Shown: piece by piece, positions 1 to 64,000 of the stretch | Numbering within the stretch: position 1 is the stretch's first letter | How the letters are laid out: the number at the start of each line of letters is the position of its first letter | From: Coriobacteriia bacterium | Lineage (GTDB): Bacteria; Actinomycetota; Coriobacteriia; Anaerosomatales; Anaerosomataceae | DNA: 64,000 bases | Reading direction: 5' to 3' | Assembly (NCBI GenBank): GCA_030652115.1 | Contig: JAUSBK010000007.1 | Location: 124,001-188,000 of the forward strand | Made by a program: the position numbers and the translations under genes | Notes under the pieces: generated by a model | The model's database searches: none | Told to the model about the DNA's origin: nothing | What the model saw: only the letters and a program-made list of their open reading frames with translations

Positions 1-103
1 TCCGGCGCTCGAGGAGGTCTGCTTCGAGGTCGCCGAACTCCGCGGCCGTCTCGACAACATCGAGTCGTTGCTCGAATCGCTCCTGCGCAAACTCGGCCAG
101 TAG
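1..103 (+). CDS. C-terminal end of a phasin-like coiled-coil protein (partial)
   Basis: An open frame enters the window and stops at 101-103. The 33 visible residues (ending ESLLRKLGQ) are acidic and leucine-rich with heptad spacing, as in the C-terminal coiled coil of phasin-type proteins. Such proteins often sit next to AarF/UbiB kinases, which is the case here with a 10-base gap. The rest of the gene is outside the window, so the family call is inference from the tail and the neighbour. Confidence 0.5.
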   Translation, partial: PALEEVCFEVAELRGRLDNIESLLESLLRKLGQ

Positions 104-113
104 GGGGTGCCCC

Positions 114-1472
114 ATGGCCTCCCGAGAGTCCATCATCATCGGCGTCACCCTGAAGCATCTCGTCGCGGCGCTTCCGCGCGCGCGCTTCGGACTCGCGTCA
201 GGACCACGTCGCCGAGCCGAGTGGGCACGCGCACTCAGGCTAGCCTTTGAGGAGCTCGGTCCGGCGTTCATCAAGCTCGGACAACTGATCTCGGTGCGCC
301 CCGACGAGTTCTCCGAGGAGCTCGTCACCCAGATGCGCACCATGCAAGACGCGGTCCCCGCGCTTCCGGCGCGCGCGATTCGCGACGTCATCATCACGGA
401 GTTCGGTGTGCCGCCCGAGCAGTTGTGGGCGACGTTCGACAACGAGCCGCTCGCCTCGGCGTCCATCGCGCAGGTGCATCGCGCAACGCTCGCCTCACCG
501 TACCGGCCGGTCTGGGGCGAGACGCTGCCGGCGGGCGCCGATGTGGTCGTGAAGGTCGTGCGGCCCGGCGCCGCCGAGTCGATCCGCTCGGACATCGTCG
601 TTGCGCGCAAGCTGCTCACCCGCGTCGGCCGGACGGCCTTCGGCAGACGAGTCGACCCGGTGGCGCTCCTCGACGAGTTTGCGGTGACCGTCGAACGTGA
701 GCTGGACTTGCGCACCGAGGGTCGTGTGGCCGATCGGTTCCTGTTCGACTTCCGCGACGATCCAAAGGTCGTTGCGCCGCGCATCGTGTGGCCGCGCAGC
801 ACTGCCCAGGTGCTCACGATGGAGTTCATGCGCGGTTGGAGGCTCACCGATATCGAGGAGGCGAAGGCGGCCGGCGTGGACTGCTTCGGCCTCGCGGTGC
901 ACGGAGCGACAGCGTTCATGCGACAGGTCTTCGTGTACGGCCGCTACCACGCCGACCTCCACCCGGCGAACCTGTTCGTGACGCCCGAGAACACGATCGC
1001 GTATCTGGACTTCGGCATCACCGGCTATCTGACGCCGGAGGAGCGCATGAACATCACGCAGGTGATGGCGGCGCTCGTGTACCGGGACCCGGACCGCGCG
1101 CTGAAGTACTCCGCCGAGTTGGGCGTGCACGTGCCCGATGACCGCATCGAGCCGGTCCGGCGCGGTCTGGGCGAGCTGCTCGACGGCACGACGAGGCCCG
1201 ACGGGACCCGCGACTTCGCGCACTTCGGCCTCGGCTTCCTGAAGCTCCTTGGCGAGCACGGCATCAAGATCCCGAGCGGCTACGGGCTGCTGATCAAGTC
1301 GCTTGCGACGGTGGAGGGCGTGGCGCGGGCGCTCTATCCGGAGATCGACATCGTGGCCACGGCGCAACCGTTCACCACGCGCATCCTGGGTCGGGCGATG
1401 GGAGACCCGGCGCGACTGTACGAGCGCATGCCGATGGCGATCCGGGCGGCACTCAGGGAGCTTGTGGCATAG
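114..1472 (+). CDS. AarF/UbiB (ABC1) family atypical protein kinase-like protein
   Basis: ABC1/UbiB kinase-like fold of 452 residues. Visible family signatures in order: the KxGQ motif (FIKLGQLISVRPD, about residue 50), the alanine/serine nucleotide loop (ASASIAQVH), the catalytic lysine strand VVVKVVRPG, the metal/phosphate loop HADLHPANLF, and the DFG equivalent LDFGITG. UbiB proteins are ATPases needed for quinone or lipid homeostasis; in actinobacteria the true substrate is unclear. No C-terminal membrane hairpin is obvious. The ATG at 114 follows the upstream stop by 10 bases, suggesting co-transcription with the phasin-like gene. Confidence 0.88.
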   Translation: MASRESIIIGVTLKHLVAALPRARFGLASGPRRRAEWARALRLAFEELGPAFIKLGQLISVRPDEFSEELVTQMRTMQDAVPALPARAIRDVIITEFGVPPEQLWATFDNEPLASASIAQVHRATLASPYRPVWGETLPAGADVVVKVVRPGAAESIRSDIVVARKLLTRVGRTAFGRRVDPVALLDEFAVTVERELDLRTEGRVADRFLFDFRDDPKVVAPRIVWPRSTAQVLTMEFMRGWRLTDIEEAKAAGVDCFGLAVHGATAFMRQVFVYGRYHADLHPANLFVTPENTIAYLDFGITGYLTPEERMNITQVMAALVYRDPDRALKYSAELGVHVPDDRIEPVRRGLGELLDGTTRPDGTRDFAHFGLGFLKLLGEHGIKIPSGYGLLIKSLATVEGVARALYPEIDIVATAQPFTTRILGRAMGDPARLYERMPMAIRAALRELVA

Positions 1473-1504
1473 ACGCGCCGGGGGCGCGGGAGACGGGGGG
1501 CGTC

Positions 1505-1942
1505 ATGAACGAGCAGGCAGTGGTGCGGCATGATCACACAGCGTACTGGCGTGGGGCGCTCTGGGGGGTCGGGGTCGCAGTGTGCGCCTCGGTGTTGGCC
1601 TCGGCGGTCTTCGTGGTCGGAGTCGGTATCGCCGAGTTCTCGGCGATCATGTTCGGATTCACCGAAGAAGTGGGAGTGCCGGTCTTCGGGGTGATCATCG
1701 CGCTGACGGCGATCGCGTACGCCGTCTTCATCCACATGATCGTGCGAGGGATAGGCCGGTCGGCCGAGGTGCCGTGGACGATTTGGCCGGCGATGGCGGC
1801 GCTGCCCACCGCGTGGGTGTTCATCGTGCTCGCCAGCGGCTCAGACGTACTCGAGCCGATCCTCGCGATCATGCAGCTCGTCGGCATCGCGATCGCGTTC
1901 GTGACGCTCGGCCAGCATCGCTGGGCGCAGGTGGCGCGATGA
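1505..1942 (+). CDS. four-helix integral membrane protein, function unknown
   Basis: A 145-residue hydrophobic protein with four predicted membrane segments (about residues 20-42, 55-75, 90-108 and 115-135) and a short cytoplasmic start. I do not recognise a named family. It begins 32 bases after the kinase gene and its stop overlaps the start of the next membrane protein (ATGA), so the two are translationally coupled and probably act together. Confidence 0.7.
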   Translation: MNEQAVVRHDHTAYWRGALWGVGVAVCASVLASAVFVVGVGIAEFSAIMFGFTEEVGVPVFGVIIALTAIAYAVFIHMIVRGIGRSAEVPWTIWPAMAALPTAWVFIVLASGSDVLEPILAIMQLVGIAIAFVTLGQHRWAQVAR

Positions 1943-2424
1943 GGCCGGGTGCGCAGACGGCGGGGATCACGCTGGCGGTCCTGCTGTGCCTGGTGACCGC
2001 TGGCATCGTCGCGCTGGTCGTGATGGGCGCGGGGCCTTACCTGCTCATCTTCCTGCTGGGCCTGCGGGAGGACTGGCAGATGATCGCGGCTGTGGCTGCC
2101 ACGTGGTTCATCGCGCTGGCCCCGATCATCGCCGCGGTCTGCGTGGTCGCGCGCGCGGTGGCTCTGCGTGGAGAGAGCACCGCAGGGATCATGCTCGGCG
2201 TGGCGGCGTACCCGGCACTCTGCCTCGCGCTCGTGCTTCTCACACCCGAGTCATTGATGGAGGTGCGCTGGATCGGACTTGCGCACGGGTTCGTAGCGAT
2301 TCCCGTTGCGCTCGGGGTGGCGGTGATCTGGGCCCTGATCCGGCCAGGGGGCCGACTCGGGGCCGTCCGACCCGGCACCGACGTCGCGACGGCGGCGGTG
2401 CCCCGATGGCGACCAACCTACTAG
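1939..2424 (+). CDS. multi-pass membrane protein, function unknown
   Basis: A 161-residue protein starting at the ATG that overlaps the previous stop. Four strongly hydrophobic stretches are visible (VLLCLVTAGIVALVVM, the LLIFLLGL region, IALAPIIAAVCVVARAV, and a last segment around FVAIPVALGVAVIWALI), followed by a polar tail. No known family recognised. The frame extends upstream to 1582, but that part reads as an antisense-like arginine-rich shadow of the upstream gene, so I trimmed it. Its end overlaps the convergent larE stop by four bases. Confidence 0.68.
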   Translation: MRPGAQTAGITLAVLLCLVTAGIVALVVMGAGPYLLIFLLGLREDWQMIAAVAATWFIALAPIIAAVCVVARAVALRGESTAGIMLGVAAYPALCLALVLLTPESLMEVRWIGLAHGFVAIPVALGVAVIWALIRPGGRLGAVRPGTDVATAAVPRWRPTY

Positions 2425-3242
2425 CGGTCGCCGACTTCCTCGGGCAGCTCGCTGTCGAACGATCCGGAGCGGTAGCCCTCGAGGTCCTGCGCTACGAAGG
2501 TGAAGCCGGCCTGCTTCACCCCTGCGGCAAGCTGCTCGCGCAGCGCGAAGGCGCGCTCCATCTCGGCCGAATCCACCTCGATACGCGCTACGTTGCCGTG
2601 CGCGCGGATGCGCACCTGCCGAAGACCGAGCGCGCGGGCTGCGGCCTCGGCGGCGGCGATGCGCTCGAGCGCCACCTCGGTGATGGGCGTTCCGTACGGG
2701 AAGCGTGTCGCCAGGCATGCGCCGGCCGGCTTGTCCCAGTTTGGAAGGCCGAGCTGCTCGGCGAGCAGCCGAATCTCGTCTTTGTGCAATCCGACCTCGA
2801 GCAGTGGGCTCACCACGCCGAACTCCACGGCCGCACGGCGGCCGGGCCGACGGTCGCCGGTGTCGTCGGCGTTCGTGCCGTCGAGAACCCAGGCGATGCC
2901 GCGCGCGGTGGCGATGGTGCGCAGAAGCGCGAACATCTCGGCCTTGCAGTAGTAGCAGCGGTCGGTAGGGTTCGCCTGGAAGCGGGGATCGGACAGTTCG
3001 TAGGTCTCGGCCTCGTGTAGCTGCAGGCCGAGGTTGCGGGCGGTCGCGCGGGCCTCGTCGATCTCCGCTGCGGGGTGGACGTCTGAGACCGCGAGCACCG
3101 CGATACACCGTTCGCCGAGCACGGCATGAGCGGCGAACGCAAGGAGCGTGGAATCCACACCCCCGGAGTACCCCACGAGGGCGCTTCCGAGGTTGTGAAG
3201 GCGGTTTCTGAGATCGTCGTACTTGCGTGTCAGGGTCGGCAC
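2421..3242 (-). CDS. larE: LarE-like ATP-dependent sacrificial sulfur transferase
   Basis: PP-loop ATP pyrophosphatase of 273 residues. It shows the SGGVDS pyrophosphate loop (about residue 25), a CYYCKAEMF segment and the KPAGACLATRFPYG segment, which carries the cysteine that donates sulfur in LarE during synthesis of the nickel-pincer cofactor. I chose the GTG at 3242 because an AAGGGAG ribosome site lies five bases upstream and the length then matches LarE (about 275); the open frame continues to 3299. No larA, larB or larC is in the window, so the target of the sulfur transfer here is unknown. Confidence 0.85.
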   Translation of the reverse strand: MPTLTRKYDDLRNRLHNLGSALVGYSGGVDSTLLAFAAHAVLGERCIAVLAVSDVHPAAEIDEARATARNLGLQLHEAETYELSDPRFQANPTDRCYYCKAEMFALLRTIATARGIAWVLDGTNADDTGDRRPGRRAAVEFGVVSPLLEVGLHKDEIRLLAEQLGLPNWDKPAGACLATRFPYGTPITEVALERIAAAEAAARALGLRQVRIRAHGNVARIEVDSAEMERAFALREQLAAGVKQAGFTFVAQDLEGYRSGSFDSELPEEVGDR

Positions 3243-3252
3243 ATGTACTCCC

Positions 3253-3282
3253 TTGCGATACCGAGTAAGCGTATCGTACATG
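3253..3282 (+). promoter_or_regulatory. candidate promoter for the acetyl-CoA synthetase gene
   Basis: TTGCGA (3253-3258) and TACATG (3277-3282) with an 18-base spacer, lying between the chosen larE start and the acs start. It is a modest match to a housekeeping promoter. A divergent larE promoter must share this segment. Confidence 0.35.
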
Positions 3283-3338
3283 AGTGTTCCCTGCGGCAAG
3301 GGGAATAGGTGCTAGAGAGGCCGCGACGAGGGGGTCAT

Positions 3339-5324
3339 ATGTCTGACGAGAGCCGGGCCAGTATCGAGCACATGAGCGGGGACGACGAGGTGGTGGAGCC
3401 GCCTCAATCGTTCTCCGAGATGGCCGTCATCCCTGATCGGGAGACGTACCAGGAGATGTATCGGCAGTCGATCGACGACCCGGAGACTTTCTGGGGCGAT
3501 GCTGCACGCGCCGAACTCGAATGGATCAAGCCGTTTGAGACGGTGAGGAGCGGCGGGTTCGAGAACCTCGACTACAAGTGGTTCGAGGATGGGACCCTCA
3601 ACGTTTCGGCCAACTGCCTCGACCGGCACCTCGGCACGTGGCGGCGCAACAAGGCAGCGCTCATCTGGGAAGGCGACGACGGAAGCTCGCGGACCTTCAC
3701 CTACCAGCAGCTCCATCACATCGTCAGCCGTTTCGCGAACGTGCTCAAGAAGAAGGGGATCGAGCCCGGCGACCGGGTAGCGATCTACCTCCCGATGATT
3801 CCCGAGCTCCCGATGGCGATGCTTGCATGTGCGCGTATCGGCGCGATCCACTCGGTCGTCTTCGGTGGCTTCTCGGCAAGCGCGCTCCGGGAACGCATCC
3901 AGGACTGCGGGGCCAAGCTCCTGGTAACTGCCGATGAGGGCATCCGAGGCGGACGCAAGGTCGCCCTCAAGGTGGCGGCCGACGAGGCGCTCTTCGAGTG
4001 CCCGAGCGTCGAGGCGTGCATCGTGGTCAAGCGCGGTAGCGGCGACGTGGACATGGAGCCGGGTCGTGACACGTGGTGGCACCAGGAGGTCACGGCGCCC
4101 GAGGTGCGCAAGCCGTGCCCACCCGAGCCGATGGGCGCCGAGGATCCGCTCTTCGTGTTGTACACGTCGGGCTCCACCGGCAAGCCCAAGGGCGTGCTGC
4201 ACACGACGGCTGGCTACCTGCTGTACACCGCGATGAGCTTCAAGACGGTCATGGACTATCGCGATGAGGACGTGTACTGGTGCACCGCCGATATCGGCTG
4301 GGTGACCGGCCACAGCTACATCGTGTACGGCCCGCTTGCCGCCGGAGCCACGTCGCTCATGTTCGAGGGCGTTCCCACGTACCCGGACCCTGCGCGGTTC
4401 TGGGCCGTCATCGAGAAGTACCGCGTGAACACGTTCTACACCGCGCCCACGGCGATCCGCGCGCTCATGCGTCATGGCGCCGGCTGGCCGCAGCGCTACG
4501 ACCTCTCCTCGATCCGGCTTCTCGGCACGGTGGGCGAGCCCATCAACCCCGAGGTCTGGATGTGGTACCACGACACCATCGGCCGGGGCGAGGTGCCGAT
4601 CGTGGACACCTACTGGCAGACGGAGACTGGCGGCTTTCTCATCACGCCGTTCCCCGGCGCAACGCGGCTCAAGCCCGGCTCGGCGTCGTGGCCGTTCTTC
4701 GGCGTTGTGGCCGAAGTGGTCCGCGAGGACGGCAGCCGTGCCGAGCCCGGTGACGGCGGATACCTCACCGTCAAGGAGCCCTGGCCGGGAATCCTGCGCG
4801 GGACCTGGGGAGATCCTGATCACAGCCGCATGCGCGAGGTGTACTTCGAGCGTTTCCCCGGTCGCTACTTCACCGGTGACGGGGCACGCGTGGACGCCGA
4901 CGGCGACTTCTGGCTGCTCGGCCGCGTGGACGACGTCATCAACGTAAGCGGGCACCGCATGGGCACCGCCGAGATCGAGAGCGCGCTCGTGAGCCATGAT
5001 GCCGTCTCGGAGGCCGCCGTTGTCGGCTTCCCGCATCCGGTGAAGGGCGAGGGCATCCACGCCTACGTGGTGTTGCGCGATGGCCAGTTGGCCTCGGACG
5101 ATCTCGCCACGATCCTGAAGGGGCATGTCCGCAAGATGATCGGTCCGATCGCGCAGCCGGACCGCATCCAGTTTGCGCGCGATCTGCCGAAGACCCGCAG
5201 CGCCAAGATCATGCGCCGCATCCTGCGAAAGATCGCCGCCGGGGAGACCGAAATGGAGGCGTTCGGCGACCTCACCACGCTCGCCGACCCGAAGGTCGTG
5301 AAGGACCTGCTCGCCGGGGTGTAG
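3339..5324 (+). CDS. acs: acetyl-CoA synthetase (AMP-forming)
   Basis: Converts acetate, ATP and CoA to acetyl-CoA via acetyl-AMP. The 661 residues contain the ACS N-terminal domain ([17 protein letters not shown]), the phosphate loop [11 protein letters not shown] (about residue 273), the adenylate motif YWQTETGG, the hinge/GH region [17 protein letters not shown], and the C-terminal [11 protein letters not shown]. The lysine of that last motif is the one controlled by acetylation in characterised Acs enzymes. The ATG at 3339 is chosen over an upstream in-frame GTG (3309) because GAGGGGG sits five bases before it. The next gene starts 11 bases after the stop. Confidence 0.95.
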
Positions 5325-5335
5325 AGGGGAAAGAC

Positions 5336-6289
5336 GTGGACGACAGCGACGCAACGCAGCCGATGGAGGCCGTTTCCGCCGAGGACGCGACGCAGGTCAT
5401 GCCACCGGCTGATGAGCCTGTCGAGCCGGTGACCGGCGTGAGTGACGGCGAGGGCTCCGGTGGCGTGCCACCCCGGAAGGTCGCGATCGCGCGGGTCTGG
5501 TTCGCGGTAGCGGTGATCGCGGTGCTGCTTGCGGCGGTGGCGATCGGCGTCTTCCTCGGGACTCGCAAGGACGAAGCGCCCGAGGTTGCGGAGACTACGG
5601 AGGTCGCAGAGGTTGTCGTGCCCGATCTTCGGGGCATGACGCTCGAGCGTGCCACACAGGACGCCGAAGCACTCGGTCTCACGATCGGCGAGAGCGCGAC
5701 TGCGGTCGTCGATGAGTCCGTGACCCCCGCAGGCACCGTCCTCAGTCAGGACCCGCTGCCGGGGGCGAAGGTCGAGCCCGGGTCGGCGATCGTGCTCGTG
5801 ATCGCCGAGGCGCCAGCCGAGCCACCTGCGGCCGACACCGGGGGGACGTCCGGCACAACGCCGTCGGGCAGCGCCGATCCCGCCGTCACGCCCCCGCCGC
5901 CCCCGGACGACGTGTCCATCGCTGACCTCGGTGAACTCGTGGTTGCTCCGAGGGCGATCGACCTCAGCATCTTCCAGTTGCAGCAATGGACCACGGTGCT
6001 CGAGCACACCGGTACTGCAGAAGAGTGGACGAGCGGCACGATGACGCTTGGCGCAGGAGAGAAGCGGATCCTGCTCACGGCAGACGGTCCGAACGGGTAT
6101 CTCGTGGGCGTGTGGTCGTGGGACGCCGTGAACGATACCGACTGGCACCTCGAGTCGATCGTGGTATCCGCTCCGGGCGGTGCGACGTTCGAGACGGTCC
6201 TCGATGCACCGGCGGGTAACCACACGTTCATGGTCAAGTCGAACAACACGGCGGTCCTTTGGACCGTGAAGGTTCAGGAGAAGAAGTAG
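5336..6289 (+). CDS. PASTA-domain membrane-anchored protein
   Basis: A 317-residue protein: a polar acidic cytoplasmic N-terminus, one membrane helix (about residues 56-78, VWFAVAVIAVLLAAVAIGVF), then a PASTA domain (VVPDLRGMTLERATQDAEALGL to IVLVIAEAP, about 95-162), a Pro/Gly/Thr linker, and a C-terminal beta-rich extracytoplasmic domain (about 195-317). PASTA domains usually bind peptidoglycan fragments on Ser/Thr kinases or penicillin-binding proteins; here there is no kinase or transpeptidase domain. GTG start with GGGGAAAG upstream, 11 bases after acs. Confidence 0.75.
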   Translation: MDDSDATQPMEAVSAEDATQVMPPADEPVEPVTGVSDGEGSGGVPPRKVAIARVWFAVAVIAVLLAAVAIGVFLGTRKDEAPEVAETTEVAEVVVPDLRGMTLERATQDAEALGLTIGESATAVVDESVTPAGTVLSQDPLPGAKVEPGSAIVLVIAEAPAEPPAADTGGTSGTTPSGSADPAVTPPPPPDDVSIADLGELVVAPRAIDLSIFQLQQWTTVLEHTGTAEEWTSGTMTLGAGEKRILLTADGPNGYLVGVWSWDAVNDTDWHLESIVVSAPGGATFETVLDAPAGNHTFMVKSNNTAVLWTVKVQEKK

Positions 6290-6353
6290 CGGCACCTCCG
6301 GGGACGTGACGCCTGCACATCGACGCCTAACCTCAGCACGTGGTCGTTCGCCA

Positions 6354-8669
6354 TCAGTGAGATGCGGTAGCACCCAGATCAAGCGCACCGCGCGCGGCTG
6401 ACTCAAGCGCAGGGACCAGGTGCTGTCGGAGGATCTCCGGGTCGGGTGGCGCTCCCTCGGCGTCGGTCACGTCGAAGACGTCTGCCGCAACGCCGCCGAT
6501 GGTCGTGATGGCCGCGCGGCGGATGTCGAGGTCCTGCGAGGCGATGGCGCGGGCGAGATCGTGCAGCAGGCCCACGCGGTCGGCGGCGCGGACGCGCACG
6601 CCGGTCGTGAACATCCCGCGTGGCCGGATCTCCACTGTGGGGACGGTCGAGGCCGAGGGAGCCGAGGGGTAGTGCTTGCGCCGCTCGGCGAGGCGCGTGT
6701 CGAGGTCGATCGCACCGGTGAGCGCGAGCCCGAGCGTGCGCTCGAAGGTGTTCCAGGTGCCGGTGTCAGCCGCCGCGCGCGTGGCCGAGGCCACCACGAA
6801 CGTGTCGAGCGCGATGTCGCTCCGGTCGGTGAACGCCTCGGCGGAAAGCGCGCCGAGCCCCGCAAGCGCGAGCGCGCCGCTCACGATCGCGAAGAGCCCC
6901 GGACGGTCGCGGGTCACCACATCGACCAGCCAGGTGCCGTCGGCGGGACCGACGCTCACGCTGAACGAGAAGCGACCAGGGGCCCCGGGCCCGGCGATCG
7001 ACCGTGCGAGGCGTGCGTCGCGCAGCACATCGTCGTCGGTTCGGCGTGCCAGGTACCGCAGCGGTGCGTGCTCGAGGAAGTCGAGCACTGCCCGCGATGC
7101 GCCCACCGAGGCGGCAGCCCGCAGCGCCGAGGAGCGGGTGGCCTCCGCGGCAGCCACGATGCCGGCTCCGTCCACGTCGGGTGCAAGCGCGTCCTCGAGC
7201 TTGGCGGCGAGATCCCCGATGAGTGCGGCACGCCACGACGTCCAGACCTCCGGGCCGGTCGCCCGCATGTCTGCGACCGTCAGGGCGTAGAGCGGCGCGA
7301 TGAGCCGGGCCTCGCCAAGCCGGGCCGCCGCCGCCAGGATGGCGTCCTCGTCCGAGGGGTCGGTGTGCGCGGCCAGGTCCGACAGCAGCAGGTGCTCGGC
7401 CACGAGCTTCCCGGCGAGCAGCGCGTGCGTGGCGTCCAGGCCGAAGGCGACCGCCGCTGCCTCGGCCACTTCGCTTCCTCGCGCGGCGTGTCCCGGCGAC
7501 TCGTCGCGCTTGCCGGCGTCGTGGGCGAGGGCTGCCACGAGTGTCACGTCGCGCATTGTCGGCTCCACGTGGTCCGCGCCGAGACCGTCGAGCTCGGCAT
7601 GCGTCGCCTGGAGCACGCGCAGGCAGTGGGCGCCCACAGTGAAGCGGTGGGAGAGGGCCGGACGCCGGAGCGGCATGAGCGCGCCGAAGCCGGAAAGCCG
7701 CGCCTCGAAGCGTCCGTGGAACCCCGCATGCTCGGCCGCTGCGAGCGCATCCTCGCTGCCGCCGGCGAACCGCCGGAGGTCTTCGAGTGTCACGTCGCTC
7801 CCCGTTGGCACCACAGCGTTGCCGAGCCGGGCGCGTACGGCGAGCAGCGTGTGATGCACTCGCTCGAGCGCATCCTGAACCGCCTGCGTGTTGAGACCGT
7901 CGATCTCGGCCGCATCGAGCGTGAGCTGGTTGCCCCCGCGCGGATCGGCACGGTGGACGCTCCATCTGGCAGCGGTGAGCGCGTGCTGCGCGGCCGCGAT
8001 CGCCGCGGCCTCTGACGCGGTGAGCAGCTTGGCCGTGGTGAGCGGCTCGAGTCCCGGGCAGGGCCCACCCGCGCGCAGTGTCGCGTGCCAGGTCAGCTCG
8101 TCGATGTCTCGCTGGCCGCCCGCGCCGTCTTTGAGATCCGGCTCGAGCAGATAGGGCGAACCCGGCCGCTCCCGTTCGAGGATCGCCAGGCGCAGCCGCT
8201 TCGCGTCTCTGCGCAGCCGCCGGAAGGTATCGGCGAACACCCGCGCGCCGAGCGCCTCGTCGCCGGCCAGGAAGCGCGCGGTCATGAACCCGGTGGCGTT
8301 CTGGACGTCCTCGGCGACCGCCAACACCTGGCCCTTCGGCGTGCGCACCTGGTGCCCCACAACGAGGCCGACGTCCCAGAGCGGGTAGAGCACCGCCCGT
8401 ACGAGCGGATCGAGATCGGCCTTCGTGCCCTTGGATACGACGAGCAGGTCGATGTCCGAGCCGGGCAGCAGGCGACGTGCGCCGTAGCCTCCGAGCGCGA
8501 AGAGCGCGAACGGCGCCGAGACGGCCGATGAGGCCACCCCCGTGCGTTCGAGGATGGCCTCATCGGTGAGGTCGGAGAGCGTGCGGGCCGCGGCGGTACC
8601 CGGCTCGGCGGTCGCGATGAGCCGCGTCCGCTCGGCGAGGTATCCATCCAGCGGCCCGCGCGCCACCAT
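6354..8669 (-). CDS. glnD: [protein-PII] uridylyltransferase / uridylyl-removing enzyme
   Basis: Bifunctional nitrogen sensor that adds or removes UMP on PII. The 771 residues give the GlnD architecture: nucleotidyltransferase (GGYGARRLLPGSDIDLLVV, about residues 57-78), GlnE/PII-UTase linker, HD phosphohydrolase (ALAHDAGK, about residue 375), and two ACT domains at the C-terminus (RPGLFAIVSGALALAG and RVGLLHDLARAIASQ) that sense glutamine. It is shorter than the proteobacterial enzyme (about 890). It is the last gene of amt-glnB-glnD on the minus strand, 12 bases after glnB. Confidence 0.92.
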   Translation of the reverse strand: MVARGPLDGYLAERTRLIATAEPGTAAARTLSDLTDEAILERTGVASSAVSAPFALFALGGYGARRLLPGSDIDLLVVSKGTKADLDPLVRAVLYPLWDVGLVVGHQVRTPKGQVLAVAEDVQNATGFMTARFLAGDEALGARVFADTFRRLRRDAKRLRLAILERERPGSPYLLEPDLKDGAGGQRDIDELTWHATLRAGGPCPGLEPLTTAKLLTASEAAAIAAAQHALTAARWSVHRADPRGGNQLTLDAAEIDGLNTQAVQDALERVHHTLLAVRARLGNAVVPTGSDVTLEDLRRFAGGSEDALAAAEHAGFHGRFEARLSGFGALMPLRRPALSHRFTVGAHCLRVLQATHAELDGLGADHVEPTMRDVTLVAALAHDAGKRDESPGHAARGSEVAEAAAVAFGLDATHALLAGKLVAEHLLLSDLAAHTDPSDEDAILAAAARLGEARLIAPLYALTVADMRATGPEVWTSWRAALIGDLAAKLEDALAPDVDGAGIVAAAEATRSSALRAAASVGASRAVLDFLEHAPLRYLARRTDDDVLRDARLARSIAGPGAPGRFSFSVSVGPADGTWLVDVVTRDRPGLFAIVSGALALAGLGALSAEAFTDRSDIALDTFVVASATRAAADTGTWNTFERTLGLALTGAIDLDTRLAERRKHYPSAPSASTVPTVEIRPRGMFTTGVRVRAADRVGLLHDLARAIASQDLDIRRAAITTIGGVAADVFDVTDAEGAPPDPEILRQHLVPALESAARGALDLGATASH

Positions 8670-8681
8670 GACCGTCGCGTC

Positions 8682-9041
<360 letters not shown>

Positions 9042-10343
9042 TTACGCTACGGTCTCGGTCTGAACGAAGTCGGGGTAGGCCCGGTTGCCGTGCTCGCCGA
9101 TGTCGAGGCCCTCGAGCTCCTCTTCCTCGGCCACACGCACACCCATCGTCGCCTTGATGGCGAGCCATGCCACCATCGAGACGGTGAACACGAACGCGCC
9201 GACAGCCACTACGCCGAGCGCCTGGCTGCCGAGCAGCCCGAATCCGCCGCCGAAGAACAGTCCGTCACCCGTGGTGCCGGGCATGAACTTGTCCTGCGCA
9301 AAGAGGCCCACTGCAAGCGTCCCGAAGATACCGCCCATGCCGTGCACGGCAAGCGCGCCCACCGGGTCGTCGAGCTTGAGCTTGTCGAGCAGCAACACGC
9401 CGAACACCACCATACCGCCGGCGATTGCACCGATCACGAGCGCGCTGCCCATGCTCACGAACGCGCAGCTCGCCGTGACGCCCACGAGTCCGCCGAGCAT
9501 GCCGTTGATCGTCATGCCGATGTCTGGCTTGCCCAGCACCTTCCAGGCCACCGCGGTGGCTACGATCGCACCGGCTGCGGCGGCGAGGTTGGTGGTGACG
9601 ATGATGTGCGAGATGGACATGGGTTCGGCGGCCATAGTGCTGCCGGGGTTGAAGCCGAACCAGCCGAGCCACAGCACGAGCGCACCGGTCATCGCCGAGG
9701 TCATGTTGTGGCCTGGGATCGCGTTGACCTTGCCGTTCTTACCGTACTTGCCGATGCGCGGGCCGAGCACCAGGATGCCCGCGAGCGCCGCCCATGCGCC
9801 TACGGAGTGGACCACCGTGGAACCTGCGAAGTCCCAGAAGCCGAGTGAGGCGAGCCAGCCGCCACCCCAGATCCAGTGACCGACGGTCGGGTAGACGAAT
9901 GCCACCAGCAGGAACGAGAACACGATGAACGAGAGGTACTTGATTCTTTCGGCCACCGCGCCCGACACGATCGTGGCGGCGGTACCCGCGAACACCAGCT
10001 GGAAGAAGAACTTCGCCATGAGCGGCACGCCCGCCCAGCCCATAGCCGAGTACACGCCCGAGTAGGCGTCGCCCACGGCCGGGCTGTTGTCGGCACCGCC
10101 CACCATGAACAGGCCCTTCAGTCCGATGAAGGCGTTGCCGTCGCCGTACATCAGTCCCCAACCGACCACCAGGAACGCGATCGTAGAGACCGCGAACACG
10201 ATGAAGTTCTTGGAGATGATGTTGACGGTGTTCTTCGCACGCGCGAAGCCCGACTCCACAAGCGCGAAGCCGAGGTTCATGAAGAACACCAGCATGCCTG
10301 CGAGGAGCACCCATACGGTGTCCAACGCTACCTGTACGTCCAT
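9042..10343 (-). CDS. amt: ammonium transporter (Amt/MEP/Rh family)
   Basis: A 433-residue, 11-helix ammonium channel. Conserved features: [19 protein letters not shown] near the start, the pore histidines in [11 protein letters not shown] and [15 protein letters not shown], and [10 protein letters not shown] placed the start at the ATG at 10343, which has GGAAGGTGG just upstream, rather than at the longer open frame (10394). A short soluble tail ends the protein, where PII would dock. First gene of amt-glnB-glnD. Confidence 0.94.
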
Positions 10344-10470
10344 GTGCCACCTTCCTTCATGGTTCCGGTCCCGGGGCAGCGGCTGCTCGGCCACGCCCGC
10401 ATCACGTCTCTCAGGGTGACTCGCGCATGTTTCGGGTGCGTGTCACCGGAGTGAAGGTTAGGTGGCCTTC

Positions 10471-10494
10471 CGAAGCGAACGTGCGTTCGCTTCG
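10471..10494 (+). promoter_or_regulatory. SOS (LexA) box in the uvrA promoter
   Basis: Perfect inverted repeat GAAGCGAAC-GTGC-GTTCGCTTC extended by one more pair. Its core CGAACGTGCGTTCG fits the Gram-positive LexA consensus CGAAC-N4-GTTCG. A TAGAAT -10-like hexamer follows at 10504-10509, so LexA would cover the -35 region. It lies 68 bases before the uvrA ATG. Confidence 0.88.
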
Positions 10495-10561
10495 AACCGG
10501 GCGTAGAATAGGGAGTTGCAGCGAAACAGCCCTGTCTCCCGCACGGAAGGTTCACTCCCCG

Positions 10562-13414
<2,853 letters not shown>

Positions 13415-13423
13415 GAGCCGGGT

Positions 13424-13975
13424 ATGGCTGAGTCGCGAACGGCGCACGAGTTCATCGACCGGCTGGCACGTCGGCTGGCCGAGAACGGCTACGCGGTCTC
13501 GCCGTTTGCCGGCGACGTTCCCGGCAAGCTCGCGACAAAGCGCGGACACAGCGCCGGCATCTTCCTGCCGTTCACGGACTTCATCTTCCTGCACGACCTC
13601 GACGAGGCGTGGATGAGCCACGGCGACGAACTCGAGGCGCTCCACCAGCAAAACCGGGCCGAGGGCGAGTCGCACATGAAGGTGCCAAGGGCGATGCGGT
13701 ACCGCGTGCCCAACACCGTGACGTTCTGCGTCTCGACCAAGCCAGTAGGCGAGGAACTTGTCGCCGTGGCGCAGCAGAACCGTCGCCTGCGGGCGAACAC
13801 CGGTGAGAAGAACTCAATCTACCTCGTGGACCTCTCCACCGGCACGTACTACACGCAGGGTCGCGAGTTCGACTCTCTCTCGCGTTACGGCGGCACCTGG
13901 GACTCGGACTTCAACCCGAGCAACCGGATGGCCACGCTGCTCACAACGATCCTGGCCGAAGACGAGGCGTTGTGA
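13424..13975 (+). CDS. conserved-looking soluble protein between uvrA and uvrC, function unknown
   Basis: A 183-residue soluble protein, 9 bases after uvrA and overlapping the uvrC start (GTGA), so it should be co-transcribed and translationally coupled with both. No membrane segment or signal peptide. The N-terminus is helical (AHEFIDRLARRLAENGYAV), the middle is aromatic and mixed alpha/beta (FLPFTDFIFLHDLDEAW), and the C-terminus is rich in Ser/Asp/Tyr. I do not recognise a family or catalytic motif. Its location predicts a role in, or induction with, the DNA damage response. Confidence 0.75.
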   Translation: MAESRTAHEFIDRLARRLAENGYAVSPFAGDVPGKLATKRGHSAGIFLPFTDFIFLHDLDEAWMSHGDELEALHQQNRAEGESHMKVPRAMRYRVPNTVTFCVSTKPVGEELVAVAQQNRRLRANTGEKNSIYLVDLSTGTYYTQGREFDSLSRYGGTWDSDFNPSNRMATLLTTILAEDEAL

Positions 13976-15828
13976 CCGGCGCACCCGACATCGCCACCCA
14001 ACTCGGCCACGTGCCGGACTCCCCGGGCGTCTACCTGTGGAAGCAGGGCGACGATGTGCTCTACGTCGGCAAGGCGAAGTGTCTGCGAAAGCGCATGCGT
14101 CAGTACGTCGGGCTGCACGACGATCGCGCGATGGTCCCTCGGCTGATGGAGCGCGTGGACTCGTTCGACTACGTGGTGACCGGCACCGAGATGGAGAGCC
14201 TCATCCTCGAGGCGAACCTCATCAAGGAGATCCGGCCGCCGTACAACGTGGATTTCAAGGACGACAAGACGTTCCCGTTCATCGGGCTCACGGTGGACGA
14301 CCCATTCCCGGCGATCAAGTACACGCGCGAGAAGCACCGAAGCGGCACGCGCTACTTCGGCCCCTACACCGACGCGCGGGCGGCGCGCGAGACCATCGAG
14401 GTCGTGCGGCGCGTGTACCCGATCTGCCGCGCCACGTGTGCCGAGTGGAAGCGCGTGACCGCCAAGGGCGGCCAGCCCGCTGGCAAGCCGTGCTTCGACT
14501 ACCACGTGGGCAAGGGACCCGGACCGTGCGTGGGTGCGATCACGCCCGAGGCGTACCGCGAGCGCGTGGATGCTGTGGCGGCGTTCCTCGAGGGCAAGCA
14601 GGGTGCTGTCGCCGAGGAGCTCGAGCGGCGCATGCGTGAGGCTGCGGCCGACCTGGACTACGAGCGTGCGGCGCGGTTGCGCAACTCGCTCGCCGCGGTG
14701 CGCGCGGTGCTGGAGCGGCAGCGCGTGGTCTCCGACCGGCCGCTCGATATGGACGTGATAGGCATCGAGCGTGAGGAGACGATCGCCGGCGTGCACGTCC
14801 TCCAAGTGCGCGAGGGCCGCATCGTGGGCGCGAACGAGTTCACGCTCGACAAGGGCCTCGACGTGGGCGAGGCGGAGCTGATCGAGGGCTTTCTGCTTCG
14901 CTACTACGGCACCGCCTCGCACGTGCCGCGGGAAGTGGTGCTGCCGGGTCTGCCCGAGAGCGCCGAGGCAGTGGAAGCGTGGCTCGCCTCGCTCCGCGGG
15001 ACGCTCGTGCATCTTGTCGTGCCGCGGCGCGGTGACAAACGCGGGCTCGCCGAGCTCGCCACCACCAACGCACGGCACGCGCTGGCGCGCTACAAGAACC
15101 GCACCCGCTACGACGAGGAGCGTCTCAACCGCGCGCTGCGCGAGCTCGAAAGCGCGCTCGCGCTTCCCGTTCCGCCGCTGCGCATCGAGGCTTTCGACAT
15201 CTCGACGCTTCACGGCTGCTCCTCGGTGGGCTCTATGGTGGTCTTCACCGGCGGCCGGGCGGACAAGGCGGCATACCGTCGCTTCAAAGTCCGGATGCCC
15301 GCCGAGGAGGCGAACGACGTGGCCATGCTCGCCGAGGTTCTGCGCCGGCGCTTTGCGCGCGAGCAAGCGGGCGACACGCGGTTCGCGAAGCGCCCCGACC
15401 TGCTGCTGATCGACGGCGGCAAGCCGCAGCTGAACGCCGCGCACGCGGTGCTCGTGGACCTCGGGCTCGAGAACCTGCCTCTCGCCTCGCTCGCCAAGCG
15501 CGAGGAGGAACTGTGGCTCCCCGGCTGGGACGAGCCGGTGGTGCTCCCGACCGGCTCACCCTCGCTCTACCTCGTGAAGCGGGTACGCGATGAGGCGCAC
15601 CGCTTCGCGATCGAGTACCACCGGGAACTGCGCGGGCGTGCAATGAGCGCCTCGGTGCTCGACGACGTGCCCGGTGTGGGGCCCAAGCGCAAGAAGGCGA
15701 TCCTCAAGGCGTTCGGGAGCCTCAAGAGGTTGCGGGCTGCCAGCGTCGAAGAGATAGCTGCGTTGCCGGGAGTGGGGAAGGTAGCTGCCGAGGCGGTGTG
15801 CGAGGCGCTGCAGGGCGAGCGAGAGTAG
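13972..15828 (+). CDS. uvrC: excinuclease ABC subunit C
   Basis: Dual-incision nuclease of nucleotide excision repair, 618 residues. Domains in order: GIY-YIG (GVYLWKQGDDVLYVGKAK, about residues 16-34) for the 3' cut; the UvrB-binding helix pair (REAAADLDYERAARLRN, about 220); the RNase H-like endonuclease half (IEAFDISTLHGCSSVGSMVV, DLLLIDGGKPQLNAA) for the 5' cut; and the helix-hairpin-helix tail (LDDVPGVGPKRKKAIL, LPGVGKVAAEAV). The GTG start overlaps the preceding stop. Confidence 0.96.
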   Translation: MTGAPDIATQLGHVPDSPGVYLWKQGDDVLYVGKAKCLRKRMRQYVGLHDDRAMVPRLMERVDSFDYVVTGTEMESLILEANLIKEIRPPYNVDFKDDKTFPFIGLTVDDPFPAIKYTREKHRSGTRYFGPYTDARAARETIEVVRRVYPICRATCAEWKRVTAKGGQPAGKPCFDYHVGKGPGPCVGAITPEAYRERVDAVAAFLEGKQGAVAEELERRMREAAADLDYERAARLRNSLAAVRAVLERQRVVSDRPLDMDVIGIEREETIAGVHVLQVREGRIVGANEFTLDKGLDVGEAELIEGFLLRYYGTASHVPREVVLPGLPESAEAVEAWLASLRGTLVHLVVPRRGDKRGLAELATTNARHALARYKNRTRYDEERLNRALRELESALALPVPPLRIEAFDISTLHGCSSVGSMVVFTGGRADKAAYRRFKVRMPAEEANDVAMLAEVLRRRFAREQAGDTRFAKRPDLLLIDGGKPQLNAAHAVLVDLGLENLPLASLAKREEELWLPGWDEPVVLPTGSPSLYLVKRVRDEAHRFAIEYHRELRGRAMSASVLDDVPGVGPKRKKAILKAFGSLKRLRAASVEEIAALPGVGKVAAEAVCEALQGERE

Positions 15829-15940
15829 GAGCGGAGCTGCGTGAGCTACTTGCCCGAGGCGCTCGCAGTGCCTCCAAAGGCGAGCAGTGGGTTCTGGACC
15901 GGCAGGCACTCGACGGTAGGCGAACGACCTGTTCAAAGGG

Positions 15941-16633
15941 GTGAACTTGGAGCCATACGCGACACCTGAAGACATCGAGGCCAAGGCCCTCAACTGGTTG
16001 GAGCGGATTCAGCCCTACAACCAGCATCAGATGCGCCTCAACGCATCGGCGAGCGCTCTGCTCGTGATCGACATGCAGGACTTCTTCCTCGAGCAGACGT
16101 CTCCGAGCTTCACCTGTGGTGGGCTGGCGATCCTCCCGACGCTCGTGCGTCTCGTGACCGCCTTTCGGCAGGCCGGCCGTCCCGTGATCTTCACACAACA
16201 CGTGCACCACCCCGACGACCTCGACAGCGGGATCATGGGTTGGTGGTGGGAGGGCAAGTGCCTCGAAGGGAGCGCGGAGAGCGCCATCCATTCCGGGTTG
16301 TCGCCCATGCCAGGCGAGAAGGTAGTCCTCAAGCACCGGTACTCGGCGTTCTACAACACGGACCTCGAGACGGTGCTTCGCTGCCTCAAGGTCGAAGACC
16401 TCGTGGTCAGCGGGATCATGACCAACATGTGCTGCGAGTCGACAGCGCGAGACGCGTACTACCGGGACTATCGTGTATTCCTCCCGGCGGATGGGACCGG
16501 TTCGATAGACGAGGAGATGCACGTGGCGTCCCTGATGAACCTTGCGTTCGGCTTCGCATATGTGACGACTGCGGCGGCCATCGCCGAGGAACTCGTTGCC
16601 GCACCGGGGAATGAATCATGTAGTCGGGACTGA
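15941..16633 (+). CDS. isochorismatase-family cysteine hydrolase
   Basis: A 230-residue alpha/beta hydrolase of the isochorismatase/nicotinamidase superfamily. The catalytic triad is visible: Asp in LLVIDMQDFFL, Lys in VVLKHRYSAFYNTDLE, and the nucleophilic Cys in SGIMTNMCCESTARDA. The substrate cannot be told from sequence; isochorismatase activity itself is not implied. GTG start with AAGGGG upstream. It opens an accessory gene stretch after a 112-base gap behind uvrC. Confidence 0.85.
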   Translation: MNLEPYATPEDIEAKALNWLERIQPYNQHQMRLNASASALLVIDMQDFFLEQTSPSFTCGGLAILPTLVRLVTAFRQAGRPVIFTQHVHHPDDLDSGIMGWWWEGKCLEGSAESAIHSGLSPMPGEKVVLKHRYSAFYNTDLETVLRCLKVEDLVVSGIMTNMCCESTARDAYYRDYRVFLPADGTGSIDEEMHVASLMNLAFGFAYVTTAAAIAEELVAAPGNESCSRD

Positions 16634-16661
16634 CCCGACCACGGATCGATGGAGGCGCGTC

Positions 16662-17081
16662 ATGACCCCGGCAAGCGTCAGAGGCTCCGGCACTCGTGAG
16701 GATCCCTGGGTGCTGACCACCCCGAGCGGGTCGTCGGAGTACCAGATGTATCGCGACGAAAGTGCGGACCCGCCGGCCCTCGTGTGCGTCGTCGGCAAGA
16801 CGGTCCTCGGTTATCAGCTGCGCGCGATCGACGATCTGCACGCGATGCTCAAGGAGCGTGGCGACTGGGTGCTTCTCGGCAGCGCTGACGAACAGAAGCC
16901 TGCCGCGGAAGGCACGGTCGAGGCATGGGGGCGTTCCTCCGACAATCCCGTCGGTGGCTGGTATGGACTCAAGAAGGGTCTGCGAGGACGCTTCGGGATG
17001 TACATGCCGCCGCTGCTCGAGGCTCTCCGGTTGGCGGAAGTCGAACACAACCCGCGCAACAATCGGATGCGCGCGCTCTAG
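16662..17081 (+). CDS. small soluble protein of unknown function
   Basis: A 139-residue protein starting at an ATG preceded by GGAGGCG; the open frame continues further upstream into the isochorismatase gene. The sequence has a conserved look (RGSGTREDPWVLTTPSGSS at the start, WYGLKKGLRGRFGMYMPP near the end). I recall similar uncharacterised small actinobacterial proteins but cannot give a function. It sits 28 bases after the hydrolase and 34 before an MDR oxidoreductase. Confidence 0.72.
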   Translation: MTPASVRGSGTREDPWVLTTPSGSSEYQMYRDESADPPALVCVVGKTVLGYQLRAIDDLHAMLKERGDWVLLGSADEQKPAAEGTVEAWGRSSDNPVGGWYGLKKGLRGRFGMYMPPLLEALRLAEVEHNPRNNRMRAL

Positions 17082-17115
17082 TCAGCAGCGTTTCGAACGC
17101 ACGAACTGGAGACCG

Positions 17116-18096
17116 ATGAAGGCAGTAGTGTGCACGGCCTACGGACGACCGGAAGTCCTTCAACTCAGGGACGTGAGGAAGCCCGTTCCGAAAGCCAACG
17201 AAGTGCTGATCAGAATTCGCGCCACGACGGTGAGCGCTGCCGATTGTGAGCTGCGGAGATTCGACTTCGCCCCTTGGATCTGGCTGCCGATGCGGCTTGC
17301 GTTCGGCATAATCCGACCCAGGCAACCCGTGCTCGGGCAGGAGCTTGCCGGTGACATTGAGTCGGTGGGCAAGGACGTCACCTCGCTCGAGAGGGGCGAG
17401 CGGGTCTTCGCGGCGACGGGCGTCGGGCTCGGGGCCTACGCGGAGTACGTCTGCTTGCGCGAGAACCCCCAGACCGGGGCGCTCTCGAGCATGCCGATCA
17501 ACCTGAGCTACGAAGAGGCTGCGGCCGTGCCCTACGGGGGCGGGGAGGCCTTGGCGTTCCTACGGAAGGCCGACGTCCGGCACGGACAGAGGGTACTTGT
17601 CAACGGGGCGGGCGGGAGCTTTGGCACGTTCGCGGTCCAACTTGCCAAGATCCTCGGTGCCCACGTGACCGCGGTGGATGCCGCGCCAAAGCTCAAGATG
17701 CTGCGCGCGATCGGTGCGGACTGCGTTATCGACTACGCTCAGAACGACTTCACCGACAGCACGGAGACCTACGACGTCATCTTCGACGTTGTCCGCAACA
17801 CACCGTCCGGACGCATGGTGATGTCACTGAACGAGAACGGATGCCTGCTCATGGCCAATCCGGGCTTCATGCAGTTCGTTCGCGCCAAGTGGGCGGCGAG
17901 GCGAAGCACGAAGCGAGTGTCGTTCGCGCCATCGACCGATACGAGTGGGGACCTGGCTCACCTGCGAGGGTTGATTGAGGCGGGAAAGCTGCGCCCGGTC
18001 ATCGACCGGCGCTTTCCGTTGGAGCAGATGGCCGAGGCCCACCGCTACGCCGAGACACAGGAGAAGCTGGGCAACATCGTGGTCACCGTCGCGTAA
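17116..18096 (+). CDS. NAD(P)-dependent MDR oxidoreductase (quinone reductase-like)
   Basis: A 326-residue medium-chain dehydrogenase/reductase. It shows the GroES-like N-terminal fold (MKAVVCTAYGRPEVLQLRDV), LGQELAGDIESVGKDVTS, the nucleotide-binding VNGAGGSFGTFAVQLAKILGA, and a family tail IVVTVA. The catalytic zinc ligands of true alcohol dehydrogenases are not evident, favouring a quinone oxidoreductase-like enzyme. It is a close paralogue of the frameshifted gene at 23217 and a more distant one of 19352. Its 3' end overlaps the convergent tetR gene by 14 bases. Confidence 0.85.
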   Translation: MKAVVCTAYGRPEVLQLRDVRKPVPKANEVLIRIRATTVSAADCELRRFDFAPWIWLPMRLAFGIIRPRQPVLGQELAGDIESVGKDVTSLERGERVFAATGVGLGAYAEYVCLRENPQTGALSSMPINLSYEEAAAVPYGGGEALAFLRKADVRHGQRVLVNGAGGSFGTFAVQLAKILGAHVTAVDAAPKLKMLRAIGADCVIDYAQNDFTDSTETYDVIFDVVRNTPSGRMVMSLNENGCLLMANPGFMQFVRAKWAARRSTKRVSFAPSTDTSGDLAHLRGLIEAGKLRPVIDRRFPLEQMAEAHRYAETQEKLGNIVVTVA

Positions 18097-18769
18097 GCGA
18101 GTCCGCTCCTAGCCGGCGCTCGAGGCTGTCGAGGATCAGGTCGAGGCCGAATTCGAACGCTGCTTCTTCGTCGTAGGGCTCCTCGGCGTATTCCATCGCA
18201 ACGGCGGCGAGGGAGGGGTGCGCGCCCGGCGGGATAGCGGCGAGGACGTCCTGGGCCACCTCGATCGTGTCCACATCCTCGCTCGGCGAGAAGTTGGAGC
18301 GCTGGCGCTCGAAGCCGTAGATGTAGCCGTCGAGCGCGATGAACGCCCACGAGGCGATTACCGGGGAGAACCCGGCGTGGATCAGCGTGCCGAGGACCCG
18401 ATCCGCGTAGAGAAGGCTGTAGGGACCGCTCCATACCCGGGAGTCCATGAGCCCCGCTGCCCATCGGTGCCGCACGAAGACTTCCCGTGCCGAGACCGCC
18501 CGGCGTCGCATCGCTTCCTTCCAGTCGACGTCACTGGAAGGAAGGTCGATCTCGGCAGCGGCGAGATCGGCCATGCCGCTGAGCAGGTCGTCCTTTCCCG
18601 CGACGTGGTTGTAGAGCGACGCCGCCTCGACTCCGAGCCTTCGACCGAGTTCGCGCATGGTGACCGAGTCGATCCCGCTCTCATCTGCGAGGTCCATCGC
18701 CGCGCGCACAACGCGTTCCCGGTTGAGCGTTTCTCGCGATTCGCCACTACCTGCTGCCCGAGCGATCAT
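18083..18769 (-). CDS. TetR-family transcriptional repressor
   Basis: A 228-residue regulator with an N-terminal HTH (RVVRAAMDLADESGIDSVTMRELGRRLGVEAASLYNHVAGKDDLL) and a TetR_C-like C-terminal ligand-binding half. The ATG at 18769 is preceded by AAGGAG at four bases. It faces away from the DUF6326/MDR operon at 18925, and two matching palindromes lie in the intergenic region, so it probably represses both itself and that operon. The inducer is unknown. Confidence 0.9.
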   Translation of the reverse strand: MIARAAGSGESRETLNRERVVRAAMDLADESGIDSVTMRELGRRLGVEAASLYNHVAGKDDLLSGMADLAAAEIDLPSSDVDWKEAMRRRAVSAREVFVRHRWAAGLMDSRVWSGPYSLLYADRVLGTLIHAGFSPVIASWAFIALDGYIYGFERQRSNFSPSEDVDTIEVAQDVLAAIPPGAHPSLAAVAMEYAEEPYDEEAAFEFGLDLILDSLERRLGADSLTRR

Positions 18770-18815
18770 GCGACTCCTTCGACTGTCCGCGCGCAAGACC
18801 GAACTCCCGCGCCCC

Positions 18816-18872
18816 TTGACATACTAACACCGTTAGTACACTATGACCAACGGGTACTAACAGTGTTAGTTA
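18816..18872 (+). promoter_or_regulatory. divergent promoter with two TetR operators
   Basis: TTGACA (18816-18821) and CACTAT (18839-18844), 17 bases apart, point rightward to 18925. Operator 1 at 18822-18838 is TACTAAC-ACC-GTTAGTA (7-3-7, perfect) and fills the spacer. Operator 2 at 18855-18871 is TACTAAC-AGT-GTTAGTT (one mismatch). Their centres are 33 bases apart, about three helical turns, so dimers would sit on one face. On the minus strand TTGGTC-N18-TAGTAT could serve tetR. Confidence 0.85.
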
Positions 18873-18924
18873 CCAAGGCTCGTGCCAGATGCGCGGGCGA
18901 CACCTGATTGGAAGGGTTGATGGA

Positions 18925-19326
18925 ATGAACGACACGGGTACGAGAATCTCAACGCTCTGGATCGTGGTCATGCTCAACATGGCCTTTGCGGACATCGTTG
19001 GATTCATCCAGCCTGGAGCGTTGGAGGGCGTCGCCGGACCGGGGGGCGTGCAGATCACTCAGGGGCTGCTGCTGGTGTTCGCACTACTCATAGAGATCCC
19101 GCTCGCAATGATCTTCATGTCCCGCATCCTGAAGCGGGCTGCGAATCGCTGGGTGAACACCGTGGCGGCTGTGATCACGTCCGTGTTCGTAGTAGGCGGC
19201 GGGTCGATGGAGCTTCCCTTCTACGCGTTCTTCGCAGCTGTGGAAGTCGCGTGCATGGCTTTGATCGTCTTGTTCGTCTGGAGGCAGCGCAGCCCGGAAG
19301 CCGCTTCGCTGCAGCCGGTAGGCTAA
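18925..19326 (+). CDS. DUF6326-like four-helix membrane protein
   Basis: A 133-residue membrane protein with four predicted helices (about residues 8-30, 42-65, 72-95 and 100-122). Its first helix (ISTLWIVVMLNMAFADIVGF) aligns with the same part of the protein at 20354, so the two are paralogues; the pattern resembles the uncharacterised DUF6326 family (recalled, not searched). The ATG at 18925 follows GGAAGGG. First gene under the twin TetR operators and followed after 25 bases by an MDR oxidoreductase. Confidence 0.75.
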   Translation: MNDTGTRISTLWIVVMLNMAFADIVGFIQPGALEGVAGPGGVQITQGLLLVFALLIEIPLAMIFMSRILKRAANRWVNTVAAVITSVFVVGGGSMELPFYAFFAAVEVACMALIVLFVWRQRSPEAASLQPVG

Positions 19327-19351
19327 CAGGCCTGAAAGGCGGAGGAACACC

Positions 19352-20314
19352 ATGAAAGCAGTCATCCAGACCGGCTACGGTTCCGCGGACGTGATGGAGC
19401 TCAAGGAGCTCGTGAGGCCAACGCCGGGGGAGGGTGAGGTGCTCGTCCGCGTGATGGCGGCGTCCCTTGCCGCCGGCGAGTACTTCGGGATGAGGGGCAA
19501 GCCGTTCCCGATACGGTTCTACATCGGCTTCCCCAAGCCCAAGAAGGACTTTGTCGTTGGGATCGACTTCGCGGGGGTCGTCGAAGCGGTCGGCCCGAAC
19601 GTGACCCGTTTCCAGCCCGGCGACGAGGTCTTCGGCGAGTGCCACGGCTCGTGCGCCGAGTACGCGGTCGCCGGGGAAGGCAGCATCGCGCCCAAGCCGG
19701 CGAGCCTCTCCTTCGAGCAGGCCGCAGCCGTTCCCACATCGGCCTGCACGGCGCTGCAGGCTCTTCGCGACCACGGCAAGGTCGGGCCCGGCCAGAAGGT
19801 GCTCATCAACGGCGCGTCGGGGGGCGTGGGGCCCTTCGCCGTACAGGTCGCCAAGGCGCTCGGCGCCGAAGTGACCGCTGTCTGCAGTCCGAGGAATGTG
19901 GAGATGCTCCGCTCCATCGGTGCCGACCACGTCATCGACTACACCAAGGAGGACTTCACCAAGGGGAGCGCGCGCTATGACGTGATCCTGGACAACGTGG
20001 GAAGCCACTCGTTGTCGGCCACGCGCCGCGTGCTCACGTCCACCGGGCTCCACGTTCCGAGCAGCGGTCACGCCGGCATGAGCTGGGTCATCGCAGCCAC
20101 GCTGGCGGGGGCCTTCGTGCGACAGCAGGTGTCTCCGTTCATCGCCGCCACGAACACCGAGACCCTGCTTGCCCTCAACGAGCTCATCGAGGCAGGCAAG
20201 GTCACTCCGGTCGTCGATCGAACCTATCCCCTCGGCGAGAGCGCCCAGGCGTTCGCCTATCTGGACGAAGGGCATGCGCGCGGCAAGGTCGTCATCGCCG
20301 TGAAGCCTGCGTAG
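19352..20314 (+). CDS. NAD(P)-dependent MDR oxidoreductase
   Basis: A 320-residue medium-chain dehydrogenase/reductase: MKAVIQTGYGSADVMELKEL at the start, VVGIDFAGVVEAVGPNVTRF, the dinucleotide loop INGASGGVGPFAVQVAKALGA, and GADHVIDYTKEDF. No zinc-ligand pattern is evident. Second gene of the TetR-controlled unit, with a good GGCGGAGGAA site. Related to the enzymes at 17116 and 23217. Confidence 0.88.
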   Translation: MKAVIQTGYGSADVMELKELVRPTPGEGEVLVRVMAASLAAGEYFGMRGKPFPIRFYIGFPKPKKDFVVGIDFAGVVEAVGPNVTRFQPGDEVFGECHGSCAEYAVAGEGSIAPKPASLSFEQAAAVPTSACTALQALRDHGKVGPGQKVLINGASGGVGPFAVQVAKALGAEVTAVCSPRNVEMLRSIGADHVIDYTKEDFTKGSARYDVILDNVGSHSLSATRRVLTSTGLHVPSSGHAGMSWVIAATLAGAFVRQQVSPFIAATNTETLLALNELIEAGKVTPVVDRTYPLGESAQAFAYLDEGHARGKVVIAVKPA

Positions 20315-20353
20315 CCGTAGTTGGGGTCAGCCCCGGGAAGAGACGGTCGGACC

Positions 20354-20728
20354 ATGGTGGACGTGAGAATCACGCTGTCGGGACTCTGGATTGCTGTCAT
20401 GCTGACGTATCTTCTGGGGGACGTGCTGCGCGGATTCGCCGGCCATGTGGTGCCCGGGGAGATACAGGGCAAGGCCGTCAGTCAGGTCACATGGGTGCTG
20501 ATTGCAGCGATAATGCTCGTCCCGATCGTCATGCTCGTTTTGTCCCTGACGCTCCCGTATCCCTCGATTCGCTGGGTGACCTTGGTCGCGGCAGCAGGCT
20601 CGGTGATCTTCAATCTCGCCGGACTGCCGTACGAAGGCGCCTACGACAACTTCCTGATCGGTGTTAGCGTTGTCTTGTGCGGGTTGATCGGGTGGTACGC
20701 CTGGACGTGGCCGACGTCCATTGGCTAG
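20354..20728 (+). CDS. DUF6326-like four-helix membrane protein
   Basis: A 124-residue membrane protein, paralogue of the one at 18925 (shared pattern LSGLWIAVMLTYLLGDVLRGF, three further helices, a conserved-looking central loop and a short tail). Start taken at ATG 20354; a GTG three bases later is also possible. Third gene of the TetR-controlled unit, so the operon alternates membrane protein and MDR enzyme. Confidence 0.72.
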   Translation: MVDVRITLSGLWIAVMLTYLLGDVLRGFAGHVVPGEIQGKAVSQVTWVLIAAIMLVPIVMLVLSLTLPYPSIRWVTLVAAAGSVIFNLAGLPYEGAYDNFLIGVSVVLCGLIGWYAWTWPTSIG

Positions 20729-20760
20729 CGGCTGCTTCAAGCCGGCATGAAGGGAGTCCA

Positions 20761-20919
20761 GTGGATACGGTTGAGACCAGCGGACGATTGGCGACCATTG
20801 CGGACCTGACTCCAAGGCAGCTCTGGGCCGTCGCTGCCATCGTGGCCGCTGTTCTGTTCGGGCTTGCCGGCTTGATCGGTGCCATCGGCTACCTGGTTGC
20901 CGTCTCGCGGTACAGGTAG
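20761..20919 (+). CDS. 52-residue single-helix membrane protein
   Basis: A short frame starting at a GTG with AAGGGAG upstream. It encodes a soluble start (DTVETSGRLATIADLTPRQL) and one membrane helix (AVAAIVAAVLFGLAGLIGAIGYLVAV) ending in RYR. It lies 32 bases after the preceding membrane protein in the same direction. The family is unknown; the ribosome site and clean single-helix design support it as a real small gene. Confidence 0.55.
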   Translation: MDTVETSGRLATIADLTPRQLWAVAAIVAAVLFGLAGLIGAIGYLVAVSRYR

Positions 20920-20997
20920 CCGTCTCCGCTGCTACCCGTGCAGATCGCCCCGCTCGCCGCGTCTGTCTCCGCTCGACGCGCGCATAGTAAAAAATAC

Positions 20998-21052
20998 TTG
21001 ACACCATGTCTAGACCTCTTTACAGTGTGAGATGTCAAAGAAACCTGACATC
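20998..21052 (+). promoter_or_regulatory. promoter with inverted repeats, probably target of the XRE regulator
   Basis: TTGACA (20998-21003) and TACAGT (21021-21026) with a 17-base spacer form a strong promoter. GACA-CCA-TGTC overlaps the -35 (21000-21010), and GATGTCA-N8-TGACATC (21031-21052) lies just downstream, immediately before the ribosome site of the next gene. The shared TGTCA half-sites fit autoregulation by the small XRE repressor encoded two genes on (inference). Confidence 0.7.
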
Positions 21053-21064
21053 AAGGAGGTCAAG

Positions 21065-21541
21065 ATGTCGTTCGAAGAGAAGTTCACCTGGGTCAGCACG
21101 GTGGTGTCGACATGCGTGGCGGCCGTCTATTTCGCAATCGTGCTCGGGCAGGTGCGGACCGTGCCGGTTGCGGAGATCGCCTACCAGCGGCCACTGCTCA
21201 TCGCCATCGGCTCGCTGATCGTGCTCACGATCATCGGAGCCATCGTCACAGCCATTGTCACGGCGATCGGGGCCGCAGTGACCGCGAAGATCACGGGCGA
21301 GGGCTCGATCGAGGACTCGGTCGGCGACATCGGCCGCAAGGACGAGCGTGACGAGGACATCAACCGGCGCGGTGAGCTCATCGGCTACTACGTCTCGTCG
21401 GCCGGGATGGTCGGCGTGATGGCCCTGGCGATGCTGCGCTACGACCAGTTCTGGATCGCGAACGCACTCTACCTGTCGTTCGTGGCCGGGGCGATCGTTG
21501 CCGCGGTGGCCAAACTGGTCGCCTATCGCAGGGGCTTCTAG
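21065..21541 (+). CDS. four-helix membrane protein linked to an XRE regulator
   Basis: A 158-residue membrane protein with two N-terminal helices, a charged middle loop rich in Asp/Glu/Lys/Arg (SVGDIGRKDERDEDINRRG), and two C-terminal helices. It resembles uncharacterised membrane proteins that are routinely followed by a tiny XRE repressor. The ATG at 21065 has AAGGAGG upstream, which beats the in-frame ATG at 21032. The stop is followed after two bases by the regulator gene. Confidence 0.78.
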   Translation: MSFEEKFTWVSTVVSTCVAAVYFAIVLGQVRTVPVAEIAYQRPLLIAIGSLIVLTIIGAIVTAIVTAIGAAVTAKITGEGSIEDSVGDIGRKDERDEDINRRGELIGYYVSSAGMVGVMALAMLRYDQFWIANALYLSFVAGAIVAAVAKLVAYRRGF

Positions 21542-21543
21542 CC

Positions 21544-21768
21544 ATGGGTAAGCCGACGCGGGTCACCAACAGCATCCGCACGCTCCGGTTCGCTGCCGAC
21601 GAGATGACACAGTCGGAACTGGCCAGCCGGGTTGGCGTGACCAGACAGACCATCATCGCCATCGAGCAGGGCCGCTACTCGCCGTCGCTCGAGGTCGCGT
21701 TCAAGATCGCCGGCGTGTTCGGCGTGCCGCTCGACGACGTATTCCACTACCCGGGGGAGAAGTCATGA
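21544..21768 (+). CDS. small XRE-family (Cro/C1-type) transcriptional regulator
   Basis: A 74-residue stand-alone HTH_3 protein: TQSELASRVGVTRQTIIAIEQGRYSPSLEVAFKIAGVFGVPLDDVF is the classic helix-turn-helix with the following two helices. It ends in FHYPGEKS, as is typical of YozG-like short regulators paired with membrane proteins. It overlaps the next gene by four bases (ATGA). Confidence 0.92.
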   Translation: MGKPTRVTNSIRTLRFAADEMTQSELASRVGVTRQTIIAIEQGRYSPSLEVAFKIAGVFGVPLDDVFHYPGEKS

Positions 21769-22514
21769 ACACCGCTATCACGCCGAATCACAGCGTCCTA
21801 CTGCTCGGCGGTACCGGGCGCACCGGCGGCCGCGTCCTGAAGCAGCTGCTCGACCGAGGGGTCGCCGTCCGCGCGATCGTACGGTCCGCCAGCCGGCTCC
21901 CCGAGGGCGTTACCGGGCATCCCGGGCTGACGGTGCTCGAGGCCGACGTGCTCTCGCTCTCCCGCGAGGAGATGCTCGAGCAGGTCCGCGGATGCGACGC
22001 GGTCATCAGCTGCCTGGGCCACAGGACCGACCTCAAGGGTATCTTCGGCGCTCCACACGAACTCGTCGCGCCCATGGTCGAGCGGGCATGCGCCGCGGCG
22101 GCCGCGGTTCGGCCGACCGAGCCCATCAAGGTCATCCTCATGAGCACCGTCGCGGTCCACCGGTCCGGCGGTCTCGACGAGCGCCGTGGCGCCGCCGGGA
22201 GGGCGTTCATGGGGATCCTCCGGGCTCTCGTCCCACCGGCGAAGGACAACCAGGACGCTGCCGACTTCCTGATCGAACACGTCGATACGGAGAGTCCCTT
22301 CGTCCAATGGGTGGCGGTCCGCCCCGACACGCTGGTGGAGGGCGACGTCTCGGAGTACGCGTTGCACGAGAGCATCGTGAGCAGTCTCGCCAAGCCGGAC
22401 GACACCAACATGGCCAACGTCGCGCACTTCATGTGCGAGCTGGTCACAGAGCCGGCCGTGTGGCACGCGTGGCAGGGCAAGCTGCCGGTCATCGTCAATG
22501 CCGCCAGGGCATGA
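21765..22514 (+). CDS. NAD(P)-binding atypical SDR (NmrA/YwnB-like)
   Basis: A 249-residue Rossmann protein with the atypical SDR glycine motif near the start (LLLGGTGRTGGRVLKQLLDRGV) and GCDAVISCLGHRTDLKG. It lacks the classical YxxxK pair, so it may be a redox sensor or an epimerase-like enzyme rather than a dehydrogenase. Part of the XRE-controlled unit, overlapping the regulator gene. Confidence 0.82.
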   Translation: MNTAITPNHSVLLLGGTGRTGGRVLKQLLDRGVAVRAIVRSASRLPEGVTGHPGLTVLEADVLSLSREEMLEQVRGCDAVISCLGHRTDLKGIFGAPHELVAPMVERACAAAAAVRPTEPIKVILMSTVAVHRSGGLDERRGAAGRAFMGILRALVPPAKDNQDAADFLIEHVDTESPFVQWVAVRPDTLVEGDVSEYALHESIVSSLAKPDDTNMANVAHFMCELVTEPAVWHAWQGKLPVIVNAARA

Positions 22515-22521
22515 CGGAAGG

Positions 22522-23220
22522 ATGGAAGCCGTGACCTCGTCGAGAAGAGCCGCGATCACCGCCGGTGTCCTGTTCCTTGTGGGCACAGCAGCCGGCGTGC
22601 TGAGCATCGTCGGCGCCGCGGACGGTCCGAACTACCTGCGCGAGGTCGCGGCGAACGGGACCCAAGTGATCGCTGGAGCGCTGTTCCAGCTTGTCACGGC
22701 TGGTGCGTACGTGGGCGTGGCCATCGCCCTGCACCCGGTCCTCAGGCGGTACGGTCCGACAGCGGCCACCGGGTTCCTCGGCTTCAGGATCGCGGCCGGG
22801 GTCCTCAACATGCTCGGGGCGCTCATCTTGCTGCTACTGCTCGATCTGAGCAACCGGTTTGTCGGCGCGGGCGCTCCGGTCGCATCGTACTTCGAGACCG
22901 TAGGGGCCCTGTTGCGGATCGGCCGTGACGGGATGAACCACGTCGCGATGATGCTGGCCCTGATCGCCGGCGACGCCATGTACTACTGGGTCCTCTACCG
23001 GGCCAGGCTGGTCCCCAGGTGGCTCTCGGGCTGGGGCTTCGTCGGGCTCGCCTTCACCATGGTCGCGAGCCTCCTGGTGGTGGGCCGTCTCGTCGAGGTC
23101 GTGAGTCCAGCGTATGCAGCCTTGATGGCGGTGCTGGGCCTGCAGCAGATGGCTCTGGCGATATGGCTCATCGTGCGAGGACTCGATACAGACAGTCAGG
23201 CTGAAGGGATCAGCTCATGA
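22522..23220 (+). CDS. DUF4386-type membrane protein
   Basis: A 232-residue protein with six predicted membrane helices. The start (RRAAITAGVLFLVGTAAGVLSI) and the run AALHP-like ALHPVLRRYGPTAATGFLGFR are characteristic of DUF4386 proteins (recalled family pattern). The ATG at 22522 follows GGAAGG. Its stop overlaps the start of the frameshifted oxidoreductase gene (ATGA), so the two were a coupled pair. Confidence 0.8.
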   Translation: MEAVTSSRRAAITAGVLFLVGTAAGVLSIVGAADGPNYLREVAANGTQVIAGALFQLVTAGAYVGVAIALHPVLRRYGPTAATGFLGFRIAAGVLNMLGALILLLLLDLSNRFVGAGAPVASYFETVGALLRIGRDGMNHVAMMLALIAGDAMYYWVLYRARLVPRWLSGWGFVGLAFTMVASLLVVGRLVEVVSPAYAALMAVLGLQQMALAIWLIVRGLDTDSQAEGISS

Positions 23221-24160
23221 AGGCGGTAGTGTGTACGGCATACGGCTCCCCCGACGTCCTTGAGCTTCGCGACGTGGCGAACCGGTCCCAGGGGATCACG
23301 AGGTACTGATCAGGGTGTACGCGACGACGGCGCACCGTGGTGACGTGAGGATCCGCAAGTTTGACGTTCCCCGGGGACAACGATTCATGGCTCGCCTCGT
23401 CCTCGGCTTCACCCGCCCGAAGAACCCGATCCTCGGGATGGAACTGGCAGGCGTGGTCGAGTCTGTCGGCAAGGACGTGACGCTGTTCAAGCCGGGCGAT
23501 GAGGTCTTCGGGTTCACGGGATGGGGACTTGGCGCGTACGCGGAGTACGCATGCATACGCGAGATGCCGAGGAAGTCGGCCACGAAGGACGGGATGCTCG
23601 CCATGCGGCCAGCCAACATGACGCTGCAGGAGGCTGCCGCCGGGGTCGCTACCGGTGCTGCAACAGCTTTGAGAGTGCTTCGGAAGGCGAACATCAAGGC
23701 CGGCCAGAAGGTCCTGATCTACGGTGCCTCCGGGAGTGTGGGCACCTACGCGGTGCAGCTCGCCAAGGCACTGGGGGCGGACGTCACGGGGGTCTGCAGC
23801 ACCGCCAACCTGGAGTTGGTCGGATCCCTCGGGGCCGATCACGTCATCGACTACACGCAGCAGGACTTCACCGAGGGCGACGAGACCTATGATGTCATCT
23901 TCGACGCCGTGGCCAAGCCCTCGTCCTCGCAGGGCAAGAAGGCCCTGAAGCCGAATGGCATCTACCTCAACGTGGACAGGGACTCGGGCTCCGGCGGTGG
24001 AGGGAGTCCCGAGGATCTCGTCTTCCTCAAGGAACTCATCGAGGCCGGGGCGGTCCGGGCCGTCATCGACAGGTGCTATCCGCTGGAGGACATCGTCGAG
24101 GCCCACACGTATGTCGAGCAGGGGCATAAGAAGGGGCATGTGGTAGTCTCCGTCGCGTAG
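23217..24160 (+). pseudogene. MDR oxidoreductase gene with a one-base frameshift near its 5' end
   Basis: The frame opening at 23217 reads MKAVVCTAYGSPDVLELRDVA, near-identical to the start of the gene at 17116, then runs into a stop at 23307-23309. Homology resumes in the other frame from about 23282 (PVPGDHEVLIRVYATTAHRGD) and continues to 24160 through IYGASGSVGTYAVQLAKALGA. Loss of one base at 23280-23282 (aaccg where aagccg or similar would be expected) explains it. Either a recent pseudogene, a sequencing error in a short run, or a truncated 281-residue product from GTG 23315 that lacks the first strands. Confidence 0.82.
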
Positions 24161-24217
24161 CACCGCGGCCCGAGGCCTGGCTCATCGAGGCGTTGCCGCG
24201 CCAACGATGAAGGAGCA

Positions 24218-25072
24218 GTGGTGGAAGCAGAAGGCCGATTCCCCCACCGGTTCTTCGTGGTCACGTTCGCGTGGTCGTGGCTGATCTGGTTGCCTCTGGT
24301 CCTTGCAGGGGCGGGTGTCATTCCACTCGGAGAGGACCTGGTTGGCCCCGTGACCGTGGCGGCGGTCGTTCTGGGCGCTTTTGGGCCCGCCGTCGGGGCG
24401 TTCTACTCGCTGCGGACATCGCGCGGTAAAGGCGTGATTCGCGAGTACCTCCGCGGCCTGATGGACCTTCGCTTCGGCTGGTGGGGGTGGCTCACGCCCC
24501 CGTTGGTGCTCGGCGTGACCACCTGGCTGGCGTGGATACTGCCGGAGCTGTGGGGAGCGCCGCGCCTCGAGATGCTCTTGCCCTCCGTGTGGGTCTTCCC
24601 GCCGGTCCTGCTGCTGATGGTCTTCCTCGGCGGCGGGCAGGAAGAACTGGGCTGGCGCGGTTACATCCTAGACCCGCTGGAGGAGCGACTGGGACCCTGG
24701 CGGGGCAACCTGGTGCTCGGGATGGTCTGGGCCGTGTGGCACGTGCCTCTGTTCTTCATGCCGGGGACCAGTCAGCGCTACGTGCCATTCGTCGGGTTCA
24801 CGCTCGTCCTGATCGGCTACTCCTACCTCTACGCCGCGGTCCGCGAGGCCGCCGGCAAACGCACCATGGCGGGTCTCGTTGCCCATGGCTGGGGCAACGC
24901 GTTCGTTCCCCTGTTTCCCACGATCGTGATGGCCGAAGGAGCGGCTCAGCCGCGCTACTGGATCTGGGCGGGCCTTACGCTGCTGGCAGGTGTGGTCGCT
25001 ATGGTCGTCCGGTCGAGAAGGGCACAAAGCAGACTCGGGAGCCCTGGCCTACCCGACGGTCAGACGGCATGA
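24218..25072 (+). CDS. CPBP-family intramembrane glutamic protease
   Basis: A 284-residue, roughly eight-helix protein of the CPBP/Abi (Rce1-like) family. The motifs are present: EELGWRGYIL (motif 1, Glu-Glu and Arg), VWAVWHVPLFF (motif 2 His) and VAHGWGNAF (motif 3 His/Asn). Members process or modify membrane proteins, including bacteriocin self-immunity and prenyl-protein processing; the substrate here is unknown. GTG start with AAGGAG upstream. Confidence 0.88.
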   Translation: MVEAEGRFPHRFFVVTFAWSWLIWLPLVLAGAGVIPLGEDLVGPVTVAAVVLGAFGPAVGAFYSLRTSRGKGVIREYLRGLMDLRFGWWGWLTPPLVLGVTTWLAWILPELWGAPRLEMLLPSVWVFPPVLLLMVFLGGGQEELGWRGYILDPLEERLGPWRGNLVLGMVWAVWHVPLFFMPGTSQRYVPFVGFTLVLIGYSYLYAAVREAAGKRTMAGLVAHGWGNAFVPLFPTIVMAEGAAQPRYWIWAGLTLLAGVVAMVVRSRRAQSRLGSPGLPDGQTA

Positions 25073-25111
25073 TGGGGGCGAACGCGTCGAGGAATGCACC
25101 GGGGGGAGCTC

Positions 25112-25723
25112 GTGGAGAAGGTCGATCTCAAGCGGGAGTTGAAGCACCTCTACCTGCCGTCTTCGAAGCAGGTCGTGGCCGTCGATGTCCCTGCCATGAG
25201 CTTCCTGATGCTCGACGGGCGGGGCGATCCGAACACATCGCAACCCTATACTGATGCGGTGGAGACGCTCTTCGTGCTGTCGTACGCCATCAAGTTCGCT
25301 GTCAAGAAGGGCCCACTTGCCATCGACTACGGCGTGATGCCGCTGGAGGGGCTCTGGTGGGCGGACGACATGTCGGACTTCACCACTGGCGACCGCTCGG
25401 GGTGGCTGTGGACCATGATGATCATGCAGCCGGACTTCGTCACCCGCGAGATGGTCGATGAGGTCGTTGCCGCGGTTCGGAAGAAGCGGGATCCGGTGGC
25501 GCTTCCCGGGGTTCGACTGGAGACCTTCACCGAGGGCGCGGCCGCTCAGATCATGCACATCGGGCCGTTCTCGGATGAGGGCCCGGTCATCGAGCGTGTC
25601 CATGACTTCATCGAGCAGTCGGGGCGTGAGCGTGCGGGCAAGCACCACGAGATCTACCTCTCGGACATCCGCAAGGCAGATCCCGCGAACTGGAAGACGG
25701 TCATCCGTCAGCCCATGAGGTGA
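25112..25723 (+). CDS. GyrI-like small-molecule-binding protein
   Basis: A 203-residue protein matching the GyrI-like/SOUL-type ligand-binding fold seen in stand-alone form: VPAMSFLMLDGRGDPNTSQPYTDAVETLFVLSY, GLWWADDMSDF, and a C-terminal IHEIYLSD-like strand (HHEIYLSDIRKADPANWKTVIRQP). Stand-alone members of this type hydrolyse or bind small hydrophobic electrophiles. The GTG at 25112 has GGGGGGAG three bases upstream; an in-frame upstream start at 25094 is less likely. Confidence 0.82.
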   Translation: MEKVDLKRELKHLYLPSSKQVVAVDVPAMSFLMLDGRGDPNTSQPYTDAVETLFVLSYAIKFAVKKGPLAIDYGVMPLEGLWWADDMSDFTTGDRSGWLWTMMIMQPDFVTREMVDEVVAAVRKKRDPVALPGVRLETFTEGAAAQIMHIGPFSDEGPVIERVHDFIEQSGRERAGKHHEIYLSDIRKADPANWKTVIRQPMR

Positions 25724-25838
25724 TGACTGAAGCGGCCGTCTATCTGACAACGTCGTGTCGGGTGAACTCGGGTTGGGAGCGGGCGTAGGGGTTGCAGGTT
25801 ACGCCCAAGACTACGTTAGGCATATGGAGGTGGGGAGT

Positions 25839-26249
25839 ATGCGAAGAGCGGCTCGAGTCTATCTGATCGTCGTCAGCATCCTGAACGGTCTGGCCGGTCT
25901 GGTCTGTGGCGTGCTGTTCATCGCCAGCCCGGACGGGAGTCTCATGGGATTCCAGCCGCTGATTGCGGTCGTGCAATCGCTCCCACTTGCCGACATCTTC
26001 TTCCGTGACCTGTGGTGGATCGGCGTCGCCATGCTTCTCCTTCTTGCCGTCCCTAATCTCGCGGCCACAGTGATGCTGTTTCGGCGGGGTGCACACGAGT
26101 ACCATGTCACCTTGGCCGCAGCAGCCCTTCTCATGCTGTGGTGCGGGTTCGAGATCGTCTTCATGTTCAACGTTGCAGCCGTAGGCTACTTCTTGGTCGG
26201 AGCCATCTCGGCATTTTGCTCGGTCTTGCTGCTCAGAACCCGGAGGTAG
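25839..26249 (+). CDS. membrane protein, function unknown
   Basis: A 136-residue, four-helix membrane protein (RVYLIVVSILNGLAGLVCGVLF first helix; then about residues 50-68, 80-100 and 108-130). The ATG at 25839 follows GGAGG by eight bases. It precedes another small membrane gene by three bases, so the two are a pair. No family recognised. Confidence 0.65.
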   Translation: MRRAARVYLIVVSILNGLAGLVCGVLFIASPDGSLMGFQPLIAVVQSLPLADIFFRDLWWIGVAMLLLLAVPNLAATVMLFRRGAHEYHVTLAAAALLMLWCGFEIVFMFNVAAVGYFLVGAISAFCSVLLLRTRR

Positions 26250-26252
26250 CAA

Positions 26253-26642
26253 GTGAATGCAGTCTCGATCGCAGCCGTTGTCTTCGCAGTCGTGACGGTT
26301 GGTGCGACAGGGTTCCAGTTCGCGCTCGCTCTAGGCGCACCTTGGGGTGCCTACGCGATGGGCGGCAGGTACCCCGGACGCTTCCCCGCGCCGATGCGGA
26401 TCGCGGCCGTGGTGCAGGCGCTCATCCTCGTGGGGCTGGCGGGCGTGGTCCTCGCTCGCGCCGGGTTGATGCTTGAGACGTGGGCCTCGGCCGCATCGTG
26501 GCTCATATGGGTGGTGGTCGCCTTCTCCGCGGTGAGCCTCGTCTTGAACTCGATCACAACCAGCAAGGGCGAGCGACTTGTCTGGGTGCCGGTCGCGATC
26601 GTGATGCTCGCATCGAGCCTGGTCGTTGCGCTTCTCGGCTGA
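26253..26642 (+). CDS. membrane protein, function unknown
   Basis: A 129-residue, four-helix membrane protein starting at GTG with GGAGG upstream. A central loop carries GAYAMGGRYPGRFPAPMR, a pattern that recurs in uncharacterised actinobacterial small membrane proteins. Adjacent to and probably co-transcribed with the preceding gene. Confidence 0.65.
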   Translation: MNAVSIAAVVFAVVTVGATGFQFALALGAPWGAYAMGGRYPGRFPAPMRIAAVVQALILVGLAGVVLARAGLMLETWASAASWLIWVVVAFSAVSLVLNSITTSKGERLVWVPVAIVMLASSLVVALLG

Positions 26643-26771
26643 TTGACCGAGGTCTCGGCGCGAGGCGCGCAACAGGGCGCCAGAGTCGTAAACTCTTCGT
26701 GTAATCTGCCGCCCCGGAGCCGTTCCCGTCGATAATGGTGGGAGTTGCCGACGAAAGCGGAGGGCACTCCG

Positions 26772-27194
26772 ATGGACCGCACGCGCGTTCTGTTCCTGTG
26801 CACCGGAAACACCGCGCGCAGCCAGATGGCCGAGGCCATTCTTCGAGACCGTGCCGGTGAGCGATTCGAGGCTCACAGCGCAGGTCTTGAGCCCAGCGAC
26901 GTCCGCCCCGAGGCGATCGCGGTTCTTGAGGAGATCGGCATCTCGGCGGATGGCCTGCGCAGCAAAGGGGTAGAGGAGTACCTCGGTCGCATGCACATCA
27001 ACTACCTCATCACCGTGTGTTCACACGCCGAGGAGCACTGCCCACGCATCTGGCCCACCGGCGGCGAGCGCATCTTCTGGCCCGTTGATGATCCTGCGGT
27101 CGTCGACGGTTCGGAAGACGAGCGACTCACGGCGTTCCGGCAAGTGCGGGATCACCTCATCTGGCTCATCGATGAGTGGATCGCACAACCGTAA
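26772..27194 (+). CDS. arsenate reductase / low-molecular-weight protein tyrosine phosphatase
   Basis: A 140-residue LMW-PTP-fold protein. The phosphate loop CTGNTARSQMAEA gives the Cys-X5-Arg nucleophile motif near residue 10. A second cysteine pair, VCSHAEEHCP, matches the Cys82/Cys89 redox relay of thioredoxin-coupled ArsC, which favours arsenate reductase over a phosphatase. Start at ATG 26772 with GGAGGG upstream. No ars repressor or efflux gene is adjacent. Confidence 0.85.
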   Translation: MDRTRVLFLCTGNTARSQMAEAILRDRAGERFEAHSAGLEPSDVRPEAIAVLEEIGISADGLRSKGVEEYLGRMHINYLITVCSHAEEHCPRIWPTGGERIFWPVDDPAVVDGSEDERLTAFRQVRDHLIWLIDEWIAQP

Positions 27195-27208
27195 GACGGT
27201 ACACACCC

Positions 27209-28213
27209 TCATCGTCCTGTGAGACGCCTCCAGGCAGTCTCGCCCTTGCGCCTGATGCGCCACAGCACGATGGGCGGCATCCTGCGCGCGACGTCGACAC
27301 GCCGGGCGACGTAGAGCTCCAGCTGCCGGAGCTCGTCGGGCGCGAGGTCGTGCAGCAACGTGTCGAACGTGTCGATGGGGATATCCGTGGCGAGTGCTCG
27401 CAGCCGCTCTCGCACATCCGCAGACACTTCGGCGACGGGCTCGGCGAGCTTTTCGAGCTGCTCTTTCAGCGACGGAAGAGCAAGGAGCCGCGGCCCCTTC
27501 GCTTCTTCGTCGAACGCCGCGAACTCGTACTCGAATGGAGCGTCGTAGATCGGTCGGCCGGTGACGGCGTACATCTCGCAGTAGAGGTACTTGATGGCCA
27601 ACAACGGCAGCCCTTCCTTCTCGATGCGACGCATCGAGGTTCGAATGGCGGCGGTGCGGAGCACACGGAACTTGGCCACCTTCGCGGCTCGCTGCGCGTA
27701 CTCGTGATCCTCTGCCAGCACGATCGCCTCGTCGAATCCCCCGATCGCCTCATGCACGTCACGCCGTACAAGGATGCAGAAGCCCGGGGCGTGCGGCGCG
27801 ATGTGCTGCATGAGCAGCAGGTAGAGGTTCGCAGCGTCACACGCGAAGATGTTCGCCGGGTTGCGCTCCACCGGCTCGATCTGTCCGGCGGCGCAGCCGA
27901 GCTCGCGTTCGAGGAACTCGCTCGCGGCCCGTTCGATGAACCCGCTGTCCGGTTCGTCGTCGGCGTCGAGGAAGAGGATGAGCTCGGTAGTCGCTACGGC
28001 GGCGCCCGCGTTCCGTCCGGCCGCAGGCCTACCGCCCTCCACCACGATCGCTCCGCGGCTCTCGGCGATCGCGCGTGTGGAATCGGTCGACTGCGCGTCG
28101 GCCACGACGATGGCCTCGGCCGGCCGTGTCTGGGCCGCAAGCATGTCCAACAGCCGAGGCAGTCGCTGCGCCTCGTTGAGGGTAGGGATGACCACGGTCA
28201 GGCCAGCCTTCAT
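27209..28213 (-). CDS. family 2 glycosyltransferase
   Basis: A 334-residue GT-A enzyme: LTVVIPTLNEAQRLPRLLDML at the start, VVADAQSTDSTRAIAESRGA, the metal-binding FLDADDEPDSGF (DxD), and GFDEAIVLAEDHEYAQRA containing the catalytic-base ED motif. Residues beyond about 240 are a helical extension without a clear family. The ATG at 28213 follows GAAAGGGG; the open frame runs further to 28522 but that part holds a patatin remnant. Likely transfers a sugar to a lipid or surface glycan. Confidence 0.85.
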   Translation of the reverse strand: MKAGLTVVIPTLNEAQRLPRLLDMLAAQTRPAEAIVVADAQSTDSTRAIAESRGAIVVEGGRPAAGRNAGAAVATTELILFLDADDEPDSGFIERAASEFLERELGCAAGQIEPVERNPANIFACDAANLYLLLMQHIAPHAPGFCILVRRDVHEAIGGFDEAIVLAEDHEYAQRAAKVAKFRVLRTAAIRTSMRRIEKEGLPLLAIKYLYCEMYAVTGRPIYDAPFEYEFAAFDEEAKGPRLLALPSLKEQLEKLAEPVAEVSADVRERLRALATDIPIDTFDTLLHDLAPDELRQLELYVARRVDVARRMPPIVLWRIRRKGETAWRRLTGR

Positions 28214-28285
28214 GGCGCCCCTTTCAAAGGACTGCCGACTTCTCGTCACGTTTCTCGCACACAACGATAGCCCGGGCTGGCGTGA

Positions 28286-28399
28286 CGCGTCGAACGGGCC
28301 AGCTTCCTCGAACACGGAGAGGAATCCCAGGTGCGCAGCTCCACGCACTGCACCGCCACTGAGGGCGTGTCCGATCCTCGGCCGACTCACGCGACCCAC
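28286..28399 (-). pseudogene. N-terminal remnant of a patatin-like phospholipase, within the 28214-28580 gap
   Basis: In the frame upstream of the glycosyltransferase, residues read VGRVSRPRIGHALSGGAV followed by RGAAHLGFLSVFEEAG. This is the oxyanion/GGxxRG start of patatin-like phospholipases, but no GxSxG and no continuation exist, so it is a broken fragment of about 38 residues. The same gap also holds a 44-codon minus-strand frame (28404-28536, one hydrophobic helix, no good ribosome site) that I cannot confirm as a gene. Confidence 0.6.
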
Positions 28400-28580
28400 A
28401 TTCTCACGGTACGACGCTGACTTCCTCGTGCAGCCACTCGGCCATGAACGCCATGCCCGAGATGAAGAAGATCGACATCGCCGAAGCTCCGGCGAGCAGT
28501 CGACGAAGCGTGACACGCTCACACACTCGGCGCATGATGTTGCAGTTGCAGGTCAGTTCCAGGGGGAGGGGTTGAGGGCC

Positions 28581-29006
28581 ATGCAGTTCCATGCGGTGAG
28601 AACGGGTAAGGCCGGTCTTCGCGAGGGTGAGGGCGAGGCTGGTGGCGAAACCGGGCGCAAGCCGCTCGAGGAGAGTGCGCTGAATCTGCTCAAGCACATC
28701 CCGGGCGAGGCGAGCGGGTTCTACCTCCTGGCAGCGGGCGCTTTCGAGAAGCCGAGCGTGACCACGCTCGGGATCCTGTTCGTGCTGGCGCTCGTCATCC
28801 TGTTCGTCGTGCGGTTTGCGGCGAAGGCGAGCGTCGCGGTGATTCTCACCAGCCTCGGGGCGTTCGCGATCTGGATGTTCGCCATCGACCAGGGCTTCTT
28901 CCAGGCCGTGTTCCCGAGCCTGCTGCCAGCGCCGATGGGGCTCGTTCTGGCCGCGTTCTACTCCACTATCGTCACCACGCTCGCGGGTGCGGGCAAGATC
29001 AAGTAG
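28581..29006 (+). CDS. membrane protein, function unknown
   Basis: A 141-residue protein: a charged 55-residue soluble start rich in Gly/Glu, then three membrane helices (about residues 64-82, 85-105 and 115-137). ATG start with GGGGAGGGG upstream. The family is unknown. It is separated by 96 bases from the next gene in the same direction. Confidence 0.6.
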   Translation: MQFHAVRTGKAGLREGEGEAGGETGRKPLEESALNLLKHIPGEASGFYLLAAGAFEKPSVTTLGILFVLALVILFVVRFAAKASVAVILTSLGAFAIWMFAIDQGFFQAVFPSLLPAPMGLVLAAFYSTIVTTLAGAGKIK

Positions 29007-29102
29007 CTGGAGCCGCTGAGGCCACCGGACCGCCGCGGGATGTGGCGGGGCGATCGGCGGCATGCGCTGGATCGACTGGTCGTCACCTGGGGGTGAGGGT
29101 CG

Positions 29103-29858
29103 TTGAAACGATGGGTCGGCCGAAGCGTCGCGGTGATCGGCGTGCTCCACACGATTGTCGGCGGCATGATCTTCGGATTCGTGCTGCCGGGGATCATCGA
29201 GTCAGGGTTCTTCAACACAGTGGGCGAGGGTCAGCCCGATGCCAGGAATGCGGCGTTCTGGTTCTTCTTCTGCGGGTTCCTTCTGATACTCTTCGGCGGA
29301 CTACTGGACCAGACGGAGCGGTCCGGCACGCGCATTCCGGCGTACGTGGGCTGGGGGTTTGCGGCTTTCGCTGTGGTGGGAGCGGCGATGATGCCGCAGT
29401 CGGGCTTCTGGCTCCTGTTGGTTCCCGTCGCTGGCATTTTCTTGCAGCGGCGGTCGCTTGTGCGTCCAGTAGCAACGGCCGCTGGGCTCGACCTTGATGT
29501 TCTCCCGGACTCGCTTGCCGTAGTCCGCCTCCCGGCGGATGCCCCGATGCCTGGATGGCTGTCGGCTGGCGCGCTGACGTCTATTACGCGAACTGCCGAG
29601 GAGACGTCTGTCGTGTGTGATGCCTCGGCCGTGCCGGATGGCGTTCAGGCCGAATGCGGGTGGCGGGCGATCGCCGTTCGCGGGCCACTCGACTTCGACC
29701 TCACCGGACTCCTGCTCTCGCTCGCGCGGCCGCTGGCCGAGACGGGAATCCCGATCTTCGCGCTTTCCACCTACGAAACTGACTATGTCCTCGTGCGTGA
29801 GTCTGCGCTCGACACCGCGTTGGTCGTACTCTCAGAAGCGGGGCATCGCGTCGGATAG
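29103..29858 (+). CDS. fusion of a DUF6463-like membrane domain and an ACT domain
   Basis: A 251-residue two-part protein. Residues 1-125 have four membrane helices and the MKRWVGRSVAVIGVLHTIVG start typical of DUF6463 proteins (recalled pattern). Residues 130-251 look like a CASTOR-type ACT domain (LDVLPDSLAVVRLPADAPMP, then LSLARPLAETGIPIFALSTY and TDYVLVRESALDTALVVL). ACT domains bind amino acids, so this could be a membrane sensor. TTG start with GGTGAGGG upstream. Confidence 0.65.
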   Translation: MKRWVGRSVAVIGVLHTIVGGMIFGFVLPGIIESGFFNTVGEGQPDARNAAFWFFFCGFLLILFGGLLDQTERSGTRIPAYVGWGFAAFAVVGAAMMPQSGFWLLLVPVAGIFLQRRSLVRPVATAAGLDLDVLPDSLAVVRLPADAPMPGWLSAGALTSITRTAEETSVVCDASAVPDGVQAECGWRAIAVRGPLDFDLTGLLLSLARPLAETGIPIFALSTYETDYVLVRESALDTALVVLSEAGHRVG

Positions 29859-29960
29859 CGTACGTTCACGGACAGGGCACACCACGGCAGGGCGGGGGGA
29901 AGCGCCTGGGCTACACTGGAGTCGGCAGTTCATCCACACCGGAGGTCACACGGAGGCCCG

Positions 29961-31859
29961 TTGGCCGACACGCCAGGCACCGTAGGCCGCAGCATGCTGC
30001 AGTCGCTCAAGAACGATCCCTCGGTGAGGGACCGCAAGGTCGCGCCGGGCACCGCGCGCCGCATCATGCGTTACGTGCGGCCGTATCGATGGCGGCTCGC
30101 CGTCTTCCTGGCGTTCGTGACGATCGACGCTGCGATCGTGGCGATCGACCCGCTCATCTATCGCGACATCATCAACCGCGGCATCCTCGGTGGTGATGCG
30201 CAGCGGGTGATACTGATGGCCGCGCTCGTGGCCGGGCTGTCGGTGATCAACGCCGGAGTCCTGCTTGTCCAGCGGTGGGCCGCCATGGCGGTCGGGCAGG
30301 GCCTCATCTACGACCTGCGCACGCAGGTCTACGCGCATGTCCAGCGCATGGGGCTTGCGTTCTTCGTCCGCACGCAGACCGGCGCACTGGTGAGCCGTCT
30401 CGACAACGACGTCGTCGGTGCCGAGAACGCGCTCACCAACGTGCTCTCGAGCGTCATCGGCAACATAATCCGGGTGGCGTTTGTGCTCATCGCTATGTTC
30501 GCGCTGTCCTGGCGCCTGACGCTACTCGCGCTCGTGTTGCTACCGCTATTCGCGCTGCCGGCCCGATGGCTCGGGCGCCGCATCCAGGCCATTACACGAG
30601 AGGGTTACGACCTCGCGGCGCAGATGAACACCACGATGGTCGAGCGCTTCAACGTGGCCGGCGCGCTTCTCGTGACGCTCTTCGGCCGCGCTGCCGAGGA
30701 GGACAGCACCTTCGCGGCCAAGGCCGGACGCGTGCGCGATATCGCGATCACGCGAGGGCTGTACGGTCGCATCTTCTTCGTCTCGCTCACGCTCACCGCG
30801 GCTCTGGCCACGGCACTCGTCTACGGTTGGGGCGGGGTGCTCGCCGTGAGGGGGTTGCTCGACGTCGGTACCGTGGTGGCGCTCACCGCCTACCTCGGCC
30901 GTTTGTACGCGCCGCTCACCGCGCTATCGAACGTTCACGTGGACGTGATGACCGCGCTCGTGTCGTTCGAGCGCGTCTTCGAGGTGCTGGATGTCGAACC
31001 GCTCGTTCCCGAGCGTGCTGGAGCAGTCGCGATCCCGCGCGGACCGGCGCGCGTGGAGTTCGACGACGTGTCGTTCTCGTACCCGACGGCGAGCGAGGTT
31101 TCGCTCGCGTCGCTCGAGTCGGTCTCGGTACCCGAAGCGCCGAGCGCACACGTGGTGCTTCGTGACATCAGCTTCGTGGCCGAGCCGGGCCAGCTCGTGG
31201 CGCTTGTGGGCCCGTCGGGCTCGGGCAAGACCACGATGAGCAACCTCATCCCGCGTCTGTACGACGTGCGACACGGCGCGGTGCGCATTCACGGGATCGA
31301 CGTGCGTGACGCCACGACCGAATCGCTCCGCAACGTGGTGAGCATGGTCACGCAAGACCCCCACATGTTCCACGATACGATCCGTGCCAACCTGCTCTAC
31401 GCCAACCCGGGCGCGACCGACGATGAGCTGCGCGATGCACTCGCCGGCGCGCAGATCCTGCCGTTGGTCGAGTCTCTGCCGGAGGGCCTGGACACGATGG
31501 TCGGCGATCGTGGCTACCGTCTCTCCGGTGGCGAGAAGCAGCGGATCGCGATCGCACGGCTCCTGCTCAAAGCGCCGGATGTGGTGGTGCTCGACGAGGC
31601 GACCGCGCATCTGGATTCTGAGTCCGAGGTCGCGGTACAGCGTGCGCTCAAGACGGCCCTGGCCGGACGTACGTCGATCGTGATCGCACATCGGCTGTCC
31701 ACGATCCGGGACGCCGATCAGATACTGGTGATCAGCAACGGGATGATCATGGAGCATGGGCGACACGAGGAGCTGCTCGAAGCGGGGGGACTCTACGCCG
31801 AGCTGTACCGGACGCAGTTCCGCTCAAGTACAAGCGAGGCACTCGATCAGCCGCGTTGA
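29961..31859 (+). CDS. ABC exporter half-transporter (membrane and ATPase fused)
   Basis: A 632-residue type IV exporter: six membrane helices (about residues 45-330) followed by the ATPase with Walker [15 protein letters not shown]-loop [11 protein letters not shown], signature [16 protein letters not shown], Walker [12 protein letters not shown] and H-loop IVIAHRLST. An unusually long insertion (about residues 375-400) sits at the start of the nucleotide domain. TTG start with GGAGG upstream. MsbA/multidrug-like; the cargo is unknown. It is a single gene, so it acts as a homodimer. Confidence 0.9.
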
Positions 31860-31927
31860 TTCGCCCGACCGAGGAGCACCGATAGGCCGTCGCCTCGGCA
31901 AGGCATTGGACGATAGGCACCCTTCAC

Positions 31928-33073
31928 CTACGAGAGCAGCGGACTGATCGCGTTGATCGCCAGGCCGATCGCGATGCTGCCGAAGAAGAAGAGTCCCGTG
32001 ATGATCCAGGTCGCTCGTCTTCCGAAGAGCGGGAAGAGCAGCGCGATCGATGAGATGCAGATCCCATTGCCTGCGAGCGTCAGCGCGATCGCATGCCCCA
32101 TCGGCAGGCCCATCTTCATGAGCGGCTCGAGCATCAGCACGTCTTCACCCGAGCAAAGGAACAGCGGCAGCCCGATGCCGGAGGCCAGCACAAGTCCGAG
32201 GAAGCTGCTCGACAGGTAGTCGCCAACGATCCGCGGCGGTAGGTACACCGTGATCACCGTGCCCAGAATCGTGCCGATCAGGATGTACGGCGTGAGGTAG
32301 CTCAGCAGCCTGAACGCCGACTCCCAGATGGGTCTCGAGCCGTCGAGGCTCATGCCGCCGCTACATCCCTTGCACGACAGAACGCCGGCCTCCGGAGCCG
32401 CCTGGTCGACCTCGCCGGCGAACCGCTCGACCACGTATCCGGCGATGTAGGCGAGCAGCCAAACGGAAACGATGCGCCACATCGTGTACTCCCAGCCGAG
32501 CACGCCGTAGCCGAACGAGATCACGAACGGGTTCAGTACCGGCACGATGACCATGAAGCAGACCACCGCTCGCAGCGGGACCCGTTTGGTGGCAAGCAGG
32601 CTGTACGAGAAGGGGACCGCCGCGCAGCTGCAGATCGGCATGATCGAGGCGAAGATGCCCGCACCGAACATGCTGGTGGGCATCAGCTTCGCGCGCTTGT
32701 GGAGCAGCCTCGCGATGATCGCGGACAACACGCAGCCGAACACGAAGAAGGGGAGCACCTTGATGCTGAACGACACGAGGATGTCCCAGAACACCGGCGC
32801 GTGCTCGCCCTTGACCTCGGTGTCGACCTTCGTGCAGACCGTGCAGTAGATGTAGAGCGCCACCGAGAAGATCGACACGACCCACACGATGATCTTCTTC
32901 GCTCGGTCCGACATCGGGAGCCCCAGCCGCGGGCGCATCGCCTGCCACCACTGCTCGACCGCTGCACTGCGCTTCCGCAGGAACCAGACGATCAGCGTCG
33001 CGCCGTAGATGACCGACAGCACACTACCGATGTACGTATATGTGCTCTCAACCGCGTCGATGAACTCCTGCAT
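31928..33073 (-). CDS. DUF318-type permease (ArsP/YraQ-like heavy-metal efflux permease)
   Basis: A 381-residue, ten-helix permease with the paired repeats of the DUF318/ArsP family: FASIMPICSCAAVPFSYSLL in the first half and ASGIGLPLFLCSGEDVLML in the second. A cytoplasmic loop carries SCKGCSGG, a possible thiol metal site. The ATG at 33073 follows GGGGGG. Family members export organoarsenicals or heavy metals (Cu/Zn); the substrate here is unproven. The 293 bases between this start and the next gene contain no recognisable feature. Confidence 0.82.
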   Translation of the reverse strand: MQEFIDAVESTYTYIGSVLSVIYGATLIVWFLRKRSAAVEQWWQAMRPRLGLPMSDRAKKIIVWVVSIFSVALYIYCTVCTKVDTEVKGEHAPVFWDILVSFSIKVLPFFVFGCVLSAIIARLLHKRAKLMPTSMFGAGIFASIMPICSCAAVPFSYSLLATKRVPLRAVVCFMVIVPVLNPFVISFGYGVLGWEYTMWRIVSVWLLAYIAGYVVERFAGEVDQAAPEAGVLSCKGCSGGMSLDGSRPIWESAFRLLSYLTPYILIGTILGTVITVYLPPRIVGDYLSSSFLGLVLASGIGLPLFLCSGEDVLMLEPLMKMGLPMGHAIALTLAGNGICISSIALLFPLFGRRATWIITGLFFFGSIAIGLAINAISPLLS

Positions 33074-33366
33074 GATCCCCCCGGATCTCCCCTGGCGCAC
33101 TGCCCCGTATCACTACTGCCGATCGAGCGATCGTCCCCCCCGCCGCGAGTGCGCTCGACGGTAGGTCGGCCAACCCGAGCACGAATGTGTAGCTGTCGAG
33201 CACCGTACCCCGACGCGCCGCTCCCGCCAAGTCGCAGACGTACGCGCGCGTCATTCCCTTCGGTGGCGGCGCACCACTTCGGCTCCATCCCGGTCTTAAG
33301 CCCGAGCGGCAACTCGGCTATGGTAGCAGTGTCCGCGAGGGGCGGTCATCACGGGAGGGAGCGTTC

Positions 33367-34062
33367 ATGCGCACGCACTGCCTTCAACACATCGCGGTCG
33401 AGGGACCTGCGTACATCGCCGAGTGGCTTGCCGCAGGGGGCCACGAACTCACCATCACGCGCCAGTATGAGGGCGAGTCACTGCCCGAACCGTCGGCCGT
33501 GGACCTGCTCGTGGTCATGGGCGGGCCGATGGGGGCGAACGACGACGCCACCGTGCCATGGCTCGCCGCCGAGGTGGCGTTCATCCGCGATGTGATCGAA
33601 GCCGGCACGCCGGTCCTCGGTGTGTGCCTCGGCGCGCAACTCGTGGCCCGCGCGCTCGGCGCCGCCGTCCACCCGAATCCCGAGTTGGAGATCGGGTGGT
33701 TCCCCGTGCGATCCGTCGCGCCGGCGTCCGACGACGTGTTCTCATTCCCTGCCGAGCTGACGGTATTCCACTGGCACGGAGACACGTTCGAGCTGCCCGA
33801 AGGCGCTGTGCTGCTTGCGAGCAGCGATGCCTGCGCGAATCAGGCGTTCCAGTACGGCGACCGGGTGATCGCCCTGCAGTGCCACCTCGAGGTCACGCCG
33901 GTGGCCGTTGCGGGCATGACGTACCTGTTCGCCGAGCACCTTCGGCCGGCGCCACACGTGCAGACCGAGGACGAGATCCTGGAGGCCCCTTGCGTGGGCT
34001 ACGCGGTCAGCAACGCGCTGATGAGCGAGGTACTGGCCTTTCTCACGCGCGAGCGCAGGTAG
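33367..34062 (+). CDS. class I glutamine amidotransferase-like protein
   Basis: A 231-residue stand-alone GATase1: the nucleophile elbow VLGVCLGAQLVARALG with its Cys, the catalytic His-Glu in ALQCHLEVTP, and the oxyanion strand VVMGGPMGAND. Similar single-domain proteins act as gamma-glutamyl hydrolases or are annotated as GMP synthase-like. It is not the GuaA subunit, because no synthetase domain follows. ATG start with GGGAGGGAG upstream. Confidence 0.86.
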   Translation: MRTHCLQHIAVEGPAYIAEWLAAGGHELTITRQYEGESLPEPSAVDLLVVMGGPMGANDDATVPWLAAEVAFIRDVIEAGTPVLGVCLGAQLVARALGAAVHPNPELEIGWFPVRSVAPASDDVFSFPAELTVFHWHGDTFELPEGAVLLASSDACANQAFQYGDRVIALQCHLEVTPVAVAGMTYLFAEHLRPAPHVQTEDEILEAPCVGYAVSNALMSEVLAFLTRERR

Positions 34063-34146
34063 GCGCCACGCCGACGGTCGCATGTCGGCGCCGCTGGTAT
34101 ACTGGAACGCGCACGGTGATGCAGTCACTGCGGGAAGGGGAGCGCC

Positions 34147-34500
34147 ATGAAGTTCCTTCTTCGTATGGCCGTTTCGGCGGCCGCGATCTTCGGCGTTGCG
34201 TATCTGTCGGACGGCTGGCTGCTGAAGGTGGACTCGTTCTGGCCGGCTGCGGTCATCGCGGCTATCGTGCTCGCGCTCGTCAACGCGATCGTGAAGCCGA
34301 TCGTGAGCTTCTTCTCGCTCCCGGTCACGTTCCTCACCCTCGGCCTGTTCTCGCTCGTGATCAACGCCGGCATGCTCTATCTCGTCGCGTGGGTCGTGGA
34401 CGGTGTCCACACGACCGGCTTCATACAGACGGTCCTCGCCGCAATCGTCATCGCGATCGTAAGCTCGGTCGCCGGCGCGCTGCTCTCCAAGGAGGACTAA
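34147..34500 (+). CDS. YvlD/phage-holin-family four-helix membrane protein
   Basis: A 117-residue YvlD-type (phage holin family 4-like) protein with four membrane helices and the family signature ALVNAIVKPIVSFFSLPVTFLTLGLF. Despite the name, most family members are chromosomal envelope-stress proteins, not lysis holins. ATG with GGAAGGGG upstream; a TATACT hexamer at 34098-34103 may be the -10. It lies 10 bases before rapZ. Confidence 0.85.
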   Translation: MKFLLRMAVSAAAIFGVAYLSDGWLLKVDSFWPAAVIAAIVLALVNAIVKPIVSFFSLPVTFLTLGLFSLVINAGMLYLVAWVVDGVHTTGFIQTVLAAIVIAIVSSVAGALLSKED

Positions 34501-34510
34501 GAGGCCCGGT

Positions 34511-35425
34511 ATGAGCGAGGACACCGGCATCGACGAACCGTGCGGGACCGCCGAGGGCGATCTCGTCCTCATCACGGGCATGTCCGGGGCCGGCAGGAGC
34601 GAGGCGATCCATACCTTTGAGGACCTCGGCTACTTCTGCATCGACAACCTGCCGCCTGCACTGATCGGGCAACTCGTGTCGCTCACCGCCCTCCCCGGTA
34701 GCCGAGTGCGCCGCATCGCCGTGGTGTGCGACGTCCGCGGCGGCGACTTCTTCCGGGAGCTTGCCGCCGAGCTCGACGACCTCGAACTGGTCGGTCATCC
34801 GTTCCGCATCCTGTTCCTCACCGCTGATGACCGCACGCTCGTGCATCGCTTCAAGGAGACGCGCCGTCGCCATCCGCTCGCCGAGATGGGGGCCGTCGCT
34901 GACGGCATAGCGGCGGAGCGCAAACTCGTCGAGGCTGTTCGCGAGCGCGCCGACCTCATCATCGACACAAGCACGCTCCGCCCCCAGGAGCTCCGCACGC
35001 TGATCCGCGAGAAGTTCATCTCCGATGGCGCCGAAGCGCAGCTCACCGTCACGGTCTCGTCGTTCGGCTTCAAGTACGGTCTGCCGATCGATGCCGACAT
35101 CGTGATGGACGTGCGCTTCCTTCCCAACCCGTTCTACATCGACCGTCTGCGCACCAAGACCGGCCTCGATCGCCCGGTTCGCGCCTTCGTGCTCGACAAG
35201 TCCGAGACCACTGTGTTCCTCGACCGGTGGTTCGCGATGCTCGATCTCCTGCTGCCCAACTTCGTAGCCGAAGGCAAGACGCAGCTCAACATCGCGCTGG
35301 GCTGCACGGGCGGACAGCATCGTAGCGTGGTCCTCGCTGAGCGCACCGCTGACTTCGTCCGCTCGCTCGGCTATCCGGTCTCCGTGAGCCATCGCGACAT
35401 CACCAAAGACCGGTCGCGCTCATGA
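34511..35425 (+). CDS. rapZ: RapZ/YvcJ family nucleotide-binding protein
   Basis: A 304-residue RapZ: Walker A-like GMSGAGRSEAIHTFEDLGYFC with Arg in place of the usual Lys (normal in actinobacterial members), DNLPPALIGQL, and the C-terminal GlcN6P-binding region GCTGGQHRSVVLAE. In enterobacteria it is an RNase adaptor for glmS control; in actinobacteria the role is unclear. It overlaps yvcK by four bases. Confidence 0.94.
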   Translation: MSEDTGIDEPCGTAEGDLVLITGMSGAGRSEAIHTFEDLGYFCIDNLPPALIGQLVSLTALPGSRVRRIAVVCDVRGGDFFRELAAELDDLELVGHPFRILFLTADDRTLVHRFKETRRRHPLAEMGAVADGIAAERKLVEAVRERADLIIDTSTLRPQELRTLIREKFISDGAEAQLTVTVSSFGFKYGLPIDADIVMDVRFLPNPFYIDRLRTKTGLDRPVRAFVLDKSETTVFLDRWFAMLDLLLPNFVAEGKTQLNIALGCTGGQHRSVVLAERTADFVRSLGYPVSVSHRDITKDRSRS

Positions 35426-36344
35426 GGCGGCGCTCGGCGGTCGCCATCGGTGGAGGCACGGGGCTTCCCCTCGTCCTCGGCTGCCTGCTGCGCGGGGAGT
35501 TCGACGTGACCGCGGTCGTGACCGTGGCCGACGACGGCGGAAGCTCCGGACAGCTCCGTCGCGAGCTCGGCATGCTCCCACCGGGAGATATCCGCAACTG
35601 CCTCGTGGCGCTCGCCGATCCGGAAAGCGAGCTCGCCCGCGTCTTCCAGTACCGCTTCGCCGAGGGGGAGGGGCTCGCCGGCCACGCGCTCGGCAACCTC
35701 ATCATCGCGGCGCTCGCGGATCTGGAGGGCGGGTTTGCCGAGGCGGTCGAGGAGGCAGGCCGGCTGCTCGGCGTGCGGGGTCGCGTGCTTCCCTCAACGA
35801 TCGCCGACGTGGCGCTCTCCGGCCGCGACGCAGCCGGTCGTCTCGTGAAGGGCCAGGCGAAGCTCGCCGAAAGCGATGGACCGGTCACCACCGTGTGTCT
35901 CGATCGGCCGTCCGTGCCGGCCTATCCCCCGGCGCTCGAGGCGCTTCGTACCGCCGATGTGATCGTCGTCGGGCCGGGCAGCCTGTTCACGAGCGTGATC
36001 CCGAACTTCCTCGTGGACGGCATCGCCGGGGCGGTCGCCGAAAGCGATGCCACCGTCGTCTACGTCTGCAACGTCGGGAACCTGCGCGGCGAGACGAGCG
36101 GGATGGACGCGGCCGACCACGTAGAGGCCCTCCTGCGCCACGGCCTGACCGGCCTGATCGACGTCGTGCTCGTAGACTCGGCGGTCTCGCACGAGGACGG
36201 GCTGCACGTGACGGGCGGGCCGGACGTGCTCGCCCGCATCGAGGCGCTCGGCATGCGCGCATGTGCTGCGGACCTCTCCGACCATGCGGACCCCATGCGC
36301 CACGACCCCGACCGTCTGTTCGCTGCGCTTGCGGAGGTGTGGTG

Positions 36345-36345
<1 letters not shown>
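35422..36345 (+). CDS. yvcK: gluconeogenesis factor YvcK family protein (UDP-sugar-binding)
   Basis: A 307-residue CofD-like Rossmann protein starting VAIGGGTGLPLVLGCL, with VADDGGSSGQLRRELGMLPPGDIRN and VVGPGSLFTSVIPN. YvcK binds UDP-GlcNAc and is needed for growth on gluconeogenic carbon sources and for cell-wall coordination. It overlaps rapZ upstream and whiA downstream, the standard order. Confidence 0.95.
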
Positions 36346-38388
<2,043 letters not shown>

Positions 38389-38402
38389 GAGGCAGCTGCC
38401 GG

Positions 38403-38440
38403 GCGAGGCGTCCTTGAAATCGAGGGCGCCTCGCTTGTTG
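38403..38440 (+). terminator. hairpin between gap and pgk (terminator or attenuator)
   Basis: GCGAGGCG (38403-38410) pairs with CGCCTCGC (38427-38434), extended inward by TCC/GGG with one wobble, giving an 11-pair stem with a ten-base loop and a TTGTTG tail. The tail is weak, so partial termination that lowers pgk relative to gap is more likely than a full stop. Confidence 0.55.
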
Positions 38441-38475
38441 AAAGGTCCCGTTCTGAGCACGAGCCGGGAGGTCGC

Positions 38476-39666
38476 ATGTTCTCAAAGAAGACCGTGAAGG
38501 ACGTCGATGTGCGTGGAAAGCGTGTGCTCGTGCGCGTCGACTTCAACGTGCCGCTCGCCGGTGATGCCGTCACCGACGACATGCGCATCCGCGCGGCGCT
38601 GCCCACGATCCGCTACCTCATCGACCACGGCGCGCGCGTTGTGCTCGTCTCGCACCTCGGCAGGCCCAAGGGCGAGCCGGACCCGCAGTTCTCGCTCAAG
38701 CCCGTCCGCCGGGCGCTGCAGCGGCTCATCGGCCGCAATGTGGCGTTCTCTCCCGACATCGTCGGACCGGAGGCCGAGGAGACCGTAGGTCGCATGATCG
38801 ACGGCGAGATCCTCATGCTCGAGAACGTGCGGTTCGATCCGGGCGAGAAGGCCAACGACCCGGAGTTCGCGCGCAAGCTCGCGGCACTGGGCGAGATCTT
38901 CGTGAACGACGCCTTCGGCGCTGCTCACCGGGCACACGCGTCGACCGCGGGCGTGGCGGCGTACCTGCCGGCATACGCGGGCATGTTGCTCGCCCGTGAG
39001 GTGGAGACGCTCACCCGCATCCTCACCGAGCCGGACCGCCCGTTCGTGGCCATCCTCGGTGGGAGCAAGGTGAGCGACAAGTTCGGCGTGATCGACAAGC
39101 TCATCGAGGTCTGCGATACGGTGCTCATCGGTGGCGGCATGGCGTTCACCTTCCTGGTGGCCAAGGGCCTCGAGGTGGGCAACTCGATCGTCGAGGCCGA
39201 CTGGGTCGAGCCGGCCAAGCAGATGCTCGAGAAGGCGCGCACCACCAACGTGGAGCTCGTTTTGCCCACCGACTTCGTGATCGCCGCGGAGATGACCGAG
39301 GACGCCGAGACCCGGATCGTCGGCCGGGAGGAGATTCCCGTCGGCATGATGGGTCTCGACATCGGCCCGAGCACGATCGAGCTCTACAAGGGCGATGTTG
39401 CGTCCGCCAAGACGATCTTCTGGAACGGGCCCATGGGCGTCTTCGAGATGACGCCTTTTGAGACCGGCACGAAGGAGGTCGCCGTCGCAGTCGGGCGCAA
39501 CGGCCGCGCCGTGTCGGTGATCGGCGGCGGCGACTCGGTGGCCGCGCTCAAGAAGTTCGGCCTCGAGGATCGCGTGACGTTCGTCTCGACCGGAGGCGGT
39601 GCGTCGATGAAGCTGCTCGAGGGTGCGGCGCTTCCGGGCGTCGACGCGCTCATGGACAAGGAGTAG
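38476..39666 (+). CDS. pgk: phosphoglycerate kinase
   Basis: A 396-residue PGK: RVLVRVDFNVPL near the start, VLVSHLGRPKGEPD, AILGGSKVSDKFGVIDKL, WNGPMGVFE, and the C-terminal STGGGASMKLLEG. ATG with GGGAGG upstream, 8 bases before tpiA. Confidence 0.97.
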   Translation: MFSKKTVKDVDVRGKRVLVRVDFNVPLAGDAVTDDMRIRAALPTIRYLIDHGARVVLVSHLGRPKGEPDPQFSLKPVRRALQRLIGRNVAFSPDIVGPEAEETVGRMIDGEILMLENVRFDPGEKANDPEFARKLAALGEIFVNDAFGAAHRAHASTAGVAAYLPAYAGMLLAREVETLTRILTEPDRPFVAILGGSKVSDKFGVIDKLIEVCDTVLIGGGMAFTFLVAKGLEVGNSIVEADWVEPAKQMLEKARTTNVELVLPTDFVIAAEMTEDAETRIVGREEIPVGMMGLDIGPSTIELYKGDVASAKTIFWNGPMGVFEMTPFETGTKEVAVAVGRNGRAVSVIGGGDSVAALKKFGLEDRVTFVSTGGGASMKLLEGAALPGVDALMDKE

Positions 39667-39674
39667 GAGTCCCC

Positions 39675-40442
39675 ATGGAACGAAAGATGCTCGTCGCGGG
39701 CAACTGGAAGATGTACACCACATCGGGCGAGGGGGCCGTGCTCATCCAGGACCTCGCCGATCGCGTGCGCGAGGTTTGGGACGACGTGGAGGTGGCTGTC
39801 TGCCCGCCCTTCACGGGCCTCAGGGCCGCGTCCACGGTCATCGAGCTCGACAAGCTCACCATCGCGCTCGGCGCGCAGGACATGCACTGGGAGGCCGAGG
39901 GAGCCTTCACCGGCGCCATCGCGCCGCAGATGCTCACCGAGCTCAGATGCGACTACGTCATCATCGGCCACTCGGAGCGCCGGGAGTTTTTCGGCGAAAC
40001 CAACGAGACCGTCAACCGCAAGGTGCGGGCGGCCTTCGCGGCCGGACTCGTGCCGATCATGTGCTGCGGTGAGAGCCTCGCGGTCCGCGACGCGCTCGAG
40101 ACCGAGTCGTTCGTGCGCACGCAGGTGCTCGAGGGCGCTGCCGGGCTTGAGCCGGCCGAGGCAGCCAAGCTCGTGATCGCCTACGAGCCGATCTGGGCGA
40201 TCGGCACCGGCCGCACGCCCACGCCCGAGGCCGCGAACGACGTGTGTCGCACCATCCGCGCCACCATCGGCGCGATGTACGGGCCTCCCGCCGCGATGGC
40301 CGTGCGCGTGCTCTACGGCGGCTCGGTCAAGGCCGAGAACGCGAAGATGTTCTTCAACGAGCCCGACATCGACGGCGGACTCGTGGGCGGGGCGGCACTC
40401 AATGCCGACTCGTTCGCCGACATCGCAAGAGCGGCCCTGTAA
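39675..40442 (+). CDS. tpiA: triosephosphate isomerase
   Basis: A 255-residue TIM barrel: GNWKMYT (catalytic Lys), IIGHSERREFF (His), AYEPIWAIGTGRTP (Glu), and the phosphate loop LYGGSVKAEN. ATG with GGAG upstream; gpmI starts one base after its stop. Confidence 0.97.
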   Translation: MERKMLVAGNWKMYTTSGEGAVLIQDLADRVREVWDDVEVAVCPPFTGLRAASTVIELDKLTIALGAQDMHWEAEGAFTGAIAPQMLTELRCDYVIIGHSERREFFGETNETVNRKVRAAFAAGLVPIMCCGESLAVRDALETESFVRTQVLEGAAGLEPAEAAKLVIAYEPIWAIGTGRTPTPEAANDVCRTIRATIGAMYGPPAAMAVRVLYGGSVKAENAKMFFNEPDIDGGLVGGAALNADSFADIARAAL

Positions 40443-40443
40443 G

Positions 40444-41991
40444 GTGGCCTCGCGTCCCCCGGTCGCGCTCATCATCATGGACGGGTTCGGCATGGCCGAG
40501 CCCGGTCCGGGCAACGCGATCTCGCTCGCGCGCACGCCCAACCTTGACGCGCTCTTCGCCGAGTGTCCCTGGACGACGCTGCTCTCGAGCGGGCTCGCCG
40601 TGGGCCTGCCCGAGGGACAGATGGGCAACTCCGAGGTGGGCCACCTGAACATGGGTGCGGGGCGCGTGGTCTATCAGGAGCTCACGCGCATCGATGCTGC
40701 GATCGCCGATGGGTCGATTCTCGACAACGCCGTGCTCGCCGAGACGATCGACACCGCGGTGGCCGCCGGCGGCGCGGTGCACTTCATGGGGCTCGTCTCG
40801 GACGGTGGCGTCCACTCGCACCAGGAGCACCTCTACGCGCTGGTGCGCATGGCGGCGGCCCAGGGCGCGACCCGCGTCTTCGTGCACGCGTTCCTCGACG
40901 GCCGCGATGTGCCGCCTTCAAGTGGCCTCGAGTACGTATGCGCACTCGAAAGCGTGCTCGCCGACCTGGGCGTCGGTCACGTGGCGACCGTGATGGGGCG
41001 CTACTACGCGATGGACCGCGACAACCGGTGGGAGCGCGTGGAGAAGGCCTGGCGCGCCATGGTTCTCGGCGAGGGCGTGCCCGCCGAGTCCGCGACCGGA
41101 GCCATCGAGGCGTCCTACGAAGCGGGCGTGACCGACGAGTTCGTGGTGCCCGCAGTCGTGACCACCGATGGCAAACCGGTGGCGCGGGTGCGGGGCGACG
41201 ACGCCCTCATCTTCTTCAACTTCCGGCCCGACCGTGCCCGGGAGATCACCCGTGCGTTCGTCGACCCGGCGTTCACGGGCTTCGTGCGCGCACACGTCCC
41301 AGCGGTCCAGCTCGTCTGCCTCACCGAGTACGACCCCACGATCCCGGCACCGATCGCCTTCCCCAAGGACCTCCCGTGCTGCGTGCTGGCCGACGTTCTC
41401 GCCGAGGCGGGCCTGCGCCAGCTGCACATCGCGGAGACCGAGAAGTACGCGCACGTGACGTTCTTCTTCAACGGAGGCGCCGAGGCGCCGAAAACGGGTG
41501 AGGAGCGCGTTCTCGTCCCGAGCCCGAAGGTCGCCACGTACGATCATCAGCCCGAGATGAGCGCCCCAGAGGTGACCCGTCGTCTCGTGGATGCCATCTC
41601 GGAGGGCCGCGCCGACTTCTACGTCGTGAACTACGCGAACTGCGACATGGTGGGACACACCGGCGTCCTTGACGCGGCGGTCGCGGCCGTCGAAGCGGTG
41701 GACGCGGGCGTCGGCGCGGTGGTGGCCGCGGTGCGCGACATGGGCGGCTCAGTCATCATCACCGCCGACCACGGTAACGCCGAGAAGATGTTCGACCCGA
41801 GGACAGACGGTGCCTTCACCGCTCATACGTTGAGTCCGGTGCCGTTCATCTGCATCTCGCCGGACGTCCCCGAAGTGGCCGACGGCGGCATCCTCGCCGA
41901 TGTGGCTCCCTCGGTCTGCGCGCTGCTCGGCATCGCGGTGCCGACCGAGTGGACTGGCACCTCACTGCTGCGGGGTATACCGCGCGTCTGA
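40444..41991 (+). CDS. gpmI: 2,3-bisphosphoglycerate-independent phosphoglycerate mutase
   Basis: A 515-residue iPGM of the alkaline phosphatase superfamily: metal site ALIIMDGFG, the phosphoserine in QMGNSEVGHLNMGAG, HAFLDGRDVPP, and the C-terminal metal cluster (NCDMVGHTG, ITADHGNAEKM). GTG start one base after tpiA, with no room for its own promoter, so it is translationally coupled. Confidence 0.96.
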   Translation: MASRPPVALIIMDGFGMAEPGPGNAISLARTPNLDALFAECPWTTLLSSGLAVGLPEGQMGNSEVGHLNMGAGRVVYQELTRIDAAIADGSILDNAVLAETIDTAVAAGGAVHFMGLVSDGGVHSHQEHLYALVRMAAAQGATRVFVHAFLDGRDVPPSSGLEYVCALESVLADLGVGHVATVMGRYYAMDRDNRWERVEKAWRAMVLGEGVPAESATGAIEASYEAGVTDEFVVPAVVTTDGKPVARVRGDDALIFFNFRPDRAREITRAFVDPAFTGFVRAHVPAVQLVCLTEYDPTIPAPIAFPKDLPCCVLADVLAEAGLRQLHIAETEKYAHVTFFFNGGAEAPKTGEERVLVPSPKVATYDHQPEMSAPEVTRRLVDAISEGRADFYVVNYANCDMVGHTGVLDAAVAAVEAVDAGVGAVVAAVRDMGGSVIITADHGNAEKMFDPRTDGAFTAHTLSPVPFICISPDVPEVADGGILADVAPSVCALLGIAVPTEWTGTSLLRGIPRV

Positions 41992-41999
41992 TTTGACCC

Positions 42000-42029
42000 T
42001 TGAGCTGGACCGTGCCTCACGTCTATACT
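42000..42029 (+). promoter_or_regulatory. candidate secG promoter
   Basis: TTGAGC (42000-42005) and TATACT (42024-42029) with an 18-base spacer, right after gpmI. This allows secG to be transcribed independently of the glycolytic genes. Confidence 0.6.
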
Positions 42030-42087
42030 GACACGGCTTGCTTCGACTGACTCGCCGTTTCATCGCGGCGTCACCAAGGAGAGTACC

Positions 42088-42333
42088 GTGAACGTTGTTG
42101 CATATATCGCACTGGCTATCCACGCAATATGCGCTATCGGCCTCGTTGTATTCGTTCTTCTGCACTCCGGCAAGGGGACGGGCGTCTCGTCCCTGTTCGG
42201 TGCCGGCATGCCGGCCTCGGCCACCGGCACCGGCATGATCGAGAAGAACCTCGATCGCATCACGGTCGGCTTCGCCGCAGGTTACGGCGTTACGGCGCTT
42301 GTGCTGATGCTGGCCTATCGCCCCGGCGTGTAG
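42088..42333 (+). CDS. secG: protein-export membrane protein SecG
   Basis: An 81-residue, two-helix SecG: IALAIHAICAIGLVVFVLLHSGKGTGVSSLFG contains the helix and the conserved HSGKGTG loop. GTG start with AAGGAG upstream. The gap-pgk-tpi-secG order is widespread in actinobacteria. Non-essential third subunit of the SecYEG channel. Confidence 0.93.
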   Translation: MNVVAYIALAIHAICAIGLVVFVLLHSGKGTGVSSLFGAGMPASATGTGMIEKNLDRITVGFAAGYGVTALVLMLAYRPGV

Positions 42334-42359
42334 TATCACGCGCCCTGGCTGCGCATTGA

Positions 42360-42395
42360 ATGAGGCCCGCCGAACCGGCGGGCCTCATGCTTTTT
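42360..42395 (+). terminator. intrinsic terminator after secG
   Basis: A 13-pair GC-rich stem (ATGAGGCCCGCCG at 42360-42372 with CGGCGGGCCTCAT at 42376-42388), a three-base loop and a TTTTT tract at 42391-42395. It closes the glycolysis/secG transcript. Confidence 0.93.
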
Positions 42396-42422
42396 CGAGG
42401 GTTCCCGGAGGGGGCTCCACGC

Positions 42423-42462
42423 TTGCACTTCGATGCAAACAGGCACAAACTAATGCCTTAGT
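42423..42462 (+). promoter_or_regulatory. inverted repeats upstream of the opp operon
   Basis: Two palindromes lie in the 212-base leader of oppA: TTGCA-N6-TGCAA (42423-42438) and ACTAA-TGCC-TTAGT (42449-42462). The first overlaps a possible -35 (TTGCAC). They may be operators for an unlinked regulator; no regulator gene is adjacent. Confidence 0.4.
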
Positions 42463-42607
42463 TAAGCGGAGCAGCCGCGGCCGGCGCAGTGATTCCGGCT
42501 GCCTTGAAGGCCGCTCGAGCCGCCGTAGGGAGGGATGTGCGAGGCGAGATGCTGTTCTGAGTTGATGGCACGCACATAGCCACGTAATTTCGGAGGGAGG
42601 CTTCACT

Positions 42608-44272
42608 TTGTCTGAGCGAATCCGCAAGGGTATGGCCATGATGCTGGTGTTCGCGCTCGCCGTCACGATGCTGACGGTCGGGGGTTGCGACACCGGTGAC
42701 GGTGAAGGCGGAGAGACTGATTCCGACATCACCAAGGGTGGCACGTTCAACTTCTACATCAGTGAGCCGGCGTTCATCGACCCGGTCAACCTTCAGGAGT
42801 CCGAGGGTACGCAGGTTGGGCAGGCCGTCTTCGACAGCCTCGTCGCCTTCGACCCGATCACCTCTGAGGTGAAGCCGGCTGCCGCCGAGCGCTGGGAAGC
42901 CAACGACGACGCAACCGTCTGGACCTTCTACCTCGTTGAGGGCGCGAAGTTCCACGACGGCACCGATGTGACCGCTGACTCATTCAAGTTCGCATGGGAG
43001 CGCATCTGCAATCCCGAGAACGAGTCTGAGGTTGCGTACCACCTTGGCGTGGTCAAGGGCTACGACGAGATGCAGGACGCCAGCGCTACCGAGCTCGAGG
43101 GTGTCAAGGTCATCGACGACTACACGCTTGAGGTCACCCTGCAGTACGGTTTCGCCGACTTCGAGTATGTCGTCGGTCACCCGGCACTCGCGCCGGTCTC
43201 CCAGGAGGCCGTCGAGGCCGATCCTGAGGGCTTCTCCGAGATGCCTATCGGCAACGGTCCGTTCAAGATGGCCGAGCCGTGGGCGCACGACCAGTACATC
43301 AAGATCGTGAAGAATGATGAGTACTACAGCGACGTGCCGAACATCGACGGCGTGGACTTCAAGATCTTGGCCGATCAGGACACCGCATGGCTCGAGTTCG
43401 AGGCCGGGAACCTGGACTTCACCCAGATCACGCCTGGTCGTATACAGACCACGGTCGATACGTACGGCGAGAGCCCTGACGGCTACACTCTGAACCCGGG
43501 CGAGCAGGTCAGCCTCGGTGCCGAGCAGGCCATCTACTACCTGCTCATCAACAACACCGATCCTGCTCTGACCGACCCGGAAGTCCGCGCCGCGCTGTCG
43601 CTGGCGATCGATCGCCAGGACATCTGCGACAAGGTCTTCGAGGGCACCCGCGAGCCTGCAACGGGCATCGTCCCGCCGGGCATCGTCGGCCACAAGGCCG
43701 ATGCGTTCCAGTACGCCAAGTACGATGTCGAGGCCGCCAAGGAGATGCTCGCCGACGCCGGTTTCCCGAATGGGGAAGGCTTCCCGACGATCACCCTCGA
43801 GTACAACACCGGCTCCGGTCATGAGGACATCCTCCTGCTCGTCCAGGAGGACCTTAAGGCCATCGGTGTCAACGGCGAACTCGTCGGCTCCGAGTGGGCA
43901 CAGTACCTCGACAAGGTGGGTGCCGCCGACTACCAGGTCGGTCGCCTCGGCTGGATCGCGGACTACCCGATCATGGACAACTTCCTGTATCCGCTCTTCA
44001 AGACCGGCAGCAGCGACAACTACTCGTTCTACGCGAACGACGAAGTCGACAGCATGCTGGATGAGGCCCGCGAGACCGTCGACGCTGACGAGCGCGTGGC
44101 AATCTACCAGGACGTCGAGAAGATCGTCGGCGACGCGTCTGCCGTCATCCCGATGTTCTACTATCGCCACACCCGCGTTGCGTCTGACCGCGTGAACGAC
44201 GGCGTGTACAGCGCCAATGGTCTGTTCACGTTCGATACGGTCTGGCTGTCGGGCGAGGCGGAAGCCGAGTAG
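42608..44272 (+). CDS. oppA: oligopeptide ABC transporter substrate-binding lipoprotein
   Basis: A 554-residue SBP_bac_5 (OppA/DppA-type) protein. N-terminal signal with lipobox MLTVGGC (Cys near residue 28), so it is a lipoprotein. Family signatures include KPAAAERWEANDDATVWTF and FHDGTDVTADSFKFAWERI. TTG start with GGAGGGAGG eight bases upstream. First gene of a five-gene peptide importer. Confidence 0.92.
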   Translation: MSERIRKGMAMMLVFALAVTMLTVGGCDTGDGEGGETDSDITKGGTFNFYISEPAFIDPVNLQESEGTQVGQAVFDSLVAFDPITSEVKPAAAERWEANDDATVWTFYLVEGAKFHDGTDVTADSFKFAWERICNPENESEVAYHLGVVKGYDEMQDASATELEGVKVIDDYTLEVTLQYGFADFEYVVGHPALAPVSQEAVEADPEGFSEMPIGNGPFKMAEPWAHDQYIKIVKNDEYYSDVPNIDGVDFKILADQDTAWLEFEAGNLDFTQITPGRIQTTVDTYGESPDGYTLNPGEQVSLGAEQAIYYLLINNTDPALTDPEVRAALSLAIDRQDICDKVFEGTREPATGIVPPGIVGHKADAFQYAKYDVEAAKEMLADAGFPNGEGFPTITLEYNTGSGHEDILLLVQEDLKAIGVNGELVGSEWAQYLDKVGAADYQVGRLGWIADYPIMDNFLYPLFKTGSSDNYSFYANDEVDSMLDEARETVDADERVAIYQDVEKIVGDASAVIPMFYYRHTRVASDRVNDGVYSANGLFTFDTVWLSGEAEAE

Positions 44273-44306
44273 GCACAGCCTAAGCACAACCAGCAAACGG
44301 CCGAAC

Positions 44307-44340
44307 GTGTGCCGGGACACCCCCGGGTGTCCCGGCACAC
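44307..44340 (+). promoter_or_regulatory. long perfect hairpin between oppA and oppB
   Basis: A 15-pair perfect stem (44307-44321 with 44326-44340) closed by a CCCG loop, without a following T tract. Intercistronic hairpins like this protect the upstream mRNA from 3' exonucleases or partly terminate, giving more binding protein than permease. Position 48 bases before oppB fits that. Confidence 0.75.
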
Positions 44341-44388
44341 GAGCCTCTACCCGGCTGACTCCGAGCCGCTCCTAGGAAGACTGAATCC

Positions 44389-45360
44389 ATGGTCAAGTAC
44401 GTCGCACGACGCATTCTTCAGATGATCCCTGTGTTCCTCGGGGTCACACTGATCCTCTTCGCGCTTCGGATCCCGGGCTTCCTTCCGGGCGATCCGATCC
44501 AGCTCATCGTGGGCGAGAAGACGCTCACCCCGGCGCTCAGGGCGCAGATCGAGGAGAGAAACCACCTGGACGAACCGATCTACTCGCAGTACGCCTGGTA
44601 CGTGAGCGGGATCGTCCAGGGCGACTTCGGTGAGTCGTATCAGAAGAGCCGCCCGGTCCGCGACATCCTGTTCGACAAGTTCCCGAACACCTTCAGGCTT
44701 GCGTTCGCTGCGATTCTCGTCGAAATCGTGATCGGCATCAGTGCCGGCATCCTCTCGGCGGTGAAGCAGTACTCGTTCTGGGACGTCTTAGTGACGCTAT
44801 CGACGTCCATCCTGGTGTCGGTCCCTGTCTTCTGGCTCGGCTTGCTGCTGCAGATGTTCTTCGGCATCATGCTCAAGCAGTGGACCGGAGGGGCGTTGTA
44901 CCTGCCGATGTCCGGCATGGGCAATCCGCCCGACTTCATGCACCTCATCCTTCCAGCGATTACTCTGGCATCCGTTTCGACAGCCTACGTGGCGCGGATC
45001 ATGCGCTCGCAGATGCTCGAGGCGATGGGCCAAGACTATATCCGTACGGCGATGGCCAAGGGCCTTACGGAGCGCGCGGTCGTCTTCAAGCACGCGCTCA
45101 AGAACGCGCTGATCCCGGTTGTGACATACGTCGGCATCGACCTGGGCGCTCTCATGGGTGGCGCCATCCTCACCGAGAGCGTGTTCTCATGGCCCGGTGT
45201 CGGCCGCGAGATCTTCCTCGCGGTGATGCAGCGTGACTGGCCGGTCGTGATGGGCGGCGTCATTATCGTTGTGCTCATCGTCATGTTCGTGAACCTGCTC
45301 GTGGACATCAGCTATGCGGTTCTGGATCCGCGGATCCGCTACGGAGGTGCTGCCGAATGA
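44389..45360 (+). CDS. oppB: oligopeptide ABC transporter permease OppB
   Basis: A 323-residue inner-membrane permease with six helices. N-terminal RILQMIPVFLGVTLILFALRIPGFLPGDP is the OppB/DppB signature, and the EAA loop EAMGQDYIRTAMAKGLTERAVVFKHALKNALIPV is intact. Overlaps oppC by four bases. Confidence 0.93.
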   Translation: MVKYVARRILQMIPVFLGVTLILFALRIPGFLPGDPIQLIVGEKTLTPALRAQIEERNHLDEPIYSQYAWYVSGIVQGDFGESYQKSRPVRDILFDKFPNTFRLAFAAILVEIVIGISAGILSAVKQYSFWDVLVTLSTSILVSVPVFWLGLLLQMFFGIMLKQWTGGALYLPMSGMGNPPDFMHLILPAITLASVSTAYVARIMRSQMLEAMGQDYIRTAMAKGLTERAVVFKHALKNALIPVVTYVGIDLGALMGGAILTESVFSWPGVGREIFLAVMQRDWPVVMGGVIIVVLIVMFVNLLVDISYAVLDPRIRYGGAAE

Positions 45361-46340
45361 GTAAGCGCACCGATCGTCGCGCACAGCATGAGCCGCAGAC
45401 CACTCCGCTCGACGTCGAGGGCCACGAGGTCAGAGACGAGATCGTTCGGACACCGGTCATGCCGGGCGTCGGCGATCTGGCGCAGCGACCGGAGAGAACG
45501 CTATGGGGCGATGCGTGGACGCGGCTCCGCAAGAACAAGCTCGCCATCGTTGGCCTGGTCTGGATCGCCATCATCGTGATACTCACGCTTTCGGCCGATC
45601 TCTGGGTGCCGAAGTTCTTCGCGTCACCCATCTCCACCGAGGCCAGCAGCCTCGAGCCGCCTTCGGCAGCGCATCCCTTCGGCACGGACCGCATCGGCCG
45701 TGACGTCTTCGCGCGGGTCGTCTACGGTGCGAGGGTGTCGCTCGCGGTCGGTGTTCTCGCGGTCGGCATATCGCTCGTGCTCGGTCTGATCATGGGGGCG
45801 CTCTCCGGCTACTACGGCGGCTGGCTTGATGCGTTCATCATGCGCACGGCGGATATCTTCTTCGCGTTTCCTTACATGCTCTTCGCGATCGCGCTGCTCG
45901 CGGTTCTCGGGCGGGGGTATCAGAACGTCTTCATCGCTATCGGTATCCTCGGCTGGCCATCGATCGCGCGTGTGTTCCGCAGCTCGATCTTGTCGGTGAA
46001 AGAGACCGAATACGTCGACGCTGCCCGTGCGATGGGTGCCTCGGACGGCCGCATCATCTTCCGGCACATCATGCCCAACGCGATCGCTCCGATCATCGTG
46101 TACGGCACGATGAGCATCGGTGGTGCGATCATCACCGAGGCAGCGCTGTCGTACCTCGGTATGGGCGTTCAGGCGCCGACGCCGTCGTGGGGCGGCATGC
46201 TTTCCGATGCGAAGGCCCTGATGGTGCCGGCTCCGTGGCTCACCCTCTGGCCGGGCTTCGCGATCCTGACCACCGTGCTCGCGTTCGTGCTCATGGGCGA
46301 CGGACTCCGCGACGCGCTCGATGTGAAGATGAAGGACTGA
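45357..46340 (+). CDS. oppC: oligopeptide ABC transporter permease OppC
   Basis: A 327-residue permease with the OppC N-terminal motif (LWGDAWTRLRKNKLAIVGLVW), the HPFGTDRIGRDVFARVVYGAR segment, and EAA loop EYVDAARAMGASDGRIIFRHIMPNAIAPI. A longer than usual charged cytoplasmic N-terminus (about 45 residues) precedes the first helix. Confidence 0.93.
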   Translation: MSKRTDRRAQHEPQTTPLDVEGHEVRDEIVRTPVMPGVGDLAQRPERTLWGDAWTRLRKNKLAIVGLVWIAIIVILTLSADLWVPKFFASPISTEASSLEPPSAAHPFGTDRIGRDVFARVVYGARVSLAVGVLAVGISLVLGLIMGALSGYYGGWLDAFIMRTADIFFAFPYMLFAIALLAVLGRGYQNVFIAIGILGWPSIARVFRSSILSVKETEYVDAARAMGASDGRIIFRHIMPNAIAPIIVYGTMSIGGAIITEAALSYLGMGVQAPTPSWGGMLSDAKALMVPAPWLTLWPGFAILTTVLAFVLMGDGLRDALDVKMKD

Positions 46341-46341
46341 C

Positions 46342-47360
<1,019 letters not shown>

Positions 47361-47361
<1 letters not shown>

Positions 47362-48404
47362 TGGGCGACCTGCTGCGTGTCGAGAACCTCGTGAAGTACT
47401 TCCCGGTCGAGCAGGGCCTGATCGCATCCAAGCTCAGCAAGAAGGTGCACGCGGTCGACGGCGTCTCGTTCACCGTTAGAAGTGGTGAGACGCTCGGACT
47501 TGTGGGTGAGTCCGGTTGCGGCAAATCCACCACCGGCCGGTGCCTCATCCGGCTTCTCGAGCCCACCTCGGGCTCCGTCGAGTTCGACGGTGCCGATGTG
47601 CTCGCGCTCAAGGGCAAGGACCTCCAGGCGTTCCGCCGCGAGGTGCAGTTCATCTTCCAGGACCCCTACGCGTCGCTCAACCCGCGCATGACCATCAGCG
47701 AGATCGTCACTGAGCCGCTCTCAGTACACAAGCTGGGCACACCGGTCGAGCGCCGGCAGCGCGCCAAGGAGCTTCTCGACGTGGTCGGCCTCAACCCCGA
47801 GCACATCAACCGCTATCCCCACGAGTTCTCGGGCGGACAGCGCCAGCGCATTGGCATCGCGCGATCGCTCGCCCTCAAGCCCCGGCTCGTGATCTGCGAT
47901 GAGCCCGTTTCGGCGCTCGACGTGTCGATCCAGGCGCAGGTCATCAACCTCCTCGATGAACTGCAGGACGAGTTCGGTCTCACGTACGTGTTCATCGCGC
48001 ACGACCTCTCGGTCGTCCGGCATATCTCGGACCGTGTCGCGGTCATGTACCTGGGCAAGATCGTCGAGACGGGCGGATGGCAGGGTCTGTACGATGCCCC
48101 GCATCACCCGTACACGCACTCACTTCTGTCGGCAGTGCCGGTCCCCGATCCCGACAAGCAGCGCGCGCGCCAGAGGATCATCCTTCAGGGCGACGTGCCG
48201 AGCCCGATCGACCCGCCCACCGGGTGCCGGTTCCACACTCGGTGCCCCATCGCCCAGGAGATCTGCGGCGTTGAAGAACCTCTGCTCCGTGAGCTGGGCG
48301 CAGACCATCAGGTGGCGTGTCACTTCGCGAAGCCGTTCCCCATACCCGAGGGCGTGAGCGCGTCGGTCGTAGCGGGCACGGGGGATGTGACCGAACCGCT
48401 CTAG
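47361..48404 (+). CDS. oppF: oligopeptide ABC transporter ATPase OppF
   Basis: A 347-residue ATPase: Walker [14 protein letters not shown], signature [17 protein letters not shown], Walker [16 protein letters not shown], and the C-terminal cluster [14 protein letters not shown]. The N-terminal [23 protein letters not shown] is OppF-like. The ATG at 47361 overlaps the oppD stop. It is the last core gene before the tRNA-associated island. Confidence 0.94.
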
Positions 48405-48461
48405 GCACCGGCTGAAGCACTTTGCTATACTCTCGTTCGCTGTCCCGAGGGACGGCGCTTT

Positions 48462-48547
48462 GTCCGAGTGGCGGAATGGCAGACGCGCTAGGTTGAGGGC
48501 CTAGTGTCCGCAAGGACGTGCGAGTTCAACTCTCGCCTCGGACACCA
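48462..48547 (+). tRNA. tRNA-Leu (anticodon GAG)
   Basis: An 86-base class II tRNA. The acceptor GTCCGAG pairs with CTCGGAC, then the A73 discriminator and an encoded CCA. The anticodon stem CTAGG/CCTAG encloses TTGAGGG with GAG at 48495-48497. A long variable arm (GTGTCCGCAAGGACGT) and T-arm GCGAG-TTCAACT-CTCGC follow. A TATACT hexamer (48426-48431) is its likely -10. It is the left landmark of the accessory island. Confidence 0.96.
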
Positions 48548-48551
48548 GCAA

Positions 48552-48627
48552 TGACCAGCGGCTTCTCCCGAAGGGGAGGGGCCGCTGTTGCTGTGTCGGG
48601 GGCGGCGTCTAATGTAACGTCTAATGT
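48552..48627 (+). repeat. tRNA 3' flank: terminator hairpin plus paired 10-mers (repeat A, arm-type sites)
   Basis: A 13-pair stem (48557-48569 with 48574-48586) just after the tRNA is its probable terminator. At 48606-48615 and 48618-48627 the 10-mer CGTCTAATGT occurs twice, separated by AA. The same 54-base block followed by a different N10-AA-N10 pair is found at 52388-52463. Paired 10-base direct repeats beside a tRNA resemble integrase arm-type binding sites (inference). Confidence 0.7.
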
Positions 48628-48750
48628 GAGTGCTCGACTACCGCATGGAGAGCGAGCAGGTCCATGTCCGGCGACCCGGACCCGAGGAGTAGTGTCGTGG
48701 CAATTGAGTATCATTGGCTTTGGTCCGCCAAGCACGATTTGGGGTGACGA

Positions 48751-49593
48751 ATGGGCGAGCGCTATGACTCTTACGGGTACGACCGAGATGGCTATGGCCC
48801 AGACGGTTACAACTCTCACGGCTACGACCGCGATGGCTTTGGCCCCAACGGTCGAGACTCCGAAGACTACGATCGCAATGGGTACGACTGGGAGGGCTAC
48901 AACCGGGAGGGCTACAACCGCAAGGGCTACAACCGCAAGGGCTACGACCGCGATGGTTACGACAATGAGGACTATGACGCCGAGGGCTACGATCGTCGCG
49001 GCTTCGACCGTGAGGGCAAACACGCTGAAACGGCAACGCCCTATGACCCAGATGGCTATGACCGTAACGGCTATGACATCAATGGCTTTGATGAGTTCGA
49101 CAACGACGAAGAGGGATTCGATCCTGACGGCTTCGATCAGGCGGGATACGACGCCGAGGGATTCGACCAGCTAGGTTTCGATCGTCAGGGCATCAACAAG
49201 GAGACAGGGAGTCCGTTCGACAGATGGGGACTCGACCGTCAAAGGATGGATCGTGGCGGCTACAACCAAGAAGGGTGGGACGCGCGAGGATTCAATCGGC
49301 AGGGAGTGCATAGACTGACTTCGACAGATCGCGACCCAGAGGGCTACGATCGCCACGGGCTGGACGAGTCTGGCAACGACCGCGAGGGCTATGATCGCGA
49401 TGGCTACGACTCGGACGGGCTGGACCGAGGCGGCTTCGACAAGACGGGGTTCAACACCCAAGCAATCCACAGGGATACTGGGACCTTGTGGGACACTGGC
49501 GGTCGCGATCGCGACGGCTACGACGCAAAGGGCCTAGACCGCGATGGCTACGATCGACGCGGCTTTGATGTGAACGGCCAAACGCGGAACTAG
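48751..49593 (+). CDS. acidic GYDxx pentapeptide-repeat protein, function unknown
   Basis: A 280-residue soluble protein built almost wholly from 5-residue units of the form G-[YF]-[DN]-x-x (for example GYDRD, GFDPD, GYNRE), more than thirty of them. Four 13-residue spacers of similar design interrupt the array (GKHAETATPYDPD, GINKETGSPFDRW, GVHRLTSTDRDPE, AIHRDTGTLWDTG), making blocks of about five to fifteen units. There is no signal peptide, membrane helix or cysteine. ATG with GGGGTGA upstream. I know of no function for this repeat; it is unrelated to RTX or classic A(D/N)LxX pentapeptides. Confidence 0.8.
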   Translation: MGERYDSYGYDRDGYGPDGYNSHGYDRDGFGPNGRDSEDYDRNGYDWEGYNREGYNRKGYNRKGYDRDGYDNEDYDAEGYDRRGFDREGKHAETATPYDPDGYDRNGYDINGFDEFDNDEEGFDPDGFDQAGYDAEGFDQLGFDRQGINKETGSPFDRWGLDRQRMDRGGYNQEGWDARGFNRQGVHRLTSTDRDPEGYDRHGLDESGNDREGYDRDGYDSDGLDRGGFDKTGFNTQAIHRDTGTLWDTGGRDRDGYDAKGLDRDGYDRRGFDVNGQTRN

Positions 49594-49739
49594 ACGGGCA
49601 AAGCCCTCAGAACGGCACTCGCAATGCGAGCGCTCGTTGGTCTACCAACTGAGCATGGCCGCCGTTTCACGGTGGTTATACGGTGGACGGACGTAAGGGA
49701 TCTCCTCACAAGAAATGAGTGCATTGCCGTGCCTGTGAC
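49594..49739 (+). repeat. non-coding repeat B (first copy)
   Basis: This gene-free stretch after the pentapeptide gene matches 52257-52375 in ordered blocks: GGGCAAAGCCCTC-GAAC-GCACTCGC, then CGGTGGT..ACGGTGG, then AGGGAT-C-ACAAGAAATG and GCCGTGCC. Within it, a hairpin (GCTC..TTGGT-CT-ACCAA..GAGC, about 49632-49654) is specific to this copy. I see no gene between 49594 and 49834. Confidence 0.65.
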
Positions 49740-49834
49740 ATGCCAACGCTCGGTCTGCGGTATGGTGTCATGCAGGCTGCAGAATCGCTGTTTGCCGCAT
49801 TGAGTATTCGCGGGGCATCCACAGGGAGCTGATA

Positions 49835-50383
49835 ATGACCGACAAGATCAGAGCTCGTCTCTCCTTTCTGCTGTATGCATCGATGTTTGTCCTACCGGGT
49901 GCGAGTCTCGCCATCGGCTGGATTGGCTGGGGCTTTCGGACAGGCGTTGTCGCCGCACTCATTACATTCGTGATCTGCTTTCTCCTGGCGGGAGTTCTCC
50001 TGGCGACAGTCAAGGACCTATCTTGGATTGCCGTCGGGTTGCCTTTCGCCCTTGGCATGACGTACGCCGCCCTGCCCAACTTCATTCCAACTCCGTTTGA
50101 CAACACCGCAATGGCGACTGCGGGTGCCCTGATGACATTTGGCCTGTGGGTTAGAAAGCAGCCGGATACTCCCAAGTGGATAGTCTTCCCACTGCTAGTT
50201 TCTGCTCTCTACACACTGGTGGGTGGTTTCATCGCCGGTCCCGTGGACGAGCTGATAGTTGGTGCTATCAGCTTCTACACATCCCGCCATGTTGCCGCGA
50301 AACAACTACCGCCCAGCAGTGAACCTCAGGCAATAGACGCTGATGAGTACATAGCGGCAGAGTATGTCGCTCAGGAGGACTAA
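49835..50383 (+). CDS. island membrane protein, function unknown
   Basis: A 182-residue protein with about five membrane helices (residues 9-30, 35-60, 65-82, 87-105 and 117-140) and an acidic cytoplasmic tail (about 150-182). ATG with GGAGCT upstream. It lies 91 bases before the DUF262 gene; whether it belongs to that module is not clear. No family recognised. Confidence 0.65.
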   Translation: MTDKIRARLSFLLYASMFVLPGASLAIGWIGWGFRTGVVAALITFVICFLLAGVLLATVKDLSWIAVGLPFALGMTYAALPNFIPTPFDNTAMATAGALMTFGLWVRKQPDTPKWIVFPLLVSALYTLVGGFIAGPVDELIVGAISFYTSRHVAAKQLPPSSEPQAIDADEYIAAEYVAQED

Positions 50384-50474
50384 AGAGTCGGAAGCGCCGG
50401 ACGTTAGAGCGAGCACAGCAGTATGGGTTAGAGTTGTGCAGTCAGCATCTGGGGGACTGGAGGGAGATCCACGT

Positions 50475-51557
50475 ATGGTAGACGCGGTTGACGACACCGA
50501 GCTCGAAGTAGAGGTCGAGGAGGAAGAGGAAGCGCCCGCGCAGACCTACGATATCGCGACGTATCCTTCGGACTTCACACTCAAGGGCATCGCACAGATG
50601 TGGGACGACGAAGAGATCACGATTCCCGATTACCAAAGGGAGTTCGTCTGGACCATACAGCAGTCCTCACTGCTGATTGACTCATTCTTGAGCGGTCTGC
50701 CGGTTCCCCCGGTCTTCTTCTACATCGACGACCAGAATCGCAACCTCGTGATTGACGGGCAGCAGCGCATCATGAGCGTGATCTTCTATCTCAGCGGCTA
50801 CTTCGGCCAAGAGGATGCTCGGGGCAAGCGCCAGACCTTCAGGCTGAAGGGGTTGTCTGACAAGGCACCTTGGGCGAACAAGAAGTTCACTGAGCTGGGC
50901 GACGTTGACCAGCGTCGGCTTCGCGGTGCCGTGCTTCGAGCCGTCAACATCAGGCAGCTCAAACCAATCGACGGCGACACGAGTGCGTATCACATCTTCG
51001 AGCGGCTCAACACCGGCGGGACGCCGCTCAAGAGCCAGGAGATTCGAAACGTCGTCTTTCGCGGCGATTTCAATAACATGCTCAAGCAGTTCAACCTTGA
51101 CCCGAACTGGCGTCTAGTCATTGGAAAGGCGGTCAAGGACAAGCACCAGAAGGACGTCGAGCTTCTCTTGCGCGTCTTCTCCCTGGTTGAGGATATCGAT
51201 GGATATGAGAAGCCGCTCGTACGCTTCCTCAACATGGCGATGCGACAGAACCAGAACGGTGATACCCCCAAAGTCGCGCGCTTCTTCGATCGCTTCTCGC
51301 TCGTCACCGACATGGTTGCGGGTGAGTTGGGACAGAAGCCGTTCCATCTACGTGGCAAGCTGAACGTGTCCGCGCTCGATGCTGTTCTCAGCGTCTTGAT
51401 TGAGTACTACGACGATGTTGATCGGTCGAAGCTGGCGGACTGCTGGGAGTCGTTGAAGGGCGACACTGCATTCGACGAAGCGACGCGCTACAACACGACC
51501 GACACTGCGACGGTGCAGACTCGGGTCGCCCTGGTTCGCAAGTACCTATTGAGCTGA
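50475..51557 (+). CDS. DUF262 (GmrS/ParB-like) protein
   Basis: A 360-residue protein with an acidic start (residues 8-20), then the DUF262 domain: IPDYQREFVWTIQQSSLLIDSFL, PPVFFYIDD, and the ParB-like NTPase/nuclease motif DGQQR at 94-98; FERLNTGGTPLKSQEIRN follows. DUF262 is the nucleotide-dependent half of the GmrSD type IV restriction enzymes and of several uncharacterised defence pairs. The ATG at 50475 has GGAGGGAG upstream. The HEPN gene follows after five bases. There is no C-terminal DUF1524 HNH domain, so the partner may supply the nuclease. Confidence 0.88.
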   Translation: MVDAVDDTELEVEVEEEEEAPAQTYDIATYPSDFTLKGIAQMWDDEEITIPDYQREFVWTIQQSSLLIDSFLSGLPVPPVFFYIDDQNRNLVIDGQQRIMSVIFYLSGYFGQEDARGKRQTFRLKGLSDKAPWANKKFTELGDVDQRRLRGAVLRAVNIRQLKPIDGDTSAYHIFERLNTGGTPLKSQEIRNVVFRGDFNNMLKQFNLDPNWRLVIGKAVKDKHQKDVELLLRVFSLVEDIDGYEKPLVRFLNMAMRQNQNGDTPKVARFFDRFSLVTDMVAGELGQKPFHLRGKLNVSALDAVLSVLIEYYDDVDRSKLADCWESLKGDTAFDEATRYNTTDTATVQTRVALVRKYLLS

Positions 51558-51562
51558 CGCGG

Positions 51563-52069
51563 ATGTCGTACGAAGCGCACTTCGAGCATGCGGATGACGT
51601 TATGGCGCACCTTGCTGTCATCGTCCCTGAAATCCCGGATGCTGTCCTCCAGGCCAAGTACTCAGGCTTCGCTGCAGTTGCGGCTGTGACCGTATACGAG
51701 ATTGCCCTCAAGGACATCCTGTTTGAGTTTGCGGAGTCGCAGCATCCCTTGCTGGGGGTCTTTACACACAGCCAGTGGGATCGAATCAACGGACGAATCA
51801 GGCTCTGTCACATTAAGGACGACTACTTGGCGAGTTTCGGGGGCGACTATGTGGTCTGTTTCAGGGACGCTCTGGATGCCGCCACGACGAAGTACCTCGT
51901 CGAGCATGGCAGTGACATTGTCACCTCATACTCGAACCTCATTCTGTGGCGTCATGACTTCGTTCACCAGGCCAGGGTGTCTGCATCGGCAACGTTTGAG
52001 GACGTCAGGAAGTCCTACGAGGCTGGCAAGCGAGTTCTGGCGTGCGTTCACGAGGCACTGTACGCGTAG
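51563..52069 (+). CDS. HEPN-domain putative ribonuclease paired with DUF262
   Basis: A 168-residue, all-alpha protein with the HEPN catalytic motif R-x4-H: RHDFVH, Arg130 to His135. It resembles the MAE_28990/RiboL-PSP type HEPN proteins that are often neighbours of DUF262 genes (recalled association). HEPN proteins are usually RNases acting in toxin-antitoxin or abortive infection systems. It starts five bases after the DUF262 stop, and an attC-like site begins nine bases after its own stop. Confidence 0.8.
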   Translation: MSYEAHFEHADDVMAHLAVIVPEIPDAVLQAKYSGFAAVAAVTVYEIALKDILFEFAESQHPLLGVFTHSQWDRINGRIRLCHIKDDYLASFGGDYVVCFRDALDAATTKYLVEHGSDIVTSYSNLILWRHDFVHQARVSASATFEDVRKSYEAGKRVLACVHEALYA

Positions 52070-52077
52070 AATCGCTG

Positions 52078-52137
52078 CTCCAACAAACGGATCAACCTGA
52101 CGCGCTTCGCTCGCAGGTTATCCGTCAGGCGTTAGGC
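52078..52137 (+). repeat. integron attC (59-base element)-like recombination site
   Basis: The right end holds a perfect R' core GTTAGGC (52131-52137); the left holds a degenerate partner CTCCAAC (52078-52084). Between them ACGGAT-c-AACCTG (87-99 of 52000) pairs exactly with CAGGTT-ATCCGT (114-125), leaving one extrahelical C at 52093, and GCG/CGC pairs near the tip. A hairpin with an unpaired base between R'' and R' is the hallmark of attC. It directly follows the HEPN stop, as attC does in a gene cassette. Confidence 0.75.
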
Positions 52138-52256
52138 GCGGCACCCCATGGTTCAATACGCGTCCGCTATCGCCCACCATTACGTACTTCTTCACAAGTC
52201 GGCTCCCTTGCGGGCCGGCTCTTGTGTTTGTGACCTGGGATTATTCGATTCCCCTC

Positions 52257-52375
52257 GTCGGGCAAAGCCCTCCGAACAGCACTCGCGTCCCTCGTGCATG
52301 TTGGTTTTCGGTGGTCACACGGTGGTTGGGACTGAGGGATTCCTTAACAAGAAATGGTCGCCGTGCCATGCCGTG
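52257..52375 (+). repeat. non-coding repeat B' (second copy)
   Basis: Diverged copy of 49594-49739, beginning GTCGGGCAAAGCCCTC and ending around CCGTGCCATG, without the hairpin insert of the first copy. It is followed directly by repeat A'. The stretch 52138-52256 between the attC site and this repeat contains nothing I recognise, and no gene is visible from 52070 to 52550. Confidence 0.65.
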
Positions 52376-52387
52376 ACCCGTGACGGC

Positions 52388-52463
52388 TGAACGGGGTGTT
52401 CTCCCGAAAGGGAGGGGCCGCTGTTGCCGAGTCAGGGGCGGTTTGCTGACGAATTTGCTGACG
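52388..52463 (+). repeat. repeat A' with its own paired 10-mers (second arm-type pair)
   Basis: The 54 bases from 52388 align without gaps to those from 48552 (both contain TTCTCCCGAA and GGGAGGGGCCGCTGTTG). They are followed at the identical offset by TTTGCTGACG-AA-TTTGCTGACG (52442-52451 and 52454-52463). The left arm of the tRNA terminator is degraded here and no tRNA end precedes it. This looks like the end of a second integrated element. Confidence 0.7.
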
Positions 52464-52550
52464 GCACCGTCCGAAGATGTCAGGTACTGGGTCTATTATC
52501 GGTTTGGCTGCTGACTCTTGAGACGTAGCCCGGCTTAGAGGAGAAGACGC

Positions 52551-53372
52551 ATGATTTGGGACTTGATGGACGAACTTGAAGGGGTTGTCGACAGTGAGTT
52601 CAAAGATCCGGTAGAAGTGGTCGACGTTGGGACATTCCCAGACGTGGACCAACTGGCGCTGGAGGTGCGTCGGTGGCAACGCCTGAAGGACCTCTACTGT
52701 GTGTCCGTCGACCTGAGAAACTCGACCGCTCTTGATGTGGGTGCTCACGCAAGCACAAGCGCCAGCCTGTACGAGGCCGTCACGGGGAGCTGCGCGAAGA
52801 TCGTGAAGCGACTCAACCCTCAGTTCGTCGACATACAAGGGGATGGCCTGTTCGCGCTCTTCCACGGGGCTATGGCGGTCGAGCGGGCGATCTGCGCGGC
52901 CATCTCACTGAAGACATTTGGCGAGAGAGTGCTGGAACCCATGATAGAGAAGCATCGGGCGGAGAAGCTTGGCGAGCGGTTCCCACAAACCGGCCTGAAG
53001 ATAGGCGTGGCATCCGGCACTACGGTCGTCAAGCGCGTTGGCGTCAGAACCATAAACGAACCGGTGTGGGCGGGACGAGCTGTACCGTACGCGGTCAAGG
53101 CGAGCGAAACATGCGAGCCGAAGCAGCTGTTGGTCACGCAGGCGGTTCACAACAGGATCGCTGGCAACGAGTACCTTACGTGGTCGTGCGGATGCGACGG
53201 CGCCGGGAACACGAATCAGCCCAAGAGGCTTTGGGCAGAGGCCGCCGAGATGCCGGGAGTTCCCGGAATGATGCTGTGGAGTCTCGGCACTACGTGGTGT
53301 CGTGTGCATGGCGACGCCTTCTATGACGCTGTGCTTGCTGGGAGTATTCGCAGAGACGACATCAGGGGGTAG
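52551..53372 (+). CDS. pycC: Pycsar-like nucleotide cyclase (class III cyclase domain)
   Basis: A 273-residue protein with a class III adenylate/guanylate cyclase fold: the first metal-binding Asp in VSVDLRNST (Asp54), the second in DIQGDGLFALF (Asp98), and later LKIGVASGTTVVKRVG. No membrane helix or receptor domain, unlike signalling cyclases. With the downstream membrane effector this is the two-gene layout of Pycsar anti-phage systems, where the cyclase makes cCMP or cUMP on infection. Which pyrimidine is made cannot be read here. ATG with GAGGAG upstream. Confidence 0.82.
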   Translation: MIWDLMDELEGVVDSEFKDPVEVVDVGTFPDVDQLALEVRRWQRLKDLYCVSVDLRNSTALDVGAHASTSASLYEAVTGSCAKIVKRLNPQFVDIQGDGLFALFHGAMAVERAICAAISLKTFGERVLEPMIEKHRAEKLGERFPQTGLKIGVASGTTVVKRVGVRTINEPVWAGRAVPYAVKASETCEPKQLLVTQAVHNRIAGNEYLTWSCGCDGAGNTNQPKRLWAEAAEMPGVPGMMLWSLGTTWCRVHGDAFYDAVLAGSIRRDDIRG

Positions 53373-53376
53373 TGGA

Positions 53377-53889
53377 ATGGCTGTAGCGGAGGGGTGGTCC
53401 GACGGGTGCACTAGCCTGGCACAGACACTGCTCGGCGAGAGTCGCCGAGAGCTGGAGCGGGCGGATGCCAAGGCGATAGGGCTTCTCAGTTTCTGCGGTC
53501 TACTCGTTGGTGTGGTTGTGGCGGGAATGATTGCCGGTGAGTGGAGCCCTTCACACCTCGGCGAGACGCAACGCCTGGTTTGGTGGGCGGGGGCGGGGAT
53601 GATAGTTGCCGCCTTCACGCTGTTCGGTTCAGCGGTATGGCCCAGAACGAAGAAGAGCCAGTTCGCACAGAACCGCGAGTGCGTCACGTACTTCGGCGAT
53701 GTGGAAGCGACCTGGAACCTGCGCCATTTGGGCGAAGTGCTCGAACGGACGTGCACCTGTCTTCCTGACCGCGACGGCGAGCAACTGCTGACCATCGCCA
53801 AGTACGCGAGACTGAAGTACTCACTGATCAGGTGGGGAATGGCGCTATATGGGCTCGGTGCACTGGCAGCGACTGCAGCAGCGCTCTAG
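53377..53889 (+). CDS. Pycsar-like transmembrane effector (PycTM, DUF5706-like)
   Basis: A 170-residue protein. The N-terminal helix (LLGESRRELERADAKAIGLLSFC) matches the ADxKA start of Pycsar TM effectors (recalled). Three membrane helices follow (about 33-52, 66-88 and 150-169), with a cytoplasmic domain between the last two. On cyclic nucleotide binding, such effectors are thought to disrupt the membrane and stop phage growth. The ATG at 53377 lies four bases after the cyclase stop with GGGGGT upstream. Confidence 0.8.
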   Translation: MAVAEGWSDGCTSLAQTLLGESRRELERADAKAIGLLSFCGLLVGVVVAGMIAGEWSPSHLGETQRLVWWAGAGMIVAAFTLFGSAVWPRTKKSQFAQNRECVTYFGDVEATWNLRHLGEVLERTCTCLPDRDGEQLLTIAKYARLKYSLIRWGMALYGLGALAATAAAL

Positions 53890-53950
53890 CCGTGTTAGGC
53901 AGTGGGCGCATGCGGCGCCCCTCGGATTCGCTGGCCGCTAGTGGGACCCA

Positions 53951-54157
53951 GTGCCCATCGTCGTGACTATTAGTCGTGGTCGACTACAGGCGGCACGAGA
54001 CTACTTCCTTGTGATGATCGCCAATGGAAGGACGCCAACAGCGGTAGAAGGCGGTCCGTTCGATGGACTCCGGTACTTCGTGACTGAGATTGATGGTCAG
54101 GAGTACTGGGTGACGGAGCAGGGGTTGTTCGACTCGCCGGGGGACATCGCCGGGTAG
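53951..54157 (+). CDS. small protein of unknown function (possible)
   Basis: A 68-residue frame from a GTG start, reading RTPTAVEGGPFDGLRYFV and ending in a plausible soluble core (EIDGQEYWVTEQGLFDSPG). There is no strong ribosome site. It lies between the Pycsar pair and the restriction locus in the same direction. Codon use is like the neighbours. It could be a real small gene or chance; no family recognised. Confidence 0.4.
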   Translation: MPIVVTISRGRLQAARDYFLVMIANGRTPTAVEGGPFDGLRYFVTEIDGQEYWVTEQGLFDSPGDIAG

Positions 54158-54246
54158 ACGTGCGTCTTCAGACGGCTGTGTCGTGTGCCTGCGGTACGAT
54201 GGCAAGAGCGACACGCGATCGGTTCATTCTGAGGGGGGTCCTATTC

Positions 54247-56523
54247 TTGCCGCGACTCACTGAGCAGGAACAGCAGGAGATCATCCGCTTCCTTGAGGCT
54301 GACAAGCCGCTGCCCGACAAGTACCGGTTCCTGCTGTTCGGTGACAAGCGCGAGGTCGAACTCGTGTGGAATGGCAAGACCAACGAGGTCTGCAATATCA
54401 TTCTGCCCTTTCAGACGATCGAACAGGTAGATGAGCCACGGGCGGAAACCGCCGATGACACGGCGTTGCAGCTGGACTTGTTCTCGCTCGATGAACGCGG
54501 AAGACAGCTTCGGGGTTGGACCAACAAGCTGATCTGGGGGGACAACAAGTTGGTCCTGTCGTCGCTGAAGAACGGACCTCTGAGGGAGGAAATCGAGGAG
54601 CAGGGTGGTCTGAAGCTGGTCTACATTGACCCGCCATTTGATGTCGGGGCGGACTTCTCAATGGACATCGAGATCGGTGACGACACCTTCACCAAGAGGC
54701 CGAACATCCTGGAAGAGATCGCGTATCGGGATACGTGGGGCCAGGGTGCCGACTCGTTCATTGCGATGCTTTACGAACGACTCGTGCTGATCCGAGACCT
54801 CATGTCGTCTGATGGCGGCATCTACGTTCACATGGGCAGGAATGTGTCCCACCTTATTCGACTGGTCTGTGACGAGGTGTTCGGTCGAGAGAATCTGGTC
54901 AACGAGATTACGTGGCAGAGAGCGCACGCCCACGGTGACACAGGTCAAGGAGCAGCTCACTTCGGTCGCGTTACTGAAGCCATCCTCTATTACACGAAGA
55001 GCGACAAGCCCACATGGAATCCTCAGTACACGGCTTACTCGGACGCCATCATCTCCCGCGACTACAAGTACGTGGATGAGGCGACGGGTGAGCGGTACAG
55101 GCTCATGCCGGTGGACGGACCAGGCGGTGCATCGAAGGGCAATCCCTATTACTCGTTCCTCGGTGTGAAGGGCTACTGGAGGTACTCGGAGTCGACGATG
55201 CAAGCACTGTACGAGTCTGGCGAGATCTTGCTGTCCTCAACAGGACGATCGCTCAGTCGGAAGCGCTTTCTGAAGGACGCCAAGGGTACTCCCGTAACGG
55301 ATCTCTGGGATGACGTGAACCGCATCAGCCCAACCTCCAGCGAACGCCTAGGATACGATACGCAGAAGCCAGAGGCACTACTGTCGCGAATCATCGAGGC
55401 ATCGTCGAACGTCGGCGATCTGGTGGCGGACTTCTTCTGTGGTTCGGGCACGACGGCTGCTGTCGCGGAGAAGCTTGGCCGAAAGTGGATGGCTGCCGAT
55501 CTCGGCAAGTTCGCCATTCACACAACCCGCAAGCGGATGATCGCTGTTCAGCGCGAGATGAAAGCGGCAGGTAAGGACTACCGTGCCTTCGAACTTCTGA
55601 ACCTCGGGAAGTACGAACGCCAGCACTATGTGGGCGTCAATTCTGACCTGCGTGAGGAGCAGAAGCAGCAGCAGCTGGCCGCCAGGGAGCGAGCATTCCT
55701 CGACCTCATCCTTCGTGCCTACAGGGCGGAGGGCGTTGAGGGCTTCGAGACTATCAGCGGCAAGAAGGCTGGCCGACTCGTTGTGGTCGGTCCGATCAAC
55801 ATGCCAGTGACTCGCCTTTTCGTGGAAGAGGTCATTCTTGAGTGCAGGAAGCAGCACATCACCAAAGTGGACGTTCTTGGGTTCGAGTTTGAGATGGGGC
55901 TTTTCCCGAACATCCTGGACGAAGCACGAGGCAAGGGCATCGACATTTCTCCCAAGCAGATTCCTCGGGAAGTGTTCGACAAGCGGGCCGTCGATAAGAA
56001 TCAGGTCGTCTTCCATGATGTGGCCTACATCGAGGTGAAACCTCACATGAAGAGCGACTCCGTTGCAGTGGAGCTAACGGACTACTCAGTCTTCTACTCA
56101 CAGGATTCGATCGCATCGGCTGAGGAATCGCTCAAGAAGAAGGGCGACAAGGTCGTCGTCGAGCGAGGGCAGATCGTCAAGGTCAGCATGGATGAGCATG
56201 GAGTCGTCAGTCGCGAGGTGCTTACGAAGAAGTGGACGGATTGGGTCGACTACTGGGCCGTGGACTTCAACTTCGAGAGCAAGCGCGAGTTGATCCGGGT
56301 GAAGAACGAGGACACGGGTGAGTGGGAGGAGCGCTGGACTGGCGACTACATCTTCGAGAACGAGTGGCAGTCGTTCAGGACCAGGAAGGACCGGGAGCTT
56401 GAACTGAAGAGTGTGGCCCATGAGTGCACACCTGGTCGTCGCAAGATCGCAGTCAAGGTCGTCGACATCTTCGGCAACGACACAATGACCATCGTCGAGG
56501 TCAACGTAGGGGGGAAGGACTGA
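54247..56523 (+). CDS. type III restriction-modification methyltransferase (Mod)
   Basis: A 758-residue beta-class N6-adenine methyltransferase. The order is catalytic DPPFD (motif IV, about residue 129) then AdoMet-binding FFCGSGTTAAVAEKLGRKW (motif I, about 397), which defines the beta class. Between them lies a large target-recognition region. The start is TTG 54247, where GAGGGGGGT lies upstream and family homology begins (PRLTEQEQQEIIRFLEADK). It sets the recognition sequence for the Res subunit and protects host DNA. The stop overlaps the res ATG. Confidence 0.9.
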   Translation: MPRLTEQEQQEIIRFLEADKPLPDKYRFLLFGDKREVELVWNGKTNEVCNIILPFQTIEQVDEPRAETADDTALQLDLFSLDERGRQLRGWTNKLIWGDNKLVLSSLKNGPLREEIEEQGGLKLVYIDPPFDVGADFSMDIEIGDDTFTKRPNILEEIAYRDTWGQGADSFIAMLYERLVLIRDLMSSDGGIYVHMGRNVSHLIRLVCDEVFGRENLVNEITWQRAHAHGDTGQGAAHFGRVTEAILYYTKSDKPTWNPQYTAYSDAIISRDYKYVDEATGERYRLMPVDGPGGASKGNPYYSFLGVKGYWRYSESTMQALYESGEILLSSTGRSLSRKRFLKDAKGTPVTDLWDDVNRISPTSSERLGYDTQKPEALLSRIIEASSNVGDLVADFFCGSGTTAAVAEKLGRKWMAADLGKFAIHTTRKRMIAVQREMKAAGKDYRAFELLNLGKYERQHYVGVNSDLREEQKQQQLAARERAFLDLILRAYRAEGVEGFETISGKKAGRLVVVGPINMPVTRLFVEEVILECRKQHITKVDVLGFEFEMGLFPNILDEARGKGIDISPKQIPREVFDKRAVDKNQVVFHDVAYIEVKPHMKSDSVAVELTDYSVFYSQDSIASAEESLKKKGDKVVVERGQIVKVSMDEHGVVSREVLTKKWTDWVDYWAVDFNFESKRELIRVKNEDTGEWEERWTGDYIFENEWQSFRTRKDRELELKSVAHECTPGRRKIAVKVVDIFGNDTMTIVEVNVGGKD

Positions 56524-59201
56524 TGGCGCTACATCCCGACTTTCCGCAGTCGCCGTACTCAGTTCTCAACCCTGAGATTCGTTGGTTCCCGGCTGATGAA
56601 GCTATGCGCGCCACCACTATGGACAAGTTGATGCCGCCGTTGGTCTCGCAGCTCAGACGGAAGGTCAAGGAGTTCAGAGACAGCGGCTATGTTGGAGCCG
56701 CAAACACGAGCAAGAGCTTGCTCGAATGGTGGTTCAAGACTCCGCACCTTGTTCCACAGGCGGACGGCACAACAGGCGAGTTTCAGTACTACTTCGCTCA
56801 GCGCGAGGCACTGGAGACGATCATCTACCTGCACGACGTCGTCGGCGTGAAGGACAAGTATGACCTCATGCGTTTCGACAGCAGCGGGCAGGTCTCGGCA
56901 GGCATGTTCGATGAGGACTGGCGGCGTTTCGTCATCAAGATGGCCACTGGCAGTGGCAAGACGAAAGTGCTTGCGTTGGCTCTGGCGTGGAGTTACTTCC
57001 ACAAGTTATACGAGCCTGAATCGGGCCTATCCAGGAACTTCCTAGTCATCACGCCCAACATCATCGTGCTGGACCGTGTTCGTCGTGACTTCGAGGGCTT
57101 GAGGATATTCTTCAGCGATCCAATAGTCCCGGACGACGGATACGAAGGCCAGGATTGGCGCAGTGACTTTCAGCTGGACTTTCACCTACAGGATCAGGTT
57201 AAGGTCACTCACCCCACAGGCAACATCTTCCTAACGAACATCCATCGTGTCTATTCGGGCGACGATATCGCCGCGACTCCGGATGACGACGACATGATGG
57301 AGTACTTCCTGGGCAAGCGCCCGGTCGGTGGTACGACTGACTCCAAAGTGGACTTGGGGATGATAGTTCGTGACATCGACGAGCTGATGATTCTGAACGA
57401 CGAGGCGCACCATATTCATGACGCCCGTCTAGCATGGTTCAAGTCCATACAGGACATTCGCAATCGCTTGCTTCAGAAGGGCGGGGAGCTGTCTCTGCAG
57501 ATTGATGTGACGGCAACTCCCAAGCACAACAATGGTGGGATCTTCGTGCAGACGATTGCCGACTATCCACTGGTGGAGGCGATTTCGCAGAACGTCGTGA
57601 AGCATCCGGTACTTCCCGATGCAGCGAGTCGGGCCAGGCTGGTGGAACAGCAGAGCGCCAAGTTCACTGAGAAGTACGCTGACTACATCCACCTTGGAGT
57701 AGTCGAATGGCGCAAGGCGTTCGAGGAGCACGAGAAGATGGGCAAGAAGGCCATCTTGTTCGTGATGACGGATGACACCCGCAATTGTGACGACGTCAAG
57801 GAGTACCTGGAGGGTACGTATCCAGATTTGAAGGGTGCCGTCCTGATCATTCACACGAAGGAGAACGGCGAGATATCCGAGTCAGCGACCGGCAAGAACA
57901 AAGACGAGCTTGAGAGGTTGCGCGAACAGGCCAACAGCATCGATCAGCCCGATAGCGAGTGGAAGGCGATCGTCTCTGTCCTGATGCTCAAAGAGGGGTG
58001 GGATGTACGGAACGTGACCACGATCGTTGGTCTTCGTGCCTATTCCGCCAAGAGCAACATCCTGCCTGAGCAGACCCTTGGGCGCGGACTTCGGAAGATG
58101 TACGCAGGCGGTGTCGAGGAGTACGTGAGTGTTGTCGGCACTGACGCCTTCATGGAGTTCGTAGAGTCGATCCAACAGGAGGGTGTTGTGCTGGAGCGTC
58201 GTCCTATGGGCGAGCAGTCCGGTCCGAACACACCGATCGCAATCGAGGTGGACCACGAGAACGTGCACAAGGACCTCGACAAGCTGGACATAGAGATCCC
58301 GGTTCTCACACCGCGTGTCTTCCGCGAGTACAAGAACCTCGCTGATCTGGATGTCGACCGTTTGTCCCACCAGGTCGTGGCATACAAGGCGTTCACGGAT
58401 GAAGAGCAGCGGGAGATTGTCTTCAAAGACATCACTACTGGCGAGATCACGCACACCACCTACCTGGACACAGCGGGCATTGCTGACTACCGCAGCGTCA
58501 TCGGCTACTTCGCCCGGACCATCATGAAGGACCTTCGGCTGGTGTCTGGATACGACGTCCTATACGGCAAGGTCAAGGCATTCGTGGAGACCAAGCTGTT
58601 CGGTCGTTCTGTCGACATGGAAGACCCGAACACGTTGCGGAACTTGGCTGAGTTGGCCGCAACTCGCACCGCCATCGAGACATTCAAGAAGGCAGTGAAC
58701 GAGCTGACGATTCTGGATCGTGGCGACGCGGAGATTCGGGACACGATCAAGTTGAGGCAGACGAGACCCTTCATGGCGAAGGAGCAGGGGTACGTCGTGC
58801 CGAGGAAGAGCGTGTTCAATCGGATCATCGGCGACAGCAACCTTGAGCTGCGGTTTGCTCAGTTCCTAGAGGAGTGTCCGGACGTTGTGTCGTATGCGAA
58901 GAACTACTTCGCAGTTCATTTCAAGCTCGACTATGTCAACGCCGACGGCAACATCTCCGACTACTACCCTGACTTTGTCGTGCGAGAGACGAGCGGCGAC
59001 TATGTCGTCGTCGAGACCAAGGGCCTTGAGGATATGGACGTGCCGCTGAAGATGCAGCGCCTGAAGCTCTGGTGCCAGGATGTGAACGCTGTTCAAGAAG
59101 TGCAGAGATTCGACTTCGTCTACGTTGATGAAGATGGCTTCAACAAGTATCGTCCTACAACATTCTCCAGCCTCAGAACAGGCTTCACGGAGTACAAGTA
59201 G
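56523..59201 (+). CDS. type III restriction enzyme, Res subunit
   Basis: An 892-residue SF2 helicase-nuclease: Walker A MATGSGKT (about 140), motif II LNDEAHH (about 291), motif VI QTLGRGLRKM (about 517), and a C-terminal PD-(D/E)xK nuclease with SDYYPDFVVRETSGDYVVVETKG (about 815). All key residues are present. It needs two Mod-bound sites in opposite orientation to cut in known type III systems. The ATG shares one base with the mod stop; the open frame extending upstream is a shadow of mod. Confidence 0.93.
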   Translation: MALHPDFPQSPYSVLNPEIRWFPADEAMRATTMDKLMPPLVSQLRRKVKEFRDSGYVGAANTSKSLLEWWFKTPHLVPQADGTTGEFQYYFAQREALETIIYLHDVVGVKDKYDLMRFDSSGQVSAGMFDEDWRRFVIKMATGSGKTKVLALALAWSYFHKLYEPESGLSRNFLVITPNIIVLDRVRRDFEGLRIFFSDPIVPDDGYEGQDWRSDFQLDFHLQDQVKVTHPTGNIFLTNIHRVYSGDDIAATPDDDDMMEYFLGKRPVGGTTDSKVDLGMIVRDIDELMILNDEAHHIHDARLAWFKSIQDIRNRLLQKGGELSLQIDVTATPKHNNGGIFVQTIADYPLVEAISQNVVKHPVLPDAASRARLVEQQSAKFTEKYADYIHLGVVEWRKAFEEHEKMGKKAILFVMTDDTRNCDDVKEYLEGTYPDLKGAVLIIHTKENGEISESATGKNKDELERLREQANSIDQPDSEWKAIVSVLMLKEGWDVRNVTTIVGLRAYSAKSNILPEQTLGRGLRKMYAGGVEEYVSVVGTDAFMEFVESIQQEGVVLERRPMGEQSGPNTPIAIEVDHENVHKDLDKLDIEIPVLTPRVFREYKNLADLDVDRLSHQVVAYKAFTDEEQREIVFKDITTGEITHTTYLDTAGIADYRSVIGYFARTIMKDLRLVSGYDVLYGKVKAFVETKLFGRSVDMEDPNTLRNLAELAATRTAIETFKKAVNELTILDRGDAEIRDTIKLRQTRPFMAKEQGYVVPRKSVFNRIIGDSNLELRFAQFLEECPDVVSYAKNYFAVHFKLDYVNADGNISDYYPDFVVRETSGDYVVVETKGLEDMDVPLKMQRLKLWCQDVNAVQEVQRFDFVYVDEDGFNKYRPTTFSSLRTGFTEYK

Positions 59202-60187
59202 TGCGCCGTGCGAAGCTAGCCGTTGGCTCCGAAATGGGTCCTCGCGATCAGGCGCCATCGTTGAGCAGGCGGAAGTGCTGTCAGCTGAGTGGGCGGTCTG
59301 AGATGTCTGGACTCTTCGATGAGACAGGGGAGCCAGACTCCCTCTATGAGCGAATACGAACGAGTGATCTGACGCATATTGAGGCGCTTCGGGAGCGCTT
59401 GGAAGGCATGTGGTCGATGTTTGCGCCGCATGCAGATCGGCACTTCCTGGTGGAGTTTCGTAAGGAGATCAACGCTCGCTACTGGGAGATGTACCTGACC
59501 TGCGCCTTCCTTGAGAAGGGTTGGGAAGTCGCAAGCGGGGACCATGGTCCCGACATCCTGTTGCTCCATGAGGGACAACGCGTCTGGATTGAGGCAGTCG
59601 AGGCAACCCAGGGCGCCGATGGCAGTATGGACCGCTGTCCCGACTTCCCTGAGGGTGTTGCCTTCGACTTTCCCGAGGAGCAGATAGTTCTGCGCTATCG
59701 AAACGCCATAGAGCAGAAGCACCAAAGGCGACTGGAGTTCATCGAATCGGGAATTGTGGGTCCGACGGACGTCTACATCATCGCGGTCAACTCGGGGTGT
59801 ATTCCCTTCGCGTTCGTCAGTGAGGATCCGCCACGGATCGTGGGTGCCGTGTATCCGATGGGAGCACTGCAAGTGCACATAGGTGAAGACGGTCAGACAC
59901 TCGGTGTCGACAATGTGTATCGCCCGTCCGTGTCCAAGGCTAGCGGCAGCCAGGTGAAGACGGATGTCTTCCTGGACGAAGGGTACTCAGGAATCAGTGC
60001 TGTGATTTGCTCAGGCGCAAACGCATTGAACGTGCCAAGCGAGATCGGATCGGACCTCGTTCTAGTCCACAACCTGACGGCTGCATCCCCAGTTCCTTCA
60101 GCGTGGTGGCCCTTCGGGGATGAGTGGAGCGGTCGACTCGTTGAGGATGGTCTGACAATCTCAAAGCTGGGCGAGACTGAAGCGTAG
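59201..60187 (+). CDS. third gene of the type III locus, nuclease-like, function unknown
   Basis: A 328-residue soluble protein whose GTG overlaps the res stop (TAGTG); an ATG at 59303 giving 294 residues is an equally good start. The segment GWEVASGDHGPDILLLHEGQRVWIEAVEA has the spacing of a PD-(D/E)xK core (GPDI, then WIEAVEA), but the last lysine is replaced (Glu-x-Val-Glu), so catalysis is uncertain. The rest is mixed alpha/beta. Not a standard type III component; it is co-transcribed with mod-res. Confidence 0.7.
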   Translation: MRRAKLAVGSEMGPRDQAPSLSRRKCCQLSGRSEMSGLFDETGEPDSLYERIRTSDLTHIEALRERLEGMWSMFAPHADRHFLVEFRKEINARYWEMYLTCAFLEKGWEVASGDHGPDILLLHEGQRVWIEAVEATQGADGSMDRCPDFPEGVAFDFPEEQIVLRYRNAIEQKHQRRLEFIESGIVGPTDVYIIAVNSGCIPFAFVSEDPPRIVGAVYPMGALQVHIGEDGQTLGVDNVYRPSVSKASGSQVKTDVFLDEGYSGISAVICSGANALNVPSEIGSDLVLVHNLTAASPVPSAWWPFGDEWSGRLVEDGLTISKLGETEA

Positions 60188-60223
60188 AATCTGGGTTCGT
60201 CGTTCAGGTAGGTACGAATTGCG

Positions 60224-60260
60224 AGACCCGTCTTCCGATAGGGAGGCGGGTCTTCTTGTT
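60224..60260 (+). terminator. terminator of the restriction locus
   Basis: AGACCCG (60224-60230) pairs with CGGGTCT (60247-60253), extended inward by TCTTCC/GGGAGG with wobble pairs, giving a 13-pair stem and a GATA loop, followed by TCTTGTT. It closes mod-res-third gene. Just behind, TGAGGGATTTC and AGAAATGAG recall repeat B. The rest of 60261-60391 shows nothing. Confidence 0.75.
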
Positions 60261-60391
60261 GAGGGATTTCAGTCAGAAATGAGTAGGTGGGGCTGCCCGT
60301 TCGGCTGCTTCTCAGTCTGTCGACGAGAACGCGCAGTAGATCACTTCGGAAGAGGCGCCAAAGTCGCCGTCACTTGCTACCGATAATGTTG

Positions 60392-60420
60392 TTGACAGGT
60401 TGCTAGCAGGTTGCTAGAAT
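60392..60420 (+). promoter_or_regulatory. consensus promoter made of two 9-base repeats
   Basis: TTGACA (60392-60397) and TAGAAT (60415-60420) are exactly 17 bases apart. GGTTGCTAG occurs twice (60398-60406 and 60409-60417), separated by CA, filling the spacer and entering the -10. One helical turn apart, these repeats could be an operator that controls the gene at 60459, or arm-type sites reused as a promoter. Confidence 0.75.
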
Positions 60421-60458
60421 CGCAGCACGGCAACAGCGATGACCGTTTGGAGGCCGAG

Positions 60459-60929
60459 ATGACTGAGTTCGTGAATGTGCCAGTACCTGCTGACCGCGTC
60501 CAGGATGTCTACGAGTTCCTGGCGAAGACGAAGAGGGCTGCATTCAACAACCCTGACTGGGATGAGGAACAGGCCAAGTCGTATGCGAGGCCACCGTATC
60601 AGTGGGATGAGGAGTTGGTTGGGCGGATGGTCCAGGAGTCGTCGGAGAAGATGCGGTCGATCCTGCGTTCGCTGGCCGCTGATGGGGTAGGGCGGGATCC
60701 CCAGTCGGTGGACGACATCGCGAAGCTGACAGGGTTGGAGCGCGCTCAGGTTGTGGCGACTCTTGGGCCGTTCGACAAGAGGGTCAAGGGTCGGTACGGG
60801 ATGAAGGTCATGCCGTTCGACTCGGTCTCGGATGCAGAGGATGGGCGTCGCTACCTGACGATGCCCGAGGACGTTGCCCAGATGGTTTGGGCAAAGCTCG
60901 AAGAGCTTGAAAGCAAGAAGGCACGCTAG
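60459..60929 (+). CDS. small helical protein of unknown function (DUF6416-like)
   Basis: A 156-residue soluble protein: MTEFVNVPVPADRVQDVYEFLA at the start, then a likely winged-helix-like segment in the middle (RDPQSVDDIAKLTGLERAQV), and a C-terminal MPEDVAQMVWAKLEELE helix. The pattern is like actinobacterial proteins with a DUF6416 domain (recalled, uncertain). It may bind DNA. ATG with GGAGG upstream and its own consensus promoter. Confidence 0.68.
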   Translation: MTEFVNVPVPADRVQDVYEFLAKTKRAAFNNPDWDEEQAKSYARPPYQWDEELVGRMVQESSEKMRSILRSLAADGVGRDPQSVDDIAKLTGLERAQVVATLGPFDKRVKGRYGMKVMPFDSVSDAEDGRRYLTMPEDVAQMVWAKLEELESKKAR

Positions 60930-61107
60930 AGAGGTACTGACGTCGTGATCTGCAGTAGCGACGGGGTTGGTGATGTCGATTTCGAACAAGAGGAGTGATG
61001 CCGCGTGTTGAACAAGGACCGCTGCCGAGAGGTAAGCGGTATCGCAAGAGGCGAAGAGCGCCTAACACCATTCAATTGTGCCGCTAGAGGCACGGAGAGG
61101 ATTCATC

Positions 61108-62097
61108 ATGAGCGATACAAGTATTGACTGGGCTGAGAAGTCTTGGAATCCAGTCACAGGATGCACGAAGAAGTCTGAAGGATGCGATCACTGCTATGCC
61201 GAGCGCATGGCGAAGCGGCTGCAGAACATGGGGCAAGCGCGCTACGTGAACGGCTTTCAGGTAACCATGCACGAGTCAGTCCTCACCGAACCTGAGGGCT
61301 GGGCCAAACCAAGCAAGATATTCGTCTGCTCAATGTCAGATCTATTCCACGAGTACGTGACCGACGATTTCATCAAGCGTGTGTTCGAGAAGATGAACCA
61401 GCTCGAACGGCATACGTTCCTCGTTCTGACGAAGCGACCTGAACGCTTGGCCGCTCTTGCGTCGGAGCTTCAGTTCACCGCCAACATCTGGGTTGGTGTG
61501 ACGGTTGAGCATCCCCACTACATCAGCAGGATCGATGTGCTTCGCACGATACCTGCGGCAAAGCGATGGATCTCGTGCGAGCCGTTGCTGGAGTCGCTTG
61601 CTGACACGGACTTCACAGGCATCGACTGGATTGTGGTTGGTGGTGAGTCAGGTCCTGGCGCTCGTCCAATGGATCCAGACTGGGCACGCGAGCTGGATAT
61701 GCAGTGCGAGTGGGAGGGCATCGCTTTCTTCTACAAGCAGCAGGGCGCCAAGGTGGGTAAGGGTTCGAAGCTGCTGGATGGCGTGGAAAGACATCAGTAC
61801 CCCGATCAAGAGGTGGGCGGGTCGGAATCTGATGCAGGTAACGACGGTGAGTGGATTGGCGGGATGCGGAGGGTGAAGGTTGACCACATACCGCCTCTGG
61901 AGCCTGGCGGCTACATGACCGAGTGGGATGAAGAGGGCAACGAGGTCAGCCACCTGCTGCTGGAGAAGGGACTGGCGGCGAGAACAATCGTCAGCCCACA
62001 GGGCGAGACCGTGAGCGTCGACGTGGTTGAGGTGTCTGAGTGCTTCGGTGAGATCACGGCCCTGGACTATGACGGGCCGTCAGGCGAAGCAGCGTAG
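61108..62097 (+). CDS. DUF5131 family (phage Gp37/Gp68-like) radical-SAM-like protein
   Basis: A 329-residue protein starting TSIDWAEKSWNPVTGCTKKS, with the cysteine cluster CTKKSEGCDHCYAE resembling a Cys-x6-Cys-x2-Cys iron-sulfur site. The DUF5131 core runs to about residue 230 (WISCEPLLE, VVGGESGPGARPM), and about 95 extra residues follow. Family members are carried by phages and mobile elements, and elsewhere next to three-Cys-motif partner genes; none is visible here. ATG with GGAGAGG upstream. A GTGCC/GGCAC hairpin lies at 61079-61094. Confidence 0.85.
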   Translation: MSDTSIDWAEKSWNPVTGCTKKSEGCDHCYAERMAKRLQNMGQARYVNGFQVTMHESVLTEPEGWAKPSKIFVCSMSDLFHEYVTDDFIKRVFEKMNQLERHTFLVLTKRPERLAALASELQFTANIWVGVTVEHPHYISRIDVLRTIPAAKRWISCEPLLESLADTDFTGIDWIVVGGESGPGARPMDPDWARELDMQCEWEGIAFFYKQQGAKVGKGSKLLDGVERHQYPDQEVGGSESDAGNDGEWIGGMRRVKVDHIPPLEPGGYMTEWDEEGNEVSHLLLEKGLAARTIVSPQGETVSVDVVEVSECFGEITALDYDGPSGEAA

Positions 62098-62117
62098 CCT
62101 CTGCTCAGCAACACTGG

Positions 62118-62155
62118 AGAGGCTCTCCTCACTCGATGAGGGGGGCCTCTTCTCG
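62118..62155 (+). terminator. terminator after the DUF5131 gene
   Basis: A 14-pair stem (62118-62131 with 62137-62150, two U-G wobbles), loop CTCGA, then TCTCGTCT. It closes the transcript beginning at 60420. Confidence 0.75.
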
Positions 62156-62468
62156 TCTGTGAAGCCAATAGGGTCGCGGAATCCGAGCCAAGTATTGAAA
62201 GGGGGTACAGGTAGTTGCTCAGTTGTGTTGGTCGGGATTGGCGCCCGGTACCCGTCAGGTGCTGTTGGTGGAGGGTCTCACACAAGAAAGGTAGGTGTTG
62301 CCGCGTTCTGTTGATCCTGCCCGTCCACGAAGGAGGTGATGCTGTCGGAATAGGGTCACTACAGTGCCCCTGAGGGGCCACACAAGGCCGTCTGAGGCCA
62401 CGTTCTATCCGTTGCGCCGTCCAAGTGGGCGGTGTTTTGCGTTTCTTGCGCAAGAGAGGAGATCCATC
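62156..62468 (+). other. gene-free leader of the zinc-ribbon gene
   Basis: No coding region is apparent. It holds an isolated perfect Shine-Dalgarno-like AAGGAGGTGAT (62330-62340) leading only to a four-codon frame, and a GCCCC-TGA-GGGGC hairpin near 62365. A leader-peptide or RNA regulatory role is possible but unsupported. Confidence 0.4.
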
Positions 62469-62978
62469 ATGGTTACTCCGTTCGAGAAGCTGCTCGCCCA
62501 TGAGCAGCAGGTCGCACTGGTGAGTGTCTTGGTTGCCCGCATGTCGGAGGCTGGGATCCTGAGCGAGGATGCTGCCGGCATGCAGCCGTCGGAGATTGCA
62601 GCGCTCGTCATGGATAGTGCCGCCGCAGAAGGGTCTGGTTCCGACGCCATCCGTAAGGCGCTGGTCTTCAAGGTGGCAGAGATAGTGGAGTCGGTCACCA
62701 ACATGGTGAGGGGTGCCGCCGTGAAGTCAGCTCCAGCAGCCAGGAAGGCAGGCAAGGTCACTGCTGATGTCGCAGCAGCTGCAGGTAAGTTCGTCTTTCG
62801 GACCACCAGCGAGGCCGTCCGCAGGATGAGTCCTGTCTATGGGCCGCCTTGCCCAAGGTGCAGTGCCCCGACCGTCATCAGGCGGAACAAGAAGACGCAC
62901 GTTCCGTTTGCAGCGTGCGACGCCTGGAGGGACACGGGCTGCAACTTCACCGCTGGCGTTACCTTCACCGACGACTAG
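62469..62978 (+). CDS. helical protein with a C-terminal topoisomerase-type zinc ribbon
   Basis: A 169-residue protein: N-terminal 110 residues alpha-helical and Ala-rich, then a zinc ribbon from about residue 128 (PPCPRCSAPTVIRRNKKTH then PFAACDAWRDTGCNF). The layout Cys-x2-Cys...Cys-x7-Cys is like the C4 fingers of type I topoisomerases, which bind single-stranded DNA. ATG with GAGAGGAG upstream. Its end overlaps the minus-strand Cys-rich gene by four bases. Function unknown; possibly DNA-binding. Confidence 0.75.
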   Translation: MVTPFEKLLAHEQQVALVSVLVARMSEAGILSEDAAGMQPSEIAALVMDSAAAEGSGSDAIRKALVFKVAEIVESVTNMVRGAAVKSAPAARKAGKVTADVAAAAGKFVFRTTSEAVRRMSPVYGPPCPRCSAPTVIRRNKKTHVPFAACDAWRDTGCNFTAGVTFTDD

Positions 62979-63223
62979 GGTCCAGTCGTAAGCCGCAACT
63001 CAAGACTTCGTGCGAATGTCTGGCACGGCAGGCAGAACTGGTGTCCGCGCACTCGTCGGATCAAGTCGATCAGTGCGTCGTTGCACGTGGCATCCAAGAC
63101 GAGGATCGCAGGGCATTGGCCGTCCATGGCACGGCATGGGCAGTAGCGTGTTCGAGGAGCGAGGAGGCCACGCAGCCGATCCCAGACTGCGTGGCTTCTG
63201 CTCTTGATGCTACTCAGGTGCAT
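62975..63223 (-). CDS. small Cys-rich protein downstream of the short recombinase
   Basis: An 82-residue protein with three cysteine groups: YCPCRAMDGQCP, ATCND and GHQFCLPCQTF, suggesting a metal site. The ATG at 63223 overlaps the end of the recombinase gene (stop at 63210) and both are on the minus strand, so the two would be coupled. The pattern VRGHQFCLPCQTFARSLEL looks non-random. It could be a recombination directionality factor or a regulator; no family recognised. Confidence 0.45.
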   Translation of the reverse strand: MHLSSIKSRSHAVWDRLRGLLAPRTRYCPCRAMDGQCPAILVLDATCNDALIDLIRRVRGHQFCLPCQTFARSLELRLTTGP

Positions 63224-63683
63224 TGCCCAGCATCAGCATGTCGATCTGCGACACCGGGTTAACGGCTATGTAGCGCCATGCCACCGCGATTCCAAGAATC
63301 GCGCTCAGGACTTCGACCACCGGCTTGATCTTCCGGTAGCTCATGCCTTCCGAGTGAAGCGTGTCGATGAAGCTGCGGACCGCAGCAGCGTCGAGCTTGG
63401 CGAGTGTGGTTGCCCCCAGATGAAGGCTGATGGTCGACGTGAACGCCCGTCGGTAGGTGGCGACGGTGTCCCGCGTCAGGTTGGGCAGCATGTGGTATTC
63501 CATGCACCGATCGTAGAACGCTGAGAGCGTGATTGACTGCGCGTCTTCCGTCCCGAGCTGCATAGCTGTTCGTGCTTCTTCAGCGGCTACCTGGGTCTTG
63601 TATGTCTTCCAAGTCACCCCATCGTCATCGGTGATCTTGAGGCCGCTGTTCCGGCCTTTGGCCACGAGTTGTACTTCTAGCAT
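63210..63683 (-). CDS. tyrosine recombinase N-terminal half without catalytic domain
   Basis: A 157-residue protein with an arm-binding-like start (LEVQLVAKGRNSGLKITDDD) and the SAM-like core-binding domain (TLSAFYDRCMEYHMLPNLTRDTVATYRRAF through IAVNPVSQID). It stops exactly where the catalytic domain should begin, so none of the R-H-R-Y active-site residues exist. Start at ATG 63683 with AAAGGT upstream. Either a truncated integrase or a naturally short accessory DNA-binding protein. Confidence 0.75.
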   Translation of the reverse strand: MLEVQLVAKGRNSGLKITDDDGVTWKTYKTQVAAEEARTAMQLGTEDAQSITLSAFYDRCMEYHMLPNLTRDTVATYRRAFTSTISLHLGATTLAKLDAAAVRSFIDTLHSEGMSYRKIKPVVEVLSAILGIAVAWRYIAVNPVSQIDMLMLGNAPE

Positions 63684-63696
63684 CTTGGTACCTTTC

Positions 63697-63780
63697 ACCA
63701 GGGCTTTTCCGACCCTGGCCCTATTGGGTTGCGCCTTGTGCGAACCCTTCTCTCTATAAGTAACGATTGTTCGGAACGAT
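63697..63780. promoter_or_regulatory. divergent control region of the short recombinase and an edge regulator
   Basis: An imperfect palindrome ATTGTTC-G-GAACGAT (63766-63780) lies between the two divergent genes, next to TTATAG on the minus strand, which could be a -10. A CCAGGG-N9-CCCTGG inverted repeat (63698-63718) sits in the recombinase leader. These are candidate operators for the edge regulator. Confidence 0.5.
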
Positions 63781-63881
63781 GTTCACTTTTCCGGCGAAGA
63801 ATGTCGGGAAACGACCGAAGGAGAGCCTGGCTCGAAAGAGCTGGGCTTTCGTGTATCCAGGCACCAATTGGAGGTGGCCAC

Positions 63882-64000
63882 ATGTCTGGAGGGAAGCACT
63901 ATCGAAGCGCGACCACGGTGCTCATCGACGGTGACAAGTTGCGTCGGTTCTGCTGGCTCAATCGCACGCCGCTGTCCCACATCGGTCCGATGATCGGAAG
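63882..64000 (+). CDS. start of a probable HTH regulator (cut by the window edge)
   Basis: A frame opening at ATG 63882 with GGAGGTGG upstream and continuing past the window. Visible residues contain TVLIDGDKLRRFCWLNRTPL then SHIGPMIG, the usual first helices of an XRE-type HTH domain. Divergent from the short recombinase, as expected for an element repressor. Only about 40 residues are seen. Confidence 0.55.
   Translation, partial: MSGGKHYRSATTVLIDGDKLRRFCWLNRTPLSHIGPMIG

Follow-up and report, generated by a model that had tools for sequence, protein, structure and literature searches.

A DUF262–HEPN gene pair, apparently a diverged relative of PD-T4-2, carried on an integron cassette in a tRNA-Leu defence island of a Coriobacteriia bacterium

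A DUF262 gene and a HEPN gene of a Coriobacteriia bacterium lie, together with an attC recombination site, in a complete integron gene cassette inside a tRNA-Leu defence island (Table 1). They were studied in a 64 kb stretch of contig C7, called the window here, to which all positions refer unless a contig is named. The pair is best read as a PD-T4-2-like module on a single cassette that was stranded in the island as a fragment of an array, in which the DUF262 protein would serve as the sensor and the HEPN protein as the RNase; this joint statement is assigned a probability of roughly 0.72.

Table 1. Features of the cassette and its surroundings, in window positions (a slash marks the crossover point)
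Feature	Position	Strand	Evidence
tRNA-Leu(GAG), island attachment site	48462–48547	+	ARAGORN, Rfam
3' end of truncated upstream attC, long (~86 nt) array type, AGTCGGAAGCGCCGGACG/TTAGAG	50386–50409	+	weight matrix
Complete integron gene cassette, 1728 bp, crossover G/TT to G/TT, both genes and attC	50404–52131	+	R''-to-start rule, attC-end junction
DUF262 / GmrSD_N protein, 360 aa	50475–51557	+	Pfam PF03235 (GmrSD_N), 94.5 bits
HEPN protein (RiboL-PSP-HEPN family), 168 aa	51563–52069	+	Pfam PF18735, 37.8 bits (cut-off 28.4)
attC recombination site, 60 nt, bottom strand folds	52078–52137	+	fold, covariation, covariance model
Pycsar cyclase PycC, directly downstream of cassette	52551–53372	+	PADLOC PycC, 222 bits
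Pycsar effector PycTM, open frame	53302–53889	+	Pfam PF18967, 47.8 bits; PADLOC PycTM
Type III restriction-modification: methyltransferase, then helicase/nuclease subunit	54226–59201	+	Pfam N6_N4_Mtase; PADLOC MTase_III 325 bits, REase_III 80 bits

The attC site, the cassette borders and the island

The attC at 52078–52137 is real, as the original prediction had claimed. It begins 8 bases past the stop of the HEPN gene, and its bottom strand has the canonical shape, with a paired R box, an unpaired spacer, an L stem and a small loop. Two extrahelical bases, a G and a T, are present where the prediction had counted one. The bottom-strand fold reaches z = -3.4, with 1 of 200 shuffles folding as well. 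A pattern search turned up one more site in the host's own genome, and a dozen others, 56–60 nt long and of the same architecture, came from relatives; a covariance model was built from the resulting 14 attC sites of the host's order. The window site scores 76.2 bits (E about 1e-24) against this model, a value that is partly circular because the site is itself a training row, which does not hold for the covariation. No other match was found in the window. In the 14-row alignment, 93% of cells are paired in the named structure, compared with 19–41% when it is slid, and changes on both sides affect nine pairs (40 cells), including the outer L pair, which reads G-C, U-A or A-U. Short attCs were also considered as a mark of lone defence cassettes, an idea rejected because short and long types mix in arrays.

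The 5' end of a cassette mirrors the R'' box of its own attC. Here R'' (CTCCAAC) predicts the start GTTGGAG, and GTTAGAG stands at 50403, matching at 6 of 7 positions. Most array cassettes of the own genome and one congener match at 6–7 of 7, and the same G/A difference recurs among them (GTTGGCC with GTTAGCC, GTTGGGC with GTTAGGC, GTTGGAA with GTTAGAA). On the right, the R' box of the cassette's attC is completed by the flanking TTAGGC, the usual cassette start. A weight matrix derived from the terminal 24 bases at the 3' side of 27 array attCs (own genome and congener) gives 21.9 bits at 50386–50409, the highest value on both strands of the 64 kb; the next is 16.6 bits, and the maxima in ten shuffles were 10.8–20.2. 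The R'' rule and the attC-end matrix are largely separate signals that coincide at one junction: they share the seven R' bases GTTAGAG, but the 17 bases left of these contribute most of the matrix score. Because both meet there, the cassette is drawn from 50404 to 52131, its left edge abutting the remaining 3' end of a truncated attC of the array type. The idea of an attC-bearing gene cassette thereby stands, with its predicted extent corrected on the left to 50404.

A complete upstream attC at 50340–50412 was rejected, as this segment forms no hairpin and the covariance model also detects no full site. A second GTTAGAG, at 50427, lacks the attC-like left flank seen at the cassette border. Counted from the cassette border, the leader ahead of the DUF262 start (50475) is 71 nt long; an alternative start at 50364 is unlikely because it crosses this border. 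A search around the cassette gave no sigma-70-like promoter.

Pycsar and type III restriction-modification genes accompany the cassette in the tRNA-Leu defence island. The 3' part of the tRNA-Leu (48492–48603) is repeated at C7:192755–192866 (84%), next to a tyrosine integrase (C7:191482–192579), and this repeat with its neighbouring integrase outlines an island of about 20 kb. The true start of PycTM probably lies downstream of that of the open frame, at about 53377. Neither an empty island nor an empty cassette site was found in relatives. Just past the tRNA, 48751–49593 encodes a 280-aa protein of short repeats (DRDGYDxxG type) with no Pfam match, and a tRNA-like fragment that ARAGORN does not call lies on the minus strand at 49620–49690.

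Integrons in the host genome and its order

The window's site does not stand alone: the host genome (2.38 Mb, 14 contigs) contains about 15 matches to the covariance model. Among the plasmid-borne copies of the limited collection compared, its partial 16S is nearest to Actinomycetota (Streptomyces 85.7%, Arthrobacter 84%), so the host is probably of an actinomycete-like lineage. Arrays of attC sites occupy C9 (78–93.4 kb, where the contig ends), C2 (starting at base 143, the very beginning of the contig) and C10 (78–87 kb), and lone sites occur on C7 (the window's site) and at C2:48361. A match on C14 was treated as false on account of its wrong R boxes. The same genome holds a second lone cassette of about 2.7 kb (C2:45701–48423), with an 857-aa DEAD/ResIII helicase and an attC. 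Its R''-to-start match is exact (7/7), and it was perhaps inserted directly, since no attC remnant was found on its left side.

Of the host's order, 69 genomes were scanned: 48 have an integron integrase at E <= 1e-50, and in 46 the match passes the TIGR02249 cut-off. All four congeners have the enzyme; it was found neither in 30 genomes from the other orders within the class nor in 14 control genomes. In the own assembly nothing passes that cut-off, the cassette has no intI or attI beside it, and an integrase-neighbour gene of one congener is likewise missing. This absence probably reflects an assembly gap, with loss as a possible alternative. The lack of an integrase in the window means little, because the attC arrays run off contig ends and integrases occur so widely in the order. 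The cassette resembles the CALIN and SALIN elements (attC without integrase) in having one complete attC and no adjacent integrase, but differs in being flanked by a truncated second attC and in having full arrays elsewhere in the genome.

The two proteins and their relatives

The original prediction had proposed two genes at these positions, with Arg130 and His135 as an R-x4-H motif, and a DUF262 protein without DUF1524 paired with a HEPN protein of complete active-site motif; Pfam matches and homologue alignments bear out both proposals. Pfam detects only GmrSD_N in the first protein and HEPN in the second, and the DUF1524 nuclease domain is absent from both. The DUF262 protein carries the ParB/Srx-type NTPase motif IDGQQR, and in homologue alignments D94-G95-x-Q97-R98 (DGxQR) and many further residues are invariant. 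Its best solved match is BrxU, by sequence and by model, followed in the model comparison by Noc/ParB.

The HEPN gene follows after 5 bases, and its motif reads W-R130-HDFV-H135, R130 and H135 being residues of the catalytic type. In an alignment of 11 pairs at 10–49% identity (window, congener, two E. coli plasmids, Hymenobacter, Exiguobacterium, Kocuria, Acinetobacter, Rhodococcus, Bradyrhizobium and an Akkermansia phage), M1, E46, R130 and H135 are the sole invariant residues, and the same four are invariant in a second alignment of 37 sequences. The AlphaFold model of this protein (pLDDT 93) appears nearest to HepT-type HEPN toxins and Csm6. All 12 top VIA-align matches are to HEPN toxins, HEPN-family proteins or Csm6, with HepT-type toxins best (rmsd 3.6–4.5, 117–127 aligned), and the likeness is only suggestive because the Z values of 6.5–7.9 are under 8 for a helical protein. 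A Foldseek search of the model against solved structures gave no significant match (E above 0.9), and a viral-contig scan with the HEPN protein found no relatives.

Among the closest known systems is PD-T4-2 from E. coli ECOR65 (Vassallo et al. 2022), which consists of DUF262 and a PF18735 HEPN protein. PD-T4-2 defends E. coli against T4, and its deletion from native ECOR65 restores T4 plaquing; the mechanism remains open (PMC9519451, PMC10952713). The window pair shares the order of DUF262 followed by a PF18735-type HEPN protein and the lack of DUF1524, but it is carried as an integron cassette in a distant phylum and is known here from sequence. Among PADLOC profiles, NsnA scores the DUF262 protein higher (194 bits) than PD-T4-2_A does (158.8 bits, E 5e-47), and PD-T4-2_B does not match the HEPN protein up to E = 1; by these scores, the pair would be a diverged relative of PD-T4-2, not PD-T4-2 itself. 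The original prediction had called the pair, as a system, not mechanistically described as far as known; given the PD-T4-2_A and NsnA matches, the kind of system is a described one, although the mechanism of PD-T4-2 does remain open. In GmrSD, BrxU and SspE, the DUF262 domain gates a nuclease and is itself able to bind and hydrolyse NTPs (PMC10952713). The window pair has the DUF262 NTPase domain with IDGQQR in common with these type IV restriction systems; in contrast to them it is without DUF1524, and the nuclease role would presumably fall to a separately encoded HEPN protein, with RNA as the expected target.

An alignment query of genome contigs retrieved 80 DUF262 relatives from species genomes, where a query with the single DUF262 sequence had given none. 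A HEPN gene directly follows DUF262 in 77 of the 80, and two of the other three end at a contig edge. R-x4-H is found in 74 of the 77 HEPN neighbours (one of these, L134, looks frame-shifted), with Lys in place of Arg in three. Two relatives are themselves cassette-borne, both in genomes with integron integrases. In a Deltaproteobacteria MAG (L150), an attC at 1778–1847 begins 16 bases past the HEPN stop; its R'' (GCCGAAC) predicts GTTCGGC, and the cassette start at 64 reads exactly this (7/7), following an attC tail. Two further attCs are present there, and the next two cassettes obey the rule at 7/7. In Halomonas sp. NO4 (L106), an attC at 3400–3477 begins 2 bases past the HEPN stop, and another follows the next gene. 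Only these two, with their array context, were retained, because a generic hairpin scan for attC after the 77 HEPN genes did no better in sense (9/77) than in antisense (9/74). Their attCs are unlike the window's, so the three captures of the pair were probably separate events. All three observations that the original prediction had named as refuting it thus failed to appear: the site matches an attC model, homologous pairs with an attC exist, and the HEPN motif is conserved. The closest copy, in a congener (G004:C224, L074; 64% and 49% identity), has a tyrosine integrase as its neighbour, and the covariance model detects no attC there, so the cassette form is not obligatory. With cassette copies on one side and this attC-less copy on the other, the pair is a mobile defence module for which integrons are one vehicle among several.

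Alternative explanations, proposed mechanism and significance

The original prediction had left open whether the cassette entered at a secondary site or is the relic of an array. A single circle inserted by an integron integrase at a non-integron (attG-type) target, never having been an array member at this locus, would have entered a site reading GCGCCGGACG/TTAGGCGCGG. Cassette insertion outside integrons is documented (Loot et al. 2024, as cited in PMC12690207), the window's attC is the only one that the covariance model finds there, and the helicase cassette on C2 offers a lone example with an exact border and no left remnant. Against such an insertion, GGAAGCGCCGGACG/TTAG on the left differs very little from the 3' ends of array attCs, such as TGAAGCGCCGGACG/TTAG on C2, and TTAGGC on the right is the usual cassette start, so both flanks point to array neighbours. 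A single insertion is accordingly considered rather unlikely; since the left junction consists of the tail of a truncated attC of the array type, a relic array is a better fit than clean entry at a secondary site. Far less probable still is an attC that arose by chance or has decayed, the pair being merely adjacent and owing its mobility to the tRNA island alone. The own assembly without integrase and the congener's attC-less pair beside a tyrosine integrase would fit this; the strong covariation in the 14-row alignment, the 6/7 border with an attC remnant at exactly that junction, and the cassette-borne pairs of the Deltaproteobacteria MAG and Halomonas speak against it.

A different question is whether the pair senses phages at all. 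It could be a toxin–antitoxin pair, kept for the stability of the cassette or island, with a HEPN toxin and a DUF262 protein that is a mere antitoxin. The tight coupling of the two genes, the HEPN toxin fold suggested by the model, and the occurrence of the pair on plasmids and integrase islands are consistent with this. The invariant DGxQR and other DUF262 residues exceed what a plain neutraliser needs, and the TA-like systems listed by Vassallo et al. do not include PD-T4-2; the toxin–antitoxin explanation is judged improbable.

Under the preferred reading of a PD-T4-2-like module stranded from an array, we infer sensing, RNA cleavage, defence in the host and present mobility along the following lines. 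The DUF262 protein would bind NTPs, sense a cue of infection, which may be modified phage DNA, and hold or position the HEPN protein. On sensing, the HEPN protein would be released to cut RNA through R130 and H135, and the phage or the cell would be stopped. The integron integrase of the host lineage would recognise the folded bottom strand of attC and could thereby mobilise the cassette, for which the tRNA island may provide a second transfer route. At its present locus, the array fragment would comprise a single intact cassette, with a truncated attC on its left and an R' half-site on its right.

The PD-T4-2 kind of system, the storage of anti-phage cassettes in integrons and the insertion of cassettes outside integrons are already known. 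Anti-phage integron cassettes have been reported from mobile integrons and from the chromosomal arrays of Vibrio (Darracq 2025; Kieffer 2025, both as summarised in PMC12409362); as far as that summary describes them, the window's cassette is similar in being a small defence system with an attC and differs in being stranded in a tRNA island of a Coriobacteriia host. As far as the literature searched shows, the exact cassette borders of a DUF262–HEPN pair, its cassette form in three lineages and the widespread integrons of the host's order are new. The IntegronFinder 2.0 survey recorded no complete integron in Actinobacteria (PMC9024848), in contrast to the richness of this order in integron integrases. 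The finding ties a verified but mechanistically open defence system to a mobility unit with base-level borders, and E46, R130 and H135 of the HEPN protein, together with the NTPase motif of DUF262, make its mechanism directly testable. The same pair is packaged as a cassette in unrelated hosts. At somewhat less than even odds, and thus tentatively, DUF262–HEPN may be a defence module that integrons have repeatedly taken up as a cassette, in separate events in three lineages or more; in the host's actinomycete-like order, where chromosomal integrons would be near-universal, cassettes may escape from arrays into integrase islands, so that the integron would feed defence islands.
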